Source: Gottschalkia acidurici 9a
Lineage (GTDB): Bacteria; Bacillota; Clostridia; Tissierellales; Gottschalkiaceae
Assembly (NCBI RefSeq): GCF_000299355.1
Contig: NC_018664.1
Coordinates: forward strand, 1,299,115-1,363,114
Direction: 5' to 3'
DNA length: 64,000 nt
The position numbers and the translations under genes were made by a program. Of the stretch, positions 1 to 64,000 are shown piece by piece. Under the pieces are notes generated by a model, which saw only the letters and a program-made list of their open reading frames with translations, did not search any database and had not been told where the DNA came from. How positions within the stretch are numbered: position 1 is the stretch's first letter; each line of letters opens with the position of its first letter.

Positions 1-737
1 ATTGTTTTTTTTGAATTTATGTTATCTTTTATTTCAATATTCCACACAATATCTTCTACTTTAAATTGCTCTATATTACCATTTAAAACTTTTTGAGATG
101 TACTGCTAAAGAACTCATTCATATTGGAATCGTAAAACTTAAAATCATATCTTTCTAATAAATTTGAAGATAATCTTCTTTCAACAACTTTAGAAGAGTC
201 TATAGCCAAAATAAGTAATCCACCAAATTCATCATCTTTAAAATAAGGATATCTTATACTTATTGTTCTCGACTTATCATCCACATTTTTATAGTCATAT
301 GGATAGCCTATAGTTATATCTCTAAACTTTAAAGAACTTTCAATTGCTTTTAATTCTTCAGTTCTTCCATCAAGAGATTTGCTTAATTGATATTTATTTT
401 CTTTTAAAGGATATACGATATTAGTAACAGTATATTTATTTTTATGTAATAAGTACTTTATATTTGGATACTGAACAATATATTTTTTTGCCAAAGTATT
501 AAAATTTTCTTCAGTCATTGAACTTTCTGAATCTAAGTCACGAGCGAAAGCTTTTATAATACCAAAGTTATCATATATGTCTTGCTTTAGATCACTAGAT
601 AAGTCATTAATTACACTGTATAGATCATTATCATATTCGGTTGTTTTATAGTTATAAAATATAAATTGGTATAGTATCAATAGAATTATTGCTATAAAAA
701 TTTGTATAGAAATATAGAGCTTATCCTTGGCTTTCAG
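1..737 (-). CDS. CHASE-like membrane sensor protein, C-terminus outside window
   Basis: The reverse strand is open from about 746 to the window edge. The translation begins with a membrane helix (IQIFIAIILLILYQFIF) followed by an extracellular region. That region has CHASE-like character: an N-terminal stretch with MTEENFNTLAKKYI, then NIVYPLKENKYQLSKSL (a VYP..N..L core). The output domain (histidine kinase, GGDEF or other) lies outside the window, so function stops at ligand-sensing membrane receptor. The start is unusual. A strong GGAGG at 746-750 has no ATG, GTG or TTG at normal spacing. In-frame CTG at 737 sits 8 nt away, ATT at 740 sits 5 nt away, and the GTG at 746 overlaps the Shine-Dalgarno. 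I chose CTG with low certainty; a sequence error is possible. Confidence 0.6.
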   Translation of the reverse strand, partial: MKAKDKLYISIQIFIAIILLILYQFIFYNYKTTEYDNDLYSVINDLSSDLKQDIYDNFGIIKAFARDLDSESSMTEENFNTLAKKYIVQYPNIKYLLHKNKYTVTNIVYPLKENKYQLSKSLDGRTEELKAIESSLKFRDITIGYPYDYKNVDDKSRTISIRYPYFKDDEFGGLLILAIDSSKVVERRLSSNLLERYDFKFYDSNMNEFFSSTSQKVLNGNIEQFKVEDIVWNIEIKDNINSKKT

Positions 738-950
738 AATTAACACCTCCTTTTAAAAACATATGTAAAAGTATTATATCATTACTTTATATATAAATTA
801 ATCAATTAATTTTAAAATAGAATATGGATACTAATTGATTAATATTAAAATAAATATAGTATTTTGTTATAATAGTTATATGCTAATACAGACTAAAGAT
901 ATAAATAAAATAGACTAAAAATTCAAACTATAATATAGGGTGGGAAGAAA

Positions 951-1634
951 TTGAGTATATTTAATTTAGACTATATAAACAGATTAGAAGAAGAGTTCTC
1001 ACTAAACAACTATAATGGAATTAAAACTGAGAATGAGTCATTTAAAGTGGTAGATGGAAGCGTTCCAATACTAATATCTTGTGCTCACTCTGTAAATCAG
1101 ATAAGGAGAGGAGGATTAAAGCAAAGGGAAAAATATATAGGTAGTGTAGCTAAGCTACTTCATGAGGTAAAAGATGTAAATGTAATATATAAGTATCACA
1201 ATGATGGAATAGATGATAATTATGTTTTAGAAACGAGATATAAATATGCGATAGAAAATATAATAAAAAAGAAAAACATAAAAATGTTAATAGATATTCA
1301 TGGTATGGTAGGGAGTTGGAGTAGTAGATTTAGAGGATATTATATAGAGCTAGGTACAGATGACGGAAGAAATTTATTAGGGAATAACTATATTTCAAAT
1401 GAAGCTGTAAACATATTTAATAAAAATGGAGTAGATAAGGTTGTAGTAGATAAAAAGTTTAAGGCAAGTAAAAACTATACTATAAGCAAATATACTTCAA
1501 TGAACTGCAGGATACCAACTATGCAAATTGAAATAAGCGGGGATTTTAGAGATCCTAATTTTAACATGTATAACTTTAAGAAAATGATAGATTCTTTTAA
1601 GGATATAATAGACTTTGTTAATAGAAGTCTATAA
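951..1634 (+). CDS. N-formylglutamate amidohydrolase-like protein
   Basis: This 227-residue soluble protein begins at TTG behind a weak GGTGGGAAG. It shows the layout of the N-formylglutamate amidohydrolase (FGase) superfamily: an early PILISCAHS segment with a metal-type His, a basic RRGGLKQRE loop, a central MLIDIHGM motif and a C-terminal PTMQIEISGDFRDP with an acidic residue. The family hydrolyses N-formyl or related amide bonds on amino acids using a carboxypeptidase-like zinc site. The substrate cannot be told from sequence. No histidine-degradation genes flank it, so a role in the hut pathway is not supported here. It stands alone between the CHASE sensor (divergent) and mnmA (convergent). 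Confidence 0.65.
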   Translation: MSIFNLDYINRLEEEFSLNNYNGIKTENESFKVVDGSVPILISCAHSVNQIRRGGLKQREKYIGSVAKLLHEVKDVNVIYKYHNDGIDDNYVLETRYKYAIENIIKKKNIKMLIDIHGMVGSWSSRFRGYYIELGTDDGRNLLGNNYISNEAVNIFNKNGVDKVVVDKKFKASKNYTISKYTSMNCRIPTMQIEISGDFRDPNFNMYNFKKMIDSFKDIIDFVNRSL

Positions 1635-1698
1635 AAATGAATAGAATCAATACCAAAAACCTATGACTTTTAGGAATTTGGTGTTGATATCTTTTTCG

Positions 1699-2739
1699 CT
1701 ACGAAATAAAACCTCCACCTACGAGTTCATCACCTATATAAAATACAGCTGCCTGACCAGGAGCAGGAGCTCTTACAGGGTCATAAAATTCTATAGCTAT
1801 AGCATCTCCTTCAGTATAAATTTTACCTTTATATACCTCAGACCATTGACTAACTTTAATATCTACATCAAGTGGGAGGGTAACATTAGGGCTTAAAAAG
1901 TTTGTGTTTTCTAGAATTAATTTATTAACTATTAGATTTTCTTCAGAGCCTAAAACAACTGTATTTTTCTCAGAATCTATTTTAGTAACTACATAGTTAA
2001 AAGAAAGATCTTCTCCAAGTTTTCTTTTTTGACCAATTGTATAGTATGCTATACCTTTATGTTTACCTAAAATATTACCTTGATTATCTACAAAATTTCC
2101 CTCTATTACTGATGAGCTACATACCTCTTTAAGGTATCTGCCAACCTTTTTATGTTCTATAAAACATATTCCTGTACTATCGCTCTTACTAGAAACTATA
2201 TTTAACTTTTCTGATGATTTTTTTCTCACATGTTCTTTAGATGCAAATTCTCCTATAGGAAATATTAGATACTCTAATTCTTTCTGAGTTAGTTGAAACA
2301 AATTGTATGATTGATCTTTTCTACTATTTATAGCCTTTAATATTCTATAAGTATTAGTTTCACTGTCATATACTTTCCTAGCATAATGTCCAGTTGCAAA
2401 ATAATCTGCACCGATAGTTTTACAAAAATCCATTAGTCTACCATATTTAAAACTCTTATTACACTTGATACAAGGATTTGGTGTTTTTCCTAGTTCGTAT
2501 GTTTCTTTGAAATATTTTACCACTATATTGTTAAACTCATTTCTAAAATCTACTATATGATGTTCAATGCCAAGAGTATTGGCTACATATTTAGCTGATT
2601 CGATTTCTTTATCTTGGTGGTCTGAAATTCTCATAGTTACACCAATTACTTCATATCCTTCTTCTTGCAAAATCATAGCTGTAGTTCCACTGTCAACACC
2701 ACCACTGAGACCAACTGCGACTTTTTTTGTTTTACTCAT
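1699..2739 (-). CDS. mnmA: tRNA-specific 2-thiouridylase MnmA
   Basis: MnmA inserts sulfur at C2 of wobble uridine 34 in tRNA Lys/Glu/Gln, taking sulfur from a cysteine desulfurase relay and activating the base with ATP. The 346-residue protein has the N-terminal PP-loop SGGVDSG (near residues 12-18) and TPNPCIKCN with catalytic Cys90. It also has FATGHYAR, KDQSYNLFQL and DSTGICFI with the second catalytic Cys192, then the C-terminal beta-barrel region ending in PVRAPAPGQAAVFY. Length is near the bacterial norm of about 360. The start is ATG with GAGGAG upstream. No desulfurase is adjacent, so it is a stand-alone gene here. Clostridia often carry more than one copy, so this need not be the only mnmA. 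Confidence 0.95.
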   Translation of the reverse strand: MSKTKKVAVGLSGGVDSGTTAMILQEEGYEVIGVTMRISDHQDKEIESAKYVANTLGIEHHIVDFRNEFNNIVVKYFKETYELGKTPNPCIKCNKSFKYGRLMDFCKTIGADYFATGHYARKVYDSETNTYRILKAINSRKDQSYNLFQLTQKELEYLIFPIGEFASKEHVRKKSSEKLNIVSSKSDSTGICFIEHKKVGRYLKEVCSSSVIEGNFVDNQGNILGKHKGIAYYTIGQKRKLGEDLSFNYVVTKIDSEKNTVVLGSEENLIVNKLILENTNFLSPNVTLPLDVDIKVSQWSEVYKGKIYTEGDAIAIEFYDPVRAPAPGQAAVFYIGDELVGGGFIS

Positions 2740-3098
2740 AATATCTCCTCACTCTAAATTAAAAAGTTAATATAAAGTATATTTTACAAACTAGAAATTA
2801 TCAAGAGATAAAATGAAAAACAGTTGTATAAGGTATTTTAAAATACAATAGATGAACTCTTAGAATTGAATAAGAAAAACGAGAATGAATTACAGTTATT
2901 TGCGTTCTTAGACTTTTATATATTTAAAAGAATGACTATAAATATGTTATACTTATAGTAACAAATAGTTTATTATGTGAAATTATTCAACTATATTGAT
3001 AATATAGATTTTAAATATCATGTGTAATAATGAAAAAGTAGGTAAAAGCGTTAATAAGCGATATTATCTAAATTTAATATAAAACTAAGGAAGGTAGG
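2740..3098. other. 359-base intergenic region, no gene recognised
   Basis: This lies between the divergent starts of mnmA and the carboxypeptidase gene, so it must hold both promoters. It is very AT-rich and all frames have frequent stops. I see TTGATA (2996-3001) and TAATAA-like boxes but no well-spaced consensus promoter, riboswitch or terminator. Confidence 0.5.
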
Positions 3099-4013
3099 AT
3101 GTATATGAGAAAGTTTAAGAAAATTTTAAAGTTGTCAATTATTATAGTATTTATTTTATGTCTATTTGTAATAGTAGGGGACAAGTCTAATATCACTAAT
3201 TTTAATCCTATAGAAGTATCAAATGTGTTTAAAGATGATGATTATACTAGTAAATATATTTACGTATTAAATAGGGAAGATAAAAATGCAGAATATAAAA
3301 AGAATCATAATTCTAAAGCATATCCTGCATCTCTTACAAAGATTATGACAAGTATTGTTGCACTTGAACATATTAATGACTTGTCTGCAACAGCTCCTGT
3401 TGACGTAGAGACATATAAGAAAATGGTTGAAAACAATGCTTCTATGGCAGGATTTTATGGAAATGAAGCAGTAACATATCGTGACCTTTTATATGGAACT
3501 ATGTTAAGTTCTGGTGGGGAAGCTGCAAATTCTCTTGCTATTAATATATCAGGAAGTGTAGATGAATTTGTTAATCTTATGAATAATAAGGCTTCTGAGA
3601 TAGGTCTTAAAAATACTCGATTTACAAATCCAGAAGGTCTTCATGATAAAAATCAATATACTACAGCTTATGATATGGCTAAACTTTTGGACTATGCTTT
3701 GAACAATGGCGATTTTAGAGCAATTTTCACTAAAAAGACTTTTAAGACAACTTCTACACTAGATCATCCTGATGGAATCAATTTGAGATCAACAGTTCTT
3801 TCAAAGCTCGAAGGTGTAAGCCAAGAAGGTTTTGAAATAATTGGGGGTAAGTCAGGGACAACGTATGAAGCGGGAGAGTGTTGGGCAACATTTAGTATAA
3901 AGAATGGTCGTGAATATATTTGTATAGTTATGGGAGCACCTTTAGAGGATATTAATAATCCAGATATGGCACAGATGTATGATAGCATTAAACTTTATAG
4001 TAGGATTGATTAA
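3099..4013 (+). CDS. D-alanyl-D-alanine carboxypeptidase (S11 family)
   Basis: This is a penicillin-binding D,D-carboxypeptidase that trims the terminal D-Ala of peptidoglycan stem peptides outside the membrane. The 304-residue chain starts with an uncleaved-looking signal anchor (basic residues, then KLSIIIVFILCLFVIV). It then shows the S11 triad: SxxK as PASLTK (Ser78, Lys81), the SGG/SxN-type motif SSGGEAAN, and KSGT in GGKSGTTYEAG. It lacks the long C-terminal domain of DacA/PBP5, so it is a short single-domain enzyme. AAGGAAGG precedes two possible ATGs, at 3099 and 3105; the second has the more usual spacing. It is monocistronic, with no terminator seen before the next gene. Confidence 0.88.
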   Translation: MYMRKFKKILKLSIIIVFILCLFVIVGDKSNITNFNPIEVSNVFKDDDYTSKYIYVLNREDKNAEYKKNHNSKAYPASLTKIMTSIVALEHINDLSATAPVDVETYKKMVENNASMAGFYGNEAVTYRDLLYGTMLSSGGEAANSLAINISGSVDEFVNLMNNKASEIGLKNTRFTNPEGLHDKNQYTTAYDMAKLLDYALNNGDFRAIFTKKTFKTTSTLDHPDGINLRSTVLSKLEGVSQEGFEIIGGKSGTTYEAGECWATFSIKNGREYICIVMGAPLEDINNPDMAQMYDSIKLYSRID

Positions 4014-4157
4014 CTTTATATAAAATGATTTTATGAGGATGGCTTTTTATATGATAGCTTTAGCTATTTAAAAACCATATAAAGAGAAATATAGTCAAAT
4101 ATAATAGAATATTAAAAATATTTTATTTATTCTATTAGTTAAATCATAAAAACATGG

Positions 4158-4163
4158 TATAAT
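4158..4163 (+). promoter_or_regulatory. extended -10 promoter of the BMC shell gene
   Basis: A TGG-TATAAT box (TG at 4155-4156) lies about 45 bases before the microcompartment shell gene. No clear -35 is present, as expected for extended -10 promoters. Assignment is by pattern only. Confidence 0.5.
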
Positions 4164-4209
4164 GGATTAGATAATGATTTACTATTTATACAGCTAAGGA
4201 GGAATATTT

Positions 4210-4491
4210 ATGGCTACAGGACAATCTTTAGGAATAATAGAAACTTGGGGATTAACTGCTGCAGTTGAGTCAGCTGATGCGATGGTAAAAGCAGCTGATG
4301 TAGAATTTGTAGGATACAAGTCAATAGGTGCAGGACATGTAACAGTATTCGTTAGAGGAGATGTTGGAGCTGTTAGAGCTGCAATAGACGTTGGAATAGA
4401 AAGAGTTCAAAAAGTTGGAGAGCTTCTTGGATCTCAAGTAATCCCAGCACCTCATAGAGAAGTAGACGAAATCCTAGCAAGAAAGTTATAA
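4210..4491 (+). CDS. BMC-H bacterial microcompartment shell protein
   Basis: This is a single-domain (93 aa) hexamer-forming shell protein of the PduA/EutM family. The fold signature is complete: LGIIETWGLTAAVESADAMVKAADVEFVGY, the pore loop, then VRGDVGAVRAA and a C-terminal VIPAPH. The pore-loop stretch reads SIGAGHV, where PduA and EutM have IGSGL or IGGGL, so a His replaces the usual Leu next to the pore. RBS is AAGGAGG with good spacing, and a rho-independent terminator follows directly, so it is monocistronic. No other shell gene lies in the window. The only companions of microcompartment type are pduL and deoC more than 56 kb away. Confidence 0.93.
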   Translation: MATGQSLGIIETWGLTAAVESADAMVKAADVEFVGYKSIGAGHVTVFVRGDVGAVRAAIDVGIERVQKVGELLGSQVIPAPHREVDEILARKL

Positions 4492-4503
4492 AATATTTAC
4501 TTA

Positions 4504-4560
4504 AAAAAGACTGTCATAAAAACTTAAATTTAATTTTGTTTTTATGGCAGTTTTTTATTT
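4504..4560 (+). terminator. terminator of the BMC shell gene
   Basis: A 14-bp stem (4510-4523 with 4538-4551, ACTGTCATAAAAAC against GTTTTTATGGCAGT) is followed by TTTTTTATTTT. It comes just after the stop codon. Confidence 0.85.
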
Positions 4561-4731
4561 TCAAATAAAAAGAAAGCAGTAGAGTAAATAAGATTATACT
4601 TTATGCTCTATAAATATAAAGAAAATATTACAGGGATTTTATTATATAAAGAAAATTCAATCAATAATCATATTAAACCATTAAAGAAATTATTCTACAT
4701 ATATTTATAACAATATAAATGAGGTGTTAGT

Positions 4732-5214
4732 GTGGAAAATAGAGAAGAAATAAATAAAACTAGTATTGAATATATAAAAGGTGGAAAAGAGTTGTTGAAA
4801 TCTATTGAGCCTTTATGGGAGAAACTTAATAATCATCACATAAAAAAATCTATTTATTTTAAAGAGCAGTTTAGAGAACTTAGTTTTAAAGAAAGAAAAA
4901 GAGCTATGGAAAAAGGAGAAGAAAAAGTTTTCTTTATAACTTTAGCCAGAGATATAGTGATAGATAAATACATAGGATACGTTATAGCTCATATATCAAA
5001 AGACAATATAGGAGAAGTTGATTCAATTTATATTGAAGATGAGTATAGAGGTCTAAAGATAGGAGACGTTTTTATGAAAAATTCTCTTGAATGGATTCAA
5101 GAGACAGGTGGAGAGAAGATAACTATTAACGTAGCATTTGGAAATGAAGAAGTATTTAAGTTTTATGCTAGATATGGATTTTTTCCCAGGAAAACTACCT
5201 TAGAAAAGATATAA
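4732..5214 (+). CDS. GNAT family N-acetyltransferase
   Basis: The 160-residue protein begins at GTG behind GAGGTG. The C-terminal half carries the acetyl-CoA-binding GNAT core: VDSIYIEDEYRGLKIGDVFM (motif A, R-G-x-x-x-G form), then VAFGNEEVFKFYARYGF, the usual motif B ending in a Y-x-x-x-GF turn. The N-terminal 70 residues are a variable, substrate-binding part. The substrate is unknown. It is the first of three acetyltransferase-type genes within 2.5 kb, each apparently transcribed on its own. Confidence 0.8.
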   Translation: MENREEINKTSIEYIKGGKELLKSIEPLWEKLNNHHIKKSIYFKEQFRELSFKERKRAMEKGEEKVFFITLARDIVIDKYIGYVIAHISKDNIGEVDSIYIEDEYRGLKIGDVFMKNSLEWIQETGGEKITINVAFGNEEVFKFYARYGFFPRKTTLEKI

Positions 5215-5288
5215 AGCGCTTGAGATATTAAGAAACTATTATACCAATACAAAAAATATTTCACTTTATTTTGGGAGGTTAAATATCT

Positions 5289-5840
5289 ATGAAGACAAAG
5301 CATAAAGTATATGGCTGTATAATTGCAATTATTATAGTAATCACAAGCATGTATATATATAATGATTTACATTATGTAAAATATGAAAATATACAAAATC
5401 ATATAGAAAAAGAAATTGGACATGAAGTAACAATAGAAAAGAATCTTGAAAAATCACAATACTACTTTTTTCTTTATACTTATGAAGATAGTGAAAAAGA
5501 AAAACAGATTGGAATGTCTTTTTATGAAAAGAAACCATTTAGTAGATATGAAAGAATCGGAGGATCTTTAGGAAATAAGGTAACTGGAAAATACTATGCT
5601 AGAGGTGGCTCTTTGATTTATTGTGTATTTGGAGCAAATATAGATAATAGTATTTCTAAAGTAAGGATTGACCTAGATGAAAATAAGTATGAAGAAAAAA
5701 TTCTAGATGAAAGTTACTATATGATACCATTTGTATTTAAGAATAAGAATGTCGAATATGACAAAATTACATTCTATAATAGTAAGGATGAAGACATAAC
5801 AGAACAAATAATTGAGAAAAGGATGTATGATATAGAATAA
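5289..5840 (+). CDS. membrane-anchored protein of unknown function
   Basis: I do not recognise this 183-residue protein. It has a short basic N-terminus and a hydrophobic helix (VYGCIIAIIIVITSMYIY). A charged, tyrosine-rich domain of about 155 residues follows, probably outside the membrane. There is no lipobox and no cysteine motif. A good RBS (GGGAGG, 7 nt) supports expression. The neighbours on both sides are acetyltransferase genes with their own RBS and untranslated gaps, so no functional link is evident. Confidence 0.65.
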   Translation: MKTKHKVYGCIIAIIIVITSMYIYNDLHYVKYENIQNHIEKEIGHEVTIEKNLEKSQYYFFLYTYEDSEKEKQIGMSFYEKKPFSRYERIGGSLGNKVTGKYYARGGSLIYCVFGANIDNSISKVRIDLDENKYEEKILDESYYMIPFVFKNKNVEYDKITFYNSKDEDITEQIIEKRMYDIE

Positions 5841-6005
5841 AAATTACTTAAAAATTTTTAAGTATATAATCATCTATTTTTGATATTACTGTTAGATATT
5901 TTCCGGTAGAAAGATTAATAGAACCAGTTGAAGATAAAAGAATGTGCAAGGAGAAGTATGTAGTATAATTTATAAGTCAAACTAAGAAAGAGGAGGTAAT
6001 GGGAA

Positions 6006-6536
6006 TTGAATATAATAATAAGACAGGAAGAAGAAAGAGATTATTCATCAGTAAAGTATGTAGTAGAAAAAGCATTTGAAAATGCAGAGTATAGTGACCA
6101 CAAAGAGCAACTTTTAGTTGAGAGGTTGAGAAAAAGTGATGCATTTATACCAGAATTATCCCTTATTGCAGAACTAAATAAAGAAATTATAGGACACGCT
6201 ATGCTTACAAAGCTAATTATAAGAAATGGCAAAAATGAGTATGAGTCACTTGCTCTAGCACCTGTTTCAGTTCTATCACAGTATCAGAATATAGGGATTG
6301 GAAGCAAGCTAATTAACGAAAGTTTGAAGGTTGCAAAACAAATTGGTTTTAAATCAGTAATTGTCCTAGGTCATGAGAAATACTATCCTAGATTTGGATT
6401 TATGCCTGCAAGAACATGGGGTATAAAATGTCCATTTGAAGTACCAAATGAATCATTTATGGCACTAGAACTTGAAAGAGATAGCCTTTCTGATGTTGAT
6501 GGAACCGTAATTTATCCTAATGAATTTTTTGAATAG
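6006..6536 (+). CDS. YhbS-type GNAT N-acetyltransferase
   Basis: This 176-residue protein matches the predicted acetyltransferases of the YhbS/COG3153 group. Key stretches are LAPVSVLSQYQNIGIGSKLI (acetyl-CoA motif Q-x-x-G-I-G), VIVLGHEKYYPRFGFMPA, PFEVPNESFMALEL and a C-terminal GTVIYPNEF, all in the family order and at normal length. The substrate is unknown. The start is TTG at 6006, 8 nt after an AGGAGG. An ATG at 5999 is out of frame and opens only a short reading frame, so TTG is preferred. Confidence 0.85.
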   Translation: MNIIIRQEEERDYSSVKYVVEKAFENAEYSDHKEQLLVERLRKSDAFIPELSLIAELNKEIIGHAMLTKLIIRNGKNEYESLALAPVSVLSQYQNIGIGSKLINESLKVAKQIGFKSVIVLGHEKYYPRFGFMPARTWGIKCPFEVPNESFMALELERDSLSDVDGTVIYPNEFFE

Positions 6537-6706
6537 AATGTGTTATATAAAATGAAAGTTTATTGTATAAAACTCGTCTCTATGAAACTAGAGATTATGG
6601 TAATGTAGAGGCCAAAATTATATTAGAGATATTTCACACAGATAAATAATATGAACTTATTTATAATTATTTAAAGATATATCCATAACAGGGGAGTAGA
6701 ACAGAA

Positions 6707-7187
6707 ATGATAGAAAATGAAAATAAGATAGTTGATTACAATTCAGATATTCAAGAAGAACTTGAGGCATTTTTTAAAATAGTTTTAGAATCTAAGGGAC
6801 AGAGATTCGAACCAGAAGGTCGTCACTCAGAACTAAGGAATATTGAAAATGTATATTCAAAAAGTAAAGGCGGATTTTGGATTTATAAAATAGACAAAAT
6901 AATAGTTGGAACAGTGGCAATAAGACCATTATATAAAGATCAATTAATTTGTGAATTGAAAAACATGTATGTATTACCAAAATATCAAGGAAAAAAAGTA
7001 TGGTAGAACTTTATTCAACTATGCACTTAAAAAGGCTAAAGAAAAAGGATATAGCTATATAAGATTAGATACAACCAAAGATTCAGTAAAAGCTATAAAC
7101 TTATATAGATCAGCAAACTTTTATGAAATACAAAGATATAACAATAATAATATTGCTGACGTTTTTATGGAGTTGAAAATTAAATAA
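6707..7187 (+). pseudogene. GNAT N-acetyltransferase interrupted by a frameshift in an A run
   Basis: Two overlapping frames together make one GNAT protein of about 160 residues. The first frame runs from ATG 6707 to KNMYVLPKYQGKK and then hits a stop at 7004. The second continues as YGRTLFNYALKKAKEKGYS to a normal C-terminus at 7187. The acetyl-CoA motif Q-G-K-K-Y-G-R-T-L is restored if the seven-A run at 6991-6997 is six, so a single inserted A explains the break. It may be a true pseudogene, a polymerase-slippage-tolerant gene or a sequencing indel. Both halves otherwise look intact, which argues that the lesion is recent or artefactual. Confidence 0.75.
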
Positions 7188-7281
7188 ATTTAATATATGA
7201 ATCATATAACTGATCTATATTCAAATCATAGAAAAAAGTAAGAAGTGTATATTCTTTAAAGAAGAAAGGAAGTTTTATTAA

Positions 7282-7923
7282 GTGGACAAAGATGTTTTAT
7301 GGTATATGGAAAAGCAAATAGATAGAACTATAGATAATTTAAAAAAGAATAATATGGCTGGATTTTTTGTTAAGGATGATATAGAGTTAAAGGCTCTCTT
7401 AAAAGAACTTATCTCTGAGAATTCTACAATAGGAGTTGGTGATTCTATGACTCTCTTTGAAACAGGAGTTATAGAATTTTTTCGCAATGGAAACTATGTT
7501 TTTTTAGATAAATATAGAGATGGAATTACAAGTGAAGAAAAAAGGCAAATATACATACAAAACTTCTCGTCAGATACTTTTATATGTAGTACAAATGCTT
7601 TAACTGAGAACGGGGAACTTTATAACATTGATGGTAATGGAAGTAGGGTTGCACCAATGATTTATGGGCCTAAGCAAGTTATTTTAGTAACTGGAGTAAA
7701 TAAAATTGTTAAGGATATAGAGCAAGCAGAAAAAAGAGTCAGAAATTATTCAGCACCAATTGATGCTAAAAGATTAAATAAAAAAACTCCATGCACTACT
7801 TTAGGTTATTGCATGGATTGTAATAGTCCTGATAGGATATGTAATGACTTCATAATTATCAGAGGGCAATTTATTAAAGACAGAATAAAGGTAATTATTG
7901 TAGGAAAAGAGCTAGGATACTAA
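7282..7923 (+). CDS. LUD-domain protein (LutC/YkgG-like)
   Basis: The 213-residue protein starts at GTG behind GAAAGGAAG. It has the LUD (DUF162) fold signs: STIGVGDSMTLFETGV, STNALTENGELYNIDGNGSR, GPKQVILVTGVNKIVKD and a cysteine pattern CTTLGYCMDCNSPDRICND near the C-terminus. Family members assist lactate utilisation (LutC with LutA/LutB), but this stand-alone clostridial form has no lutA/lutB neighbours. A role in lactate oxidation is therefore only a family-level suggestion. The conserved Cys cluster suggests a metal or redox site. Confidence 0.78.
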   Translation: MDKDVLWYMEKQIDRTIDNLKKNNMAGFFVKDDIELKALLKELISENSTIGVGDSMTLFETGVIEFFRNGNYVFLDKYRDGITSEEKRQIYIQNFSSDTFICSTNALTENGELYNIDGNGSRVAPMIYGPKQVILVTGVNKIVKDIEQAEKRVRNYSAPIDAKRLNKKTPCTTLGYCMDCNSPDRICNDFIIIRGQFIKDRIKVIIVGKELGY

Positions 7924-8038
7924 TGTCTTATATAGTAGTGTAGCTATATTATGAAATGAAAAAGTATTTTTGTTGTCAGGTTTTCCGAAATTTTTACTAA
8001 AAATAATAAAACTAATCCTTATAAAGGAGGTACGAAAG

Positions 8039-8674
8039 ATGCAATACGGACCAAATACAAATGCAATATATCCAAACGATTCAATAAAAAGCATTTGCTT
8101 TATTAAGAATGTAATTACTCGTCCCAATATAACTGTTGGAGATTATACTTACTATGATGATATCAATGGAGCGGATAAGTTTGAAGAACATGTTACACAT
8201 CACTATGAATTTATTGGTGATAAATTAATTATTGGTAAGTTTTGTGCCATTGCAAAGGGTGTAGAGTTTATCATGAATGGCGCCAATCATAGAATGAACT
8301 CTGTAACAACTTATCCATTCAATATCATGGGCAACGGATGGGAAAAAGTAATACCATCTCTTGATGACATGCCATTTAAAGGAGATACAATTGTTGGCAA
8401 TGATGTTTGGATTGGACAGAATGTTACTATTATGCCTGGAGTTCATATAGGAGATGGGGCAATTATTGCAGCAAATTCAGTAGTTACAAAGGATGTTTCT
8501 CCATATCATATTGTAGGTGGAAATCCAATTAAAGTTATAAAGAAAAGATTTAATGATGAACTGATAGACTACCTACTAGAGATTAAATGGTGGGACTGGC
8601 CAGCAGAAAAAGTATTCTCTAACTTAGAAATACTTTGTAGCTCTGATTTAAATAGAATTAAGTCTATTAAGTAA
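8039..8674 (+). CDS. Vat-family xenobiotic O-acetyltransferase
   Basis: This is a left-handed beta-helix acetyltransferase close to the Vat (virginiamycin/streptogramin A) group. It has the hexapeptide repeats IGKFCAIAKGVEFI and IVGNDVWIGQNVTIMPGVHIGDGAIIAANSVV. It has the NGANHRM loop with the catalytic His, YPFNIMGNGWEK, VGGNPIKVIKKRF, and the signature end IKWWDWP. At 211 residues it has the Vat length. ATG 8039 follows AAAGGAGG at correct spacing; a longer upstream frame from 7970 runs through the RBS and was discarded. Family members inactivate streptogramin A by acetylation, but many chromosomal homologues have other substrates, so resistance is an inference. Confidence 0.88.
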   Translation: MQYGPNTNAIYPNDSIKSICFIKNVITRPNITVGDYTYYDDINGADKFEEHVTHHYEFIGDKLIIGKFCAIAKGVEFIMNGANHRMNSVTTYPFNIMGNGWEKVIPSLDDMPFKGDTIVGNDVWIGQNVTIMPGVHIGDGAIIAANSVVTKDVSPYHIVGGNPIKVIKKRFNDELIDYLLEIKWWDWPAEKVFSNLEILCSSDLNRIKSIK

Positions 8675-8873
8675 TATTTAAAAGTATATAGATATTTCTT
8701 AACTTTAAACCATAGATATTATAAAATAAAGATTAGAGATTCATAAACTGAATAGTGGAAAAAGAAATTATCTGATTTATATTTTAGTTTATAAAGTTAG
8801 TATTCAAAGACTAATATATTGAATTTAGAGGAATCCTATTATTTAATACTAATATAAAAGGAAGGAACTAAAA

Positions 8874-9443
8874 TTGAAAAAAATGCTTGATGCTAATAAT
8901 AAGAGGGTCTTTGTAGCAATAGAATTTCCAGAAGACATAAAGAACTATTTGAGTAAAATTCAGAAATCAATTATTGAAGAGAGTGAAAAAGGTAACTTTA
9001 CTACTAAAGAAAACCTTCACTTAACTCTTAAATTTATTGGAGAAGTAAATGAAAGTGATTTAGAAAAAATAAAAATATGTATTGATAAAGTTGCGCTAGA
9101 ACAAAATAATTTTCAATTATATTTTAATGAATTAGGTCAGTTTCCTAGGGGAAATAAATCTATAGTATGGGTTGGACTAGAATCAAATGAAATATTAAAT
9201 GAACTATATTCTAAATTAGAAATAACTCTTGAGGAAATAGGTATTACAAGAGAAGAAAGAAACTTTAAACCACACATTACTATAGGAAGACAAGTAATCT
9301 TTAATAAAAAATTCAATCAAATAGTAGAACAGATTAATATCGATAAATTATCTATACCTGTAGATAAAATTTCTTTAATGGAAAGTACTAGAGTAAATGG
9401 TGAACTAAAATACATTCCTATTCATGTAAAGAAATTTAAATAA
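8874..9443 (+). CDS. thpR: RNA 2',3'-cyclic phosphodiesterase (2'-5' RNA ligase family)
   Basis: A two-histidine phosphoesterase of 189 residues. The two HxT/Sx catalytic motifs are HLTL (LHLTLKFIGE, about residue 50) and HITI (KPHITIGR, about residue 140), in the duplicated beta-alpha layout of ThpR/LigT. The enzyme opens RNA 2',3'-cyclic phosphates and in vitro can form 2'-5' RNA links. It starts at TTG 8874 behind AAGGAAGG; an in-frame ATG at 8883 is possible. It is monocistronic and followed by a strong terminator. Confidence 0.88.
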   Translation: MKKMLDANNKRVFVAIEFPEDIKNYLSKIQKSIIEESEKGNFTTKENLHLTLKFIGEVNESDLEKIKICIDKVALEQNNFQLYFNELGQFPRGNKSIVWVGLESNEILNELYSKLEITLEEIGITREERNFKPHITIGRQVIFNKKFNQIVEQINIDKLSIPVDKISLMESTRVNGELKYIPIHVKKFK

Positions 9444-9527
9444 GAAACTTACTTTTACAGACTTATACTATTATGAAATTAATTATAGGAAAATAAAATC
9501 TAATATTATGTAAGCATAATATACTTA

Positions 9528-9570
9528 ATGCATTAAATGATAAGATAAATTATCACTTAATGCATTTTTT
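9528..9570 (+). terminator. terminator downstream of thpR
   Basis: A 16-bp stem with one mismatch (9528-9543 with 9550-9565, ATGCATTAAATGATAA against TTATCACTTAATGCAT) and a run of six Ts. Confidence 0.85.
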
Positions 9571-9591
9571 ATTTAAATAAAAAGTTTTTAT

Positions 9592-9926
9592 GAACCCAAA
9601 GAGTCTATAGACTATCTAATGTATGAGAATATAAAGGGTATATGTTCATATACTAGTTTAAAAAAGAAAGCCAAGAAGTTTTTACTAACCGAATAAACGT
9701 CATAAGCAGTACTTATAAAAAATTGTTATATCTATAGTAAAATGTGATAGTAACTGCAGATATACTCTATAAGAAGCTATGATTAAAACTTAAAGTGTAA
9801 AAAGCTTATAATTTTATAAAAGCATTTAAAGCAGACGATAGATATAAAGATAAAAAGTTATATATATCTGATACAAAAATTCCTAAGCTAGAAAAATATT
9901 TAGAATTAAAAATATCTGTGAAATAA
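9592..9926 (+). pseudogene. possible decayed coding remnant
   Basis: The 660-base gap between thpR and the next gene has no intact gene. Two protein-like stretches remain. One is a 34-codon frame at 9592-9696 ending KKKAKKFLLTE, without a start of its own. The other is a 41-codon frame at 9804-9926 (KAYNFIKAFKADDRYKDKK...), with no start codon and a stop just upstream. Their codon use resembles real genes here, so they could be relics of one gene. I do not recognise a family and chance is a fair alternative. Confidence 0.25.
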
Positions 9927-9968
9927 TAATGTATAGTATAATATTAGTCTTATATTAGATACTATATA

Positions 9969-10008
9969 AAAAGAGCATATATACTATTTTGGATATGTAC
10001 TTTTTATA
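9969..10008 (+). terminator. terminator-like hairpin
   Basis: AAAAAGAGCATAT pairs imperfectly with ATATGTACTTTTT around a 12-base loop and ends in Ts. It may be the terminator of the vanished gene or of a short transcript. Confidence 0.4.
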
Positions 10009-10105
10009 TAAACAATATCTAAACTTTTAAATATATTAAACAATTTATAACTCCTTGTGATAATATAGTATATAATAAACTGTATTATGTTAAAAGGAGA
10101 CTCAA

Positions 10106-11263
10106 ATGAATAAGCAAAAATTTAAAGTCATAATGGGAAATGAAGATAATAATAATTATAAAAAATATAAATTTATAAAAGCAGAAGTTACAAATACAAG
10201 ACTTATGGGAGTAATAGGTTTAGTTATATACTGGGAGCTAGAAGATGGTGGTAAATACTGTCAACTGTTTCACTTAGATGCAGAAGAGTATGGAATAGAT
10301 GACTATGAGAGTATGATAAATGAGGAAGATGAAGATATTAACAAAAGAAAACTAATGATGATGGGTGGACTTGGTGGAGAGTTCATATCTATCAGTGAAA
10401 AAGAAGCGAGGTACTTAGTTTGTGAATTTGCTAATAGAAACAATAAGTTTTCAACATATATTCCAAGTCCTGAAGAATACGAATTTATTCTAAATGTGAA
10501 AGTAGAACTTGAACAAAGTGAAATAAGTACTTTATGGAATAAGATATGTGAAAAGATAACTTCAGTTAACCAGATAATAAACTACTTCATAATGAGATCA
10601 GTTGGTAAAGACTATGAAGCATCTAGATACTTATCATTAAAAGATATTGACTATAATCCAGTGAAGAATGCATCTATATTACTTAAAAATGTAATTAGTG
10701 AAACTAATGGAGATGATATAGAATCATATACTACAGAATCTCTTATAGACTTTGAAGATAAGCATAAAATAGTTATATCGAAAATAAGGGTACAAGATAC
10801 AGAACTAGGCTTAAAAATAGTAGATGCAGAAATTAAAGAAGTAATGAAGATTAGTAGAATAGAAGCTGGATTTAAACTTAATAAAAAAGAGTATATTCTC
10901 GTTTATGATATAAAAGATAGAGAGAGGATAATAGGAGCTTTTGATTTATTAAAGCCCCATGCAATGAAGGGGTATTTTGAAGACGGATATCTTTATACAG
11001 AATTTAACTTAGATAATAAACATGTGAGCAATAGGGTTTATTATTTAAATGATGATGTATATGGGGTATATTATATAACTGAGGGAAACGAGCTTATCGT
11101 TGCTACTTATGACTATAGAATACTGGAAGAAATTGAAGACTACTTTTTAGAAGATAGATTTAAGGATATATTAGCATTAAAAGAAAAAGTAGAGATGAAC
11201 CAGTCTATACTTTATGAGTTTATTAATAGTGACTGTGATACTTTTCGTGATTTTCTTAAATAA
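10106..11263 (+). CDS. 385-residue protein of unknown function
   Basis: I do not recognise a family. The protein is soluble, highly acidic and tyrosine-rich, with no signal peptide, transmembrane helix or cysteine motif. The first 130 residues look like a compact alpha/beta domain (TRLMGVIGLVIYWELEDGG, then MMMGGLGGEFISISEKEARYLV). The rest could be two or three further alpha/beta domains ending FINSDCDTFRDFLK. ATG follows AAAGGAGAC. It is flanked by hairpins on both sides and so appears monocistronic. Codon use is like its neighbours, giving no sign of recent transfer. Confidence 0.7.
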   Translation: MNKQKFKVIMGNEDNNNYKKYKFIKAEVTNTRLMGVIGLVIYWELEDGGKYCQLFHLDAEEYGIDDYESMINEEDEDINKRKLMMMGGLGGEFISISEKEARYLVCEFANRNNKFSTYIPSPEEYEFILNVKVELEQSEISTLWNKICEKITSVNQIINYFIMRSVGKDYEASRYLSLKDIDYNPVKNASILLKNVISETNGDDIESYTTESLIDFEDKHKIVISKIRVQDTELGLKIVDAEIKEVMKISRIEAGFKLNKKEYILVYDIKDRERIIGAFDLLKPHAMKGYFEDGYLYTEFNLDNKHVSNRVYYLNDDVYGVYYITEGNELIVATYDYRILEEIEDYFLEDRFKDILALKEKVEMNQSILYEFINSDCDTFRDFLK

Positions 11264-11288
11264 ATTAAAATAATTAATAAAACTTAAG

Positions 11289-11333
11289 TACATCTCTGAT
11301 ATTAGATAAAGTTAATATCGGAGGTGTATTTTT
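11289..11333 (+). terminator. terminator of the unknown 385-aa gene
   Basis: TACATCTCTGATATTA (11289-11304) pairs with TAATATCGGAGGTGTA (11313-11328), allowing G-U pairs, followed by TTTTTATATTTT. Confidence 0.8.
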
Positions 11334-11449
11334 ATATTTTATATAAAAATACTTATCAATAATAGTTGATATATTTTACCTAATATAATTATAATTAGTG
11401 AAAGAATAAGATATATAACTTTATAGTAAAAACAGGGGGGAATTTTAAA

Positions 11450-12142
11450 ATGGATAAAATACTTTTAGTAGAAGATGACTCTACGTTAGCAATGGGAATC
11501 GAATATTCTTTGAAAAGTGAAGGATATATAGTTGACATAGCAAATTGTGTTTCAAAGGGAAAAGAGTTGGTAGATAAAAGAGACTATGATTTAATTTTAT
11601 TAGATATAATGCTTCCAGATGGAAGCGGATATGAAGTGTTTAAGTATACAAGAAAAAACAAATCAATACCTGTAATATTTTTAACAGCCCAAGATGATGA
11701 AGTTAATATTGTGATGGGACTAGATATTGGTGGAGATGATTATATAACTAAACCATTTAGGATAAGGGAGCTTATATCTAGAATAAAGGTGGTTCTTAGA
11801 AGATCTAAGATGCCATTTGAAAGAAAAATTATTATGTCAGACAATATAAAAGTAAACTTAATGGAACATAAAGTACATATAGAACAGGATTTAGTTCAAC
11901 TTACCCCCTTAGAGTATAGACTATTAGTTACTTTAATGAGTAATCCATACCAAGCATTATCTCGAATTAAGATTTTAGAAAGAATATGGGATATAAATGG
12001 AGAGTTCGTAGATGATAATGCATTATCAGTATATGTAAGACGTCTTAGAGAAAAAATAGAGGTAGACTCATCTAAACCTACTTATATAAAGACTATAAGA
12101 GGTGTAGGATATAGTTGGAATGTAGATGTGAGGGGGATTTAA
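11450..12142 (+). CDS. OmpR-family response regulator
   Basis: The 230-residue DNA-binding regulator has a receiver domain with acidic pocket VEDD (residues 7-10), phospho-acceptor Asp52 in LILLDIMLPDG, a Thr in FLTAQDD and Lys in YITKPF. It ends with a winged-helix OmpR output domain (LTPLEYRLLVTLM through YIKTIRGVGYSW). It should be phosphorylated by the histidine kinase encoded 1 base downstream and act on the adjacent ABC transporter genes. RBS GGGGGG precedes ATG. This is the first gene of the four-gene sensing and transport module. Confidence 0.93.
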   Translation: MDKILLVEDDSTLAMGIEYSLKSEGYIVDIANCVSKGKELVDKRDYDLILLDIMLPDGSGYEVFKYTRKNKSIPVIFLTAQDDEVNIVMGLDIGGDDYITKPFRIRELISRIKVVLRRSKMPFERKIIMSDNIKVNLMEHKVHIEQDLVQLTPLEYRLLVTLMSNPYQALSRIKILERIWDINGEFVDDNALSVYVRRLREKIEVDSSKPTYIKTIRGVGYSWNVDVRGI

Positions 12143-12143
12143 A

Positions 12144-13391
12144 TTGTTTAGAAATGAAGAATTTAAATCAGTGACAATTAAGGTTATATTGCTACAATTA
12201 ATATTTGCAATAACAGGACTTATTATGATAAATACATTTATGAATGATATAAATACTAGGGTAATAGAACGAGATCTAGCTTTAGTTGGAAGTATAGTGA
12301 ACAAATATCCTCAACTTAAAAATGAAATTATACCTTATATAACTAAAGATGTATCTACAGCAGATAAACTAAAAGGACAGTCAATACTAAAAAGTTATGG
12401 GTACGATATTGAACTTAATAAAAAATATCATCCCATTTTTAAAATAAATAATTTAAATGTACAAATAACTGTATTTCTAACAATACTTTTATTTTTATTT
12501 CCTTTAATCACTATATTAATATTTGAATATAAAAAGATATATAGAAAAGTACGAGAGGTATATAGTGCGTCTGAAAAATTCGTTGAAGGAGATTTCTCTA
12601 TTCATTTAAAAGAAGAAGGTGAAGGAGAATTTAATATACTCAATCATCAATTTAATCAAATGGCAAACAGACTAGAGAATAGCTTGAAAATGCTTAAAAA
12701 GGACAAGTTGTTTTTAAAAAATATGATATCTGATATATCACATCAGCTTAAAACACCCTTATCTTCTTTAATAATTATAAACGATATTTTAACTGAAGAT
12801 GAAGATATGAACAAAGAATCTAGATTAAATTTCTTAAGCAAGGAAAGAAGTCAGCTGGAAAGAATGGAATGGTTAATAATAAACCTACTTAAAGTTGCTA
12901 GAATAGAATCGGGTTCAATAGAATTTAGGAAGGAAAAAGTATTTTTAAAAGAAGTATTAGATATAGCAACTAATACACTAAGCCATCAACTGAAATCTCA
13001 AGTTGTATATATAGAAGGAAATTTAGATATAGCTTTTTTTTATGGTGATAAAGATTGGACAGGAGAAGCATTGATAAATATAGTTAAGAATGCTATAGAG
13101 CATAGTAGAGGAAAGATTATCATAACTCTAGAAGAAACTCCACTGTTCAGCAGTATAAGAGTAAAAGATAATGGTATAGGAATAGAGGAAAAACATTTAC
13201 CTTATATATTCGAAAGGTTTTTCAAAGTGAATAATGAAGTAAAAACAGAAAGTATAGGCATAGGACTTAATTTAACAAAATTAATAGTAGAATCTCAAAA
13301 CGGTATTATTTCAGCCAAAAGTAAAAAGAATCATGGAACTGAGATTACTATGACATTTTTAAAGAATAATACAAATCTTACTAAAAAGTAA
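12144..13391 (+). CDS. membrane sensor histidine kinase
   Basis: The kinase has 415 residues. It has two membrane helices (about 13-33 and 106-126) flanking a short extracellular loop of about 70 residues, followed by a HAMP-like linker. The dimerisation/phospho-acceptor domain contains MISDISHQLKTPLSSL (His200), and the HATPase domain has NIVKNAIEHS (N box), VKDNGIGI (G1) and GIGLNLTKLIVE (G2). Start TTG 12144 lies directly after the regulator stop, with AGGGGGATT as RBS. Together with its neighbours it resembles sensor kinases that drive an FtsX-type ABC transporter, often responding to antimicrobial peptides. The actual signal is unknown. Confidence 0.92.
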   Translation: MFRNEEFKSVTIKVILLQLIFAITGLIMINTFMNDINTRVIERDLALVGSIVNKYPQLKNEIIPYITKDVSTADKLKGQSILKSYGYDIELNKKYHPIFKINNLNVQITVFLTILLFLFPLITILIFEYKKIYRKVREVYSASEKFVEGDFSIHLKEEGEGEFNILNHQFNQMANRLENSLKMLKKDKLFLKNMISDISHQLKTPLSSLIIINDILTEDEDMNKESRLNFLSKERSQLERMEWLIINLLKVARIESGSIEFRKEKVFLKEVLDIATNTLSHQLKSQVVYIEGNLDIAFFYGDKDWTGEALINIVKNAIEHSRGKIIITLEETPLFSSIRVKDNGIGIEEKHLPYIFERFFKVNNEVKTESIGIGLNLTKLIVESQNGIISAKSKKNHGTEITMTFLKNNTNLTKK

Positions 13392-13462
13392 TCTAGATAT
13401 TCATCTCCTCGTAAGATTGACTTTATATAATTATAGCTAGAATAAAAATAGGAGGAAGGATT

Positions 13463-14155
13463 ATGGAGATAGTAAAAGTTGTAGATGTATGTAAGTCTTA
13501 TGGAAAAGGCAATACAAAGGTAGAAGCTTTAAAAAATGTTAATCTAACTATAAATCAAGGAGAATTTGTAGCTATAGTAGGAGCAAGTGGTTCTGGAAAA
13601 AGCACATTATTACATTTATTAGGTGGTGTGGATAGACCTACTAGTGGAAAAGTATATGTAGATGGAATAGATGTATATAATCTTTCAGAAAAAGAGTTAG
13701 CGATATTTAGAAGAAGAAAAGTAGGCTTCATATTTCAGTTCTATAATCTAGTGCCAGTATTAACGGCAGAGGAAAATATGCTGCTACCTTTATTATTAGA
13801 TCGTAAGAAGATTAATAAGGAGAAGTTCAATGAATTAGTAAGTATACTAGGATTAGAAGATAGAAGGCATCATTTGCCTAATGAACTCTCTGGTGGGCAA
13901 CAGCAAAGGGTGTCTATAGGTAGGGCACTGTCATATAACTCCTCAATAGTATTAGCAGATGAGCCTACCGGAAATTTAGATAGCAAAAATAGCAAAGAAA
14001 TAATAGATTTACTTAAGATATCCGTGAAAAAGTATAATCAAACTTTAATCTTAATAACTCATGATCTAAACATAGCGTCTCAAGCAGATAGAATTATAAC
14101 TATAGAAGATGGTAAGATTGCAAGGGATGAGGTGGCAAGAAGTGAAGAGTTATAA
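13463..14155 (+). CDS. ABC transporter ATP-binding protein (MacB/LolD/BceA type)
   Basis: The ATPase has 230 residues with Walker A GASGSGKST, Q-loop FQFYNLVPVL, signature LSGGQQQRVSIGRAL, Walker B SIVLADEPTGNLD and H-loop ITHD. The GNLDSKNSKEI stretch after Walker B is typical of the MacB/LolD/FtsE-like mechanotransmission class that partners with FtsX-fold permeases. It is expressed with the two-component genes upstream (71-bp gap, RBS GGAGGAAGG) and overlaps the permease gene. Confidence 0.94.
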   Translation: MEIVKVVDVCKSYGKGNTKVEALKNVNLTINQGEFVAIVGASGSGKSTLLHLLGGVDRPTSGKVYVDGIDVYNLSEKELAIFRRRKVGFIFQFYNLVPVLTAEENMLLPLLLDRKKINKEKFNELVSILGLEDRRHHLPNELSGGQQQRVSIGRALSYNSSIVLADEPTGNLDSKNSKEIIDLLKISVKKYNQTLILITHDLNIASQADRIITIEDGKIARDEVARSEEL

Positions 14156-16769
14156 AGATATTACCTATAGATATCTAAAAGGTCAAAGGAATAGGACTTT
14201 ACTTACTATTCTTGGTATAGTTTTATCAGTCGCACTCATTTCATCCATAGGTACTATTATGCTTAGCGCAAAAAATGCTTCAGTTGAAGATGCAATAAGA
14301 AGAGTTGGATCGTATCATGCAAATTTTAAAAATATAGATAAGATGAATGCAGATAAACTGGTTAATCATACAGGTATATCTGAATCAGGAAGAATGACAT
14401 TTGAAGGTTCAGCTATAGTAAGAGAATCTACCGAACAAGAAAGAAAAAAGTATGGTATAGACATTCCTTATAGATACATAGATATTAGTGCTTATGAACA
14501 AGAAGCTTTAGATATGGTAACTTATAATTTAAAAGAAGGAAGACTACCAGAATCATCAGATGAAATAGCTATAGAGCATTGGATGCTTAGTTATTTTGAT
14601 AAAGATATAAAATTAGGAGATAAATTAAAATTAACCATCGGAAATAGAGTAGGATTAGAAAATGAAGAAAAGAAAGAAACATTTGAAAAGAAAAAGAAAA
14701 AAGACTATACCCTAGTAGGGATTATTGAACCTGAATACTTCTGGAGGGGAAATTTAGTTACTACTGGCATTACTATTATGGATGAGAAAACTGATGCTAA
14801 AAGTAGTTATAATGTATACGTAAAAGTACCAGACATAAAAAATGCAAATGAAAAAATAAAATCAATAGCTAAAAATATTGGTGAAAGCGAGGAAAATATA
14901 GAATATAATAATAGGCTTTTAAGGTTATCAGCTGAAAGTATGAATGAGACATTTAATGAATCAGTAATAGCACTATTAATATTTGTTATCTCAATAATTA
15001 TGATATGTACCATAGCAGTTATATATAATTCATTTAATATTTCTGTATTGGAAAGGACTAATCAGTTTGGATTATTAAGATCGGTAGGTGCTACTCCAGA
15101 ACAGATTAGAGAAATAGTATTAAAAGAAGCTTTTATACTCAGTGTAATAGGCATACCACTAGGACTATTCTTAGGACTATTTGCTATGAAAGCTGTTTTG
15201 TACATCATTAGTCTGTTAAAATTGAGTATTAATGCTTTGGATTATATGAAAATAACTATTTCACGATCTGTATTTTTAATAAGCTCAATAATAGGATTAA
15301 TAACAGTATTCTTATCTGCCATAGCACCAGCAAGAAGAGCTGGAAAGGTTTCACCATTAGAAGCAGTTAAGAATACAGGAAGTATTAAAAAAGAGTCAAT
15401 GGGAAAGGGTAGAAAAAGAATATTTATTAGAAAGATATTAGGTGTAGAAGGAGAAATTGCCTATAAGAATTTAACGCGAAATAGGAAGCGATTTATAATA
15501 ACTGTATTTTCTATGGTTATAAGTATTTCATTATTTATTATCTTCTCATCTTTTTCTAACTATATGTCTAAAGCTGGTGCTATAGATAAAGATGAACTTG
15601 GTGACTTCATGCTATATGGAAGTATGGGGGATGAGACAGATGAAATATATTCTAAATTAAAAAAAGTTACGGATGTAGAGAGAGTATACAAAATTAATAA
15701 AGATCAAGGTGAGATATTAATTGAAGAAAATAAAATTACTAAGAAATTAAAAGAAATGAGTTCAGAATCATTTAAAGTAGAAAGAGATAATCTGGTTAAA
15801 GTTGATGGTATAGAGATATTTACTATTGGAGATGACAACTTTGAAATGTTAAAGAGTGTACTAGAAAAAGGAAGTTTAGATGTAAAAGAATTAAATGAAC
15901 AGAATGGAGTATTAGTTATAAATAATACTCGAGTATATAATCAAGATACCAATAAACGTTCTTTAATTAAGGGATATAACCTAGATGTAGGTGATAAATT
16001 ACTTTATTCATCTCGTAAAGTGGATAATACTGGAGTGGAAAAGAGATATGATGAATTAAAAGTTATGGGTATCTTAGAAAAAGTAATATTTGAAAATACA
16101 CTAGGGAACACACATATGAGTGGTGGTATGAGCATAATTACAACAGAACAAGTATGGAAAGAGCTATTTAACAGAGATAAAGAAAATCAAGAACCTAATA
16201 GTGCAAAGTCAGTAAGTGAAGAAATCTCAATGATGATTATACAAATGGCAGAAGGAGGTAATAACGAAAGCATTACACCTTATTTAAATGATCTAGAAGA
16301 AAATATAAAGGAATTTAGCTATATAGATTTTTCAGAAATGGCTAGAGAGAGTAGAAAAGCTGAAGCTATAATGAATATATTCTTATATGGATTTGTAGCT
16401 ATAATTACGCTAATTAGCTCTATAAATATAATAAATACTATAAGTACAAATATAATGCTAAGAACTAAAGAAATAGCAACTATAAAAGCAGTAGGTATGA
16501 CTCAATTCGGAGTTAAAGCTATGATAGCTTTAGAAAGTTTATACTATGGTATATATGCATCTATAATAGGAGGAACTGTTGGTACATTACTAGCATATAT
16601 GCTATATAGGATAACATTTAGAATTAGTGAGTTTGAATGGACTATGCCTTGGCAAAGTATAATTATAGCCTGTTTAGGCTCTACAATAATAGCATTACTG
16701 TCTGGAATATATCCGATTAAAAAAATAAATGATAAGATTATAGTAGAGAGTATAAAAGCAGAGAATTAA
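14142..16769 (+). CDS. ABC transporter permease with two FtsX domains
   Basis: This long permease has two (1+3)-helix FtsX units. In unit 1 there is one helix near the N-terminus (LLTILGIVLSVALISSIG), a large extracellular segment, then three helices ending at SAIAPARRAGKVSPLEAVKN. In unit 2 there is one helix (FIITVFSMVISISLFIIF), a second extracellular segment, then three helices ending GIYPIKKINDK. This is the two-domain plan of peptide-resistance or lipoprotein-type permeases. I prefer GTG 14142 (VKSYKDITYRYL), which has GAGGTGG 5 nt upstream and a 14-bp overlap with the ATPase. The ATG at 14109 would add 11 residues. The perfect terminator that follows ends the operon. Confidence 0.92.
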   Translation: MKSYKDITYRYLKGQRNRTLLTILGIVLSVALISSIGTIMLSAKNASVEDAIRRVGSYHANFKNIDKMNADKLVNHTGISESGRMTFEGSAIVRESTEQERKKYGIDIPYRYIDISAYEQEALDMVTYNLKEGRLPESSDEIAIEHWMLSYFDKDIKLGDKLKLTIGNRVGLENEEKKETFEKKKKKDYTLVGIIEPEYFWRGNLVTTGITIMDEKTDAKSSYNVYVKVPDIKNANEKIKSIAKNIGESEENIEYNNRLLRLSAESMNETFNESVIALLIFVISIIMICTIAVIYNSFNISVLERTNQFGLLRSVGATPEQIREIVLKEAFILSVIGIPLGLFLGLFAMKAVLYIISLLKLSINALDYMKITISRSVFLISSIIGLITVFLSAIAPARRAGKVSPLEAVKNTGSIKKESMGKGRKRIFIRKILGVEGEIAYKNLTRNRKRFIITVFSMVISISLFIIFSSFSNYMSKAGAIDKDELGDFMLYGSMGDETDEIYSKLKKVTDVERVYKINKDQGEILIEENKITKKLKEMSSESFKVERDNLVKVDGIEIFTIGDDNFEMLKSVLEKGSLDVKELNEQNGVLVINNTRVYNQDTNKRSLIKGYNLDVGDKLLYSSRKVDNTGVEKRYDELKVMGILEKVIFENTLGNTHMSGGMSIITTEQVWKELFNRDKENQEPNSAKSVSEEISMMIIQMAEGGNNESITPYLNDLEENIKEFSYIDFSEMARESRKAEAIMNIFLYGFVAIITLISSINIINTISTNIMLRTKEIATIKAVGMTQFGVKAMIALESLYYGIYASIIGGTVGTLLAYMLYRITFRISEFEWTMPWQSIIIACLGSTIIALLSGIYPIKKINDKIIVESIKAEN

Positions 16770-16782
16770 TTCTCTGCTTTTT
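16758..16782 (+). terminator. terminator of the two-component/ABC operon
   Basis: GCAGAGAATT/AATTCTCTGC is a perfect palindromic stem overlapping the permease stop codon and followed by TTTTTAT. Confidence 0.88.
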
Positions 16783-17023
16783 ATATTACGTTATAAATAT
16801 AATTAATACTTTGAAATAAATGTTTATTATAGCCAGGAATAAGGCAGAAAAAATGAAAAGATATAGCCTTGGGATATTACTTCTTATAACCTTGTGATGC
16901 TTTCTATGTTTTCATTAATTCCACCTGTTGAGGAATAGTTTTTTAAAATTATGTCACAAAAGAATATCTAATCACGTTATAGGTATGAAAGTAGATTTTA
17001 TAATTATTTAAAGGAGGTGTGAA

Positions 17024-17590
17024 ATGAGAATAAACAATCTTGACGATACTTTTGCTACAGGGGGAGAAGATAATTTACAGCATGCTATAAAACTATATGG
17101 TCAACCTCTTTTGAGATATTGCCACAATATACTTTGTGACTACTTTGAAGCTCAAGATGCAGTACAAGTAACGTTTATTAAAGCCTATAAGAAAAGGAAA
17201 AGCTTTAAAAAAGGAACATCATTATCTGCTTGGTTATATCGGATTGCATATACAACTTGTATAGATTCTCTAAGAAAGAAAAAATTATTATTCTTTATGC
17301 CACAAACAAAGATAGACTCAAAATCTTTTGTATTGAACATAAATAATGACTCAAACTTTATAAGTGAAGAGTTAAGATTAGCACTTCTAACTTTATCCCC
17401 AGCAGAACGTGCCCTAGTATTTGGTAGAGTTATTGACGAAAAAAGTTACAAAGAGCTAGAAGCTATTCATGGAGTTTCTGCTACAACTTTACGTAAACGT
17501 TATGAAAGAGCAAAAATAAAGTTATCAAAAGCGCTACAAGAAGCTGATTTTTATTACAAAGAATTGGAGGTAACTAACAGTTACAAATAA
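17024..17590 (+). CDS. sigma-70 family (ECF-like) RNA polymerase sigma factor
   Basis: This 188-residue sigma factor contains region 2 (LLRYCHNILCDYFEAQDAVQ through SLSAWLYRIAYTTCIDSLRK) and region 4 (LLTLSPAERALVFGRVID then YKELEAIHGVSATTLRKRYERAKIKL, a helix-turn-helix). No region 1 or 3 is present, as in ECF sigma factors. ATG follows AAAGGAGG. Its expected operon partner is the DUF4179 membrane protein at 19507, but an IStron now lies between them. A GGAGG in the last codons (17566-17570), 20 bases before the stop, looks like the ribosome site once used by the next gene. Confidence 0.9.
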   Translation: MRINNLDDTFATGGEDNLQHAIKLYGQPLLRYCHNILCDYFEAQDAVQVTFIKAYKKRKSFKKGTSLSAWLYRIAYTTCIDSLRKKKLLFFMPQTKIDSKSFVLNINNDSNFISEELRLALLTLSPAERALVFGRVIDEKSYKELEAIHGVSATTLRKRYERAKIKLSKALQEADFYYKELEVTNSYK

Positions 17591-17639
17591 CTTATAAAAA
17601 GTTATAAAACACTATAGCTATTTAATAAGTTAGAAAATT

Positions 17640-18060
17640 GTTGACAGCCTCCCATGTTCATAAAGAGCATGGAGAGATAGATCTAAACTATCCAAAATCC
17701 TTTGAATTGCTGGAAACTCGTAAAGCTACTTAAACTACAACATAATCTGAAAAGATAAGTGTGAACGTTGCGAAAGCAGAAAAAATTAAGTAGATAGGAT
17801 ATGGTTAAATCCTAAGTTCTTTAATAATCGACAATCAGCAGGTAAGACTCTAAGTTACATTTAGTAATATGAGTAAACTTCAACGACTATCCCAAAAGGG
17901 AGTACACTACAAGCCATTGGTAGTGGAAGCGGAGGACACCTAAATAGTGAAAGAAAATCATTTAATGGGTGATGATATAGTCTACGCTTATGTGAAAACA
18001 TAAGAAGTTCATGGTCTATAGCCTGAGAACTGTATATGTCTAGCGAACATATATGAATGA
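17640..18060 (+). ncRNA. group I intron catalytic core of the IStron (5' part)
   Basis: Core elements can be read in order. P2-like hairpin CTCCCATG/CATGGAGAG is near 17648-17676. P strand GAATTGCTGGAAAC (17704-17717) can pair through GCTG with CAGC in the Q strand ACAATCAGCAG (17831-17841), forming P4. R strand GACTAT (17885-17890) and S strand ATAGTC (17977-17982) form a perfect 6-bp P7. P9 is CTTATGT-GAAA-ACATAAG (17987-18004), a 7-bp stem closed by a GNRA tetraloop. These are the conserved group I signatures. The 3' splice site must lie at the far end of the element, after tnpB. P1 and the 5' splice site were not resolved. Confidence 0.82.
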
Positions 18061-18179
18061 GCATAAAACCTATAGAAAGCTATAAATATATAATTAAATA
18101 CAACGCAAAAGAACAACTGTTTATTTCATACTTCACTAAGTCACCAACCTGTATTATACTGGATAAAAGGGGTGAGACA

Positions 18180-19307
18180 ATGATAAAGTCAGTAAAAATA
18201 AGACTACTACCTACAGCACAACAGGAAATATTAATGTTTAAATCAGTCGGAGTATCAAGATTTGCATATAACTGGGGATTAGCTAAATGGTAAGAAGAAT
18301 ATAAGAGAGGTTTAAAACCTAATGGTAAATCTATAAAAAAGAAATTTAACAATGACATTAAAAAACAGGAAAGCTTTAAATGGCTATATGAAGTTTCATC
18401 ACAAATAACATCACAGGTATTTACGGATTTACAACAAGCTTTTAATAACTTTTTTAAGAAGACAGCTAACTATCCCAAGTTTAAATCTAAGAAAAAATCT
18501 AAACAATCATTTTATGTTAGATATGACAGAATGAATATAAAAGAGGATACAGTAAACATAGAAAAGATAGGAAGAGTAAAATTTACTACCAACTATAAAA
18601 TACCTATACTAGAAAAATACAATAATCCTAGATGTAGCTTTGACGGGAAGTATTGGTACTTAACATTTGGTTACGAACACGGCGAAAACCAAGTCGAGTT
18701 AAATCAAGATTTAAGTATAGGAATAGACCTAGGAATATCAATACTTGCAGTAATAAATTGTTTGGATAGTCCGATTAAAAACATTAATAAATCTAAAGAA
18801 GTTAGAAGATTAAAAAAGAAATTAAAAAGACTACAAAGACAGGTAAGTAGAAAGTATGAAATGAATAGAGAATTTAATAAGTTTATAAAAACTAGCAATA
18901 TAAAAAAGTTAGAGAAACAGATTACATTAGTCCATAGAAAATTAACAAACATAAGAAATAATCACATACATCAAGCTACTAATAAAATAATTAAAATGAA
19001 ACCATATAGAGTAGTTATGGAAGACTTAAATATTAGTGGAATAATGAAAAACAAACACTTATCAAAATCAATCCAAGAGCAAAAATTATATGAATTTACT
19101 AGGCAAATGAAATATAAATCTGAATTCAATGGAATAAAATTTATCCAAGTAGATAGATTTTTCCCTAGTTCTAAAATGTGCAGTAAGTGCGGAAATATCA
19201 AGAAAGATTTGAAATTATCTAATAGGTTATATGCTTGTGAATGTGGATTAGAAATAGATAGAGATAAAAATGCTAGTATAAACTTAGGTAACTATAAAGT
19301 ATCGTAA
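18180..19307 (+). pseudogene. tnpB: TnpB RNA-guided nuclease with premature ochre stop
   Basis: One continuous frame from ATG 18180 (RBS GGGGTGAG) to the stop at 19305 encodes a 375-codon TnpB, except for TAA at 18291 (codon 38), where relatives have Lys (AKW-K-EEYKRG). A single base change AAA/AAG to TAA explains it. The rest is intact: RuvC residues Asp183 (IGIDLGI), Glu281 (VVMEDLNI) and DRDKNAS near 360-366, and a zinc finger CSKCG...CECG. TnpB cuts DNA at donor sites under omega-RNA guidance and helps IStrons persist. Re-initiation at 18531 would give 258 residues lacking the N-terminal recognition region, so nuclease function is probably lost unless the stop is read through. Confidence 0.85.
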
Positions 19308-19440
19308 GTTCACCTACAAGAAGTATGGTACTATGTAGAATGCGTTGTATCCGAATTTAAGCCCTTGGAGTACTATATCAAACAAGAGTAGATTAACTTA
19401 GGATAATCGAAATAGGGTACGACGAACAGGGAATAAAAGT
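19308..19440 (+). ncRNA. probable omega/guide RNA region at the IStron 3' end
   Basis: Noncoding sequence immediately after tnpB, rich in short stems and ending in GGGTACGACGAACAGGG. In IS605/IStron elements the omega RNA overlaps the 3' end of tnpB and reaches the right end, using flanking DNA as guide. Assigned by position only; secondary structure was not computed. Confidence 0.45.
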
Positions 19441-19506
19441 AGAACTTAAAATTACAAATTATTATATATTTATAGAATTTTATAGGTTTTATGCAACGGT
19501 AGTAAA

Positions 19507-20862
19507 GTGAAAAAAGACTTTGATGAAAAAATTATAAAAAGCGCACTAGATAATATAAGAACACCTGAATATGATATTTTTTCAAAAGTTGAAAAAGAAA
19601 TTAAGAATAAAGAATCTAATATTAGCTTTAAAAAAGCAATTTCAGTCGGGGTAGCGATATGCTTATGTTTAACACTTTCTGTTGGAGTTATGGCAGCTAC
19701 TATTCCAAGTTTTAATAAACTTTTATCTGTTGTTAGTCTAGAAATAGCTTCAATACTTCAGCGTGTAGAGGTCAGTAGTGAAGATAACGGAATAAAGATG
19801 GAAGTAATAGCCGCTATGAGTGACGATGAAACAACAGTTATCTATTTTACAATGCAGGATTTAACAGGTGATAGGATTGATGAAACCCTCAACATATCTG
19901 ATTATGGAATGAGCAAAGGAAGTATGTTCACTTGTGAACTGGTTGATTATAATAAGTCAACCAAAACTGCAACTTTACGTATGGAATCTAATGGTGGAGA
20001 AAAGATAAATAATGAAAAAGTAGAATTTAATATAAGATCATTTGTTGGTGACAGATCAATACTTCATGGAATTGATACGGGTATTACCATAGTAGATATA
20101 TTAGCAGTTAAAGATTCACAAACAATTCCATTTGATATGAAAAATCTATCGGGTATAGGTGGTGATTTAATTGAGGAACTCAGATCACAGGACACAATAG
20201 AATTGTTGAAAGTAGATCAAATGAATCTTACTTTGCCTAAAATAGATCTTATGCATATTTCTAATATAGGGTATATTGATGGTAGACTTCATATCCAGAC
20301 TAAATGGTCGAGAGATAGGGTTAATGATTATGGAGACTTATATCTTGCTGATAGTTCAGGAAATACTCTAGATGTTAGAATGTCAAACGTTTATTTTGGA
20401 GTAAATGAGTCGAATGAGGCAACATATGGAAATGGATATATTGAATATATCTTTGATATAGATAAAACAGAGCTTAACGAGGTAAAACTTATGGCGACTT
20501 TTACTTCAAATCGTAACTATACAGAAGGGAACTGGAAAACTTCATTTAAAATAGAGGCCATTGAAGAACAGAAGAAAATCGACTGCAATATAGAACTAGG
20601 TACAGGGTCTATAGATAGCATTTCAGTGTCACCATTAGGAGTAACTTTAACTGGTAGTGTAAAAGATATTCCTTCTTATGACTCTATTTCTGTTAGCATT
20701 AATATGAAAGATGGTAGCACTAAAACCTTTAGCACACGAGTATCATCTGTTGAAGATGGAAAGACTAAGCTTAAATACATGCCTTCTTTGCCTTTAGATC
20801 TTTCATTAATTAAATCAATTAATATTAATGGAACTATCATAAAGATGAACTCTTTAAAATAA
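19507..20862 (+). CDS. DUF4179 membrane protein, probable anti-sigma partner
   Basis: The 451-residue protein has a cytoplasmic N-terminus (FDEKIIKSALDNIRTPEYDIFSKVEKEI), one membrane helix (about residues 45-64) and a large extracellular beta-rich region. This is the DUF4179 plan usually encoded right after an ECF sigma factor and thought to sequester it. The start is GTG 19507. There is no convincing Shine-Dalgarno before it (only ACGGTAG), whereas the end of the sigma gene has a GGAGG. Precise removal of the IStron from mRNA may therefore help its translation. The signal sensed is unknown. Confidence 0.82.
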   Translation: MKKDFDEKIIKSALDNIRTPEYDIFSKVEKEIKNKESNISFKKAISVGVAICLCLTLSVGVMAATIPSFNKLLSVVSLEIASILQRVEVSSEDNGIKMEVIAAMSDDETTVIYFTMQDLTGDRIDETLNISDYGMSKGSMFTCELVDYNKSTKTATLRMESNGGEKINNEKVEFNIRSFVGDRSILHGIDTGITIVDILAVKDSQTIPFDMKNLSGIGGDLIEELRSQDTIELLKVDQMNLTLPKIDLMHISNIGYIDGRLHIQTKWSRDRVNDYGDLYLADSSGNTLDVRMSNVYFGVNESNEATYGNGYIEYIFDIDKTELNEVKLMATFTSNRNYTEGNWKTSFKIEAIEEQKKIDCNIELGTGSIDSISVSPLGVTLTGSVKDIPSYDSISVSINMKDGSTKTFSTRVSSVEDGKTKLKYMPSLPLDLSLIKSININGTIIKMNSLK

Positions 20863-20880
20863 CCTAAAAATATTAATATA

Positions 20881-20915
20881 TTAAGAACTGGTTTTAAAAC
20901 CAGTTCTTAAGTTTG
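20881..20915. terminator. bidirectional terminator between DUF4179 gene and leuA
   Basis: A perfect 30-base palindrome (15-bp stem centred on GGTTTTAAAACC) lies between the convergent gene ends and can serve both strands. Confidence 0.85.
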
Positions 20916-20928
20916 TATTCAAATCAGC

Positions 20929-22440
20929 TTAATTGCTTTCACTTAATACTTTATTTATAGCATTTACATAAGCCTCTATACTAGAAGCTATAATATCTGT
21001 ATTAAGACCTTTACCAGTATAAGATTCACCATCTTTACTAATCTTAACTATAGCTTCACCTTGAGAATCTTCACCTTCAGTTACAGAATTAAGTGAATAG
21101 TCTTCTAATACAAAGTCTATATCAACAATTTTATTTATAGCATTGAAAACTGCATCTATAGAACCATCGCCAGTAGCTGACTCCTCTTTGATGTTTCCTT
21201 TATAATCAAGAGTTACTGTCGCAGTTGAAGTTATATTAAATCCACTATTAATTACAAAGTTATTTAAAGAATATATTTGTGGAATAGATATAGATTTTTT
21301 AGTTACTATAGCCTCTAAGTCTCTATCACATACAGTCTTCTTTTTATCCGCAAGACTTTTAAACTGTTCGAAAGCAGAATCTAAGTCTTCTTTAGATAAA
21401 TTGAATCCTAAAGTTTGAAGTCTATCTTCAAAAGCATGACGACCAGAATGTTTCCCTAAAACCATTACATTAGTTGTAAGACCTACTGATTCTGGAGACA
21501 TTATTTCATAAGTACTTCTTTCTGCTAATACACCGTGTTGATGAATGCCTGATTCGTGAGCAAAAGCATTTGCTCCTACTATAGCTTTATTTGGTTGAAC
21601 AGGAACACCAGTTATAGAAGTAAGTAATCTACTAGTTTTAGTAATTTGTTTAGTGTTTACATTAGTAGTAGCACCAAAGAAGTCTTTTCTAGTATTAAGA
21701 GCCATAACAATTTCTTCTAATGCAGTATTACCGGCTCTTTCACCTATACCATTTACAGTACATTCAACTTGTGTAGCACCAGCTTTTACAGCAGCTAAAC
21801 TGTTTGCTACAGCCATACCTAAGTCATTATGACAATGTACAGATATATCTGCTTTATCTATATTAGGTACAGTAGTTTTAAGATGATTTATAATTTTAGA
21901 AAACTCATCAGGAGTAGTATATCCGACAGTATCAGGGATATTGACCACTGTAGCACCAGCATTTATAACGGATTCTACAACTCTAGATAAGAAATCTAAA
22001 TTCGTTCTAGAAGCATCCTCTGCTGAAAATTCAATATCACTACAGTACCCTTTTGCGTGCTTCACCATAGCAACAGCTCTTTCAACAACCTCGTCTGGAG
22101 TCATTTTTAACTTGTGTTTCATATGAATATCAGAAGTAGCTAAAAAAACGTGTATTCTAGGATAGTTAGCATATTTAACGGCTTCCCAAGCACGATCAAT
22201 ATCTTTAGTAAGGGCTCTTGCTAAGCTTGCTACAGTACAGTTTTTAACATTTTCAGATATAGTTTTTACAGACTCAAAGTCACCAACAGATGCAATAGCA
22301 AAGCCAGCCTCTATAATGTCTACATTTAACTCTTCTAATTGTTTAGCTAAAACTATTTTTTCCTTTAAATTCATAGTACAACCAGGAGATTGCTCTCCAT
22401 CTCTTAAAGTAGTGTCGAAAATTTTGATTTGTTTAGACAT
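20929..22440 (-). CDS. leuA: 2-isopropylmalate synthase LeuA
   Basis: LeuA condenses acetyl-CoA with 2-ketoisovalerate, the first committed step to leucine. The 503-residue protein has the catalytic opening FDTTLRDGEQSPG and metal ligands in VHCHNDLGMAVANSLA (HxH). It also has GIGERAGNTALEEIVMAL, KHSGRHAF and a C-terminal LeuA dimer/allosteric domain beginning near residue 385. That domain is where leucine feedback acts in the family. The gene is monocistronic behind a T-box with a leucine specifier and separate from leuBCD 13 kb away. It lacks the CimA signature seen in the protein encoded at 40270. Confidence 0.96.
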   Translation of the reverse strand: MSKQIKIFDTTLRDGEQSPGCTMNLKEKIVLAKQLEELNVDIIEAGFAIASVGDFESVKTISENVKNCTVASLARALTKDIDRAWEAVKYANYPRIHVFLATSDIHMKHKLKMTPDEVVERAVAMVKHAKGYCSDIEFSAEDASRTNLDFLSRVVESVINAGATVVNIPDTVGYTTPDEFSKIINHLKTTVPNIDKADISVHCHNDLGMAVANSLAAVKAGATQVECTVNGIGERAGNTALEEIVMALNTRKDFFGATTNVNTKQITKTSRLLTSITGVPVQPNKAIVGANAFAHESGIHQHGVLAERSTYEIMSPESVGLTTNVMVLGKHSGRHAFEDRLQTLGFNLSKEDLDSAFEQFKSLADKKKTVCDRDLEAIVTKKSISIPQIYSLNNFVINSGFNITSTATVTLDYKGNIKEESATGDGSIDAVFNAINKIVDIDFVLEDYSLNSVTEGEDSQGEAIVKISKDGESYTGKGLNTDIIASSIEAYVNAINKVLSESN

Positions 22441-22488
22441 TTATATTCCCCCTAATTTAATTATTTAACTACCGTCATCTATTTAAAA

Positions 22489-22720
22489 TAAAAAAACTCG
22501 TCCTCTAATAATATTAAAGGACGAGTTGAACCCGCGGTACCACCTTAGTTACACCAAAAAGATATCTCTTTAAGCCGTTATCGAGGCTAGTCGGTATCAA
22601 CTAATAGGAAAAACCTTTCGCAGATACTGCTTAGGAGTGAGTGTATATTACTAAAGTATCGGTTCACACCAACCACCGACTCGCTGCAACTTATCATAAA
22701 ATACTTATCTCCATCATTGC
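22489..22720 (-). promoter_or_regulatory. T-box leader, leucine (CUC) specifier, upstream of leuA
   Basis: Reverse-strand leader. Stem I is closed by GGAG (22709-22712) with CTCC (22634-22637). The specifier CUC (22641-22639) is followed by the usual purine A. The T-box AAGGTGGTACCGCGGG is at 22530-22545, and a terminator CTCGTCCT/AGGACGAG with a U run is at 22489-22527. Uncharged tRNA-Leu should favour antitermination and leuA expression. Confidence 0.93.
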
Positions 22721-22765
22721 TTTATAGATTAATTTAAAATTATGCGTTTACTTGAATTATTATGT

Positions 22766-22794
22766 ATTCTAACAGTTAAAAATGGCAATGTCAA
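22766..22794 (-). promoter_or_regulatory. promoter of the leuA T-box transcript
   Basis: Reverse strand TTGACA (22794-22789), 17-base spacer, TAGAAT (22771-22766). It starts transcription shortly before stem I. Confidence 0.85.
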
Positions 22795-22846
22795 GGAAAA
22801 GTTTTAGAGATAAAGTAACAAACTTTAAAATTGTTTAAATCATTTG

Positions 22847-22875
22847 TTGACATGTTGAAATATCAATAGTAAAAT
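22847..22875 (+). promoter_or_regulatory. promoter of ilvB-ilvN
   Basis: TTGACA (22847-22852), 17-base spacer, TAAAAT (22870-22875), about 57 bases before the ilvB start. No T-box or attenuator fits in the short leader, unlike the other ilvB copy. Confidence 0.8.
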
Positions 22876-22932
22876 TCTAAATAATCATACATTAACGTGG
22901 TATAATTATATATTAGAGGGAGGGAGATAAAA

Positions 22933-24543
22933 ATGATAGCATCAGATGCTATAATAAAATGTCTGGAAGAAGAAAATGTTGAAATCATATTTGGATATCC
23001 AGGCGGAGCATTACTTCCTATATATGAATCTATGAGAAAGTCTAATATTAAGCACATACTAGTTCGACAAGAACAATCAGCCGCGCATAATGCTAGTGGA
23101 TATGCGAGAGCTTCTGGAAAAGTTGGAGTTTGTATGGCAACATCAGGGCCAGGTGCTACAAACTTAATTACTGGTATAGCAACAGCTTATATGGATTCAG
23201 TTCCAATGGTTATAATAACTGGTCAGGTAGATTCAAGTCTCATAGGAAAGGACATTTTTCAGGAGGCAGATATAGTAGGATCAACACTACCATTTACAAA
23301 GTATAATTGTTTAGTAAAAAATGCAGAAGATATTCCAAGAATTTTAAAAGAAGCTTTTTATATAGCTAAAACAGGTAGACCAGGACCAGTGCTTATAGAC
23401 ATACCATCAGATATACAACAGAAAAATATTAATTTTGAATATCCTAGTGAAGTAGATATAAGAGGATATAAGCCTATAAGTGAAGGGCATATAGGTCAGA
23501 TAAAGAGAGCTATACGTAAGATAAAAAACAGTAAAAGACCTATAATATGTGCAGGTGGAGGAGTTTCAAGTGCAAATGCTAATAGAGAACTAAGAATATT
23601 TGCAGAAAAAGTTGGTATACCTGTAGTTTATACTCTAATGGGAATAGGAGCTATAGATTCTGACTCTAAATTTAACTTTGGTATGGTAGGTTCTCATGGT
23701 CACAGCTATGCAAATAAGCTAGTGAATAAATCAGACTTAATAATAGTTATAGGAGCTAGGATTGCTAATAGATCTGCTATAACTCAGTCTGCAAAAGAAA
23801 CTGATATTATTCATATAGATATAGACACAGCAGAAATAGGAAAAAACTTATCAGCAGATATACCTGTAGTTGGAGATGCAAAAAATATATTAAGTGATTT
23901 AATAGATAGATTAGACAATATAGGATTAGAAGACTGGATAAATGAGGCAGAAGAAATAAAAGGAAGTTATCAAAAGAAAGAAGAAATAACAGAAAATATA
24001 AATCCGCGCAAAGCAATTAAATTTATTTCAGATACAGTAGATGACGACACTATATTAACTGGAGATGTAGGTCAAAATCAAATGTGGTGTGCTAGAAATT
24101 TTGAGGTTAAAGGAAATAGAAGGTTCATTACATCTGGTGGCTTAGGAACTATGGGATATAGTTTACCAGCATCTATAGGAGCTAAGTTTGGCGCTGAGGA
24201 TAGAACTGTAATAGGTGTTATGGGTGATGGTAGTATTCAAATGCTATTATCAGAACTTGGAGTTATAAGAGAATATGATTTAGATATAAAAATTATTGTA
24301 TTTAACAACAGTAGATTAGGAATGGTAAGGGAACTTCAAGATAATACTTACGGAAAAGGAAATAATAATGCCGTTGTATTTAAACACTCACCAGATTTTG
24401 TTAAGATAGCAGATGGATTTGGGATAAAAGGAATAAAAGTAAATTCAAATGAAGATTTTGAAAAAGCTTTTAAAGAGTGCTTAGATTTAAAGGAACCATT
24501 CTTGATAGAATGTATAGTTGACTCAGACTTTAGTACTATTTAG
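22933..24543 (+). CDS. ilvB: acetolactate synthase large subunit (copy 1)
   Basis: This thiamine-diphosphate enzyme makes acetolactate or acetohydroxybutyrate, the first shared step to Val, Leu and Ile. Domains in order: N-terminal TPP-binding (IFGYPGGALLPIYE, catalytic Glu in RQEQSAAHNASGYARASG), central domain (residues 190-320), C-terminal TPP domain (VMGDGSIQML...FNNSRLGMV). At 536 residues it is slightly shorter than usual. After GMV it reads RELQDNTYG, not the RQWQ of the second copy at 45737, so the active-site mouth differs. It sits 7 bases before its regulatory subunit gene ilvN. RBS GAGGGAGGGAG. Confidence 0.93.
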   Translation: MIASDAIIKCLEEENVEIIFGYPGGALLPIYESMRKSNIKHILVRQEQSAAHNASGYARASGKVGVCMATSGPGATNLITGIATAYMDSVPMVIITGQVDSSLIGKDIFQEADIVGSTLPFTKYNCLVKNAEDIPRILKEAFYIAKTGRPGPVLIDIPSDIQQKNINFEYPSEVDIRGYKPISEGHIGQIKRAIRKIKNSKRPIICAGGGVSSANANRELRIFAEKVGIPVVYTLMGIGAIDSDSKFNFGMVGSHGHSYANKLVNKSDLIIVIGARIANRSAITQSAKETDIIHIDIDTAEIGKNLSADIPVVGDAKNILSDLIDRLDNIGLEDWINEAEEIKGSYQKKEEITENINPRKAIKFISDTVDDDTILTGDVGQNQMWCARNFEVKGNRRFITSGGLGTMGYSLPASIGAKFGAEDRTVIGVMGDGSIQMLLSELGVIREYDLDIKIIVFNNSRLGMVRELQDNTYGKGNNNAVVFKHSPDFVKIADGFGIKGIKVNSNEDFEKAFKECLDLKEPFLIECIVDSDFSTI

Positions 24544-24550
24544 ATAGGAG

Positions 24551-25045
24551 ATGATTAAAATAAATAAGCATATGTTATCTGTATTAGTAGAAAATCAAGC
24601 AGGAGTTCTCAGTAAAATATCTGGCTTATTTACAAGACGTGGATATAATATAGACAGTTTATCTGTTGGAGAGACAGAAGATCCTGAGATTTCAAGAATG
24701 ACTATAACTCTAGAAGGAGATAGACAAACTGTTGAGCAAATAGTAAAACAGCTAAACAAACTTATAGATGTAATAAAAGTTACGGAGTTAACTAACGAGG
24801 ATTCAGTATGTAGAGAGCTTTTACTTATAAAAGTAAAAGCTGATTTAAAAACTAGATCTGACATCATAGGTATTGCAGGAATATTCAAAGCAAAGATAAT
24901 AGATGTAGCTAAAGAGAGCTTAATACTTGAATTAACAGGAGATAGTGAAAAGATAGAGGCATTTACTGAAATCTTAAAGCCTTACGGGATATTAGAATAT
25001 AATCGTACAGGCTTAACAGCATTAAAAAGAGGAAAATATAAATAA
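24551..25045 (+). CDS. ilvN: acetolactate synthase small (regulatory) subunit
   Basis: The 164-residue subunit has an N-terminal ACT domain (MLSVLVENQAGVLSKISGLFTRRGYNIDSL, residues 7-36, the valine-binding region) and the C-terminal ALS_ss domain (ELLLIKVKADLKTR through LEYNRTGLTALKRG). It activates the large subunit and confers valine feedback. RBS AGGAG overlaps the end of ilvB, so the two are translationally linked. The symbol ilvN is used loosely; ilvH is equally valid. Confidence 0.93.
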   Translation: MIKINKHMLSVLVENQAGVLSKISGLFTRRGYNIDSLSVGETEDPEISRMTITLEGDRQTVEQIVKQLNKLIDVIKVTELTNEDSVCRELLLIKVKADLKTRSDIIGIAGIFKAKIIDVAKESLILELTGDSEKIEAFTEILKPYGILEYNRTGLTALKRGKYK

Positions 25046-25060
25046 ATTATCATAATATGG

Positions 25061-25090
25061 TTGACACTTTTCATAATATTGATATATAGT
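25061..25090 (+). promoter_or_regulatory. promoter upstream of the 43-aa gene and aro operon
   Basis: TTGACA (25061-25066), 18-base spacer, TATAGT (25085-25090), just after ilvN stops. Confidence 0.65.
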
Positions 25091-25151
25091 TATTGTATAT
25101 AAATCAAATATATTAAGAATTTTGCATATTTATTAGATTTACTTGGAGGAA

Positions 25152-25283
25152 ATGACATGGATAGACTTATTAGAAAAGAAAACAGAAAACAAAACAACTA
25201 TTATTACTACTTTTTTATCTGGGGCTATTATTACTTTAGCGCTGGTTATTTGTTCTACAAAAAATAGTTGGAATGTTTACTGA
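25152..25283 (+). CDS. 43-residue single-pass membrane peptide
   Basis: This short gene has ATG preceded by TTGGAGGAA and lies about 60 bases after a good promoter. The product starts MTWIDLLEKKTENKT, then has one hydrophobic helix of about 19 residues (TTFLSGAIITLALVICS) and a short tail STKNSWNVY. I know no family. The lack of repeated Phe, Tyr or Trp codons argues against a classic attenuation leader. It is followed by a hairpin and a terminator before the DAHP synthase gene, so it could be a separate small transcript or part of the aro leader. Confidence 0.55.
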   Translation: MTWIDLLEKKTENKTTIITTFLSGAIITLALVICSTKNSWNVY

Positions 25284-25373
25284 TGAGTCTAACATAGGGA
25301 TATTAGCATAAGTGAATAGAATAGATAAAACTATCTATAAACTGTAAACTTATAAAAATATGTGAAAACAGGA

Positions 25374-25397
25374 GGAGTCTCATTAGAGGCTCCTTTT
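25374..25397 (+). terminator. terminator/attenuator ahead of the aro operon
   Basis: GGAGTCTC-ATTA-GAGGCTCC forms an 8-bp stem followed by TTTTTT. It lies between the small membrane peptide gene and the DAHP synthase RBS. A weaker hairpin (ATAGAT...ATCTAT, near 25319-25338) precedes it, so an attenuator is possible. Confidence 0.75.
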
Positions 25398-25437
25398 TTG
25401 TATATATAGAAAAAATTGAAAATAGGAGGAAATAATA

Positions 25438-26451
25438 ATGATTATAGTATTTAGAAAAGGAACACCAACAGAGGAAATAGAAGTAATTAAGCAAAGAATG
25501 TTAGAAAAAGGTTTAAGATTAAACGAATCTATAGGAGAAAGTAGTCATCTTTTAGGACTAGTGGGGGATACGAGTAAAGTGAATAAGGGACAAATACAAG
25601 CAAATAAAAATGTTGAAAAGTTAATATCAGTACAGGAGCCATATAAATTAGCTAATAGACTATTTCATCCAGAAGATACTATAATAGATGTAAAAGGGAG
25701 TATAATAGGAGGAAAGAATATAGCAATAATGGCTGGTCCGTGCTCAGTAGAAAGTGAAGAGCAAATAGTGGAAGTGGCAGAAGAAATTAAAAAATCAGGA
25801 GCAACTTTCTTGAGAGGAGGGGCATTTAAGCCAAGAACATCTCCATACAGCTTCCAAGGAATGAGAGAAGAAGGATTAGAATTACTTAAAAAGGCCAGAG
25901 AAATCACTGGGTTACCAATAGTTACTGAAATAATGTCAGCAGACTATGTTGAAAAGTTTAATGAAGATGTAGATGTAATTCAAGTTGGAGCTAGAAATAT
26001 GCAAAACTTTGAATTACTAAAAGAGTTAGGTAAAATTAGAAAGCCTATTCTATTAAAAAGAGGAATGTCAGCAACTATAGAAGAGCTATTAATGTCAGCA
26101 GAATATATAATGGCTGGTGGAAATGAAAATGTAATTTTATGTGAAAGAGGAATTAGAACATTTGAAACTTACACAAGAAACACTTTAGATTTAAGTGCTA
26201 TACCAGTACTTAAAAAATTAAGTCATTTACCAGTTATAGTAGATCCAAGTCACGCGGCAGGTTTAAGATGGTTAGTTGAACCATTATCAAAAGCAGCATT
26301 AGCAGTTGGAGCAGATGGACTTATGATAGAGGTTCACAATGACCCATCAAATGCAAAATGTGATGGTCAACAATCGATAAAGCCAGAAGAATTTGATAAA
26401 CTAGTTAAATCACTAAGAGAAATAGCTAAGATAGAGGGAAAAGAATTATAG
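25438..26451 (+). CDS. aroF: 3-deoxy-7-phosphoheptulonate (DAHP) synthase, type I beta
   Basis: First step of the shikimate pathway: PEP plus erythrose 4-phosphate to DAHP. The 337-residue protein has an N-terminal ferredoxin-like regulatory domain (residues 1-70), then the TIM barrel: MAGPCSVESEEQIVEVA, GATFLRGGAFKPRTSPYSFQG, VGARNMQNFELL, LLKRGMSATIEE, CERGIRTF, VDPSHAAG and EVHNDP. Metal ligands Cys (AGPCS), His (DPSHA), Glu and Asp are present. This matches the type I beta class of Bacillus and Thermotoga. It opens an operon of eight co-directional genes; RBS AGGAGG. Confidence 0.95.
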   Translation: MIIVFRKGTPTEEIEVIKQRMLEKGLRLNESIGESSHLLGLVGDTSKVNKGQIQANKNVEKLISVQEPYKLANRLFHPEDTIIDVKGSIIGGKNIAIMAGPCSVESEEQIVEVAEEIKKSGATFLRGGAFKPRTSPYSFQGMREEGLELLKKAREITGLPIVTEIMSADYVEKFNEDVDVIQVGARNMQNFELLKELGKIRKPILLKRGMSATIEELLMSAEYIMAGGNENVILCERGIRTFETYTRNTLDLSAIPVLKKLSHLPVIVDPSHAAGLRWLVEPLSKAALAVGADGLMIEVHNDPSNAKCDGQQSIKPEEFDKLVKSLREIAKIEGKEL

Positions 26452-26468
26452 TAAGGGGTGTATTTTAA

Positions 26469-27323
26469 GTGGAATTTGATTTTAACGTAACTATAGTAGG
26501 TTTAGGACTTATAGGTGGGTCTTTTGCTGAAGCAATAAGAGAGCTAAAGCCTAAAAACATATGGGCTATAGATATAGATGAGGAATCTTTAAAGTATGCA
26601 GAAAGTATAGGCATAATAGATAAAGGATATACAAATGGGGAAGTTCCACTTAAAGACTCTGATATAATAATAATATGCTTATATCCAGAGCTTACACTGA
26701 AATTTGTCAAAGAAAATATGAAAAACTTTAAAAGTGGTGCTATAATCACCGATGCAGTAGGAATAAAAGAAAAAGTAATGCAAGGAATAAACTCTTTTAT
26801 CAGGGATGACCTAGACTTTATAGGAGGTCATCCTATGGCTGGAAGAGAGACTAGTGGAGTTAAGTCAGCGTCTAAAGATATATTTAAAGATGCAAACTAC
26901 ATAATAACTCCTACAGATAAAAATAAAAAAGAAAATATAGAGATTATAGAAAATTTAGTTAGAGAAATAGGATTCACTAAAGTAGTAAAAATTGATCCTG
27001 GAAAGCATGATGAAATAATAGCGTTTACTAGCCAACTCCCTCATGTTATAGCTATAGCAATGATGAATTGTAACTATATAGAAAATGTAAACTCATTTAC
27101 AGGTGGAAGCTTTAATGATGTAACTAGGATTGCAAAGATTAATCCATCATTATGGTCGGAACTTATGATAGAAAATAAAGAACATATAGTAGCTCAAATA
27201 GATCTATTTCAAAATTATATGACAAAGGTAAAAGATGCTATAAAAAATAGTGAGTATAATTTACTAGATGATATACTTACAGAGTCTAGTAAAAGGAAGG
27301 AGGAGCAGTCTAAAAATGTATAA
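26469..27323 (+). CDS. tyrA: prephenate dehydrogenase
   Basis: Oxidative decarboxylation of prephenate to 4-hydroxyphenylpyruvate, leading to tyrosine. Rossmann motif GLGLIGGSFAEA (residues 10-21), then GGHPMAGRETSGV with the active-site His, and TSQLPHVIA with the second conserved His. At 284 residues it lacks the C-terminal ACT domain of some Bacillus enzymes. It starts at GTG with GGGGTG upstream and overlaps aroB by 8 bases. Confidence 0.93.
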   Translation: MEFDFNVTIVGLGLIGGSFAEAIRELKPKNIWAIDIDEESLKYAESIGIIDKGYTNGEVPLKDSDIIIICLYPELTLKFVKENMKNFKSGAIITDAVGIKEKVMQGINSFIRDDLDFIGGHPMAGRETSGVKSASKDIFKDANYIITPTDKNKKENIEIIENLVREIGFTKVVKIDPGKHDEIIAFTSQLPHVIAIAMMNCNYIENVNSFTGGSFNDVTRIAKINPSLWSELMIENKEHIVAQIDLFQNYMTKVKDAIKNSEYNLLDDILTESSKRKEEQSKNV

Positions 27324-28377
27324 TCTTAATGTTAATCTTCCAGATAAGAAGTATCAGATAGTAATAAAAAAAGGAATTATGAGTGAAATTGGAGAAAAGA
27401 TAAAAGAAATATATAAAGCAAAAAAGATAGCTGTAATCACAGATACGAATGTTAATAAAATATATGGTGATAAGCTTAAAGATGACCTTGAGAAAAGTGG
27501 ATTTGAAGTTGACTTTGTAGTAGTAGAAGCAGGGGAAAAGAGTAAATCCATAAGTGTACTAGAGAGCGTGTATGATAAACTCCTTTCATTTGGAATGACA
27601 AGAGGAGATATGATAATAACATTTGGTGGAGGAGTAGTAGGAGATTTAGGTGGTTTTGCTGCATCAACTCTGCTTAGAGGTATAAAGTTTATACAGATAC
27701 CTACATCATTACTTGCTCAAATAGATAGTAGTATAGGTGGAAAAGTAGCTGTGAACTTGCCAAAAGGTAAGAATTTAGTAGGAAGTTTTTATCATCCAGA
27801 AATAGTATTTATAGACCCAGATCTTTTAAAAACGCTAGATAAGAGATTTATAGCAGATGGAATGGCAGAAGTTATAAAGTATGGATGTATAAGAGATAAA
27901 AAACTATTTGATAAACTTCTAGGCTATAGTTCAGAGGAAGAACTATTTGAGAACATAGAAGAAGTAATATATAATTGCTGTGATATAAAAAGAGAAGTGG
28001 TAGAGAGTGATGAAAAAGACCTAGGAATCAGAATGATATTAAACTTTGGTCATACTTTAGGTCATGTGATAGAAAATTACTTTAATTATGAGAAATATAC
28101 TCATGGTGAAGGTGTAGCTATGGGAATGTACCATATTACTATGAAAAGTGAGGAACTTGGTATAACAAAGAAAGGTTCTGCTGAACTCATAAAACAAGCA
28201 CTATTAAAATATAAATTGCCGTATGAGCTACCTAAGATGCCTAGTGAAAACATACTAGAAACTATAAACTTAGATAAAAAAAGTCATGTAGACAGTATAA
28301 GTTTAGTACTCTTAGAGGAAATAGGAAATTGTTTTTTAAAGAAGATAAATAGAAGCGAAATATTCGATTATATTTAA
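27316..28377 (+). CDS. aroB: 3-dehydroquinate synthase
   Basis: Converts DAHP to 3-dehydroquinate with NAD and a divalent metal. Motifs: VVEAGEKSKS, TFGGGVVGDLGGFAAST (NAD-binding), QIPTSLLAQIDSSIGGKVAVNLP, and metal ligands in NFGHTLGHVIE and HGEGVAMGM plus the upstream Glu of GMAEVIKYG. ATG 27316 follows AAGGAGGAG at the right distance; an upstream in-frame extension to 27268 was rejected. It overlaps tyrA by 8 bases. The protein has 353 residues, the normal length. Confidence 0.95.
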   Translation: MYNLNVNLPDKKYQIVIKKGIMSEIGEKIKEIYKAKKIAVITDTNVNKIYGDKLKDDLEKSGFEVDFVVVEAGEKSKSISVLESVYDKLLSFGMTRGDMIITFGGGVVGDLGGFAASTLLRGIKFIQIPTSLLAQIDSSIGGKVAVNLPKGKNLVGSFYHPEIVFIDPDLLKTLDKRFIADGMAEVIKYGCIRDKKLFDKLLGYSSEEELFENIEEVIYNCCDIKREVVESDEKDLGIRMILNFGHTLGHVIENYFNYEKYTHGEGVAMGMYHITMKSEELGITKKGSAELIKQALLKYKLPYELPKMPSENILETINLDKKSHVDSISLVLLEEIGNCFLKKINRSEIFDYI

Positions 28378-28428
28378 GTAGTTTGTCTAACGTCAGGTCT
28401 TAGGTAAATATAAGAAAGGGGGATTACA

Positions 28429-29730
28429 ATGAAAAATATAAAAATAACTCCATCTGAGCTTAAAGGAGAAGTGAATATACCTCCATCGAAGAGCATGAGC
28501 CATAGGGCTATAATATGTGCGAGTCTTTCAGAAGGTATAAGTAATATAGATAATGTAGATTTTTCAGATGATATAATAGCTACTTTAGAAGGTATGAAAT
28601 CTCTAGGGGTAGAAGTGCTAGGAATTGAGAAAGACAAAGAGAAAAGTACTAGCAAAGTTATAATAAAGGGAAAAGATGAGTTGAAAGTATTAAATGATAC
28701 TATAGACTGTTTTGAATCAGGATCTACTATAAGATTCTTAATTCCTATAGCAACACTTGCCAATGAGAAAATAAAAGTAACAGGAAGAGGAAGGCTTGTA
28801 GAGCGTCCAATGGATACTTACTATAAAATATTTGAAAAACAAAACATAAAATATGAAACTACAGATGGAAAAATCCCCGTGACTATAGAAGGTAAGATAA
28901 AACCAGATACATTTGAAATGGAAGGAAATATTAGTTCACAATTTATAACAGGTCTTTTATTTACGCTACCACTATTAAATGAAGATTCAAAGATTGTTAT
29001 AACTACAGAATTAGAGTCAAAAGGATACGTGGACTTAACTATAGATGTATTAAAAAAGTTTGGAATAGAAATAGAGAATAAAGACTATAAAGAGTTCTAT
29101 ATAAGAGGTAATCAAAAGTATAAGGCAAGAGACTATAAAGTAGAAGGCGATTACTCACAGGTAGCTTTTTGGATAGTTGGCGGAATTCTAAATGGAGATA
29201 TAAAATGCAATGGCTTAGATTTAGAGTCATTACAAGGAGACAAAGTAGTTCTGGAGATAGTGAAAAAGATGGGTGCAAATATAATAACTGAAGGAGATTC
29301 AGTTATAGTTAAAAAGTCTAAAACTAAAGGCACGGTAATAGATGCTTCGGAGTGCCCAGATATAATACCAATATTATCTGTATTAGCTTCTGTAAGTGAG
29401 GGAGAAACCAGAGTTATAAATGGTAAAAGACTTAGAATAAAAGAGTCAGATAGGCTTAACTCTACAGCTACAATTTTAAATGAGCTAGGAGCAGATGTAG
29501 AAGAACTAGAAGATGGACTTATAATTAGAGGTGTTGAAAAGCTTAAGGGCGGAGTTACTTTAGATAGCTGGGGAGATCATCGTATAGCTATGGCACTTGG
29601 AATAGCTTCAACTATATGTGAGGAGCCAATTATAATCACTAATAGTCACGTTGTAGCTAAATCATATCCTAATTTTTGGGAAGACTTTACTGAGGTAGGT
29701 GGAAAAATCAATGAGTGGAATATGGGGTAA
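28429..29730 (+). CDS. aroA: 3-phosphoshikimate 1-carboxyvinyltransferase (EPSP synthase)
   Basis: Transfers enolpyruvyl from PEP to shikimate 3-phosphate. The 433-residue two-domain protein has PPSKSMSHRAIICASLSEG, FESGSTIRFLIPIATLA, GRGRLVERPMDTYY, ISSQFITGLLFTLP and KESDRLNSTATILNELG. It ends with WGDHRIAMALGIAS. The PEP-loop reads SGSTIRFLIPI, not the NAGTAMRP of E. coli AroA, so it belongs to a clostridial branch. RBS AGGGGG. The gene overlaps aroC by 20 bases, showing tight operon packing. Confidence 0.95.
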   Translation: MKNIKITPSELKGEVNIPPSKSMSHRAIICASLSEGISNIDNVDFSDDIIATLEGMKSLGVEVLGIEKDKEKSTSKVIIKGKDELKVLNDTIDCFESGSTIRFLIPIATLANEKIKVTGRGRLVERPMDTYYKIFEKQNIKYETTDGKIPVTIEGKIKPDTFEMEGNISSQFITGLLFTLPLLNEDSKIVITTELESKGYVDLTIDVLKKFGIEIENKDYKEFYIRGNQKYKARDYKVEGDYSQVAFWIVGGILNGDIKCNGLDLESLQGDKVVLEIVKKMGANIITEGDSVIVKKSKTKGTVIDASECPDIIPILSVLASVSEGETRVINGKRLRIKESDRLNSTATILNELGADVEELEDGLIIRGVEKLKGGVTLDSWGDHRIAMALGIASTICEEPIIITNSHVVAKSYPNFWEDFTEVGGKINEWNMG

Positions 29731-30799
29731 AAATATAAAAGTATCTATATTTGGAGAGTCACATGGCAAAGCAATAGGTATAACTATTGATGGACTACCA
29801 CCTGGAATAGAATTGGATACTGAATATATAAATAGTGAAATGCAAAGAAGAGCACCTGGTAAAGACAGTATATCAACGCCTAGAAAAGAAGCTGATGAAT
29901 TTGAAATTTTGAGTGGATACTTTGATGGTAAAACTACAGGTACCCCACTTTGTGGAGTAATTTGGAATTCAAATCAGAAATCTAAAGACTATGATTCAGT
30001 AAGATATGTTATGAGACCTAGTCATGGAGATTATCCTGGATTTGTGAAATATAAAGGACATAATGACTATAGAGGTGGTGGTCACTTTTCGGGTAGAATT
30101 ACAGCACCACTAGTGTTCGCAGGGGCAATAGCTAAACAAATACTTGAGAAAAAGGGCATAGTAATAGGTAGTCATATAAAAAGAATTGAAAATGTAGAAG
30201 ATGAAAATATAGATTATACCAACATAGATGAAAGTGTATTAAAAGGAATAAGAAACAAGCCATTTCCAGTAATAGATGATGAAAGTGGAAAGCAAATGAA
30301 AGAAGCTATATTAAAAGCTAGAGAGGATCTAGACTCTGTTGGAGGAGTTATAGAAGGTATAGTACTAAACTTAGAGGCAGGACTTGGATCACCTTTCTTT
30401 GAATCTGTTGAAAGCAAATTATCTCAGACCATGTTTTCAATACCAGGAGTTAAAGGAATTGAGTTTGGTGTAGGTTTCGATATAAGTAAAATGAGAGGCT
30501 CAAAGGCTAACGATGAGTACTTTATAGAAAATGATGAAATAAAAACTTACACAAATAATAATGGAGGCATAACTGGAGGTATAACTAATGGTATGCCAGT
30601 TATATTTAGAGTCGCTATGAAGCCAACTCCATCGATATCTAAAAAACAAAGGACAATAGACATTAATAAAATGGAAAATACAGAGGTAGAAGTACATGGT
30701 AGGCATGATCCATGTATAGTTCAAAGAGCAGTACCAGTGGTTGAATCTGCTTGCGCTCTAACTATATTAGACTTTGTTTTAGGAAAGGGTGAGCTTTAA
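29711..30799 (+). CDS. aroC: chorismate synthase
   Basis: Converts EPSP to chorismate with reduced FMN. Family signatures: [67 protein letters not shown] and [18 protein letters not shown] 29711 ([12 protein letters not shown]) is preferred over GTG 29699 because GAGGTAGGTGG then sits at a normal distance and the family N-terminus matches. It overlaps aroA at the start, and its stop (TAATG) is shared with pheA. Confidence 0.95.
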
Positions 30800-32010
30800 T
30801 GGAGGAACTAGATCTAGATAAAATAAGGGATGAAATAGATAGTATAGATAAAGAGTTAGTTAGACTATTCGAAACAAGAATGGATACGGTAATAAAGGTA
30901 GCGAAGTATAAGGAAAAGAATAATCAGCCTGTACTAGATAAGTCAAGAGAGCAAATAGTTATAGATAAAGCAAAATCATTTTTAAATGATAAAAGCTATG
31001 AAAAACCAGTTGAAGAATTTTTCGTTAATTTAATGGCTGTAAGTAGAAAACTACAAGCAAGATTAATATTTTCAGGAAATAAGGAAGAAACTCCTAAAGA
31101 AAAAGAAAAAGTTAAAGACTTAAATAATTATGATCAACTCCAGGAAGACATCAAGAATGCTACTAGCTTAAGAAAAGAAAATATAAAAGTATGTTATCAA
31201 GGTGTTCCGGGTGCCTTCAGTGAACAAGCACTTATAGAATACTTTGGGAAAGATATAGAAAGAGTTAATGTGAGTGAATTTGAAGATGTATTTAAATCAC
31301 TTAAAAATGATGATATAGATTATGGAATTCTTCCTATAGAAAATTCGTCTACAGGAGGAATATCCGAAGTATGCGATTTATTAAGAAAATACGAGTTATA
31401 TATAGTAGGAGAAAAGAGCGTAATAGCAGATCAAAACCTTTTAGCTATAAAGGGAACAAAATTAGAAGACATAAAAGAAGTTTATTCACACTCACAAGGA
31501 CTACAACAAAGTAGCGAATACTTAAAAACAAAAAAAGATTGGACACTAGTTCCTTTCAGAAATACTGCTGAAAGTGCAAAATTGATTAAAGAAAGTGGAG
31601 ATAAAAGCAAAGCTGCTATAGCAAGTAAGAGAGCTGCTGATCTTTATGATTTAGAAATTTTAGCACCAAGTATAAATCATAATAATAATAATTACACTAG
31701 ATTCATAGTTATAGGTAAGAACTTAGAAATTAATGATGATAATAATAAGATAAGTATAGTTTTTTCAGCACCACATAAGCCGGGAGCTCTCTATAGTGCA
31801 TTAAGCTACTTCACTGAGAATAATCTAAATATGCAAAGAATAGAGTCGAGACCTATTTTAGGGAAGTCATGGGAATACTTCTTCTATATAGATCTTGAAG
31901 GAAATTTAAAAGATGATAGAGTAAAATTTGTTGTGGAAAAGATAAAGGCAAATAGTACTTACTTTAAACTACTAGGAAACTATAAAAAACCACATAGGAG
32001 GGCGTCGTAA
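30799..32010 (+). CDS. pheA: bifunctional chorismate mutase/prephenate dehydratase
   Basis: A 403-residue fusion. Residues 1-90 are an AroQ-type chorismate mutase (LDKIRDEIDSIDKELVRLFE, KSREQIVI). After a charged linker comes prephenate dehydratase (VCYQGVPGAFSEQALIEYFG, LPIENSSTGGISEVCDLL, FRNTAESAKLI). An ACT domain follows with GALYSAL and ESRP, the phenylalanine-binding pair, so Phe feedback inhibition is expected. With TyrA upstream, the operon gives both Phe and Tyr precursors from chorismate. It starts within the stop codon of aroC (TAATG), giving translational coupling. Confidence 0.95.
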   Translation: MEELDLDKIRDEIDSIDKELVRLFETRMDTVIKVAKYKEKNNQPVLDKSREQIVIDKAKSFLNDKSYEKPVEEFFVNLMAVSRKLQARLIFSGNKEETPKEKEKVKDLNNYDQLQEDIKNATSLRKENIKVCYQGVPGAFSEQALIEYFGKDIERVNVSEFEDVFKSLKNDDIDYGILPIENSSTGGISEVCDLLRKYELYIVGEKSVIADQNLLAIKGTKLEDIKEVYSHSQGLQQSSEYLKTKKDWTLVPFRNTAESAKLIKESGDKSKAAIASKRAADLYDLEILAPSINHNNNNYTRFIVIGKNLEINDDNNKISIVFSAPHKPGALYSALSYFTENNLNMQRIESRPILGKSWEYFFYIDLEGNLKDDRVKFVVEKIKANSTYFKLLGNYKKPHRRAS

Positions 32011-32013
32011 TAT

Positions 32014-32504
32014 ATGAAAAAAAGCATAGTATTGATAGGTATGCCGGGCTGTGGTAAAACTACTATAGGTGAAAAACTAGCAATAAAATTAGGATATGAA
32101 TTTTGCGATATAGATAAATATATAGTAGAAAAAGAGAAGAAGAGTATAGATGAGATGTTTGAGCATGGTGAAGAGTATTTTAGAGATGTAGAAAGCAATG
32201 GAGTAGAAGATGTATCTAAAAAAGAAAAAGTAGTTATATCTACAGGTGGTGGAGTAGTAAAGAGGGAAAGAAATATAAGAGCTTTAAAAGAAAATGGAAT
32301 TATAATATTCATAAATAGACCTATAGAAAACATAGTGTCAGATGTGGATGTTGAAAAGAGACCGCTGCTTAAAGATGGTAAAGAAAAATATATAAGCTAT
32401 TTGAGGAAAGATATGATCTTTACAAAAAATACTGTGATATAGAAGTAATTAATGACAAAGATTTAGATGATGTCGTTGACAAAATTACGGAGATGATAAT
32501 ATGA
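32014..32504 (+). pseudogene. aroK: shikimate kinase, frameshifted near the C-terminus
   Basis: The frame from ATG 32014 has all kinase motifs: Walker A GMPGCGKTT, shikimate-binding DIDKYI, FRDVES, STGGGVV, and lid region RPLLKDGKEK. It then reads YISYLRKDMIFTKNTVI and stops at 32442. The other frame continues with ATA TAT AAG CTA TTT (IYKLFEERYDLYKKYC) to a natural end at 32504, which overlaps the aroQ start (ATGA). One A missing from the five-A run 32384-32388 explains the break. The truncated form lacks the last two helices. It could be a sequencing indel, a mutation, or rescued by -1 slippage. The gene otherwise looks under selection. Confidence 0.82.
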
Positions 32505-32935
32505 AAATATTACTAATAAATGGTCCTAATATAAATATGCTAGGGATAAGAGAAAAGAATATATATGGAAATGTAGATTATAAAAGCCTATGTGAAATTT
32601 TAAGAGAGAAGTCTAAAGAACTTTCTATAGAATTAGAAATAGTTCAAAGTAATATAGAAGGAGAAATAATAAACTTTATTCATGAGGCCTATGAAAAATA
32701 CGATGGTATGATAATAAATCCTGGAGCTTACACTCACTATAGCATAGCAATCTATGATGCACTAAAAGCTGTAAATATTCCTACGGTAGAAGTTCATATA
32801 AGTAATGTTCACGCAAGAGAAGAATTTAGAACAAAGTCAGTAACAGCACCAGCATGTATAGGACAGATAAGTGGATTTGGTGTAGATAGTTATATATTAG
32901 GAATGATAGGACTTGTAAACAGACTAAAATATTAA
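32501..32935 (+). CDS. aroQ: 3-dehydroquinate dehydratase, type II
   Basis: Dehydrates 3-dehydroquinate to 3-dehydroshikimate. The 144-residue protein has the type II signature: LLINGPNINMLGIREKNIYG with the catalytic Tyr, SNIEGEIINFIHEA, INPGAYTHYSIAIYDAL and VEVHISNVHAREEFR with the catalytic His. It is the last gene of the aro operon, and its start overlaps the repaired aroK stop. The operon has no aroE (shikimate dehydrogenase), so that step must be encoded elsewhere. Confidence 0.95.
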   Translation: MKILLINGPNINMLGIREKNIYGNVDYKSLCEILREKSKELSIELEIVQSNIEGEIINFIHEAYEKYDGMIINPGAYTHYSIAIYDALKAVNIPTVEVHISNVHAREEFRTKSVTAPACIGQISGFGVDSYILGMIGLVNRLKY

Positions 32936-32951
32936 GGAAATTGCGAACATG

Positions 32952-32980
32952 TTGACATTTGACATGTATATATATATAAT
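32952..32980 (+). promoter_or_regulatory. consensus promoter of the SAM-riboswitch/metA transcript
   Basis: TTGACA (32952-32957), 17-base spacer, TATAAT (32975-32980): a perfect consensus promoter placed about 20 bases before the riboswitch. Confidence 0.9.
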
Positions 32981-33000
32981 AAAACTTATAAAATAAAAAA

Positions 33001-33110
33001 CTCATCGAGAGAGATTGAGGGAACTGGCCCAATGAAATCCGGCAACCGAGCTTGTGCTAAGGTGCTAAATCCAGCGGTATAGCCAAAAAAATTGGTATCC
33101 GGAAGATGAG
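33001..33110 (+). promoter_or_regulatory. SAM-I (S-box) riboswitch
   Basis: P1 CTCATC/GATGAG encloses the S-box core: GAGAGATTGAGGGAACTGGCCC, ATGAAATCCGGCAACC, GGTGCTAAATCCAGC and a P4 arm before GGAAGATGAG. A terminator follows at 33124. SAM binding should stop transcription before metA. Confidence 0.96.
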
Positions 33111-33123
33111 GGAGCGATACAAA

Positions 33124-33157
33124 AAAAGCTTCTTTCATTTTGAAAGAGGCTTTTTTT
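33124..33157 (+). terminator. riboswitch expression-platform terminator
   Basis: AAGCTTCTTTC/GAAAGAGGCTT hairpin closed by a CATTTT-type loop and followed by a T run, directly after the SAM riboswitch. Confidence 0.9.
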
Positions 33158-33186
33158 ATGAAAAAATATACTTTGGGGGTGTTTTT

Positions 33187-34098
33187 ATGCCTATAGTAAT
33201 ACCTACAGAACTTCCCGCTTATAAAATATTAACTGAAGAAAATATATTTGTAATGGGAGAAAGTAGAGCTAAAACGCAAAACATAAGACCATTAAGAATA
33301 GCTGTATTAAATCTTATGCCTACTAAAATAGAAACAGAAACACAGATACTAAGGCTACTTGGAAATACTCCATTGCAAGTAGAGATTACACTTCTTCGCA
33401 CAGAAACTTATGAATCAAGAAATATAAGTAAGGAACATTTAGAAAGTTTTTATAAGACGTTTAAAGAAATAAAAAATAAAAAATTTGATGGAATGATAAT
33501 AACAGGAGCTCCTGTTGAACATATAGAATTTGAAGATGTTGAATACTGGCAAGAGCTAGCGGATATCATGGAATATACTAAAAGTAATGTAACATCTACA
33601 TTTCATATATGTTGGGGGGCACAGGCTGGACTTTACTATCATTATAGTATAAATAAACATATGCTTGATAAAAAGATATTTGGAGTATTCAAACATAATG
33701 TAATTAATAAAAAAAGTAATCTTTTGAGAGGTTTCGATGATGAATATTTTGCACCGCAGTCGAGACACACAGATATATCAAGAGAAGATATATTAAGAAT
33801 TCCAGAAATAGAACTACTTTCAGAGTCTGAAGAAAGTGGAGTATATATAGCTGCTAGCAAGGATGGGAGACAAGTATTTGTAACCGGTCATTCAGAGTAC
33901 GATCCTTTGACTTTAAAAAGCGAGTTTGATAGGGATGTTGCAAGAGGTTTGGACAATGTGGATATACCTAAAAACTATTTTCCACAAGACGACCCAACTA
34001 AAGAGCCAATAGTAAGATGGAGAAGTCATGCGAGTTTATTATTTTCAAACTGGTTAAACTACTATGTATATCAAGAGACACCGTATGTACTTGATTAA
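33187..34098 (+). CDS. metA: homoserine O-acyltransferase (probably acetyltransferase) MetA
   Basis: Activates homoserine for methionine synthesis. The 303-residue protein has catalytic Cys in [16 protein letters not shown], His in PQSRHTDI and Glu in [11 protein letters not shown]. The acyl-CoA selectivity position after GAPV is Glu ([15 protein letters not shown]), as in Bacillus acetyl-CoA users, whereas E. coli succinyl users have Gly. An acetyltransferase is thus inferred. ATG 33187 follows GGGGGTG. The longer frame from 33106 would start inside the riboswitch terminator and was rejected. Control is by the SAM-I riboswitch upstream. Confidence 0.93.
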
Positions 34099-34125
34099 TA
34101 CTAAAAATAAAAATAGGATATAATA

Positions 34126-34173
34126 TAAAGTAAACCCCTAGATTAAAAAATAAATAACTAGGGGTTTACTTTA
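34126..34173 (+). terminator. terminator of metA
   Basis: A perfect 16-bp stem TAAAGTAAACCCCTAG/CTAGGGGTTTACTTTA (34126-34141 with 34158-34173) lies just before the next gene. Confidence 0.85.
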
Positions 34174-34193
34174 TATTTGAAGGAAGTGATATT

Positions 34194-34808
34194 GTGAAAA
34201 AGCTAAATAGAGAATTTTATAGTAGGGATACATTAGAAGTAGCTAAAGATCTCTTAGGAAAATACTTAGTAAGAGAATCTAAAGGAAAAAAGATAGTTGG
34301 AAAAATAGTTGAAACGGAAGCATATATGGGGACTAAGGATAAAGGAGCTCATACATATAGCGGTAAAGTCACACCTAGAACTGAAGCTATGTTCGGAATT
34401 CCCGGCACTTCCTATGTATACTTGATATATGGAATGTATAACTGTTTTAATGTAGTTACTAAGGAAGAAGGAATACCAGAAGCTGTTTTAATTAGAGCAG
34501 TAGAGCCTATAGAAGGTCTAGAGGAAATGTCTTTAAATAGATTTAATAAAAGCTATATAGAGCTTAAAAAAAGAGAAATAAGAAATCTCACTAGTGGCCC
34601 AGGAAAGCTATGTATAGCACTTGATATAGATAGAAGCTTAAATAAAGCAGATTTATGTGGAGATAACTTATATATAGAAAATCCTGACGTAGATGAAAAG
34701 ATTAATATAGTAGAGTCTAAAAGGATTGGAATTGATTATGCAGAAGAAGCGAAAGATTATTTATGGAGATTTTATATAGAAGGAAATGAATATGTATCAG
34801 TAAAATAA
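34194..34808 (+). CDS. 3-methyladenine DNA glycosylase (AAG/MPG family)
   Basis: Removes alkylated purines such as 3-methyladenine from DNA by hydrolysing the glycosidic bond. The 204-residue protein has AKDLLGKYLVRE, VETEAYMGTKDKGAHTYSG with the catalytic Glu, PGTSYVYLIYGMYNCFNVVT, EAVLIRAVEP and LTSGPGKLCIALDID, which are all AAG-fold signatures. It starts at GTG behind GAAGGAAG, directly after the metA terminator hairpin. Confidence 0.93.
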   Translation: MKKLNREFYSRDTLEVAKDLLGKYLVRESKGKKIVGKIVETEAYMGTKDKGAHTYSGKVTPRTEAMFGIPGTSYVYLIYGMYNCFNVVTKEEGIPEAVLIRAVEPIEGLEEMSLNRFNKSYIELKKREIRNLTSGPGKLCIALDIDRSLNKADLCGDNLYIENPDVDEKINIVESKRIGIDYAEEAKDYLWRFYIEGNEYVSVK

Positions 34809-34960
34809 TTATCTGAAGAAATACTATAATAGTATGTAAATTTAAAAAGTGATTTGATTTGAATAGAAGTTTTGTATATTATAAATTTATAAAGTATAAA
34901 AGTATGTAATTTATGTATTGATATAAATAATTATATAAAGAGAATAAAGGAGATAAAACT

Positions 34961-35713
34961 ATGAGCATAGCGCATGAGATAGACTATAAAATATACGGAG
35001 ACGATATGCAGTTTGTAGAAATTGAACTCGACCCACAAGAAAGTGTGATAGCAGAAGCTGGTGCAATGATGTATATGGATGATAAGATCCAAATGGAAAC
35101 TATATTTGGAGATGGTAGTAGGAATGAATCTAGAGGATTAATGGGAAAGCTAATGGGCGCTGGTAAAAGGTTAATAACAGGAGAGAGCTTATTTATGACT
35201 GTATTTTCTAATGTGGCACAAGGAAAGGCACATGTAGCTTTTGCAGCACCATATCCTGGTAAGATTATACCTATAGATCTAGCTCAACTTGGAGGAGAAC
35301 TTATTTGTCAAAAAGATGCATTCCTTTGTTCAGCTAAGGGAGTTTCAATAGGCATTCACTTTAATAAGAAGATAGGAACAGGATTTTTTGGTGGAGAAGG
35401 TTTCATAATGCAAAAATTAGAAGGTGATGGATTCGCTTTTTTACATGCTGGAGGTACAATTATAAGAAAAGATCTTAATGTAGGTGAGGTATTGAGATTA
35501 GATACAGGATGTTTAGTAGCTATGACAAGCACAGTACAATATGACATTAGTTTCACTGGAGATATTAAGAGTGGATTATTTGGAGGAGAGGGTTTGTTTC
35601 TAGCAACCCTAAAGGGACCTGGAAGTGTATGGTTACAGTCTTTACCATTTAGTAGAATGGCTGATCGAATCTATATAGCAGCAAGAGGAAATAAGGATGA
35701 AATTAGGGGATAG
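34961..35713 (+). CDS. TIGR00266/AIM24 family protein
   Basis: The 250-residue beta-rich protein matches the TIGR00266 family: [25 protein letters not shown] near the N-terminus, [11 protein letters not shown], then [37 protein letters not shown] and the late [22 protein letters not shown]. The duplicated glycine-rich motifs reflect two related beta layers. Its biochemical role in bacteria is unknown. RBS AAAGGAG. A hairpin follows, shared with the leuD end. Confidence 0.88.
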
Positions 35714-35743
35714 GTGAAAAAATAAAGATTGTTCAAGATAAAA

Positions 35744-35776
35744 AATATCTGCAAAACCATTGGTTTTGCAGATATT
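35744..35776. terminator. bidirectional terminator between TIGR00266 gene and leuD
   Basis: AATATCTGCAAAACCA/TGGTTTTGCAGATATT: a perfect stem of about 16 bp with A and T runs on its flanks, between convergent genes. Confidence 0.85.
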
Positions 35777-35810
35777 AGATCAGATATTTTAAATTATAAG
35801 GGTTCAATAA

Positions 35811-36335
35811 TTAATAATTTTTGTCAGCGTAACCAACCCATCCGCCTTCTTTAACAAGTGTTTTGTCAAAGCCACCAACTTTGAAGTCAATTGTTTCTGA
35901 TTTTTCAGGTGAAGTTACAATAATCTTATCATTTTCAACATCAATCTCTATAGAAGTATCTTTACCAGCATAGTTAGCAAAAAGACTGTCAATTGTTTCT
36001 TTTGGAAGCTCTATTGCAAACATACCACAGTTATACATATTTTGTCTGAATATTCTTGCAAAGTTTTCTGCTATAACTACATTGATTCCATTAACTTCTA
36101 AAGCCCATGGAGCATGTTCTCTAGAAGAACCACAACCAAAGTTTTCTCTAGTTACAATTACAGCTTTATCTTTAATATCTTTTTCAACATTAAATCCATC
36201 AAGACTTAAATCTTCTAATAAATAAGACTTTAAAGCTTCTTTAGTAATTTCAGTAAGATATCTTGCTGGAATGATTTCATCAGTATTAATATCGCTTCTA
36301 TCTAAGAATAATACTTTTCCACTAAATGTTTTCAT
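35811..36335 (-). CDS. leuD: 3-isopropylmalate dehydratase small subunit
   Basis: Small subunit of the aconitase-type isomerase for 2- to 3-isopropylmalate. The 174-residue protein has the swivel-domain signatures IIPARYLTEI and ENFGCGSSREHAPWAL, then FARIFRQNMYNCGM. It lies 16 bases downstream of leuC, and a GGAGGAAAAC before the ATG acts as RBS. In Clostridia the LeuCD enzyme can also isomerise citramalate-derived intermediates for isoleucine, which fits the nearby cimA. Confidence 0.95.
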   Translation of the reverse strand: MKTFSGKVLFLDRSDINTDEIIPARYLTEITKEALKSYLLEDLSLDGFNVEKDIKDKAVIVTRENFGCGSSREHAPWALEVNGINVVIAENFARIFRQNMYNCGMFAIELPKETIDSLFANYAGKDTSIEIDVENDKIIVTSPEKSETIDFKVGGFDKTLVKEGGWVGYADKNY

Positions 36336-36351
36336 TGTTTTCCTCCAATCC

Positions 36352-37638
36352 TTAACCTTTATATAGTTCGGAATTTACTATTTTACCCTCAATTGCCGTA
36401 GCAGCAGCAGATGCAGGGCTCATAAGGTGAACTGTACCACCTTTTCCCATTCTCCCGTTAAAGTTACGGTTTGTTGTAGAAGCACAAGCTTCACCTTCAG
36501 CAAGAACTCCGTTACTCATACCAAGACAAGCACCACAAGTTGGGTTTGTAATACAGAAACCAGCTTCTTGGAAGATTTCAATTAAACCTTCTTTTAAAGC
36601 CATAGAATAAATAGCTGGAGTTGCAGGACTTACAATTGCGCGTACATCGTCACTTATCTTTTTACCTTTAAGAATACTAGCAGCAATTCTTAAGTCTTCT
36701 ATACGACCATTAGTACAGCTTCCTATATATATTTGATCTATTTTTGTACCAGTCATTTCATTTACTGATTTTACCTGGTCTGGCTTAAATCCAAAAGTAA
36801 CCATTGGCTCTAAAGTTGTAACATCATACTCATACACTTTGTCATATGTTGCATCTTCATCCGATATCCATTTAGAATACTCTTTTACAGCTTCTTCTTT
36901 TGAGCTAAATTCATCTTTAATGAAATCCCATAAGTACTCTACTGTTGTCATATCAGGGTAGCATACTCCAGAAGTACCACCTGCTTCTATTGCCATGTTA
37001 CATAGAGTCATACGTGATTCCATAGACATTTCATCAACAACTGATCCAGTGAATTCTATAACTTTGTTTGTAGCACCGTTTACAGTTAATTCTCTAATTA
37101 TGAAAAGTATAACGTCTTTTGCATAAACTCCCGGCTTTAACTTTCCGTTTAAAACAATTTTTATTGTTTTAGGAGCGTGGAATGCACAAACACCTTTTAA
37201 TATACCTACTTCAAGGTCAGTAGTACCAACACCTGCTGCAAAAGCACCAAATGCTCCATGAGTACAAGTATGAGAGTCACCCATGATGATTGTGTAACCT
37301 GGTCTTACAAATCCCTTTTCAGGGAATATAGCGTGACATACTCCGTTTCTTCCAATGTCAAAGAAGTCTTTTATATCATGTCTTCTAGCCCAATCACGAA
37401 GTATCTTTCCTTGTTCAGCAGTTTTAGAATCTTTTGCAGGTGTTACATGGTCTATAACAGCTTTTATCTTAGTTGGATCAAAAACTCTATCCATTCCTCT
37501 TGACATAAGGTCTGTTATAGCAATAGGTGTAGTAATTTCATGGCAAAAAACTCTGTCTAATTTTAAAACATGCGTATCAGGGAATGGCATGTCAACTCTA
37601 TGTGCGTCAAATATTTTTTCAGCTAATGTCTTACCCAT
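36352..37638 (-). CDS. leuC: 3-isopropylmalate dehydratase large subunit
   Basis: Catalytic, [4Fe-4S]-containing subunit of isopropylmalate isomerase. The 428-residue protein is of the short archaeal/clostridial type. Motifs: HEITTPIAI, IMGDSHTCTHGAFGAFAAGVG, IGSCTNGRIEDLR (first cluster Cys) and NPTCGACLGMSNGVL (the other two), then TTNRNFNGRMG. Sits between leuB and leuD in a tightly spaced operon with RBS AGAGGG. Confidence 0.95.
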   Translation of the reverse strand: MGKTLAEKIFDAHRVDMPFPDTHVLKLDRVFCHEITTPIAITDLMSRGMDRVFDPTKIKAVIDHVTPAKDSKTAEQGKILRDWARRHDIKDFFDIGRNGVCHAIFPEKGFVRPGYTIIMGDSHTCTHGAFGAFAAGVGTTDLEVGILKGVCAFHAPKTIKIVLNGKLKPGVYAKDVILFIIRELTVNGATNKVIEFTGSVVDEMSMESRMTLCNMAIEAGGTSGVCYPDMTTVEYLWDFIKDEFSSKEEAVKEYSKWISDEDATYDKVYEYDVTTLEPMVTFGFKPDQVKSVNEMTGTKIDQIYIGSCTNGRIEDLRIAASILKGKKISDDVRAIVSPATPAIYSMALKEGLIEIFQEAGFCITNPTCGACLGMSNGVLAEGEACASTTNRNFNGRMGKGGTVHLMSPASAAATAIEGKIVNSELYKG

Positions 37639-37657
37639 ATCTTTATCCCTCTTTCTT

Positions 37658-38728
37658 CTATTTTAAATATTCACAAACTAAGTTACCCATCTCTTTGCAA
37701 CCAACAGGCTTACAACCTTCGCTGTAGATATCTCCTGTACGGTAACCAGCATTTAATACAGATTCAACAGCATTTTCTATAGCATCAGCTTCTTTTTCTA
37801 AGTCAAAAGAGTACCTTAACATCATAGCTATAGAAAGAATAGTAGCTAATGGGTTAGCTTTGTCTTGTCCAGCAATATCTGGAGCAGAACCGTGGCTTGG
37901 CTCATATAGTCCAAATTTTCCGTTAGCTAAACTAGCAGATGGAAGCATTCCGATAGAACCTGTTAACATACTAGCTTGGTCAGATAATATATCTCCAAAC
38001 ATATTAGAAGTAACTAAAACATCAAATTGTTTAGGGTCACGAACTAATTGCATAGCAGCATTGTCTACTAGTAAGTGGTTTAATTGAACATCACTAAATT
38101 CTTCTTGGTGGATTCTTAACACTGTTTCTCTCCAAAGTCTTGAACTTTCTAGTACGTTCATTTTATCTATATTAGTAACAAGGTTGTTTCTTTTTCTAGC
38201 CGTTTCAAATGCAACTCTAGCAATTCTTTCAACTTCTTCTATAGAATATCTTTCAGTATCATATGCAGACTTTCCATCTTCAGAACGTCCTCTATCTCCA
38301 AAGTAGATACCACCAGTTAATTCACGAACAACTAATATATCTAAATTATCTCCAATTACTTCACGTTTTAATGGAGAAGCATCTTTAAGTGCCTTGTAAA
38401 GTAGGGCAGGGCGTAGGTTTGCAAATAATCCTAGCTCTTTTCTTATTTTAAGAAGACCTGCTTCTGGTCTTAAATGTCCAGGAAGTGTATCCCATTTAGG
38501 ACCACCAACTGCTCCTAAAAGAACAGCATCACTTTTTTTACATATCTCTATGGATTCATCTGGAAGTGGTACACCAGTTTCATCTATAGCAATTCCACCA
38601 CCAAGCACATTAGTGTACTCAAATTCATGACCATATACTTCGCTTACTTTACCAAGAACCTTTATCGCTTCATCAACTATTTCAGGACCGATTCCATCTC
38701 CAGCCATTACAGCTATATTATATTTCAT
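37658..38728 (-). CDS. leuB: 3-isopropylmalate dehydrogenase
   Basis: NAD-dependent oxidation and decarboxylation of 3-isopropylmalate. The 356-residue protein has [53 protein letters not shown] (catalytic Tyr), [34 protein letters not shown] and [18 protein letters not shown]. First gene of leuBCD, read away from a divergent LysR gene. A damaged near-copy lies at 39952-40257. RBS AGGAGG. Confidence 0.96.
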
Positions 38729-38829
38729 ACAAAATTACCTCCTAAGATTAAATTAATTTATTTTATTTCAAATTACTTCGTATGTCGATTTTATAGAAAT
38801 TATAAAGTTTAGAAATTTGGATAACTTAT

Positions 38830-38862
38830 ATTAAAATTGAGTTTTAATCATAAACAGTTTAT
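38830..38862. promoter_or_regulatory. inverted repeats in the leuB/LysR divergent intergenic region
   Basis: Two short dyads lie near the middle of the 229-base divergent spacer: TTAAAA-TTGAG-TTTTAA (38830-38846) and ATAAA-CAG-TTTAT (38850-38862). LysR regulators often bind such sites between their own gene and the target. The role is inferred from position only, and AT-richness makes chance dyads common. Confidence 0.35.
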
Positions 38863-38957
38863 AAAAATATAACTTCTGTACACTTGTTATTATATATAAA
38901 GCTATACTATAATTAAAATACATATTTATCATAGTATATATAACTGGAGGTTATAGC

Positions 38958-39866
38958 ATGGTAGTTGATTTAAACTTATACAAGGTATTTCACACTGTAG
39001 CTTGTTGCAAAAGTATTTCAAAAGCAGCTAATGAACTATATATTAGTCAACCAGCTGTCAGTAAATCAATAAAATCTCTAGAGAGTATTGTTGGAGTAAA
39101 CTTATTTTTTAGGAATTGGAGTGGGGTATCTCTTACAAGTGAAGGTCAAGTACTATTTGAATATATTGATAATGCTATTAATCAAATTCAAACTGGTGAA
39201 AAGTTACTCTCTAGATTAAAAGAAAAAGAATTTGGATCTATCAAAATAGGTGTAAGTACAACTCTATTTAAACATTTTCTAGTTCCAAAATTAAAAAAGT
39301 TTATTAATAAATATCCTAATATCAAAATTATAGTAATTAATAAAACTACAGTAGAAACACTAAAGCTTATAGAAAATGGAGATGCTGATATTGGAATAGT
39401 CAGCATTACAGATGATTTTCCAAAATATAATTTTGAAAAAGTAGGACATATACAAGATATATTTGTTGCTAGTAAGACATTTATAGAATCTTCTAAAATA
39501 ACTGATCCTACGGATATTTCTTTATATAATAACTTTATGTTTTTTGAAAAAGATAATTTGAATAGGAAATATATAGACTTATATTTTGAAAAAAACAATA
39601 TTTCTATTAAACCAGATATAGAGATAAGTAATATGGATCTGCTAATTGAACTTGCTAAAATAGACTTAGGAGTTACTGTTGCTATTAAAGAGTTTATTCA
39701 AAACGATCTATCTGAGGGTAGTCTTGTAGAATTACCAATAGCTCCTGCTATCCCTAGCCGACCGATAGTTATGTTATCAAATAAAAACCTTCCGTTATCT
39801 ATGGCTTCTCAAGCATTTTGGGATTATATAACTAATACACATAGTGATTTTAATAAAGACGAGTAG
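38958..39866 (+). CDS. LysR-family transcriptional regulator
   Basis: The 302-residue regulator has the N-terminal winged helix-turn-helix (YKVFHTVACCKSISKAANELYISQPAVSKSIKSLES) and a periplasmic-binding-type effector domain (residues 90-295). It is divergent from leuBCD, so it is the likely regulator of that operon, with an intermediate such as isopropylmalate as a plausible effector by analogy with other LysR proteins of leucine operons. RBS GGAGG. Confidence 0.88.
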   Translation: MVVDLNLYKVFHTVACCKSISKAANELYISQPAVSKSIKSLESIVGVNLFFRNWSGVSLTSEGQVLFEYIDNAINQIQTGEKLLSRLKEKEFGSIKIGVSTTLFKHFLVPKLKKFINKYPNIKIIVINKTTVETLKLIENGDADIGIVSITDDFPKYNFEKVGHIQDIFVASKTFIESSKITDPTDISLYNNFMFFEKDNLNRKYIDLYFEKNNISIKPDIEISNMDLLIELAKIDLGVTVAIKEFIQNDLSEGSLVELPIAPAIPSRPIVMLSNKNLPLSMASQAFWDYITNTHSDFNKDE

Positions 39867-39886
39867 GGGAGAGGCTAAGTAAAAAA

Positions 39887-39925
39887 GAGTAAGAAGCATT
39901 AATACTAAAACTTCTTACTCTCTAC
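39887..39925 (+). terminator. terminator of the LysR gene
   Basis: GAGTAAGAAG/CTTCTTACTC perfect stem (39887-39896 with 39911-39920) with an A run on the left side; it can serve both strands. Confidence 0.75.
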
Positions 39926-39951
39926 TAATAGAAATAAGTCCATAATACTAT

Positions 39952-40260
<309 letters not shown>

Positions 40261-40269
40261 TTACGCTAG

Positions 40270-41856
40270 TTACTTTACATTTTCTTTATCAAATATTAAT
40301 TTATATTCAATAGAATCTTTTAAAGCTATAAGACTCGCTTCTATTATGTCAGAAGAAACACCTACTGTACTCCAAGTTCTTTTACCATCTGTAGATTCCA
40401 TAAATACTCTTACTTTAGCTGAAGTAGTGTTTTCTGTATCGAGAACTCTAACCTTATAATCAGTTAGATATACATTTTTTAGCTCTGGGTAAAATACCTC
40501 AAGCGCTTTTCTAAGAGCCTTATCTAGAGCATTTACTGGTCCATTTCCTTGTTCAGCAGTCATTTCTGTTTTACCATCCACACTAACTTTTATAATACTT
40601 GAAGTATTTTTCTTGTTACCTATAATAGAATGCTCTCCTATAGTTTTGAACTCATCAATTTTGAATGTAGGAGTATACATACCTAAGACTTTTCTTACGA
40701 CTAATTCAAATGAACTCTCGGCACCCTCATATTGATAACCAAGATGCTCTAATCTTTTAAGTTCATCTATAACTTTTTGAGCTTCAGGAGAATCCTTAGT
40801 TATATTTTTATTTACTTTCTGTATAGAGTTCAGTATACTACTTCGTCCTGAGACTTCAGACATTAGGAATCTTCTTCTATTTCCAACTAGTTCAGGATTA
40901 ATGTGCTCAAATGAATGAGAAGCTTTGTTTACTCCATCTATATGCATACCACCTTTATGTGCAAAAGCACTAGAGCCTACATAAGGTAAGTTATTTGAAA
41001 GAGATAAATTGCTAATTTCTGAAATATACCTTGCAGTAGAAGTTAGGTTTATCATCTGACTCTCAGGAATACACTGATAACCTTTCTTTAGCTGTAAATT
41101 TGGAATTATAGCTGAGAGGTTAGCATTACCACATCTTTCACCAAAGCCTGTAAAAGTACCTTGGACTTGAGTTGCCCCGGCCTTTACAGCCATTATGGAG
41201 TTAGCAACACCCATACTAGAGTCGTTATGAGCATGAATACCAATCTCTACATTTGGAAAAGCTTCACACACTTTCTTAGTTATTTCATAAACTTCGTCAG
41301 GGAAAGTACCACCATTAGTATCACATAATGCTAAATAATCAACACCAGCTTTAACTGCTGAATTAAGTGCAGATAATGCGTACTCTGGATTAGACTTGTA
41401 TCCATCAAAAAAATGTTCAGCATCAAAAGTAACTTCTTTACCTTTATCCTTAAAAAACTTTATAGTATCTTCAATCATCACTAAATTCTCATCTAGAGTA
41501 GCTCTTATTATATCTGTAACATGAAAATCCCAACTTTTTCCGAATATAGCTACGGAAGAAGTATTTGCAAGTAGTAGTGCATTTACATTAGTATCTTCTT
41601 CTACAGTTATTCCTTTTCTTCTTGTGCTCCCAAAAGCTACTACCTTAGAATTTTTAAGATTAAGACTGCTCAACCTTTCAAAGAATTCTAAATCCTTAGA
41701 GTTTGATCCAGGATTACCAGCTTCTATATAATTTATACCTAGGTCATCTAATGCTTTCACAATCTTTAACTTATCTTCAACAGAGAAAGAAATACCCTCT
41801 CCCTGAGATCCATCTCTTAGGGTAGAGTCGAAGATTTTGATTTTATTTCTATTCAT
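40270..41856 (-). CDS. cimA: (R)-citramalate synthase
   Basis: Condenses pyruvate and acetyl-CoA to citramalate, the threonine-independent route to 2-ketobutyrate and isoleucine. The 528-residue protein has FDSTLRDGSQGEGISFSVED, IGIHAHNDSSMGVANSIMAV, GTFTGFGERCGNANLSAIIP and AHKGGMHIDGV, with a C-terminal LeuA-type regulatory domain. These distinguish it from LeuA and fit the CimA subfamily. The isoleucine specifier of its T-box supports the assignment. Confidence 0.94.
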   Translation of the reverse strand: MNRNKIKIFDSTLRDGSQGEGISFSVEDKLKIVKALDDLGINYIEAGNPGSNSKDLEFFERLSSLNLKNSKVVAFGSTRRKGITVEEDTNVNALLLANTSSVAIFGKSWDFHVTDIIRATLDENLVMIEDTIKFFKDKGKEVTFDAEHFFDGYKSNPEYALSALNSAVKAGVDYLALCDTNGGTFPDEVYEITKKVCEAFPNVEIGIHAHNDSSMGVANSIMAVKAGATQVQGTFTGFGERCGNANLSAIIPNLQLKKGYQCIPESQMINLTSTARYISEISNLSLSNNLPYVGSSAFAHKGGMHIDGVNKASHSFEHINPELVGNRRRFLMSEVSGRSSILNSIQKVNKNITKDSPEAQKVIDELKRLEHLGYQYEGAESSFELVVRKVLGMYTPTFKIDEFKTIGEHSIIGNKKNTSSIIKVSVDGKTEMTAEQGNGPVNALDKALRKALEVFYPELKNVYLTDYKVRVLDTENTTSAKVRVFMESTDGKRTWSTVGVSSDIIEASLIALKDSIEYKLIFDKENVK

Positions 41857-41880
41857 TGTTTAACCCCCCTTCAAAAATAA

Positions 41881-42135
41881 CAAAAACTCGTCCTCAAAAT
41901 AAGGACGAGTTATAACCCGCGGTACCACCTTAGTTATGTCATAAAGACATCACTCACTGTCAGTTCTACTAAACCTAAGTCTTTAACGGGACTAATCGGT
42001 ATCAACTACTAAGTATAAAACTTTTCAAAGATACTGCTCAGGAGTGATTCGTATTTTATCGATAGCATCAGTTCTCACCAAATCCTGACTCTCTGTAACC
42101 ACCTACTAAAAAATACCTTTCTCCTTCTTGGCATT
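41881..42135 (-). promoter_or_regulatory. T-box leader, isoleucine (AUC) specifier, upstream of cimA
   Basis: Reverse-strand leader. Stem I base is GGAG (42124-42121) with CTCC (42044-42041). Specifier AUC (42048-42046) is followed by A. T-box AAGGTGGTACCGCGGG is near 41916-41931, and terminator CTCGTCCT/AGGACGAG with T tail is at 41881-41910. The T-box and terminator closely resemble the leuA leader, suggesting a common origin with a changed specifier. Confidence 0.93.
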
Positions 42136-42194
42136 TTGCAATAAGGAAGCTTATAATTTCCTACATGCAAATAGAAAGAATTAAATTATTTAAT

Positions 42195-42223
42195 ATTGTA
42201 ATAAGAATAAAGTGTTATGTCAA
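42195..42223 (-). promoter_or_regulatory. promoter of the cimA T-box transcript
   Basis: Reverse strand TTGACA (42223-42218), 17-base spacer, TACAAT (42200-42195). Confidence 0.85.
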
Positions 42224-42357
42224 TAGATTTTTTAAAAGAAAAATTTATATTTATAAATAATAAATAAACTTTTATAATAAATATTTTTAATAAAAAAGAC
42301 ATATATATGAAGCAAAAGATTAAAATTAAGAGATAAAATTAAATTAATAAAATGTTG

Positions 42358-42386
42358 TTGACAATAAAAATATCACAGAGTATAAT
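42358..42386 (+). promoter_or_regulatory. consensus promoter of the ilvCDB operon
   Basis: TTGACA (42358-42363), 17-base spacer, TATAAT (42381-42386): a perfect sigma-A consensus, divergent from the cimA promoter 135 bases away. Confidence 0.9.
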
Positions 42387-42490
42387 ATTCATTAATAATT
42401 AAACACAAAAATAATTAAACAAACAGAACCATGTATTTTACTTTATTCCAAACTTTAAATATTAGAGATAAAATAAAAAATTGAAAAATT

Positions 42491-42762
42491 TTGATAGAGA
42501 CAAAAATACTAACACTATCAACTACAGAGAGCTAACAACTGGTGAAAGTTAGCGTTGATAGTAGTATATAATGATCACTCTTGAATTGCTGAATTGAAAA
42601 GGATACTATATTCTTAGTAAATGAGGTCGGTGCTACCGTTAAATAGCTATGGTTCAAAATGAGGCAATAATTTATTATTGTGAATTAGGGTGGTACCACG
42701 AAAGTAAATCTTTCGTCCCTTATAGTTAAGAAACTATGAGAGATGAAGGATTTTTTTTATAA
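42491..42762 (+). promoter_or_regulatory. T-box leader, isoleucine (AUC) specifier, upstream of ilvC
   Basis: Stem I base AGAG (42496-42499) with CTCT (42578-42581). Specifier AUC (42574-42576) is followed by A. T-box AGGGTGGTACCACG is at 42687-42700. A long imperfect terminator stem (about 42708-42754) with a T run follows. The gap to ilvC holds about 170 further AT-rich bases with no gene. Back-to-back with the cimA T-box, it puts both halves of isoleucine synthesis under tRNA-Ile charging. Confidence 0.93.
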
Positions 42763-42937
42763 CTACTAGAGTACACAATAAATTCAAAGAATGATACAAT
42801 TAGAGAGTAATATAAATAATGCTTATAATTTATTTATTACTATATATTAAGAGCTAATTTTAGCAACTTAAAGTAACAAAAATTAGCCACATTTATGATA
42901 AACATAAAGAAACTTAAAATTAAGGAGGAATATTAAG

Positions 42938-43930
42938 ATGGCAAAGATGTATTATGATGGAGATGCAAACTTAGATTTATTAAAAGGAAAAAAAGTAGCA
43001 ATTATAGGATATGGTAGCCAAGGACATGCTCATTCTTTAAATTTAAAAGAAAGTGGAGTAGATGTAGTAGTTGGATTATACGAAGGAAGTAAATCATGGG
43101 CAAAAGCTGAAGAAGCTGGATTAAAAGTAGCTTTAGTTGCAGATGCTGTTAAAGAAGCTGATATTGTAATGATTCTTTTACCAGATGAAAAACAAGGTCA
43201 AGTTTACAAAGAGTCAATAGCACCAAACTTAAAATCAGGAGCAACGCTAGCATTTGCTCACGGATTTAACATTCACTTTGGACAAATAGTTCCTCCAGCT
43301 GATGTGGACGTATTCCTTGTAGCACCAAAAGGACCTGGACACTTAGTAAGAAGAGTTTACCAAGAAGGATTTGGAGTGCCAGCAATATATGCAGTATATC
43401 AAGATGTATCAGGAAAAGCTAAAGATGTAGCATTAGCTTATGCTAAAGGTGTAGGTGGAACTAGAGCAGGAGTTCTAGAAACTACATTCAAAGAAGAAAC
43501 AGAAACTGACCTTTTCGGAGAGCAAGCGGTACTTTGTGGAGGAGCTACAGAATTAGTTAAAGCTGGGTTCGATACATTAGTAGAAGCTGGATACCAACCA
43601 GAAATAGCTTACTTCGAATGTTTACATGAATTAAAATTAATAGTTGACCTTTTATATGAAGGTGGATTTGAGAACATGAGATATAGTGTATCTGATACTG
43701 CAGAGTATGGAGATTACATGATAGGAAGAAGAATAGTAACTGATGAAACTAGAAAAGAAATGAAAAAAGTATTAAAAGAAATCCAAGAAGGAATCTTTGC
43801 TAGAAACTGGTTACAAGAAAACCAATTAAACAGACCTCAATTCAATGCTATTAAAAAAGCAGAATTAGAGCATCCAATAGTAGAAGTTGGTAAAAACTTA
43901 AGAAGCATGATGTCTTGGATAAAGAAATAA
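42938..43930 (+). CDS. ilvC: ketol-acid reductoisomerase
   Basis: NADPH-dependent isomerisation and reduction of acetolactate and acetohydroxybutyrate. The 330-residue class I protein has the Rossmann motif [70 protein letters not shown] and a C-terminal acidic metal site ([17 protein letters not shown]). RBS AAGGAGG. First gene behind the Ile T-box. A GC-rich hairpin (CGGGG...CCCCG, 43947-43964) lies between it and ilvD without a T run, possibly for mRNA stability. Confidence 0.96.
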
Positions 43931-43988
43931 TTTTAAAATAGGATTACGGGGGCATTTGTCCCCGAATTAACTATAAGAGGTGATTTTA

Positions 43989-45644
43989 ATGAGAAGTGAT
44001 GTAGTTACAAAAGGTGTAAGAAAAGCACCTCATAGATCTCTTTTCAAAGCACTTGGGTTTAGCGAACGTGATATGGATAAACCCCTAATAGGAGTTGTTA
44101 ACTCTTTTAATGAACTTGTACCAGGTCATATAGGGCTTAACGAAGTAACTCAAGCAGCTAAAAGAGGGGTATTAATGGCTGGAGGAACTCCACTAGAGTT
44201 CCCAGCAATAGCTGTTTGTGATGGTATAGCTATGAACCACGATGGTATGAGATATTCACTTTGCAGTAGAGAGCTAATAGCTGATAGTGTTGAAACTATG
44301 GCTAGAGCACATTCATTAGATGGGTTAGTTCTTATCCCTAACTGTGATAAATCAGTACCTGGAATGATGATGGCTGCTGCTAGACTTAATATTCCAGCAA
44401 TAGTTGTAAGTGGTGGACCAATGCTTGCGGGAAAAAGCTTTGATGAAGCAACTGATTTAACAACTATGTTTGAAGCTGTTGGATCTGTTGAAAACGGAGA
44501 AATGTCTGAAGAGGATTTACTTGAGTATGAAAATACTACATGTCCAACATGTGGTTCTTGCTCAGGAATGTTTACTGCTAACTCTATGAACTGTATGACA
44601 GAAGTATTAGGAATAGCACTTCCATACAATGGTACAATACCAGCTGTATATTCAGCTAGAAAACAAATAGCTACTCAAGCTGGTGTTAAGATAATGGAGT
44701 TAGTTGAAAAACAAATTCTACCAAGAGATATAATTAATGCAAAGTCTATAGAAAATGCTTTAGCTGCTGATATGGCACTAGGATGTTCTTCAAATACTGT
44801 ACTGCATCTTACAGCAATAGCTTACGAAGCAAAGGCTGCTATAGATTTAGAAAAAATAAATGAAATCAGCAATAAAGTTCCTAATCTATGTAGATTACGT
44901 CCAGCTGGACCTTACCATATAGAAAACCTACATGATGTTGGTGGAATACCTGCAGTATTAAATGAGCTTAGCAAAAAAGGTCTTCTAAACGAAGACTGTA
45001 TAACTGCTACAGGAAAAACATTAGGTGAAAATATAAAAGATAAAGAGAAAAAAGGAAATAAAGTAATCGCCGATATAGATGCTCCATATAGTGAAACTGG
45101 TGGAATAGCTATATTAAAAGGAACTTTAGCTCCAGACGGTGCAGTTGTTAAAAGATCTGCTGTTGCTGACAGTATGCTTAAAAACGTATGTACTGCTAAG
45201 GTTTATGAATCTGAAGAAGAAGCAGTTGAGGCTATATTCAATAAGAAAATAGAACCAGGTGATGTTATAGTTATAAGAAACGAAGGACCAAAAGGTGGAC
45301 CAGGAATGAGAGAAATGCTTTCTCCTACAGCCGCAATAGCGGGTATGGGATTAGGTGAATCAGTTGCACTTGTAACTGATGGAAGATTTTCGGGTGCTAC
45401 TAGAGGGGCTTCAATAGGACATATATCACCAGAAGCTGCAGAAGGTGGACCAATAGCTTTAGTTAAAGATGGAGACAAAATAGATATAGATATCTTAGCT
45501 GGTAAACTAGATCTTTTAGTTGATGAAAAAGAACTTGAAGAAAGAAGAAAGAATCTTGTAATCAAAGAAAAAGATGTAGATGGATATCTAAAGAGATATG
45601 CTAAGCTAGTTTCATCTGCATCAGAAGGTGCAATATTAAAATAA
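43989..45644 (+). CDS. ilvD: dihydroxy-acid dehydratase
   Basis: [Fe-S] dehydratase giving the 2-keto acid precursors of Val, Leu and Ile. The 551-residue protein has [46 protein letters not shown] (cluster Cys residues), [27 protein letters not shown] and [23 protein letters not shown] 43989 follows AAGAGGTGA; a GTG 9 bases upstream overlaps the RBS and was set aside. Confidence 0.96.
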
Positions 45645-45672
45645 TATAAAGATTATAAACTAGTTAAAAATA

Positions 45673-45715
45673 AACTTCATACTTCATCTTAACTGAGATG
45701 AAGTATGGAGTTTTT
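45673..45715 (+). terminator. strong hairpin between ilvD and ilvB
   Basis: AACTTCATACTTCATCT/AGATGAAGTATGGAGTT makes a stem of about 17 bp with a T run after it, inside what otherwise looks like one operon. It may attenuate or separate ilvB expression from ilvCD. Confidence 0.7.
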
Positions 45716-45736
45716 AACTATAAGGAAGGTGAAAAA

Positions 45737-47413
45737 ATGAAGTTAAGTGGTGCACAAATAGTATTAAAAACTTTAAAAGATCTAGGTGTGGATGTACTCT
45801 TCGGCTATCCAGGCGGAGCAGTTATACCACTTTATGATGCATTGTATGAAGTAAGAGAAGACTTTACGCATGTAAGAACATCACATGAACAAGGTGCAGC
45901 TCATGCAGCAGATGGATATGCAAGAGTTACAGGGAAAGTTGGAGTTTGTATAGCAACTTCAGGACCAGGAGCTACGAATACAGTTACAGGTATAGCAAAT
46001 GCTTATATGGACTCAATACCTATGCTTGTAATCACAGGCCAGGTTGCTACAAATCTTATAGGAAAAGATTCCTTCCAAGAAATAGATATTACAGGTGTTA
46101 CTATCCCTATAACTAAACATAATTATCTTGTAAAAGATATTCAAGAACTAGAAGACACTCTAAAAAAAGCTTATCATGTTGCCCAAAGCGGTAGACCAGG
46201 ACCAGTTCTAGTAGATATACCAAAAGATATTTTCCTAACTAAGGTAGACTATAAAGAAGTAGATACTGATGAATTTGTAGACTTTGTAGAAGGTAAAATT
46301 AAAAATGAAGACTGTTATGATGAAGAACTTATCGAGATTATAGCAGAAAAAATAAATAATTCTAAAAAGCCTGTAATATTCGCAGGTGGTGGAGTAATAA
46401 TATCAGGCAATTGTGATAAGCTTCAAGAACTAGCAAGCAAAAATGATATACCAGTAACAAATAGCTTGATGGGACTTGGTTCTATATCTAGAAAAGATAG
46501 ATTATCACTAGGGCTCTTAGGTATGCATGGATCAAGAGAAGCCAACTTGGCTGTTCACAATAGTGATCTAGTATTAGCAATTGGAGCTAGATTTAGCGAT
46601 AGAGTTATAGGAAAAGCAGATAGTTTTGCTAAGAATGCTAAGATCATACACATAGATATAGATGAAAGTGAAGTGTGCAAAAATATAGGTGTAGATAATT
46701 ACGCAGTTGGAGATATAGGAATAATATTACAAAAACTTATAGAATGTGTAGACAAAAAAGATAGAAAAGAATGGCTTGAGGAGATACTAAATTGGAGATC
46801 TAATTCAAAAAATAGTGAAGAAGAATTTATACCACAAAATATTATTAAAATGGCCAGTGAGAAATTAGGTGAGAATGCAATAGTAGCTACAGATGTAGGT
46901 CAACATCAAATGTGGACGGCTCAGCATTGGGATTTTATAGAACCTAAGACTTTTGTAACTTCTGGTGGATTAGGAACTATGGGATTTGGATTAGGAGCAG
47001 CTATAGGATCACAGATAGGGAAACCTGATAAAAGGACGATCCTTGTAACTGGAGATGGTAGTTTTAGAATGAACTGCAACGAATTGGCTACAGTGAGAAA
47101 ATGGAATCTTCCTATAATAATTCTACTATTTAATAATAGTGCACTAGGTATGGTAAGACAGTGGCAGAGACTTTTCCAAGATGAAAAATACTCTGAGACT
47201 GATATGGGAGATGAAGTTGACTATATAAAATTAGCAGAAGCGTATCATATAGACGGTTATAGAGTGTGTGATATAGAAAGCTTTGAAAATGTATTAGAAA
47301 AAGTATGTAAAACTAACGAACCTGTTTTAATAGAATGTTCTTTAAATAAAAATGCATGTGTATTTCCAATAGTTCCACCAGGAAAACCTATAGATAAATT
47401 AGTTACAGAATAA
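45737..47413 (+). CDS. ilvB: acetolactate synthase large subunit (copy 2)
   Basis: Second acetolactate synthase large subunit, 558 residues. N-terminal TPP domain has FGYPGGAVIPLYDALY and the catalytic Glu of TSHEQGAAHAADGYARV. The C-terminal TPP domain has VTGDGSFRMNCNELATVRKW and FNNSALGMVRQWQRLF. The RQWQ segment is the anabolic-type entry, unlike RELQ of copy 1. No small subunit gene follows, so it may share ilvN from the other locus or act without one. ATG 45737 follows AAGGAAGGTG; the longer frame from 45698 runs through the hairpin and RBS and was rejected. Confidence 0.94.
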   Translation: MKLSGAQIVLKTLKDLGVDVLFGYPGGAVIPLYDALYEVREDFTHVRTSHEQGAAHAADGYARVTGKVGVCIATSGPGATNTVTGIANAYMDSIPMLVITGQVATNLIGKDSFQEIDITGVTIPITKHNYLVKDIQELEDTLKKAYHVAQSGRPGPVLVDIPKDIFLTKVDYKEVDTDEFVDFVEGKIKNEDCYDEELIEIIAEKINNSKKPVIFAGGGVIISGNCDKLQELASKNDIPVTNSLMGLGSISRKDRLSLGLLGMHGSREANLAVHNSDLVLAIGARFSDRVIGKADSFAKNAKIIHIDIDESEVCKNIGVDNYAVGDIGIILQKLIECVDKKDRKEWLEEILNWRSNSKNSEEEFIPQNIIKMASEKLGENAIVATDVGQHQMWTAQHWDFIEPKTFVTSGGLGTMGFGLGAAIGSQIGKPDKRTILVTGDGSFRMNCNELATVRKWNLPIIILLFNNSALGMVRQWQRLFQDEKYSETDMGDEVDYIKLAEAYHIDGYRVCDIESFENVLEKVCKTNEPVLIECSLNKNACVFPIVPPGKPIDKLVTE

Positions 47414-47445
47414 AGGTTGATATGTAAATCAACCTTTATTTTTTT
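47412..47445 (+). terminator. terminator of the ilvCDB operon
   Basis: AAAGGTTGAT/ATCAACCTTT stem (47412-47421 with 47428-47437) with ATTTTTTT tail, overlapping the ilvB stop. Confidence 0.9.
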
Positions 47446-47611
47446 GCTAAAAAGTTAGGATGAAAACTATATAGAATAAAAGTTATTTTAAATTAAATTA
47501 AAGTATGATTTTTGTTGACAAAAATAAGACATATTATAAAATAAAAAAGAAACATGTGAAAGTAGTAGCTATATTATGATTTGGTAAAACTAAGAACTAG
47601 AGGTGATATGT

Positions 47612-47917
47612 TTGGAAATAGGATATTTAGAAAACTTCACAAGTAAAGAAATGATTTTGTTATATTATTTAATAATTATAAATATCATATCTTTCGTAGC
47701 TATGGGAATAGATAAGATGAAAGCTAAAAAGGATATGTATAGAATAAGTGAAAATTTTTTAATAATGCTATCTATAGTGGGAGGAGCTATAGGGGAATTA
47801 CTAGGAATGATTTTATTTAGACATAAAACTAGTAAAAAGAAATTTTATATAGGAGTTCCAATAATTTATATTATAACTAAGACTATAACTGTTATTATGT
47901 TTAACTATTTAAGGTAA
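47612..47917 (+). CDS. DUF1294 family membrane protein
   Basis: This small integral membrane protein of about 101 residues has the DUF1294 pattern: VAMGIDKMKAKKDMYRISE followed by LIMLSIVGGAIGELLGMILFRHKTSKKKFYIGVPIIYII. Three to four membrane helices. Function unknown. The best start is TTG 47612 with AGAGGTG upstream; GTG 47603 overlaps the RBS. Next to a methyltransferase gene 30 bases downstream, probably co-transcribed. Confidence 0.82.
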   Translation: MEIGYLENFTSKEMILLYYLIIINIISFVAMGIDKMKAKKDMYRISENFLIMLSIVGGAIGELLGMILFRHKTSKKKFYIGVPIIYIITKTITVIMFNYLR

Positions 47918-47947
47918 TGAGGATTACTAAAAGATGGAGTGATTATT

Positions 47948-49120
47948 TTGGAAAAACTAGAGCAACTCATGGAAAAAATTATAAAAGAAGAAGAGCTTAT
48001 ATATGCTGTATTAAGTAACCTTAAAAATAAAAATGCTATAGAATTTAATAAAGTTAATATAAAACCCGTGTTAATAAAAAATGAAAAGTATATTCAATTA
48101 GCTTATGAGTATAAAGATAAAGTGCTGCATAAAAATCTTACAAATGATGAATGTATAGAAGAGTTAAAGAATCTGTTTTCAAATTATTTTAAGCAGGCAA
48201 TGATATTTACGATAGAAGCTGATTATCAAATTTTACTAAGTAAAAAAGGTAAAGTAAGTATACTAAAAAAGAAACCAACTAAAAGTTCTATAGATTTAAA
48301 TCATGATAGAAAGAAAGAATATATAATAGAAGAAGGAGTACCATGTGATTTTTTAATAAAGCTTGGAGTAATGAACCAAGACGGTAAAGTTTATAGTAAA
48401 AAATACGATAAATTTAAGCAGATAAATAAATTTTTAGAATTGGTGTCGGATACAGTTTATAAGATTGAAAAAAAAGAAGCTATAAATATAGTTGACTTTG
48501 GATGTGGTAAGTCTTACTTAACATTTGCACTTTATTATTATCTTAGAAAACTATTAAAATTAAATGTAAATATAATAGGATTGGATTTAAAACAAGATGT
48601 GATAAAACTATGCAGTAATTTAGCAAAAGAACTTAATTATGAAGGATTACATTTTATAAATAAAGATATTAGAGACTTTGAGGGGTTAGATAAAGTGGAT
48701 ATGGTAGTTACACTACATGCCTGTAATACAGCCACAGATGAAGCGCTTGTTAAGGCAGTAAGTTGGGATGCGGATATTATACTTTCAGTACCTTGTTGTC
48801 AACATGAATTATTTAACAAGATAGAGAATTCGACTATGAAGCCTATGCTGAAACATGGAATAATAAAAGAGAGACTATCTAGCTTAATAACAGATAGTTT
48901 AAGGGCAAATACTTTAGAGATATTAGGATATAATACTCAGCTTTTAGAATTTATAGATATGGAACATACTCCTAAAAATATAATGATAAGAGCAATAAAA
49001 TCAAAAGATATCAAAAAATCAGATACATCAGAATATAAAGAATTTAAAAAATTCTGGAACATAGAGAATAACTATATGGAGAAGAGGATAAAAGAAATTT
49101 TAAATAAAACGATTATATAA
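47948..49120 (+). CDS. class I SAM-dependent methyltransferase
   Basis: The protein has about 390 residues. The N-terminal half (to about residue 155) is a lysine-rich region with no recognised domain. The C-terminal half is a Rossmann methyltransferase with IVDFGCGKSYLTFALYYYL (SAM motif I), IIGLDLK (acidic loop), MVVTLHACNTATDEAL and SVPCCQHEL. This CCQHE-bearing type resembles the methyltransferase domain 32 group, of which the substrate is not known (RNA is plausible). TTG 47948 with GGAG at 8 nt is preferred over GTG 47939. Confidence 0.8.
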   Translation: MEKLEQLMEKIIKEEELIYAVLSNLKNKNAIEFNKVNIKPVLIKNEKYIQLAYEYKDKVLHKNLTNDECIEELKNLFSNYFKQAMIFTIEADYQILLSKKGKVSILKKKPTKSSIDLNHDRKKEYIIEEGVPCDFLIKLGVMNQDGKVYSKKYDKFKQINKFLELVSDTVYKIEKKEAINIVDFGCGKSYLTFALYYYLRKLLKLNVNIIGLDLKQDVIKLCSNLAKELNYEGLHFINKDIRDFEGLDKVDMVVTLHACNTATDEALVKAVSWDADIILSVPCCQHELFNKIENSTMKPMLKHGIIKERLSSLITDSLRANTLEILGYNTQLLEFIDMEHTPKNIMIRAIKSKDIKKSDTSEYKEFKKFWNIENNYMEKRIKEILNKTII

Positions 49121-49241
49121 GTATTAAAATTTTTCTATAAAATATTAGTAATCTATAAAAAAAATGATATGACAAATTGGATTAAAAGTGGTATTATATT
49201 AATGTCTGTAAGAATAATTACATACAAACTCACTATACCTT

Positions 49242-49279
49242 AAAGAGCCATCGTACATAAATATAAGATAGCTCTTTTT
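49242..49279 (+). terminator. terminator of the methyltransferase gene
   Basis: AAAGAGCCATC/GATAGCTCTTT stem with one mismatch, followed by TTG after five Ts. Confidence 0.75.
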
Positions 49280-49282
49280 GTA

Positions 49283-49762
49283 TTATCTAATTACTTCAAT
49301 AGAATCAATAACAAATTTAGGAATTGTATCTGTGTGATCATCATGTTTTTCTTCAAAGGTTTTTATAGTACCCTTAGCTTTTATTAAGTCAGTATCGGAT
49401 ATACCATCAATAATTTTGGGATCCTTAGCTTCATAAGATAAAGCAGCAATAGATAACTCTCCACTACTCAATGGAAATTCCACTCCAAAAACCTGAGTCT
49501 TGTCATCATACTTTAAAAGATATCCTTCCAACGTAATTTCTTTATCTATATATTTGTCTGTATCGTCATATATATCATATATCTTTAAGGCTCTTTCATC
49601 ACTTACTGCATCTTCTAGATTTTCACCAATCATATCCTCAGATTTAGTATCACCAATAAATCCTAGAGAAAAAACACCTATTAAAGATGAAGCAACTAAA
49701 ACGAATATAATAGGAAATACTATTAAGGCTTTTTTCATATTAAGTTTATTTTTTAAACTCAT
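49283..49762 (-). CDS. membrane-anchored OB-fold (tRNA_anti-like) protein
   Basis: The 159-residue protein has a basic start, one hydrophobic helix (ALIVFPIIFVLVASSLIGVFSLGF) and an exported domain of about 110 residues. In that domain KYIDKEITLEGYLLKYDDKTQVFGVEFP and IKAKGTIKTFEEKHDDHT look like the strands of an OB-fold of the tRNA_anti-like type found in exported clostridial and Bacteroidetes proteins. Function unknown. It could start at ATG 49738 (MKKALIVF) instead. RBS AGGAGCG lies upstream of the longer form. Confidence 0.65.
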   Translation of the reverse strand: MSLKNKLNMKKALIVFPIIFVLVASSLIGVFSLGFIGDTKSEDMIGENLEDAVSDERALKIYDIYDDTDKYIDKEITLEGYLLKYDDKTQVFGVEFPLSSGELSIAALSYEAKDPKIIDGISDTDLIKAKGTIKTFEEKHDDHTDTIPKFVIDSIEVIR

Positions 49763-49992
49763 TTTATCACGCTCCTAAGTAAATTTCTTTATTATAATAT
49801 AGTAACCTAATAGATAATAATATTCAACTAATAAAAAATTATAGTGAAAGGTCTAGGTAATAGTGGTATCATAATAAATTTTTAAACATCAATGTATATA
49901 TAATCAATATTAACGATTGAAGTAAAGTAATTTAAATAATATACTATAATAATATAATTACATAAAATATCATTCATAAAGAGAGGTACAAG

Positions 49993-50445
49993 ATGGATAA
50001 GATAATAATATATACAGATGGAGCATGTTCTGGAAATCAGAATAATGAAAATATAGGTGGATTTGGTGCAGTACTTTTGTATAAAGATCATAAAAAAGAG
50101 GTATATGGTGGAGAAATAAATACAACTAATAATAGAATGGAAATAAAGGCATGTATAGAGGCTTTAAAAACTCTCAAAAGAAAAGATATACCAGTTGAAG
50201 TTTATACAGATTCAGCATATGTATGTAACTGTATAAATCAGAAGTGGTATATTAAGTGGAGAAGTAATGGATGGATAAACTCTAAGAAAGAACCTGTAGA
50301 AAATAAAGAATTATGGATGGAATTATTAGATTTAATAGAAAGTTTAGAAAACTTGAAATTTATAAAGGTCAAGGGACATTCAGGAGTAGAATTAAATGAA
50401 CTGGCAGATTCTCTTGCTAATAAAGGAATGGATCAGTTTAGATAA
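49993..50445 (+). CDS. rnhA: ribonuclease HI
   Basis: Degrades the RNA strand of RNA-DNA hybrids. The 150-residue protein has the full acidic set: IYTDGACSGN (Asp), NNRMEIKACIEAL (Glu), EVYTDSAYVCN (Asp) and VKGHSGVELNELADSLA (His and Asp). It also has the basic loop NQKWYIKWRSNGWINSKKEPVENKELW. RBS AGAGG with ATG. Stands alone ahead of the DUF5685 cluster. Confidence 0.95.
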   Translation: MDKIIIYTDGACSGNQNNENIGGFGAVLLYKDHKKEVYGGEINTTNNRMEIKACIEALKTLKRKDIPVEVYTDSAYVCNCINQKWYIKWRSNGWINSKKEPVENKELWMELLDLIESLENLKFIKVKGHSGVELNELADSLANKGMDQFR

Positions 50446-50475
50446 TTTAAAACTTAAATAGAGAAGAGTGAAAAT

Positions 50476-51363
50476 TTGTTTGGATACGTAATGCCGTATA
50501 AATCAGAAATGAAAATAAAAGATTATAATATGTTCAGAGGATACTATTGTGGGCTATGTAAAACTTTAGGAAAGAACTACAATCAGCTTGTAAGAATGGG
50601 ATTAAACTATGATTTATCATTTTTAGCTATAATATTGTCATCATTAGAAGAAGATAGAGATACAGTTAAATTTGAAAGTTGTATCTCTACACCATTAAAG
50701 AAAAAAATGATAGTAGATACTAATAGATCTTTAGAATACACTTCAAATATTAGTATTATATTAATCTACTTCAAGTTGTTAGATGATTGGAAAGATGAAA
50801 AGTCTATCAAATCATTATTAGCCAACGTTCCATTTAGTATATCAATAAGAAAAGCTAAAAAATATTGTAACTCAAAATATATTGATATAAGCAACAAAAT
50901 AAACGAACTATCAAGGTTAGAAAATGATAATTGTGAAATAGTCGATGAAGTGGCTGATAAATTTGGAAGGCTTATGGAAAGCATAGCAATACCAGACTTC
51001 ATAGAAGATGAGAGCACAAGAAGAATACTTAAATCTTTAGGATATAATTTAGGAAGATGGATATATATATTAGATGCTTTTGATGATATAGAAAGTGACG
51101 TTAAAAGTGGAAGCTATAATCCTATATTATTACAGTATCAATATAAAGAAGGAGAAAACATCGATCTGTTTTTAGAAAGAATAAAAGATTCGATGGAATT
51201 TTCTTTGATATTTACATTAGAGAATATATCAAAAAGTTTCGAACTTTTAAATATAAAACATAATAGAGTTATACTAGAAAATATTATATATATGGGAATG
51301 AGAAGTAAGATGGATAATATATTCAATAAAAAAGGAGGAAAAGAATTTGAGAAATCCATATGA
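50476..51363 (+). CDS. DUF5685 family protein
   Basis: The 295-residue protein has the family opening [51 protein letters not shown], including a CGLC pair. The middle and end are alpha-helical ([34 protein letters not shown]). No enzyme motif is known to me. Start is TTG behind AGAAGAG. It overlaps the J-domain gene by 17 bases and forms a conserved clostridial pair with it, hinting at a joint role in protein folding or assembly. Confidence 0.8.
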
Positions 51364-51955
51364 AATATTAGAAGTAAGAGAAGGTGCTAGTGAAGAAGAA
51401 ATAAAAGTAGCCTATAAAAAACTTGTGAAGAAGTATCATCCAGATCAATATGCAAATAATCCATTATCAGACTTAGCTCAAGAAAAAATAAAAGAGATAA
51501 ATGAGGCATATGATTATTTAATAAAGAATAAAGGAAGCAGAAATAACAATAGAAGCTATAGCAATGATAGAACTGAAAATAGCTATAGTAGTAATGAATA
51601 TGCAGAAATAAGAAGGTTAATAGAAACGGGAAATATATCTGTTGCAGAACAAATGCTTGATAGAATTATGAATAGAGATGCGGAATGGAACTATTTAAAA
51701 GGAATTATATCTCTAAGAAAGGGATGGTATGACCAGGCATATAGATATATACATGTAGCAGTAAACTTAGATCCTAATAATATGGAGTATAGAAATGCTT
51801 TAAATAATTTAAACTTTAGAAATACTTCTTATAGAGAGTATGGAAATCAGAGAGGATATAGAAATGATGACTCATTTTGTGGTATTTGTGGATCACTTTT
51901 AGTCGCTGATTGTTGCTGTGAATGTTTGGGTGGAGATTTAATAAGCTGTTGCTAG
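51347..51955 (+). CDS. J-domain protein with cysteine-rich tail
   Basis: The 202-residue protein has an N-terminal DnaJ domain ([33 protein letters not shown], residues 3-36, HPD present at 30-32). A short Asn/Ser-rich linker and a TPR-like helical segment ([20 protein letters not shown]...[22 protein letters not shown]) follow. The tail is [19 protein letters not shown]...CC, with nine cysteines in 26 residues, likely a metal site or lipid attachment region. It is not classical DnaJ (no G/F or zinc repeats). Start is TTG 51347 with AAAGGAGG, inside the DUF5685 gene. Confidence 0.85.
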
Positions 51956-51974
51956 TCAAGAAAGGAGAGTTTAT

Positions 51975-52490
51975 ATGAGCAAGAGTAAGAAAATATCTAT
52001 TGGAGCAATGATAACTATCATTTCAATAGTATTATTGTACCTGACATCTATACTTACTACTACTAAGATATTTTTAATAACTTTATCGTCATTTTTAATA
52101 TCTGTAGTAGTAATTGAAGCCGGAACTTCAACTGCTCTACTATCATATGCTTCTACAGCTATACTTAGTTTTATATTAATACCCAATAAACTTATGGTTA
52201 TACCTTATGTAATATTGTTTGGACAATATCCTATAACTAAATATTACGTAGAAAGATTAAATAATTTTGTTTTAGAATGGATTATAAAATTACTATGCTT
52301 CAATGTTGCTGTATATATAAACTATATAATTTTTACAATGTTTATAAGTAAAGATATAAATATACCTCTATCCATATGCGCCATAATACTAGCATTACAA
52401 GTAATATTTATATTATACGATTATATGTTTAGTAGATTTATAAGTTATTATAGAAATAGAATAAGAAAACACTTACACACAAAATCATAA
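51975..52490 (+). CDS. multi-pass membrane protein of unknown function
   Basis: The 171-residue protein has about five hydrophobic helices (ISIGAMITIISIVLLYLTSIL; FLITLSSFLISVVVIEAG; SYASTAILSFILIP; IIKLLCFNVAVYINYIIFTMFI; LSICAIILALQVIFILYDYMF) and a basic C-terminal tail. RBS AAAGGAG 8 nt before ATG. It follows the J-domain gene by 19 bases and precedes the metallo-hydrolase gene by 20, so all may be in one transcript. No family recognised. Confidence 0.65.
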   Translation: MSKSKKISIGAMITIISIVLLYLTSILTTTKIFLITLSSFLISVVVIEAGTSTALLSYASTAILSFILIPNKLMVIPYVILFGQYPITKYYVERLNNFVLEWIIKLLCFNVAVYINYIIFTMFISKDINIPLSICAIILALQVIFILYDYMFSRFISYYRNRIRKHLHTKS

Positions 52491-52510
52491 TTTAGAAAGA
52501 AGAGAACTAA

Positions 52511-53590
52511 ATGAATAGAATAATCAAAAGACAAAATATACTAATAGTTATAATAATTATATCAAGCATGATTTTTACAGCTTGCAATACTCAAGATACT
52601 ACAGTGACAAATTCTAAAGAAAAATTATACATACATTTCTTAGATGTAGGACAAGCGGATAGTGCACTTATACAGCTACCTAACGGTGAAGTTGCATTAA
52701 TTGACGGAGGAAATAGAGACGATAAAGATTTAGTAGTAGATTATATAAAAGGATTGAATATAAATAAAATAGATTATCTGATAGCTACTCATCCTCATGA
52801 AGATCACATAGGAGGATTACCAGAGGTTATAAAGAACTTTGATATAGGTAAAATATATATGCCAAAGAAATCTGCGAATACTAGAATTTTTGAATCATTA
52901 TTAAATGAGATTGAAAAGAAAGGCTTAAAAATAACAGAAGCTAAAGCTGGACTAGACATATTAAAAGGCTCAGATTTAGAGCTCTCTATACTTGCTCCTA
53001 ACTCGGAAGACTATCAAAATATTAACGAATATTCGATAGTAAACAAGTTAAAGTACAAGGATATATCTATTATATTTACAGGAGATGCTGAAAAAATATC
53101 AGAAGATGAAATGATCAAAAAGGGGTATGATTTATCATCAGATGTTTTAAAAGTAGGTCATCATGGAAGCAGTACTTCTTCTACAATCGAATTCTTAGAA
53201 CAGGTTAATCCTAAGTATGCAGTAATTTCTTCAGAAGCAGGAAATGATTATGGTCATCCACACAAAGAAGTAATAAACAGACTTAATCAAAAAAATATAA
53301 ATATTCTTAGAACCGATGAGATGGGAACTATAAAGCTAGAATCAGATGGACAAAAAATAGTTTTTTCAAATGAAAAAGGCAGTACTTTAGAAAAGAATAA
53401 TTCAGAAAACAAAAGTGATGTAAGTAAAAATATGCAGAAAAATAAAACTTACATAGGAAATAAAAATACAAAAGTATATCATGCAAATGATTGTAATAGG
53501 CTTCCAAGCTTAGAGAACAGAGTGAATTTTAAATCTATAAAAGAAGCAGAAGGTGCAGGGTATAGAAAAGATAATAGTTGTGTGAAGTAA
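52511..53590 (+). CDS. secreted ComEC/Rec2-like MBL-fold lipoprotein
   Basis: The 359-residue protein has a signal peptide and lipobox (SMIFTACNTQ). A metallo-beta-lactamase fold follows: YIHFLDVGQADSALIQLPNGEVALIDGG, metal motif ATHPHEDHIGG, IFTGDAE, VGHHGSSTS and SEAGNDYGHPHKEV. This is the isolated ComEC C-terminal type domain secreted by many Firmicutes, probably a nuclease or phosphodiesterase. The last 45 residues (YIGNKNTKVYHANDCNRLPSLENRVNFKSI...SCVK) resemble an Ada-type metal-binding finger, with Cys and His ligands. RBS AGAAGAG. Paired with a DUF3006 gene, a common arrangement. Confidence 0.87.
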   Translation: MNRIIKRQNILIVIIIISSMIFTACNTQDTTVTNSKEKLYIHFLDVGQADSALIQLPNGEVALIDGGNRDDKDLVVDYIKGLNINKIDYLIATHPHEDHIGGLPEVIKNFDIGKIYMPKKSANTRIFESLLNEIEKKGLKITEAKAGLDILKGSDLELSILAPNSEDYQNINEYSIVNKLKYKDISIIFTGDAEKISEDEMIKKGYDLSSDVLKVGHHGSSTSSTIEFLEQVNPKYAVISSEAGNDYGHPHKEVINRLNQKNINILRTDEMGTIKLESDGQKIVFSNEKGSTLEKNNSENKSDVSKNMQKNKTYIGNKNTKVYHANDCNRLPSLENRVNFKSIKEAEGAGYRKDNSCVK

Positions 53591-53602
53591 GGAGGGCGTA
53601 GT

Positions 53603-53812
53603 TTGAGGGGAATAGTAGATAGATTTGAAGGTGAATTTATAGTGGTAGAGCTTGAAAATGAAGAAATGATAAATATAGAAAAATCAAGAGCACCATTAGC
53701 TAAAGAAGGAGATATACTAATAATAGAAAGAGAAAGTATAACTATGGATGAGAAAGAAACAGCAAGAAGAAGAGAGAAAATAGAGGAAAAGTTCAACGGT
53801 TTGTTTGAATAA
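53603..53812 (+). CDS. DUF3006 family protein
   Basis: The 69-residue protein begins RGIVDRFEGEFIVVELENEEMINIEKSRAPLAKEGDIL, the DUF3006 signature, followed by a charged helix. These small beta-barrel proteins almost always accompany a ComEC-like metallo-hydrolase, as here (13 bases apart). Start is TTG 53603 with AAGGAGG. Function unknown. Confidence 0.85.
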   Translation: MRGIVDRFEGEFIVVELENEEMINIEKSRAPLAKEGDILIIERESITMDEKETARRREKIEEKFNGLFE

Positions 53813-53897
53813 AATTAATCTTGAAAGTTTATAAGATAAAGTGTAAAATTATAAGTATTGTAATTAACGTATAAAAGAAAGAGAGGAAATGACAATA

Positions 53898-54716
53898 ATG
53901 ATTAGTAAGAGAATTAAAAAGGTTTTAGCACTTGCATTAACAGGGGCTATGGTTTTAAGCTTTTCAGGATGTTCAAGTGAAGGTGGAAAAGATAAAGCGG
54001 AGGTAAACTCTTTAGAGGCTATAAAAGAAAGAGGTAAGCTAATAATGGGAACTAGTCCAGACTATCCACCTTTTGAATTTAAAGATAAAAATCAAGATGT
54101 GGTGGGATCGGATGTAGAGATAGCAAAAGAAATAGCAGAAGATTTAGGAGTAGAGCTTGAGATTAACGAAGCTCAGTTTGACTCACTTATACCAGTACTT
54201 CAGTCAGGAAAAACAGATATCATAATGGCAGGTATGAATGAAACACCAGATAGAAAAAAAGAAGTTGACTTTTCAGATATTTACTATACTGGTGAAGCCG
54301 TTTTAGTTATAAATAAAAAAGATGTAGACAAATTTAAGTCACTAGATAATCTAAAAGGGAAAACCGTAGGAGCGCAACTTGGATCTATACCAGAAAGCAT
54401 AGCTAGAAAAGAGCTAAAAGAATCAGAGGTAATATCTATAGGAACAGTATCAGATTTGGTACTACAACTTAAAGGAAACAAAATGAATGCTGTAATAATG
54501 GATGATATAGTTGCGGAGTCTTATGTTAAAAATAATAGTGATTTAACTATAATCAATGGAATAGTACTTAAAGGAGAAGAAGCTGGATTTGCTGTAGCTA
54601 CTCAAAAAGGACAAAAAGATCTAATGAGAGAAATAAATAAAACTTTAAAAAGACTTAAAGATGAAGGAAAACTAGAAAAGTTCTTAGAAGAGGCAATGGA
54701 ACTTAATAATAAATAA
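53898..54716 (+). CDS. polar amino-acid ABC transporter, substrate-binding lipoprotein
   Basis: The receptor of the transporter, anchored by a lipid. Signal and lipobox MVLSFSGCSS, then the bacterial extracellular solute-binding family 3 fold: IKERGKLIMGTSPDYPPFEFKD, VGSDVEIAKEIAEDLGVELEI, FDSLIPVLQSGKTDIIMAGMNETPDRKKEVDFSD and LKGKTVGAQLGSIPES. The ligand class is polar amino acids; which one cannot be read. I chose ATG 53898 because ATG 53889 lies only 2 bases from the GAGAGG. A perfect hairpin overlaps the stop codon. Confidence 0.9.
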   Translation: MISKRIKKVLALALTGAMVLSFSGCSSEGGKDKAEVNSLEAIKERGKLIMGTSPDYPPFEFKDKNQDVVGSDVEIAKEIAEDLGVELEINEAQFDSLIPVLQSGKTDIIMAGMNETPDRKKEVDFSDIYYTGEAVLVINKKDVDKFKSLDNLKGKTVGAQLGSIPESIARKELKESEVISIGTVSDLVLQLKGNKMNAVIMDDIVAESYVKNNSDLTIINGIVLKGEEAGFAVATQKGQKDLMREINKTLKRLKDEGKLEKFLEEAMELNNK

Positions 54717-54753
54717 TAAATAAAGATAGTATCAACTATCTTTATTTATTATT
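54712..54753 (+). terminator. 19-bp hairpin between binding protein and permease
   Basis: AATAATAAATAAAGATAGT and its exact complement with an ATCA loop. The left arm contains the stop codon of the binding-protein gene. It probably lowers read-through or protects the 3' end, giving more receptor than permease. Confidence 0.7.
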
Positions 54754-54783
54754 TATACACTTTTAAATAAAGGAGGTAAGAAA

Positions 54784-55434
54784 TTGGATTTTTCATTTTT
54801 ACCAGAATATTATCCATTTTTTATAACAGGAGTTAAAAATACATTATTATTATCAATTATAGCTGGAGTATTTGGAGTAATTTTAGGAGCTATATTAGCT
54901 CTTATGAAGATATCAAAAAATAAGCCTTTGAGTGCTTTTTCTACAGCTTATATATCTTTTGTAAGAGGAACACCACTTTTAGTTCAACTATTTATTATCT
55001 ATGTAGGACTTCCTTTTAATCTTGCAAAGATAACAGCTGGGGCAATAGCACTATCATTAAATAGTGCTGCATATGTAGCTGAAATAATAAGATCGGGTAT
55101 AGAAGGTATTGATGGCGGACAGATGGAAGCAGCAAGATCTTTAGGTATGAATCACGCTATGGGAATGAGATATATAGTCATACCTCAGGCATTTAAAAAT
55201 GTGTTGCCTGTCTTAGGAAATGAATTTATATCTCTTATAAAAGAATCTTCGCTAGTGTCTGTAATAGGTGTAGCTGAACTTATGAAGAATGTTAATGATG
55301 TAAGAGCAATAACTTATAAAACCATAGAACCATTAGCTATAGCAGCTATACTATACTTTATTATGACCTTTACTATTTCTAAGATAGTTCTTAAATTAGA
55401 GAGGAGGCTAAAAGTAAGTGATAGAAGTAAATAA
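54784..55434 (+). CDS. amino-acid ABC transporter permease
   Basis: The 216-residue His/Glu/Gln/Arg/opine-type permease has four to five helices with the conserved start ([31 protein letters not shown]), [20 protein letters not shown], and EAA loop [37 protein letters not shown]. Start is TTG with AAAGGAGG. It overlaps the ATPase gene by 17 bases. One permease gene implies a homodimer. Confidence 0.93.
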
Positions 55435-56143
55435 TTTAAATAAAAAATTTGGTAACTTACATGTATTAAAAGGAGTAAATAGTAATATAAAAAAAGGTGA
55501 GGTAGTAGTAGTTATAGGTCCTAGTGGATCTGGAAAAAGTACTTTTTTAAGATGTTTAAATTTACTTGAGACACCGACAGATGGAGAAATTATATTTGAA
55601 GGAACATCTATTACAAGTAAAGGTACAGATATAGATAAATTGAGACAGAAGATGGGAATGGTTTTTCAACAGTTTAACTTGTTTCCACATATGACTGTTT
55701 TACAAAATATAACGTTAGCACCTATGAAACTGAAAAACATGAGTAAAGAAGAAGCTGATAAAGTAGCATTTAATCTTTTAAAGAGAATAGGTTTAGAAGA
55801 TAAAGCACAAACTTATCCAAATAACTTATCAGGAGGACAAAAGCAAAGAATAGCAATAGCAAGAGCTTTAGCTATGTCTCCAGATGTGATGCTATTTGAT
55901 GAACCTACTTCAGCATTGGATCCTGAAATGGTAGGTGAGGTTCTAGAAGTTATGAAGGACTTAGCTAGAGATGGAATGACTATGGTAGTAGTTACTCATG
56001 AAATGGGATTTGCTAAAGAAGTTGGAGATAGAGTATTATTTATGGACGGTGGGTTTATAGTAGAAGAAGGTACTCCAGAAGAAATATTTAATAATCCTAA
56101 AAATGAAAGAACTAAAAACTTCTTAGCGAAGGTTCTAGTATAA
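55418..56143 (+). CDS. amino-acid ABC transporter ATP-binding protein
   Basis: The 241-residue ATPase has Walker [11 protein letters not shown]-loop [16 protein letters not shown], signature [15 protein letters not shown], Walker [21 protein letters not shown] and H-loop VVTHEMGFA. It closely follows the GlnQ/HisP-type polar amino-acid group. Start is GTG 55418, with GAGAGGAGG upstream inside the permease gene. It completes the three-gene transporter. Confidence 0.95.
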
Positions 56144-56182
56144 CAATAAATTGAACAGATGAAATTAAAGGGGAAGATAGGT

Positions 56183-57190
56183 ATGTATTTATTAAAACCA
56201 GAAGGTTATAGGCCTAGATTGGACGTTATGGAAACTGTAATAGCGATAAAGCAACTGAAAGATTTTTTTGAAAGTGCATTAGCTAAAGAACTAAATCTTA
56301 CAAGAGTTTCTGCACCACTATTTGTAAAGTCAGAATCAGGACTAAATGATGACTTAAATGGTGTAGAAGAGCCAGTATCATTTAAAGTAAAAGATGATGA
56401 CAATTGTAAAGTTGAGATAGTTCACTCGTTAGCTAAATGGAAGAGGATGGCTCTTTCAAGATATGGATTTGAACCAGGACAAGGACTTTATACAGATATG
56501 AATGCTATAAGACCGGAAGAGGAACTAGATAATACTCATTCTATTTATGTAGATCAATGGGACTGGGAAAAGGTTATAAGAAAAGAGGAGCGAACAGAAG
56601 ATACTTTAATAAATACAGTAAAATCGATATTTAAAGTATTTAAATCAGCAGAAGATTATATATGCGAACTATTTCCTCAAATTGAAAAATATTTACCAGA
56701 TGAGATCACTTTTATTACTTCTCAAGAGTTAGAAGATATGTATCCAACAATACCATCACAAGAAAGAGAAAATATTATAGCTAAAGAAAAAAAAGCAGTA
56801 TTTATAATGAAGATTGGTCATGTATTAAACTCTGGGGAAAAACATGATGGTAGAGCGCCGGATTATGATGATTGGAATCTAAATGGGGATATAATATTCT
56901 GGAATCCGATACTTAATAAATGTCTTGAATTGTCTTCAATGGGAATAAGAGTAGACGAGGAAGCACTAAAAGAGCAATTAAAAATTACAAACTCGGAAGA
57001 AAGATTAGAATTTAAGTATCACAAACTATTAGTTGAAGGAAAATTACCATATACTATAGGTGGTGGAATTGGACAATCTAGAATATGTATGTACTTTTTA
57101 CAAAAAGCTCATATTGGAGAGGTTCAAGCTTCTATATGGCCAGATGAAATGATAATGGAATGCGAAAAGTCTAATATGTTTTTACTATAA
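56183..57190 (+). CDS. asnA: aspartate-ammonia ligase (asparagine synthetase A)
   Basis: Makes asparagine from aspartate, ammonia and ATP. Class II aminoacyl-tRNA-synthetase-like fold with [83 protein letters not shown] and [18 protein letters not shown] prefer ATG 56183 ([13 protein letters not shown]), which has AAAGGGG at about 10 nt and fits the family N-terminus, over ATG 56159. The enzyme links nitrogen supply to the amino-acid transporter just upstream only by proximity. Confidence 0.94.
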
Positions 57191-57273
57191 ATAGAATTAA
57201 AATAAATATTGAAGAAATATATGATGTATAGAAATTACTTTATATATTTCTTTTTTTAAGGAGAAGAGTTTTT

Positions 57274-57912
57274 ATGTCTAAAAATAAGATATACTACTTA
57301 ATACTAGGTCTAGGACTCGGTATAGTACTAACAAGTTCCATAAATATCGCTTTCAATAAGCCAAAACAAATAGAATATTCTGAACAAGAAATTATAGAAA
57401 AAGCAAGAGGCTTAGGAATGATTAGTGTAAAAGAAAATATAGAAGCCAATAGCAAAAAAGATCAGGATAAAAATAATAAAGAAGCTAATAAAGAAGATGA
57501 TATAGAAGAAGTTTCAAATAAAGTAGAGATAGATCAGGAGTCAAATAATCAGGTAAACAATCAACCAATAAAAACAAAAACTTCACAAACTCAGGCAAAA
57601 GGACAAGCAAAGACACAATCAAATACAAAGCCTAAAGAACAGAAAGTTCAGCAGAAGGAAAATGTTGATTCGCAGCCTAAATATGCAACTATTAATATAG
57701 GAAATGGAGATACAGCAACTAGTATAGTTTCAAGACTTAAAGAAGCTAACATTATACAAGATGAAGAAGACTTTATGAGAGTCTTAAAAGAAAATGAGCT
57801 TCAGGGAAAGTTTATAACAGGAAGTCATCAAGTTAAAGTAAATGGAACATATGATGAAATTTTAAAAAGTTTAATAAAAGAAAAAGATATTAAGAATATG
57901 AGTACTGAATGA
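57274..57912 (+). CDS. MltG/YceG-like membrane protein, partial domain
   Basis: The 212-residue protein has one N-terminal helix (IYYLILGLGLGIVLTSSINIAF), a long Lys/Gln/Asn-rich low-complexity linker (about residues 48-135) and a C-terminal YATINIGNGDTATSIVSRLKEANIIQDEEDFMRVLKENELQGKFITGSHQV. The last part matches the LysM-like N-terminal region of MltG endolytic transglycosylases, but the catalytic domain is absent. It may bind glycan or regulate cell wall synthesis; the enzyme name would be misleading. RBS AAGGAGAAG. Confidence 0.7.
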   Translation: MSKNKIYYLILGLGLGIVLTSSINIAFNKPKQIEYSEQEIIEKARGLGMISVKENIEANSKKDQDKNNKEANKEDDIEEVSNKVEIDQESNNQVNNQPIKTKTSQTQAKGQAKTQSNTKPKEQKVQQKENVDSQPKYATINIGNGDTATSIVSRLKEANIIQDEEDFMRVLKENELQGKFITGSHQVKVNGTYDEILKSLIKEKDIKNMSTE

Positions 57913-57933
57913 AAATAAGTGCTCATTTTTTGC
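57898..57933 (+). terminator. terminator of the MltG-like gene
   Basis: ATGAGTACT/AGTGCTCAT stem with the stop codon in the loop and a TTTTTTG tail. Confidence 0.7.
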
Positions 57934-58005
57934 ATATTTTAAGGAAATATAAATCATAATAATGATTACATACAATAAAATTTATAGAAAGAGGAGATAT
58001 ATAAA

Positions 58006-58179
58006 TTGAGTAATAACATTAATTTTGAAGATATAAAGCAAAAATTTATAAATGCAGATTTAAGTGAGAAAATAAGAATCTATACTACAACACAGGGATT
58101 AACCGTTGAGCAATTTAAAGAACTTTTAAAGCTATATCCTCTTCAACACTTAGATAAACTAGAAAAAGCTATGCAATAA
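58006..58179 (+). CDS. 57-residue protein of unknown function
   Basis: Short gene with TTG start 7 to 9 bases behind AGAGGAG. The product MSNNINFEDIKQKFINADL... is entirely helical and soluble, ending LKLYPLQHLDKLEKAMQ. It has its own terminator. No family is recognised. The RBS, terminator and lack of overlap with other genes support a real small gene. Confidence 0.7.
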   Translation: MSNNINFEDIKQKFINADLSEKIRIYTTTQGLTVEQFKELLKLYPLQHLDKLEKAMQ

Positions 58180-58202
58180 ACCCAGGAAACTGGGTTTATT
58201 TT
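58176..58202 (+). terminator. terminator of the small helical protein gene
   Basis: ATAAACCCAG-GAAA-CTGGGTTTAT perfect 10-bp stem with GAAA loop, followed by TTTT. Confidence 0.88.
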
Positions 58203-58243
58203 AGTGTATAATAAAGAATAAATTACATAAGGGGGGGTAAATA

Positions 58244-58927
58244 TTGAAAATAAATAATCTTTTTAAATTTATCATAATTTTAATGCTACCAGTTACACTT
58301 CTGCTCACTACAGTAGAAAAAGTTACATTTGATATAGAATATTTTAATAAAAAATATAGTGAATATAATATTTCAACAGAAACAGGAATAGATAAGGAAG
58401 ATCTAACAAGGATTACACACCAGTTGCTTGATTATTTGAAAGATAAAGAAGATAACATCATAATGACAGCAAAGATACATGGTGAAGAAGGACAAGTTTT
58501 TGGAGAACGAGAGATACTACATATGATGGACGTTAAGAAATTATTTATAGAAGGTTTCAAAATAAGAAACTTAACTTTATTATTATCGATAATATCTATT
58601 ATATGTTTAAGAATTAGAGAAAAGAAAGAATTAGGGAAATCATTCATTTTATCCTCAACTATATATTTATCATTAATAACAATACTTGGTCTTTTAATGT
58701 ATCTAGACTTTAATAAATATTTTACTTATTTTCATCAGATATTTTTTAGTAATGACTTATGGTTACTAGATCCTAAAACGGATGTATTAATACAAATGCT
58801 ACCTTTAGAATTCTTTTATAGTATAGCTTATAAAATAGTAACATTCTTTATTATAGAACTTATTATTATACTTGTATTAGGAATATATCTAAATAAAAGT
58901 TATAAAAATCTTTCACAACGTCAATAA
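58244..58927 (+). CDS. TIGR01906 family (DUF1461) membrane protein
   Basis: The 227-residue integral membrane protein has an N-terminal helix, an extracellular segment with LTRITHQLLDYLKDKEDN and FGEREILHMMDVKKLF, then three helices, with the family stretch FHQIFFSNDLWLLDPKTDVLIQMLPLEFF near the end. It is a protein of unknown function common in Firmicutes. TTG start behind GGGGGGG. The next gene begins 23 bases later, probably the same transcript. Confidence 0.88.
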   Translation: MKINNLFKFIIILMLPVTLLLTTVEKVTFDIEYFNKKYSEYNISTETGIDKEDLTRITHQLLDYLKDKEDNIIMTAKIHGEEGQVFGEREILHMMDVKKLFIEGFKIRNLTLLLSIISIICLRIREKKELGKSFILSSTIYLSLITILGLLMYLDFNKYFTYFHQIFFSNDLWLLDPKTDVLIQMLPLEFFYSIAYKIVTFFIIELIIILVLGIYLNKSYKNLSQRQ

Positions 58928-58950
58928 TTAAAGTGAAAGGTGGCGTAAAA

Positions 58951-59901
58951 ATGGAGTATTTAAAAAAGCTTAATGACAAATTAAAGATAAGAAGGTATTA
59001 TTCAGAGGAAATCAATAAAGGAAAGAGTTATATAGGAAGTTTATTAGATAAGATTATAATGAGTCTTATTATCTTTGTATCCTTACTAATATATATTTAT
59101 ATTAAAACTAACAATATAGTAATATCATCTATAATATCAATTCAGTTTTTAATTATATATGCTATTGTTTTTCAAAAGATAAGTCAGAAAAAAATAGATG
59201 AAAGTATAGCGTGCATAGATAAAAAATTAGTGAAAGAAAAAATATATAAAAACTTGATAGATCAGACTCCATATGCTTATGTAGAGTATATAGAGAAAAC
59301 ATTGAAAGGTTTTAGTATAAATAATACTAAAATATATAATGAAAAAGGAATAGATATAGTTGGAAAAATAAGAGAAAAACAGATTGGAGTAAAGTGCTTT
59401 CAATATAAAGAAGATCATAAAGTGGATGTAAACGATGTAAAGGAATTCTTCATAGAACTTAGAAATAAAAACATAAAAAAAGGGATGCTCATAACAACAT
59501 CTTCTTTTACTGAAGATGTGAAACTTTTCTTTAAAAGACTTGAAGAACATGTAGATGTAAAGCTTGTAGACATGGATGAATTGTTAAATAAAATGAAGAA
59601 AACGGAAATCTATCCTAGTAAAAGTGAAATAGAAAAAATAATATTGCAAAAAATAAGGGATAATAGAGTTAAAGTTAGAAATGAGAGCAAAAAGATAGTA
59701 TCAAGAGATAGTACTAAAAAGTGTATTATAAGTGGTCTCATGCTCATCTTATTTGGAAAGATAACTCCATATGAAGGATATTATAATATAGTAGGATATA
59801 TACTAATATCTTTAGGTCTAGTTCCAATTATAAAGTCAGCTATAGAAGTCATAGTATTCGTAGATGTTGAAGAAAATGATGAAAAAGGTGATACTGTATA
59901 G
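58951..59901 (+). CDS. membrane protein with Mrr-like endonuclease fold, degenerate active site
   Basis: The 316-residue protein has two N-terminal helices (about 26-45 and 50-68), a coiled linker, then a restriction-endonuclease-like Mrr_cat region: VEYIEKTLKGFSINNTKIYNEKGIDIVGKIREKQIGVKCFQYKEDHKV, and KKGMLITTSSFTEDVKLFF. A pair of C-terminal helices follows (LMLILFGKITPYEG, IVGYILISLGLVPIIKSAIEV). In active Mrr-type domains the second strand reads VQCKRY (QxK); here it is VKCFQY, so the catalytic Lys is missing although the first Asp (GIDIV) is present. DNA cleavage is doubtful. ATG 58951 has AAAGGTGG upstream. Confidence 0.75.
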   Translation: MEYLKKLNDKLKIRRYYSEEINKGKSYIGSLLDKIIMSLIIFVSLLIYIYIKTNNIVISSIISIQFLIIYAIVFQKISQKKIDESIACIDKKLVKEKIYKNLIDQTPYAYVEYIEKTLKGFSINNTKIYNEKGIDIVGKIREKQIGVKCFQYKEDHKVDVNDVKEFFIELRNKNIKKGMLITTSSFTEDVKLFFKRLEEHVDVKLVDMDELLNKMKKTEIYPSKSEIEKIILQKIRDNRVKVRNESKKIVSRDSTKKCIISGLMLILFGKITPYEGYYNIVGYILISLGLVPIIKSAIEVIVFVDVEENDEKGDTV

Positions 59902-60009
59902 TCAAGATGTTTACAAACAATTAGAAGTAATGTACAATGTCCCTATCAGAAGATAACACATTTTTAATAACTACTATTAATATTACTTATGAAATCATAG
60001 GAGGAAAAG

Positions 60010-60594
60010 ATGAAAAAAGTTTTAGCCATAATGGGAAGCCCTAGAAAGGGAAAAAATGCAGATCAACTATTAGATAAGGTTTTAGAAGGAATTAAAGATT
60101 CTGGAGAAGAGGTAGAAATAAAAAAAGTATATTTAAAGGATCTGAAGATATCACACTGTATAGGTTGTGGGTATTGTGAAAAAACAGGGAAATGTTTCAT
60201 GGATGATGATATGAATGTACTTTATGACGAGTTTGATTCTGCAGACTCTGTAATAATAGCATCACCAGTGTACTTCAACTCAGTAAATAGCTTTACGAAG
60301 GCTATGATAGATAGATGCCAAGCTTATTGGTCTAGTAAATATGTACTGAATAAGCCTTCAATAGATAGAAATAAAAAAAGACTAGGAGTATTTTTAGGCG
60401 TAGGAGGAGCACCTGAGACAGAAGATCAGTTTTTAGGAGCTAAATTAGTTATTGACTACTTCTTTAGAGCTGTAAATAATAAATATGAAAAAGACATACT
60501 AGTTCCTCATACGGATGAAAAAGCTGTATGGGAAAGAGAAGATATAATGAAAGAAGCATATGAAACAGGAAAGCATTTATTCGATAATTTCTAA
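60010..60594 (+). CDS. iron-sulfur flavoprotein-like NAD(P)H oxidoreductase
   Basis: The 194-residue flavodoxin-fold protein has FMN loop MGSPRKGKNADQLL and IIASPVYFNSVNSFTKAMIDR. Between them lies a compact cysteine motif CIGCGYCEKTGKC (residues 50, 53, 56, 62; CX2CX2CX5C), as in archaeal iron-sulfur flavoproteins that carry a [4Fe-4S] cluster next to FMN. It likely reduces small molecules or oxygen species; physiological partners unknown. RBS TAGGAGG. Monocistronic. Confidence 0.85.
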   Translation: MKKVLAIMGSPRKGKNADQLLDKVLEGIKDSGEEVEIKKVYLKDLKISHCIGCGYCEKTGKCFMDDDMNVLYDEFDSADSVIIASPVYFNSVNSFTKAMIDRCQAYWSSKYVLNKPSIDRNKKRLGVFLGVGGAPETEDQFLGAKLVIDYFFRAVNNKYEKDILVPHTDEKAVWEREDIMKEAYETGKHLFDNF

Positions 60595-60687
60595 AAAATT
60601 ATGAATATTGTATACAAATATTTGATTTTTGTTAAAAAAAGATTATAATTTTATTAACAAGCTTATTAATAAAAGGAGAGATAGAAC

Positions 60688-61260
60688 ATGAAAAAAGAAT
60701 TACCTATAGCACTATCAAATAGACACTTACATTTAAGTCAAAAAGACTTAGAAGTACTTTTCGGACAAGGATATGAATTAACTAAAGCAAAAGATTTAGC
60801 TCAACCAGGACAATATGCTTGCGAAGAAAAAGTTGACGTGGTAGGACCAAGAGGAACTTTAAAGGGTATGAGAGTTTTAGGACCATGTAGAGCTGATACA
60901 CAAGTAGAAGTTTCATTTGCAGATGCAAGAGCATTAGGAGTAGAAGCAATCCTAAGAGACTCAGGTGATATAGAAGGAACACCAGGAGCTAAACTAGTAG
61001 GGCCTAAAGGTGAAGTAGATTTAGAAAAAGGTGTTATAGCAGCTTCAAGACATATACACTTTAGTACAGAAGATGCAGAGAAATTTGGAGTTAAAGACAA
61101 AGATATAGTTAAAGTTAAAGTAGGTGGAGAAAGAGGTCTAGTATTTGATAATGTCTTAGTAAGAGTTTCTCCTAACTATGCATTAGAGATGCACGTTGAT
61201 GTTGAAGAGGGAAATGCAGCAGGAGTTAAAAATAATCAAACTGTAGAAATAGTTGAATAA
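60688..61260 (+). CDS. pduL: PduL-type phosphotransacylase
   Basis: Interconverts acyl-CoA and acyl-phosphate (propionyl or acetyl). The 190-residue protein has the two PduL domains with zinc ligands: [17 protein letters not shown] (His-x-His) and [15 protein letters not shown], plus [15 protein letters not shown]. The N-terminus begins [13 protein letters not shown], without the encapsulation helix that targets PduL into microcompartments, so this form is probably cytosolic. It is translationally coupled to deoC (ATGA overlap), forming a two-gene operon. Confidence 0.92.
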
Positions 61261-61931
61261 TGAATAATATCGCCCAATTTATAGATCACACTATATTAAA
61301 GCCTGATGCAACTAAAGCTATGGTTAAAAAAGTATGTGATGAAGCAAAAAAATATAATTTTGCTTCTGTTTGTGTGAATCCATACTATATTAAATATGTA
61401 AGCGACGAGCTAAAAGAAAGTAATGTGAAGGTTACTTCGGTTATAGGATTTCCACTAGGCTCAACATCCAAAGATGCGAAAGCTTTTGAAGCTAAAAAAG
61501 TATTAGAGGATGGCGCTAATGAAATAGACATGGTTATAAATATAGGGGCAATTAAAGATAGATGTTTAGATATAGTTAGAGAAGATATACAAGCTATTGT
61601 AGATATTGTAAAGGATAAAGCTATATTAAAAGTTATAATAGAAACTTGTCTTTTGACTGAAGACGAAAAGAAGATAGCTTGCGAGATATCTAAAGACTGT
61701 GGTGTAGATTTTGTTAAAACTTCAACAGGATTTAGTATAGGTGGAGCAACTGAAGAAGATGTTAAACTTATGAAAGAAATAGTAGGTTCAAACATAGGAG
61801 TTAAAGCATCCGGAGGTATAAGAACCATAGAAGATGCGGAGAAAATGATAAGAGCGGGAGCTACTAGAATAGGAGCTAGCTCCTCTGTAAGTATAGTAGA
61901 ATCAGCTCAAAGTATAAGAAATAATAGATAA
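61260..61931 (+). CDS. deoC: deoxyribose-phosphate aldolase
   Basis: Splits 2-deoxyribose 5-phosphate into acetaldehyde and glyceraldehyde 3-phosphate. The 223-residue TIM barrel has [15 protein letters not shown], Schiff-base Lys in FVKTSTGF, Lys in [10 protein letters not shown] and conserved [11 protein letters not shown]. It starts on the stop codon of pduL. The acetaldehyde it makes could be taken to acetyl-CoA and then acetyl-phosphate via PduL, but no aldehyde dehydrogenase gene is near. Confidence 0.95.
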
Positions 61932-61950
61932 ATTACTTACAAATTTAAAT

Positions 61951-61986
61951 AAAAAGACATTATATAAATTTATATAATGTCTTTTT
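61951..61986. terminator. bidirectional terminator between deoC and the TSCPD gene
   Basis: AAAAAGACATTATATAAA/TTTATATAATGTCTTTTT perfect 18-bp stem with A and T runs, between convergent genes. Confidence 0.9.
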
Positions 61987-62009
61987 ACTTTTAATGATAT
62001 ATGGTTACA

Positions 62010-62255
62010 TTACTCCATTGACTTATAGTTCTCTAGAGCTTTAGAAAGCTGGTCGGCACAAGATGTGTTTTTAGCACCACAAGTGATGTGTTTTAACTTG
62101 GATATTAACTCTTCAACTTCCATATCTTCAGCCAATATTGAAAGTGCTTGAAGGTTTCCGTTACACCCACCTAAAAAAGAAATATTTTTTACTTTGTTAT
62201 CTTCAATATCAAAAGAAATTTCTCTAGGACAAATACCACTAGGAATAAATTTCAT
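62010..62255 (-). CDS. TSCPD domain protein (TIGR03905 type)
   Basis: The 81-residue protein has GICPREISFDIEDNKVKNISFLGGCNGNLQAL and TCGAKNTSCADQLSKAL, the TSCPD-domain pattern also found at the end of NrdJ ribonucleotide reductases. Cysteines suggest metal binding. Function unknown. RBS AAAGGAGG. Confidence 0.85.
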   Translation of the reverse strand: MKFIPSGICPREISFDIEDNKVKNISFLGGCNGNLQALSILAEDMEVEELISKLKHITCGAKNTSCADQLSKALENYKSME

Positions 62256-62270
62256 TATTAAAAACCTCCT

Positions 62271-63344
62271 TTAAGAACATATTTTGTTACGTCCTGTATT
62301 TTTAGCCTCATAAAGTTTTTCATCGGCATAAGCTTTAACTTTATATATATCAGAAACTGTTTCATTATAGCTTGCAACTCCAACTGAAACTGTTATTTTA
62401 ACTTCAACTCCAGAACTTAGAATAAAAACATGATTTTCAACTATAGATCTTATTTTTTCAGCAAATCTAAGTGTTTGGCTTTTCGAACAATGTCTTAATA
62501 ATATACAGAACTCTTCTCCACCAACTCTTCCTACATCATATTTATATCTGGATATATTGTTAAAAATTAACCCTAATTGTTTCAAAATCTCGTCTCCAGA
62601 TGGATGACCATAAGTGTCATTAATTTGCTTAAAAAAATCTACATCAATCATTAAAATGGAAAAATTAATATTTTCTTTTTTTGCTAATTCTAAGGTATCC
62701 TTAAGTAAGGCATTAAATCCTCTTGAATTATTAAGATTAGTTAAGAAGTCAGTATTTGCTTCTTTTTTTAGGTCTTTTAAATTTTTATAACCTATATAAA
62801 TATAGTCCAAAAGTAAATAAACAATTATAGTGATAAAAATAGTTCCAAACCAAAGTGATACTATATCTTTTAGAATAATAGTCTCACTATCTAAGACCTT
62901 AATCAGAACTATAGTTCTGATTACTAAGCTATATATTATCATGTAAATCCATTTTTTCTGTTGATTGGTATGAAAATATAAAATAAAAGCACATCCTATA
63001 GAATTAATGATTATACTTATAGATGTTATTATAGAATTATAGCTTATACCAAGGTAAATTAAATAAAATATAGAAGAAATTGCTCCTGTTACAATTACAG
63101 AAACAGGACCACCATATATAGCAGAAATTACTTGAGGTATATGTCTGAAGTCAAAAAAAACCTCACGATTAACCTTTATGTTGTATATCATTAGAATAAT
63201 ACTTAAAAAGCCATACACGACTCCAGAAATAAATTTCTTTTTTATTGAAGAACTAGGATTCAAATCTTTGAAATTCAAAAATTCATTCAATATAAAAAGT
63301 ATGGATATCAAAATACATCCATTAATAAATAAGTCGCTTATCAT
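62271..63344 (-). CDS. diguanylate cyclase with LytS-type membrane sensor
   Basis: The 357-residue protein has five to six helices at the N-terminus with DFRHIPQVISAIYGGPVSVIVTG, the 5TMR-LYT sensory region. A GGDEF domain follows: LTNLNNSRGFNALL, MIDVDFFKQINDTYGHPSGDEIL, VGRVGGEEFCILL (active GGEEF). At the I-site position it reads RYKY, not RxxD, so product inhibition may be weak. It should make cyclic di-GMP. ATG 63344 has AGGGGTTGAG upstream. Next to the TSCPD gene by chance or co-transcription. Confidence 0.9.
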   Translation of the reverse strand: MISDLFINGCILISILFILNEFLNFKDLNPSSSIKKKFISGVVYGFLSIILMIYNIKVNREVFFDFRHIPQVISAIYGGPVSVIVTGAISSIFYLIYLGISYNSIITSISIIINSIGCAFILYFHTNQQKKWIYMIIYSLVIRTIVLIKVLDSETIILKDIVSLWFGTIFITIIVYLLLDYIYIGYKNLKDLKKEANTDFLTNLNNSRGFNALLKDTLELAKKENINFSILMIDVDFFKQINDTYGHPSGDEILKQLGLIFNNISRYKYDVGRVGGEEFCILLRHCSKSQTLRFAEKIRSIVENHVFILSSGVEVKITVSVGVASYNETVSDIYKVKAYADEKLYEAKNTGRNKICS

Positions 63345-63499
63345 AAGCTCAACCCCTAATGATGCAAGAATGAATATTTAATTTATACACAATTACAATT
63401 CTAAACTAAAATAAGCACAATGTCTAGAGTGATGGATTTTTTAACAGGTGAAAATAATACAATTATATGATATAATACCCAGAGAATTATTAAATTTAA

Positions 63500-64000
<501 letters not shown>

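Follow-up and report, generated by a model that had tools for sequence, protein, structure and literature searches.

We analyzed a window of 64,000 nt from Gottschalkia acidurici 9a (GCF_000299355.1, NC_018664.1, positions 1,299,115–1,363,114, forward strand), in which a mobile element separates the Shine-Dalgarno (SD) sequence of a probable anti-sigma factor gene from its start codon. The features of the locus, numbered by position in the window, are the following.

17024–17590, plus strand: ECF-type sigma factor gene (Pfam Sigma70_r2 and Sigma70_r4_2)
17566–17570, plus strand: SD sequence GGAGG of the downstream gene; its last GG is the insertion target, and the predicted 5' exon ends here
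17571–19499, plus strand: IStron of 1,929 bp, from TAACTAACAG to TATGCAACGG, with ends common to two other copies in the genome
17647–17652, plus strand: internal guide sequence GCCTCC, which forms P1 with GAGG and the first intron U in predicted folds
17648–18004, plus strand: group I intron core (RF00028, 83.8 bits)
18061–18094, plus strand: 5' arm of an AU-rich inverted repeat around the ORF region, complementary to 19461–19494 at 31 of 34 positions
18180–19307, plus strand: tnpB (OrfB; Pfam and ORF list), with TAA at codon 38
19362–19433, plus strand: RAGATH-18 RNA, the guide-RNA scaffold of IS607 TnpB (RF03064, 61.3 bits)
19461–19494, plus strand: 3' arm of the inverted repeat, partner of 18061–18094
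19500–19506, plus strand: spacer TAGTAAA from the right end of the element to GTG; putative start of the 3' exon, and of the guide
19507–20862, plus strand: probable anti-sigma factor gene with a GTG start (DUF4179, 33.8 bits)

A first-pass annotation of this DNA had recognized a group I intron core by P4, P7 and a GAAA-capped P9, and all of these motifs are present: P4 as GCTG/CAGC, the P7 strands as GACTAT (17885–17890) and ATAGTC (17977–17982), and P9 as the hairpin CTTATGT-GAAA-ACATAAG (17987–18004). The covariance search with group I models that it had proposed bore out the reading. The core matches RF00028, the general Rfam group I family, over the full model length (83.8 bits, E 2.4e-21, gathering score 50), and the scan of the whole window at gathering threshold does not list this match. 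All three copies in the genome start with TAACTAACAGTTACA and finish with TTTATGCAACGG, so the IStron spans 17571 to 19499 rather than the 17640–19440 first assigned to it. Of the other two copies, one aligns with almost the entire element at 79%, and the other at 82% over the first 1.5 kb and at 73% over the last 0.3 kb. The tnpB gene encodes HTH_OrfB_IS605, OrfB_IS605 and Cas12f1-like_TNB domains (Pfam), begins with ATG at 18180 and is interrupted by a nonsense TAA at 18291–18293. Copy 2 has lost the frame as well, through a stop and a frameshift, and copy 3 through a deletion; tnpB is thus broken in all three full copies, yet the intron core is kept. The dN/dS of the window gene is near 0.15 (0.119/0.80 and 0.188/1.25, against copy 3 and an intact relative, L215), which places it under selection until fairly recently.

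The element is a new IStron of group B and of an ordinary kind. A group I intron stands upstream of OrfB inside one element, which follows GG and ends in CGG (GGAGG before it, CAACGG at its close, ends read from three copies); group B IStrons are described as inserting after GG and ending in CGG (PMC4227781). The same source gives the group B fold as a U.G pair at the splice site with an internal loop after it, and a U.G pair one base inside the intron, then an internal loop, is found in 5/5 predicted folds. The inverted repeat (34 nt, 31 complementary) is 79% AT, just below the stated >80% AU, with a stated length of 15–34 bp. Hairpins that would suit subclass IA2 (P7.1/P7.2, P9.0–P9.2) can be made out by eye and also in the consensus fold, the model being the general RF00028 only. 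The window element thus resembles BcISt1 and CbISt1–4 as described in PMC4227781 in joining a group I intron to OrfB after GG with a CGG 3' end, in a first intron base U after G with U.G and then an internal loop, and, but for the slightly low AU share, in a long AU-rich inverted repeat that encloses the ORF. For BcISt1, a group B member, that paper reports splicing after G in vivo. Unlike the group B description in that paper, the window element sits at an SD sequence, its guide matches that SD and its own orfB is broken. An IS607-type orfA is absent from the window copy according to the ORF list; it is not required of every group B copy, since the published table has orfB-only or truncated-orfA members.

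The first-pass annotation had described an intron fused to an IS605-type tnpB. The fusion stands and the OrfB is IS605-like by Pfam, but both the ends and the guide RNA are IS607-type, and the label of IS605-type element was rejected. Behind tnpB lies a RAGATH-18 RNA (61.3 bits), and RNAs derived from RAGATH-18 are described as the guide RNAs of IS607 TnpBs (PMC11061315). The direct succession of the two and the G-rich AGGAG/GAGGG at the site are as in that system; unlike it, the window element has an intron fused in front and lacks an intact nuclease gene, given the TAA at codon 38. It is conceivable, if improbable, that some other TnpB encoded in the genome employs this guide RNA in trans and that the copy is kept for its guide and not for splicing. 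The window RAGATH-18 RNA scores above gathering, and long open tnpB frames occur in other IS607 elements of the genome, both in keeping with such a use, but the RAGATH-18 RNAs of copies 2 and 3 do not reach the gathering score (43.3 bits).

At the insertion site, the left flank ends in TTGGAGG and the right flank starts with TAGTAAA-GTG. When the flanks are joined, the last residues of the sigma frame are ELEVVK, its TGA stop overlaps the GTG start of the gene behind it, and 7 nt separate GGAGG from that GTG. As read with the element in place, the IStron left end supplies the last sigma codons (VTNSYK, where the empty-site frame ends VVK). The earlier placement of the element exactly between the two genes holds for the sigma/anti-sigma junction but not to the letter, the insertion lying within the last three codons of the empty-site sigma frame, between the embedded SD and the GTG start. 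Comparison with genomes having the empty site had also been suggested. Relatives of the downstream gene supplied 21 junctions, of which 15 were distinct over 49 nt, and 13 of these consist of TTGGAGG or TTGGGGG, then 7–9 nt, then ATG. One further junction (L059) reads ATGGAGG, 5 nt, ATG, and the sole exception (L058) lacks such an SD. The SD-start junction is thus kept in 14/15 distinct relatives, and no insert was found at the junction in any of the 15. A sigma-like ORF lies directly upstream in 14/15 loci (by eye; L049 checked with Pfam), and the view that sigma and anti-sigma genes are normally adjacent is supported by the uninterrupted junction in 14/15. DUF4179 is described as restricted, apparently, to ECF30-type anti-sigma factors (PMC6066255), and here it is found beside an ECF sigma gene. 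With DUF4179 in the downstream protein and a sigma-like ORF upstream in relatives, the anti-sigma reading is well founded, and 19507–20862 probably encodes an anti-sigma factor.

The position of the element between SD and start codon has a counterpart inside the intron. CCUCC is the core of the 16S anti-Shine-Dalgarno. The guide sequence imitates it, since GCCUCC can pair with GGAGG. In the minimum free energy folds of the 5' ends of five IStrons of the same subfamily (5/5), GAGG plus the intron U1 is paired with GCCUC, and an internal loop comes next in all five. The consensus fold has this P1 in 5/5 as well. The minimum free energy folds have z scores of −4.95 to −6.66, and no shuffle was as stable. 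Across the five IStrons neither the pairs of P3 and P4 nor the bases of P7 vary, and 28 of 134 predicted pairs show two-sided change. The P8 loop of the window intron carries an insertion relative to the four relatives, which we count against the explanation that follows.

On these grounds we consider it likely that splicing of this group B IStron rejoins the anti-sigma SD to its GTG and that full translation of the gene depends on it. In the unspliced transcript, GAGG and the first intron U would pair with GCCUC as P1, and the SD would be both masked and 1.9 kb away from the start codon. If the intron were to cut itself out behind GGAGG and behind the closing CGG by the group I reaction, TAGTAAA-GTG would again follow directly on GGAGG, the predicted ligated product being GGAGG-TAGTAAAGTG. 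Because the SD would be masked and distant before splicing and rejoined by it, the anti-sigma gene would be fully translated only from spliced RNA, and the unspliced RNA would presumably be poorly translated at the GTG, with a shift in the sigma/anti-sigma balance. The sigma protein would barely change either way, ending in VTNSYK or VVK. The first-pass suggestion that anti-sigma output may fall without splicing gains a concrete basis, as SD and start codon lie in different exons. A similar arrangement is known from the c-di-GMP aptamer/group I intron of C. difficile, where it depends on splicing whether a ribosome-binding site (RBS) precedes a start codon (described in PMC3984707). Unlike in that system, the 5' exon of the window element contains an entire RBS, and the intron is part of a transposable element. 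No aptamer of the C. difficile kind was found at the window element.

In two cases an IStron of the same subfamily has split a coding sequence at Gly-Gly codons. One (L184) lies in the phosphofructokinase gene pfkA, where the PFK match of exon 2 begins at profile position 8, and the other (L113, copy 3 of the genome) in a chromate transporter gene, where the match behind the element begins at profile position 18 (both Pfam). A phosphofructokinase gene split in this way should be a serious burden unless its RNA is spliced, from which we infer that L184 splices. The tnpB of L184 is a long open frame. These two insertions, together with the intact and conserved core helices and P1, speak against a different account of the locus, in which the IStron no longer splices usefully and is an ordinary polar insertion, with less anti-sigma output and a sigma factor that is partly unrestrained. 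That account, which we regard as unlikely, would fit the broken tnpB of the window and the occurrence of intron-less elements at the same kind of site, which shows that such insertions are tolerated.

To place the site in a wider context, we surveyed 249 genomes of the order Tissierellales and 398 of the phylum Bacillota, the G. acidurici genome included. In the order, RAGATH-18 gave 55 matches in 22/249 genomes, 10 of them in G. acidurici. An element was scored as positive if, 4–10 nt beyond its right end, a reading frame of 30 codons or more began with ATG, GTG or TTG; right ends were set by the terminal motif and missing right ends were counted as misses. By this test a start codon follows 46/55 elements of the order (40/44, plus 6/11 added later, 3 of these 11 being scored as misses for want of a recognizable right end). 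Copy 3 passes the automatic test and lies in coding sequence, so that on inspection 40/44 becomes 39 and 46/55 becomes 45. In G. acidurici 9/10 pass the automatic test. As a control, the same test was applied within the 64 kb window of this one genome only, with 21/59 GGAGG sites, 15/29 AGGAGG sites, 304/3153 sites with any GG and 6599/127400 of all positions scoring positive. The rate in the order (40/44) exceeds the GGAGG rate (21/59, P 6e-9). In the phylum outside the order we found 47 matches in 16 genomes, which are not independent (two genomes have 9 each); 30/47 are followed by a start codon, a higher rate than that of GGAGG sites (P 8e-5) but with no clear excess over AGGAGG sites (P 0.06).

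Both ends could be located, and the flanks joined, for 25 elements. The joined site reads SD, spacer and start in 20/25, is Gly-Gly coding sequence in 3/25 (pfkA, chromate transporter and crcB, by Pfam) and is neither in 2/25. Left ends were located with patterns that demand GG and were chosen by hand in these 25, so the GG itself is not evidence and only the wider GAGG, AGGG/GGGG and GGAG are. The site is not special to sigma factors; it is one case of a family habit of lying between SD and start. The idea that the element was placed there because of the sigma/anti-sigma pair was rejected, the same placement being found before unrelated genes.

The habit may also be read as survivorship, in that IS607 would insert at GG indiscriminately and its copies would last only where they break no coding sequence. 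We hold this to be quite possible, if somewhat short of an even chance. IS607 is reported to require (G)GG at its target for transposition, no other pattern having been noticed (PMC6188088); in the window, 15/29 AGGAGG sites already stand before a start; and outside the order the excess over that rate is weak (30/47, P 0.06). However, survivorship predicts many intergenic sites without a start codon, and only 2/25 joined sites are of this kind; the order stands at 40/44 against 21/59 GGAGG sites (P 6e-9); and the TAM of IS607 TnpBs is given as AGGAG in 18/22 strains and GAGGG in 4/22 (PMC11061315). The published TAM AGGAG is itself a Shine-Dalgarno. The broader proposal, that RAGATH-18/IS607 elements are transposons of ribosome-binding sites, put and kept in SD/start gaps by virtue of an SD-like TAM, and that in IStrons an anti-SD guide masks the SD until splicing restores the ribosome site, so that splicing gates translation of whichever gene follows, seems to us evenly balanced.

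Many RAGATH-18 elements without a recognized intron, and so with no evident means of splicing, occupy SD/start gaps too, for example before an argB-like amino-acid kinase gene and a glgC-like nucleotidyl transferase gene (Pfam). Genes at such sites must be able to do without their SD or make up for its loss, and these relatives are a real objection to a strict dependence on splicing. They raise the question of how the genes behind intron-less elements are translated without their SD. The G. acidurici genome itself holds seven further IS607/RAGATH-18 elements without a recognized group I intron (L104–L110); six of them directly precede a start codon, and the seventh (L105) splits crcB.

We found neither the placement rule between SD and start nor the anti-SD-like guide in print in the open-licence literature searched. 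A link of IS607, TnpB or IStrons to Shine-Dalgarno sequences did not appear in its titles and abstracts, the main text of PMC4227781 has no mention of Shine, ribosome binding or start codon, and the main text of PMC11061315 has none of ribosome, Shine, RBS or start codon. Three published facts combine here: IS607 needs GG, TnpB recognizes AGGAG/GAGGG and group B splices after G. Read together, they imply that these elements settle at ribosome-binding sites. The placement rule is a testable prediction of where RAGATH-18/IS607 elements lie, and a sigma/anti-sigma pair is a natural candidate for splicing-gated translation. A 2024 study is said to have dealt with IStron splicing versus guide RNAs.

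Group I introns in other settings were also detected. RF00028 gave 43 matches in 31/249 genomes of the order. We viewed 30 intron regions, namely 29 of the 40 matches outside G. acidurici and one solo intron of that genome, and excluded them from the placement count. Among the listed regions, those at the 3' ends of flagellin-like genes occur in many genomes (L116, L120, L130, L172–L175, L177 and L179–L183, by eye), and others apparently interrupt tmRNA genes (L188, L190, L194, L196 and L197, by eye). The solo intron (L111, 2339–2642, minus strand; 32.8 or 37.7 bits) has no tnpB that we could see. Its flanks can be read as AAGGAG before and ACTTTAC-ATG after the intron, again an SD/start gap, with a guide GCTCC and a 3' end that is a guess. 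Similarly, two group I introns of another genome (L185 and L186, in G001) follow TGGAG with a guide GCTCC and have no RAGATH-18 match; L185 is followed by a long ORF whose end is TnpB-like by eye. Elsewhere in the window we noted three T-box leaders (22514–22726, 41898–42138 and 42482–42723) and one SAM riboswitch (32999–33112).
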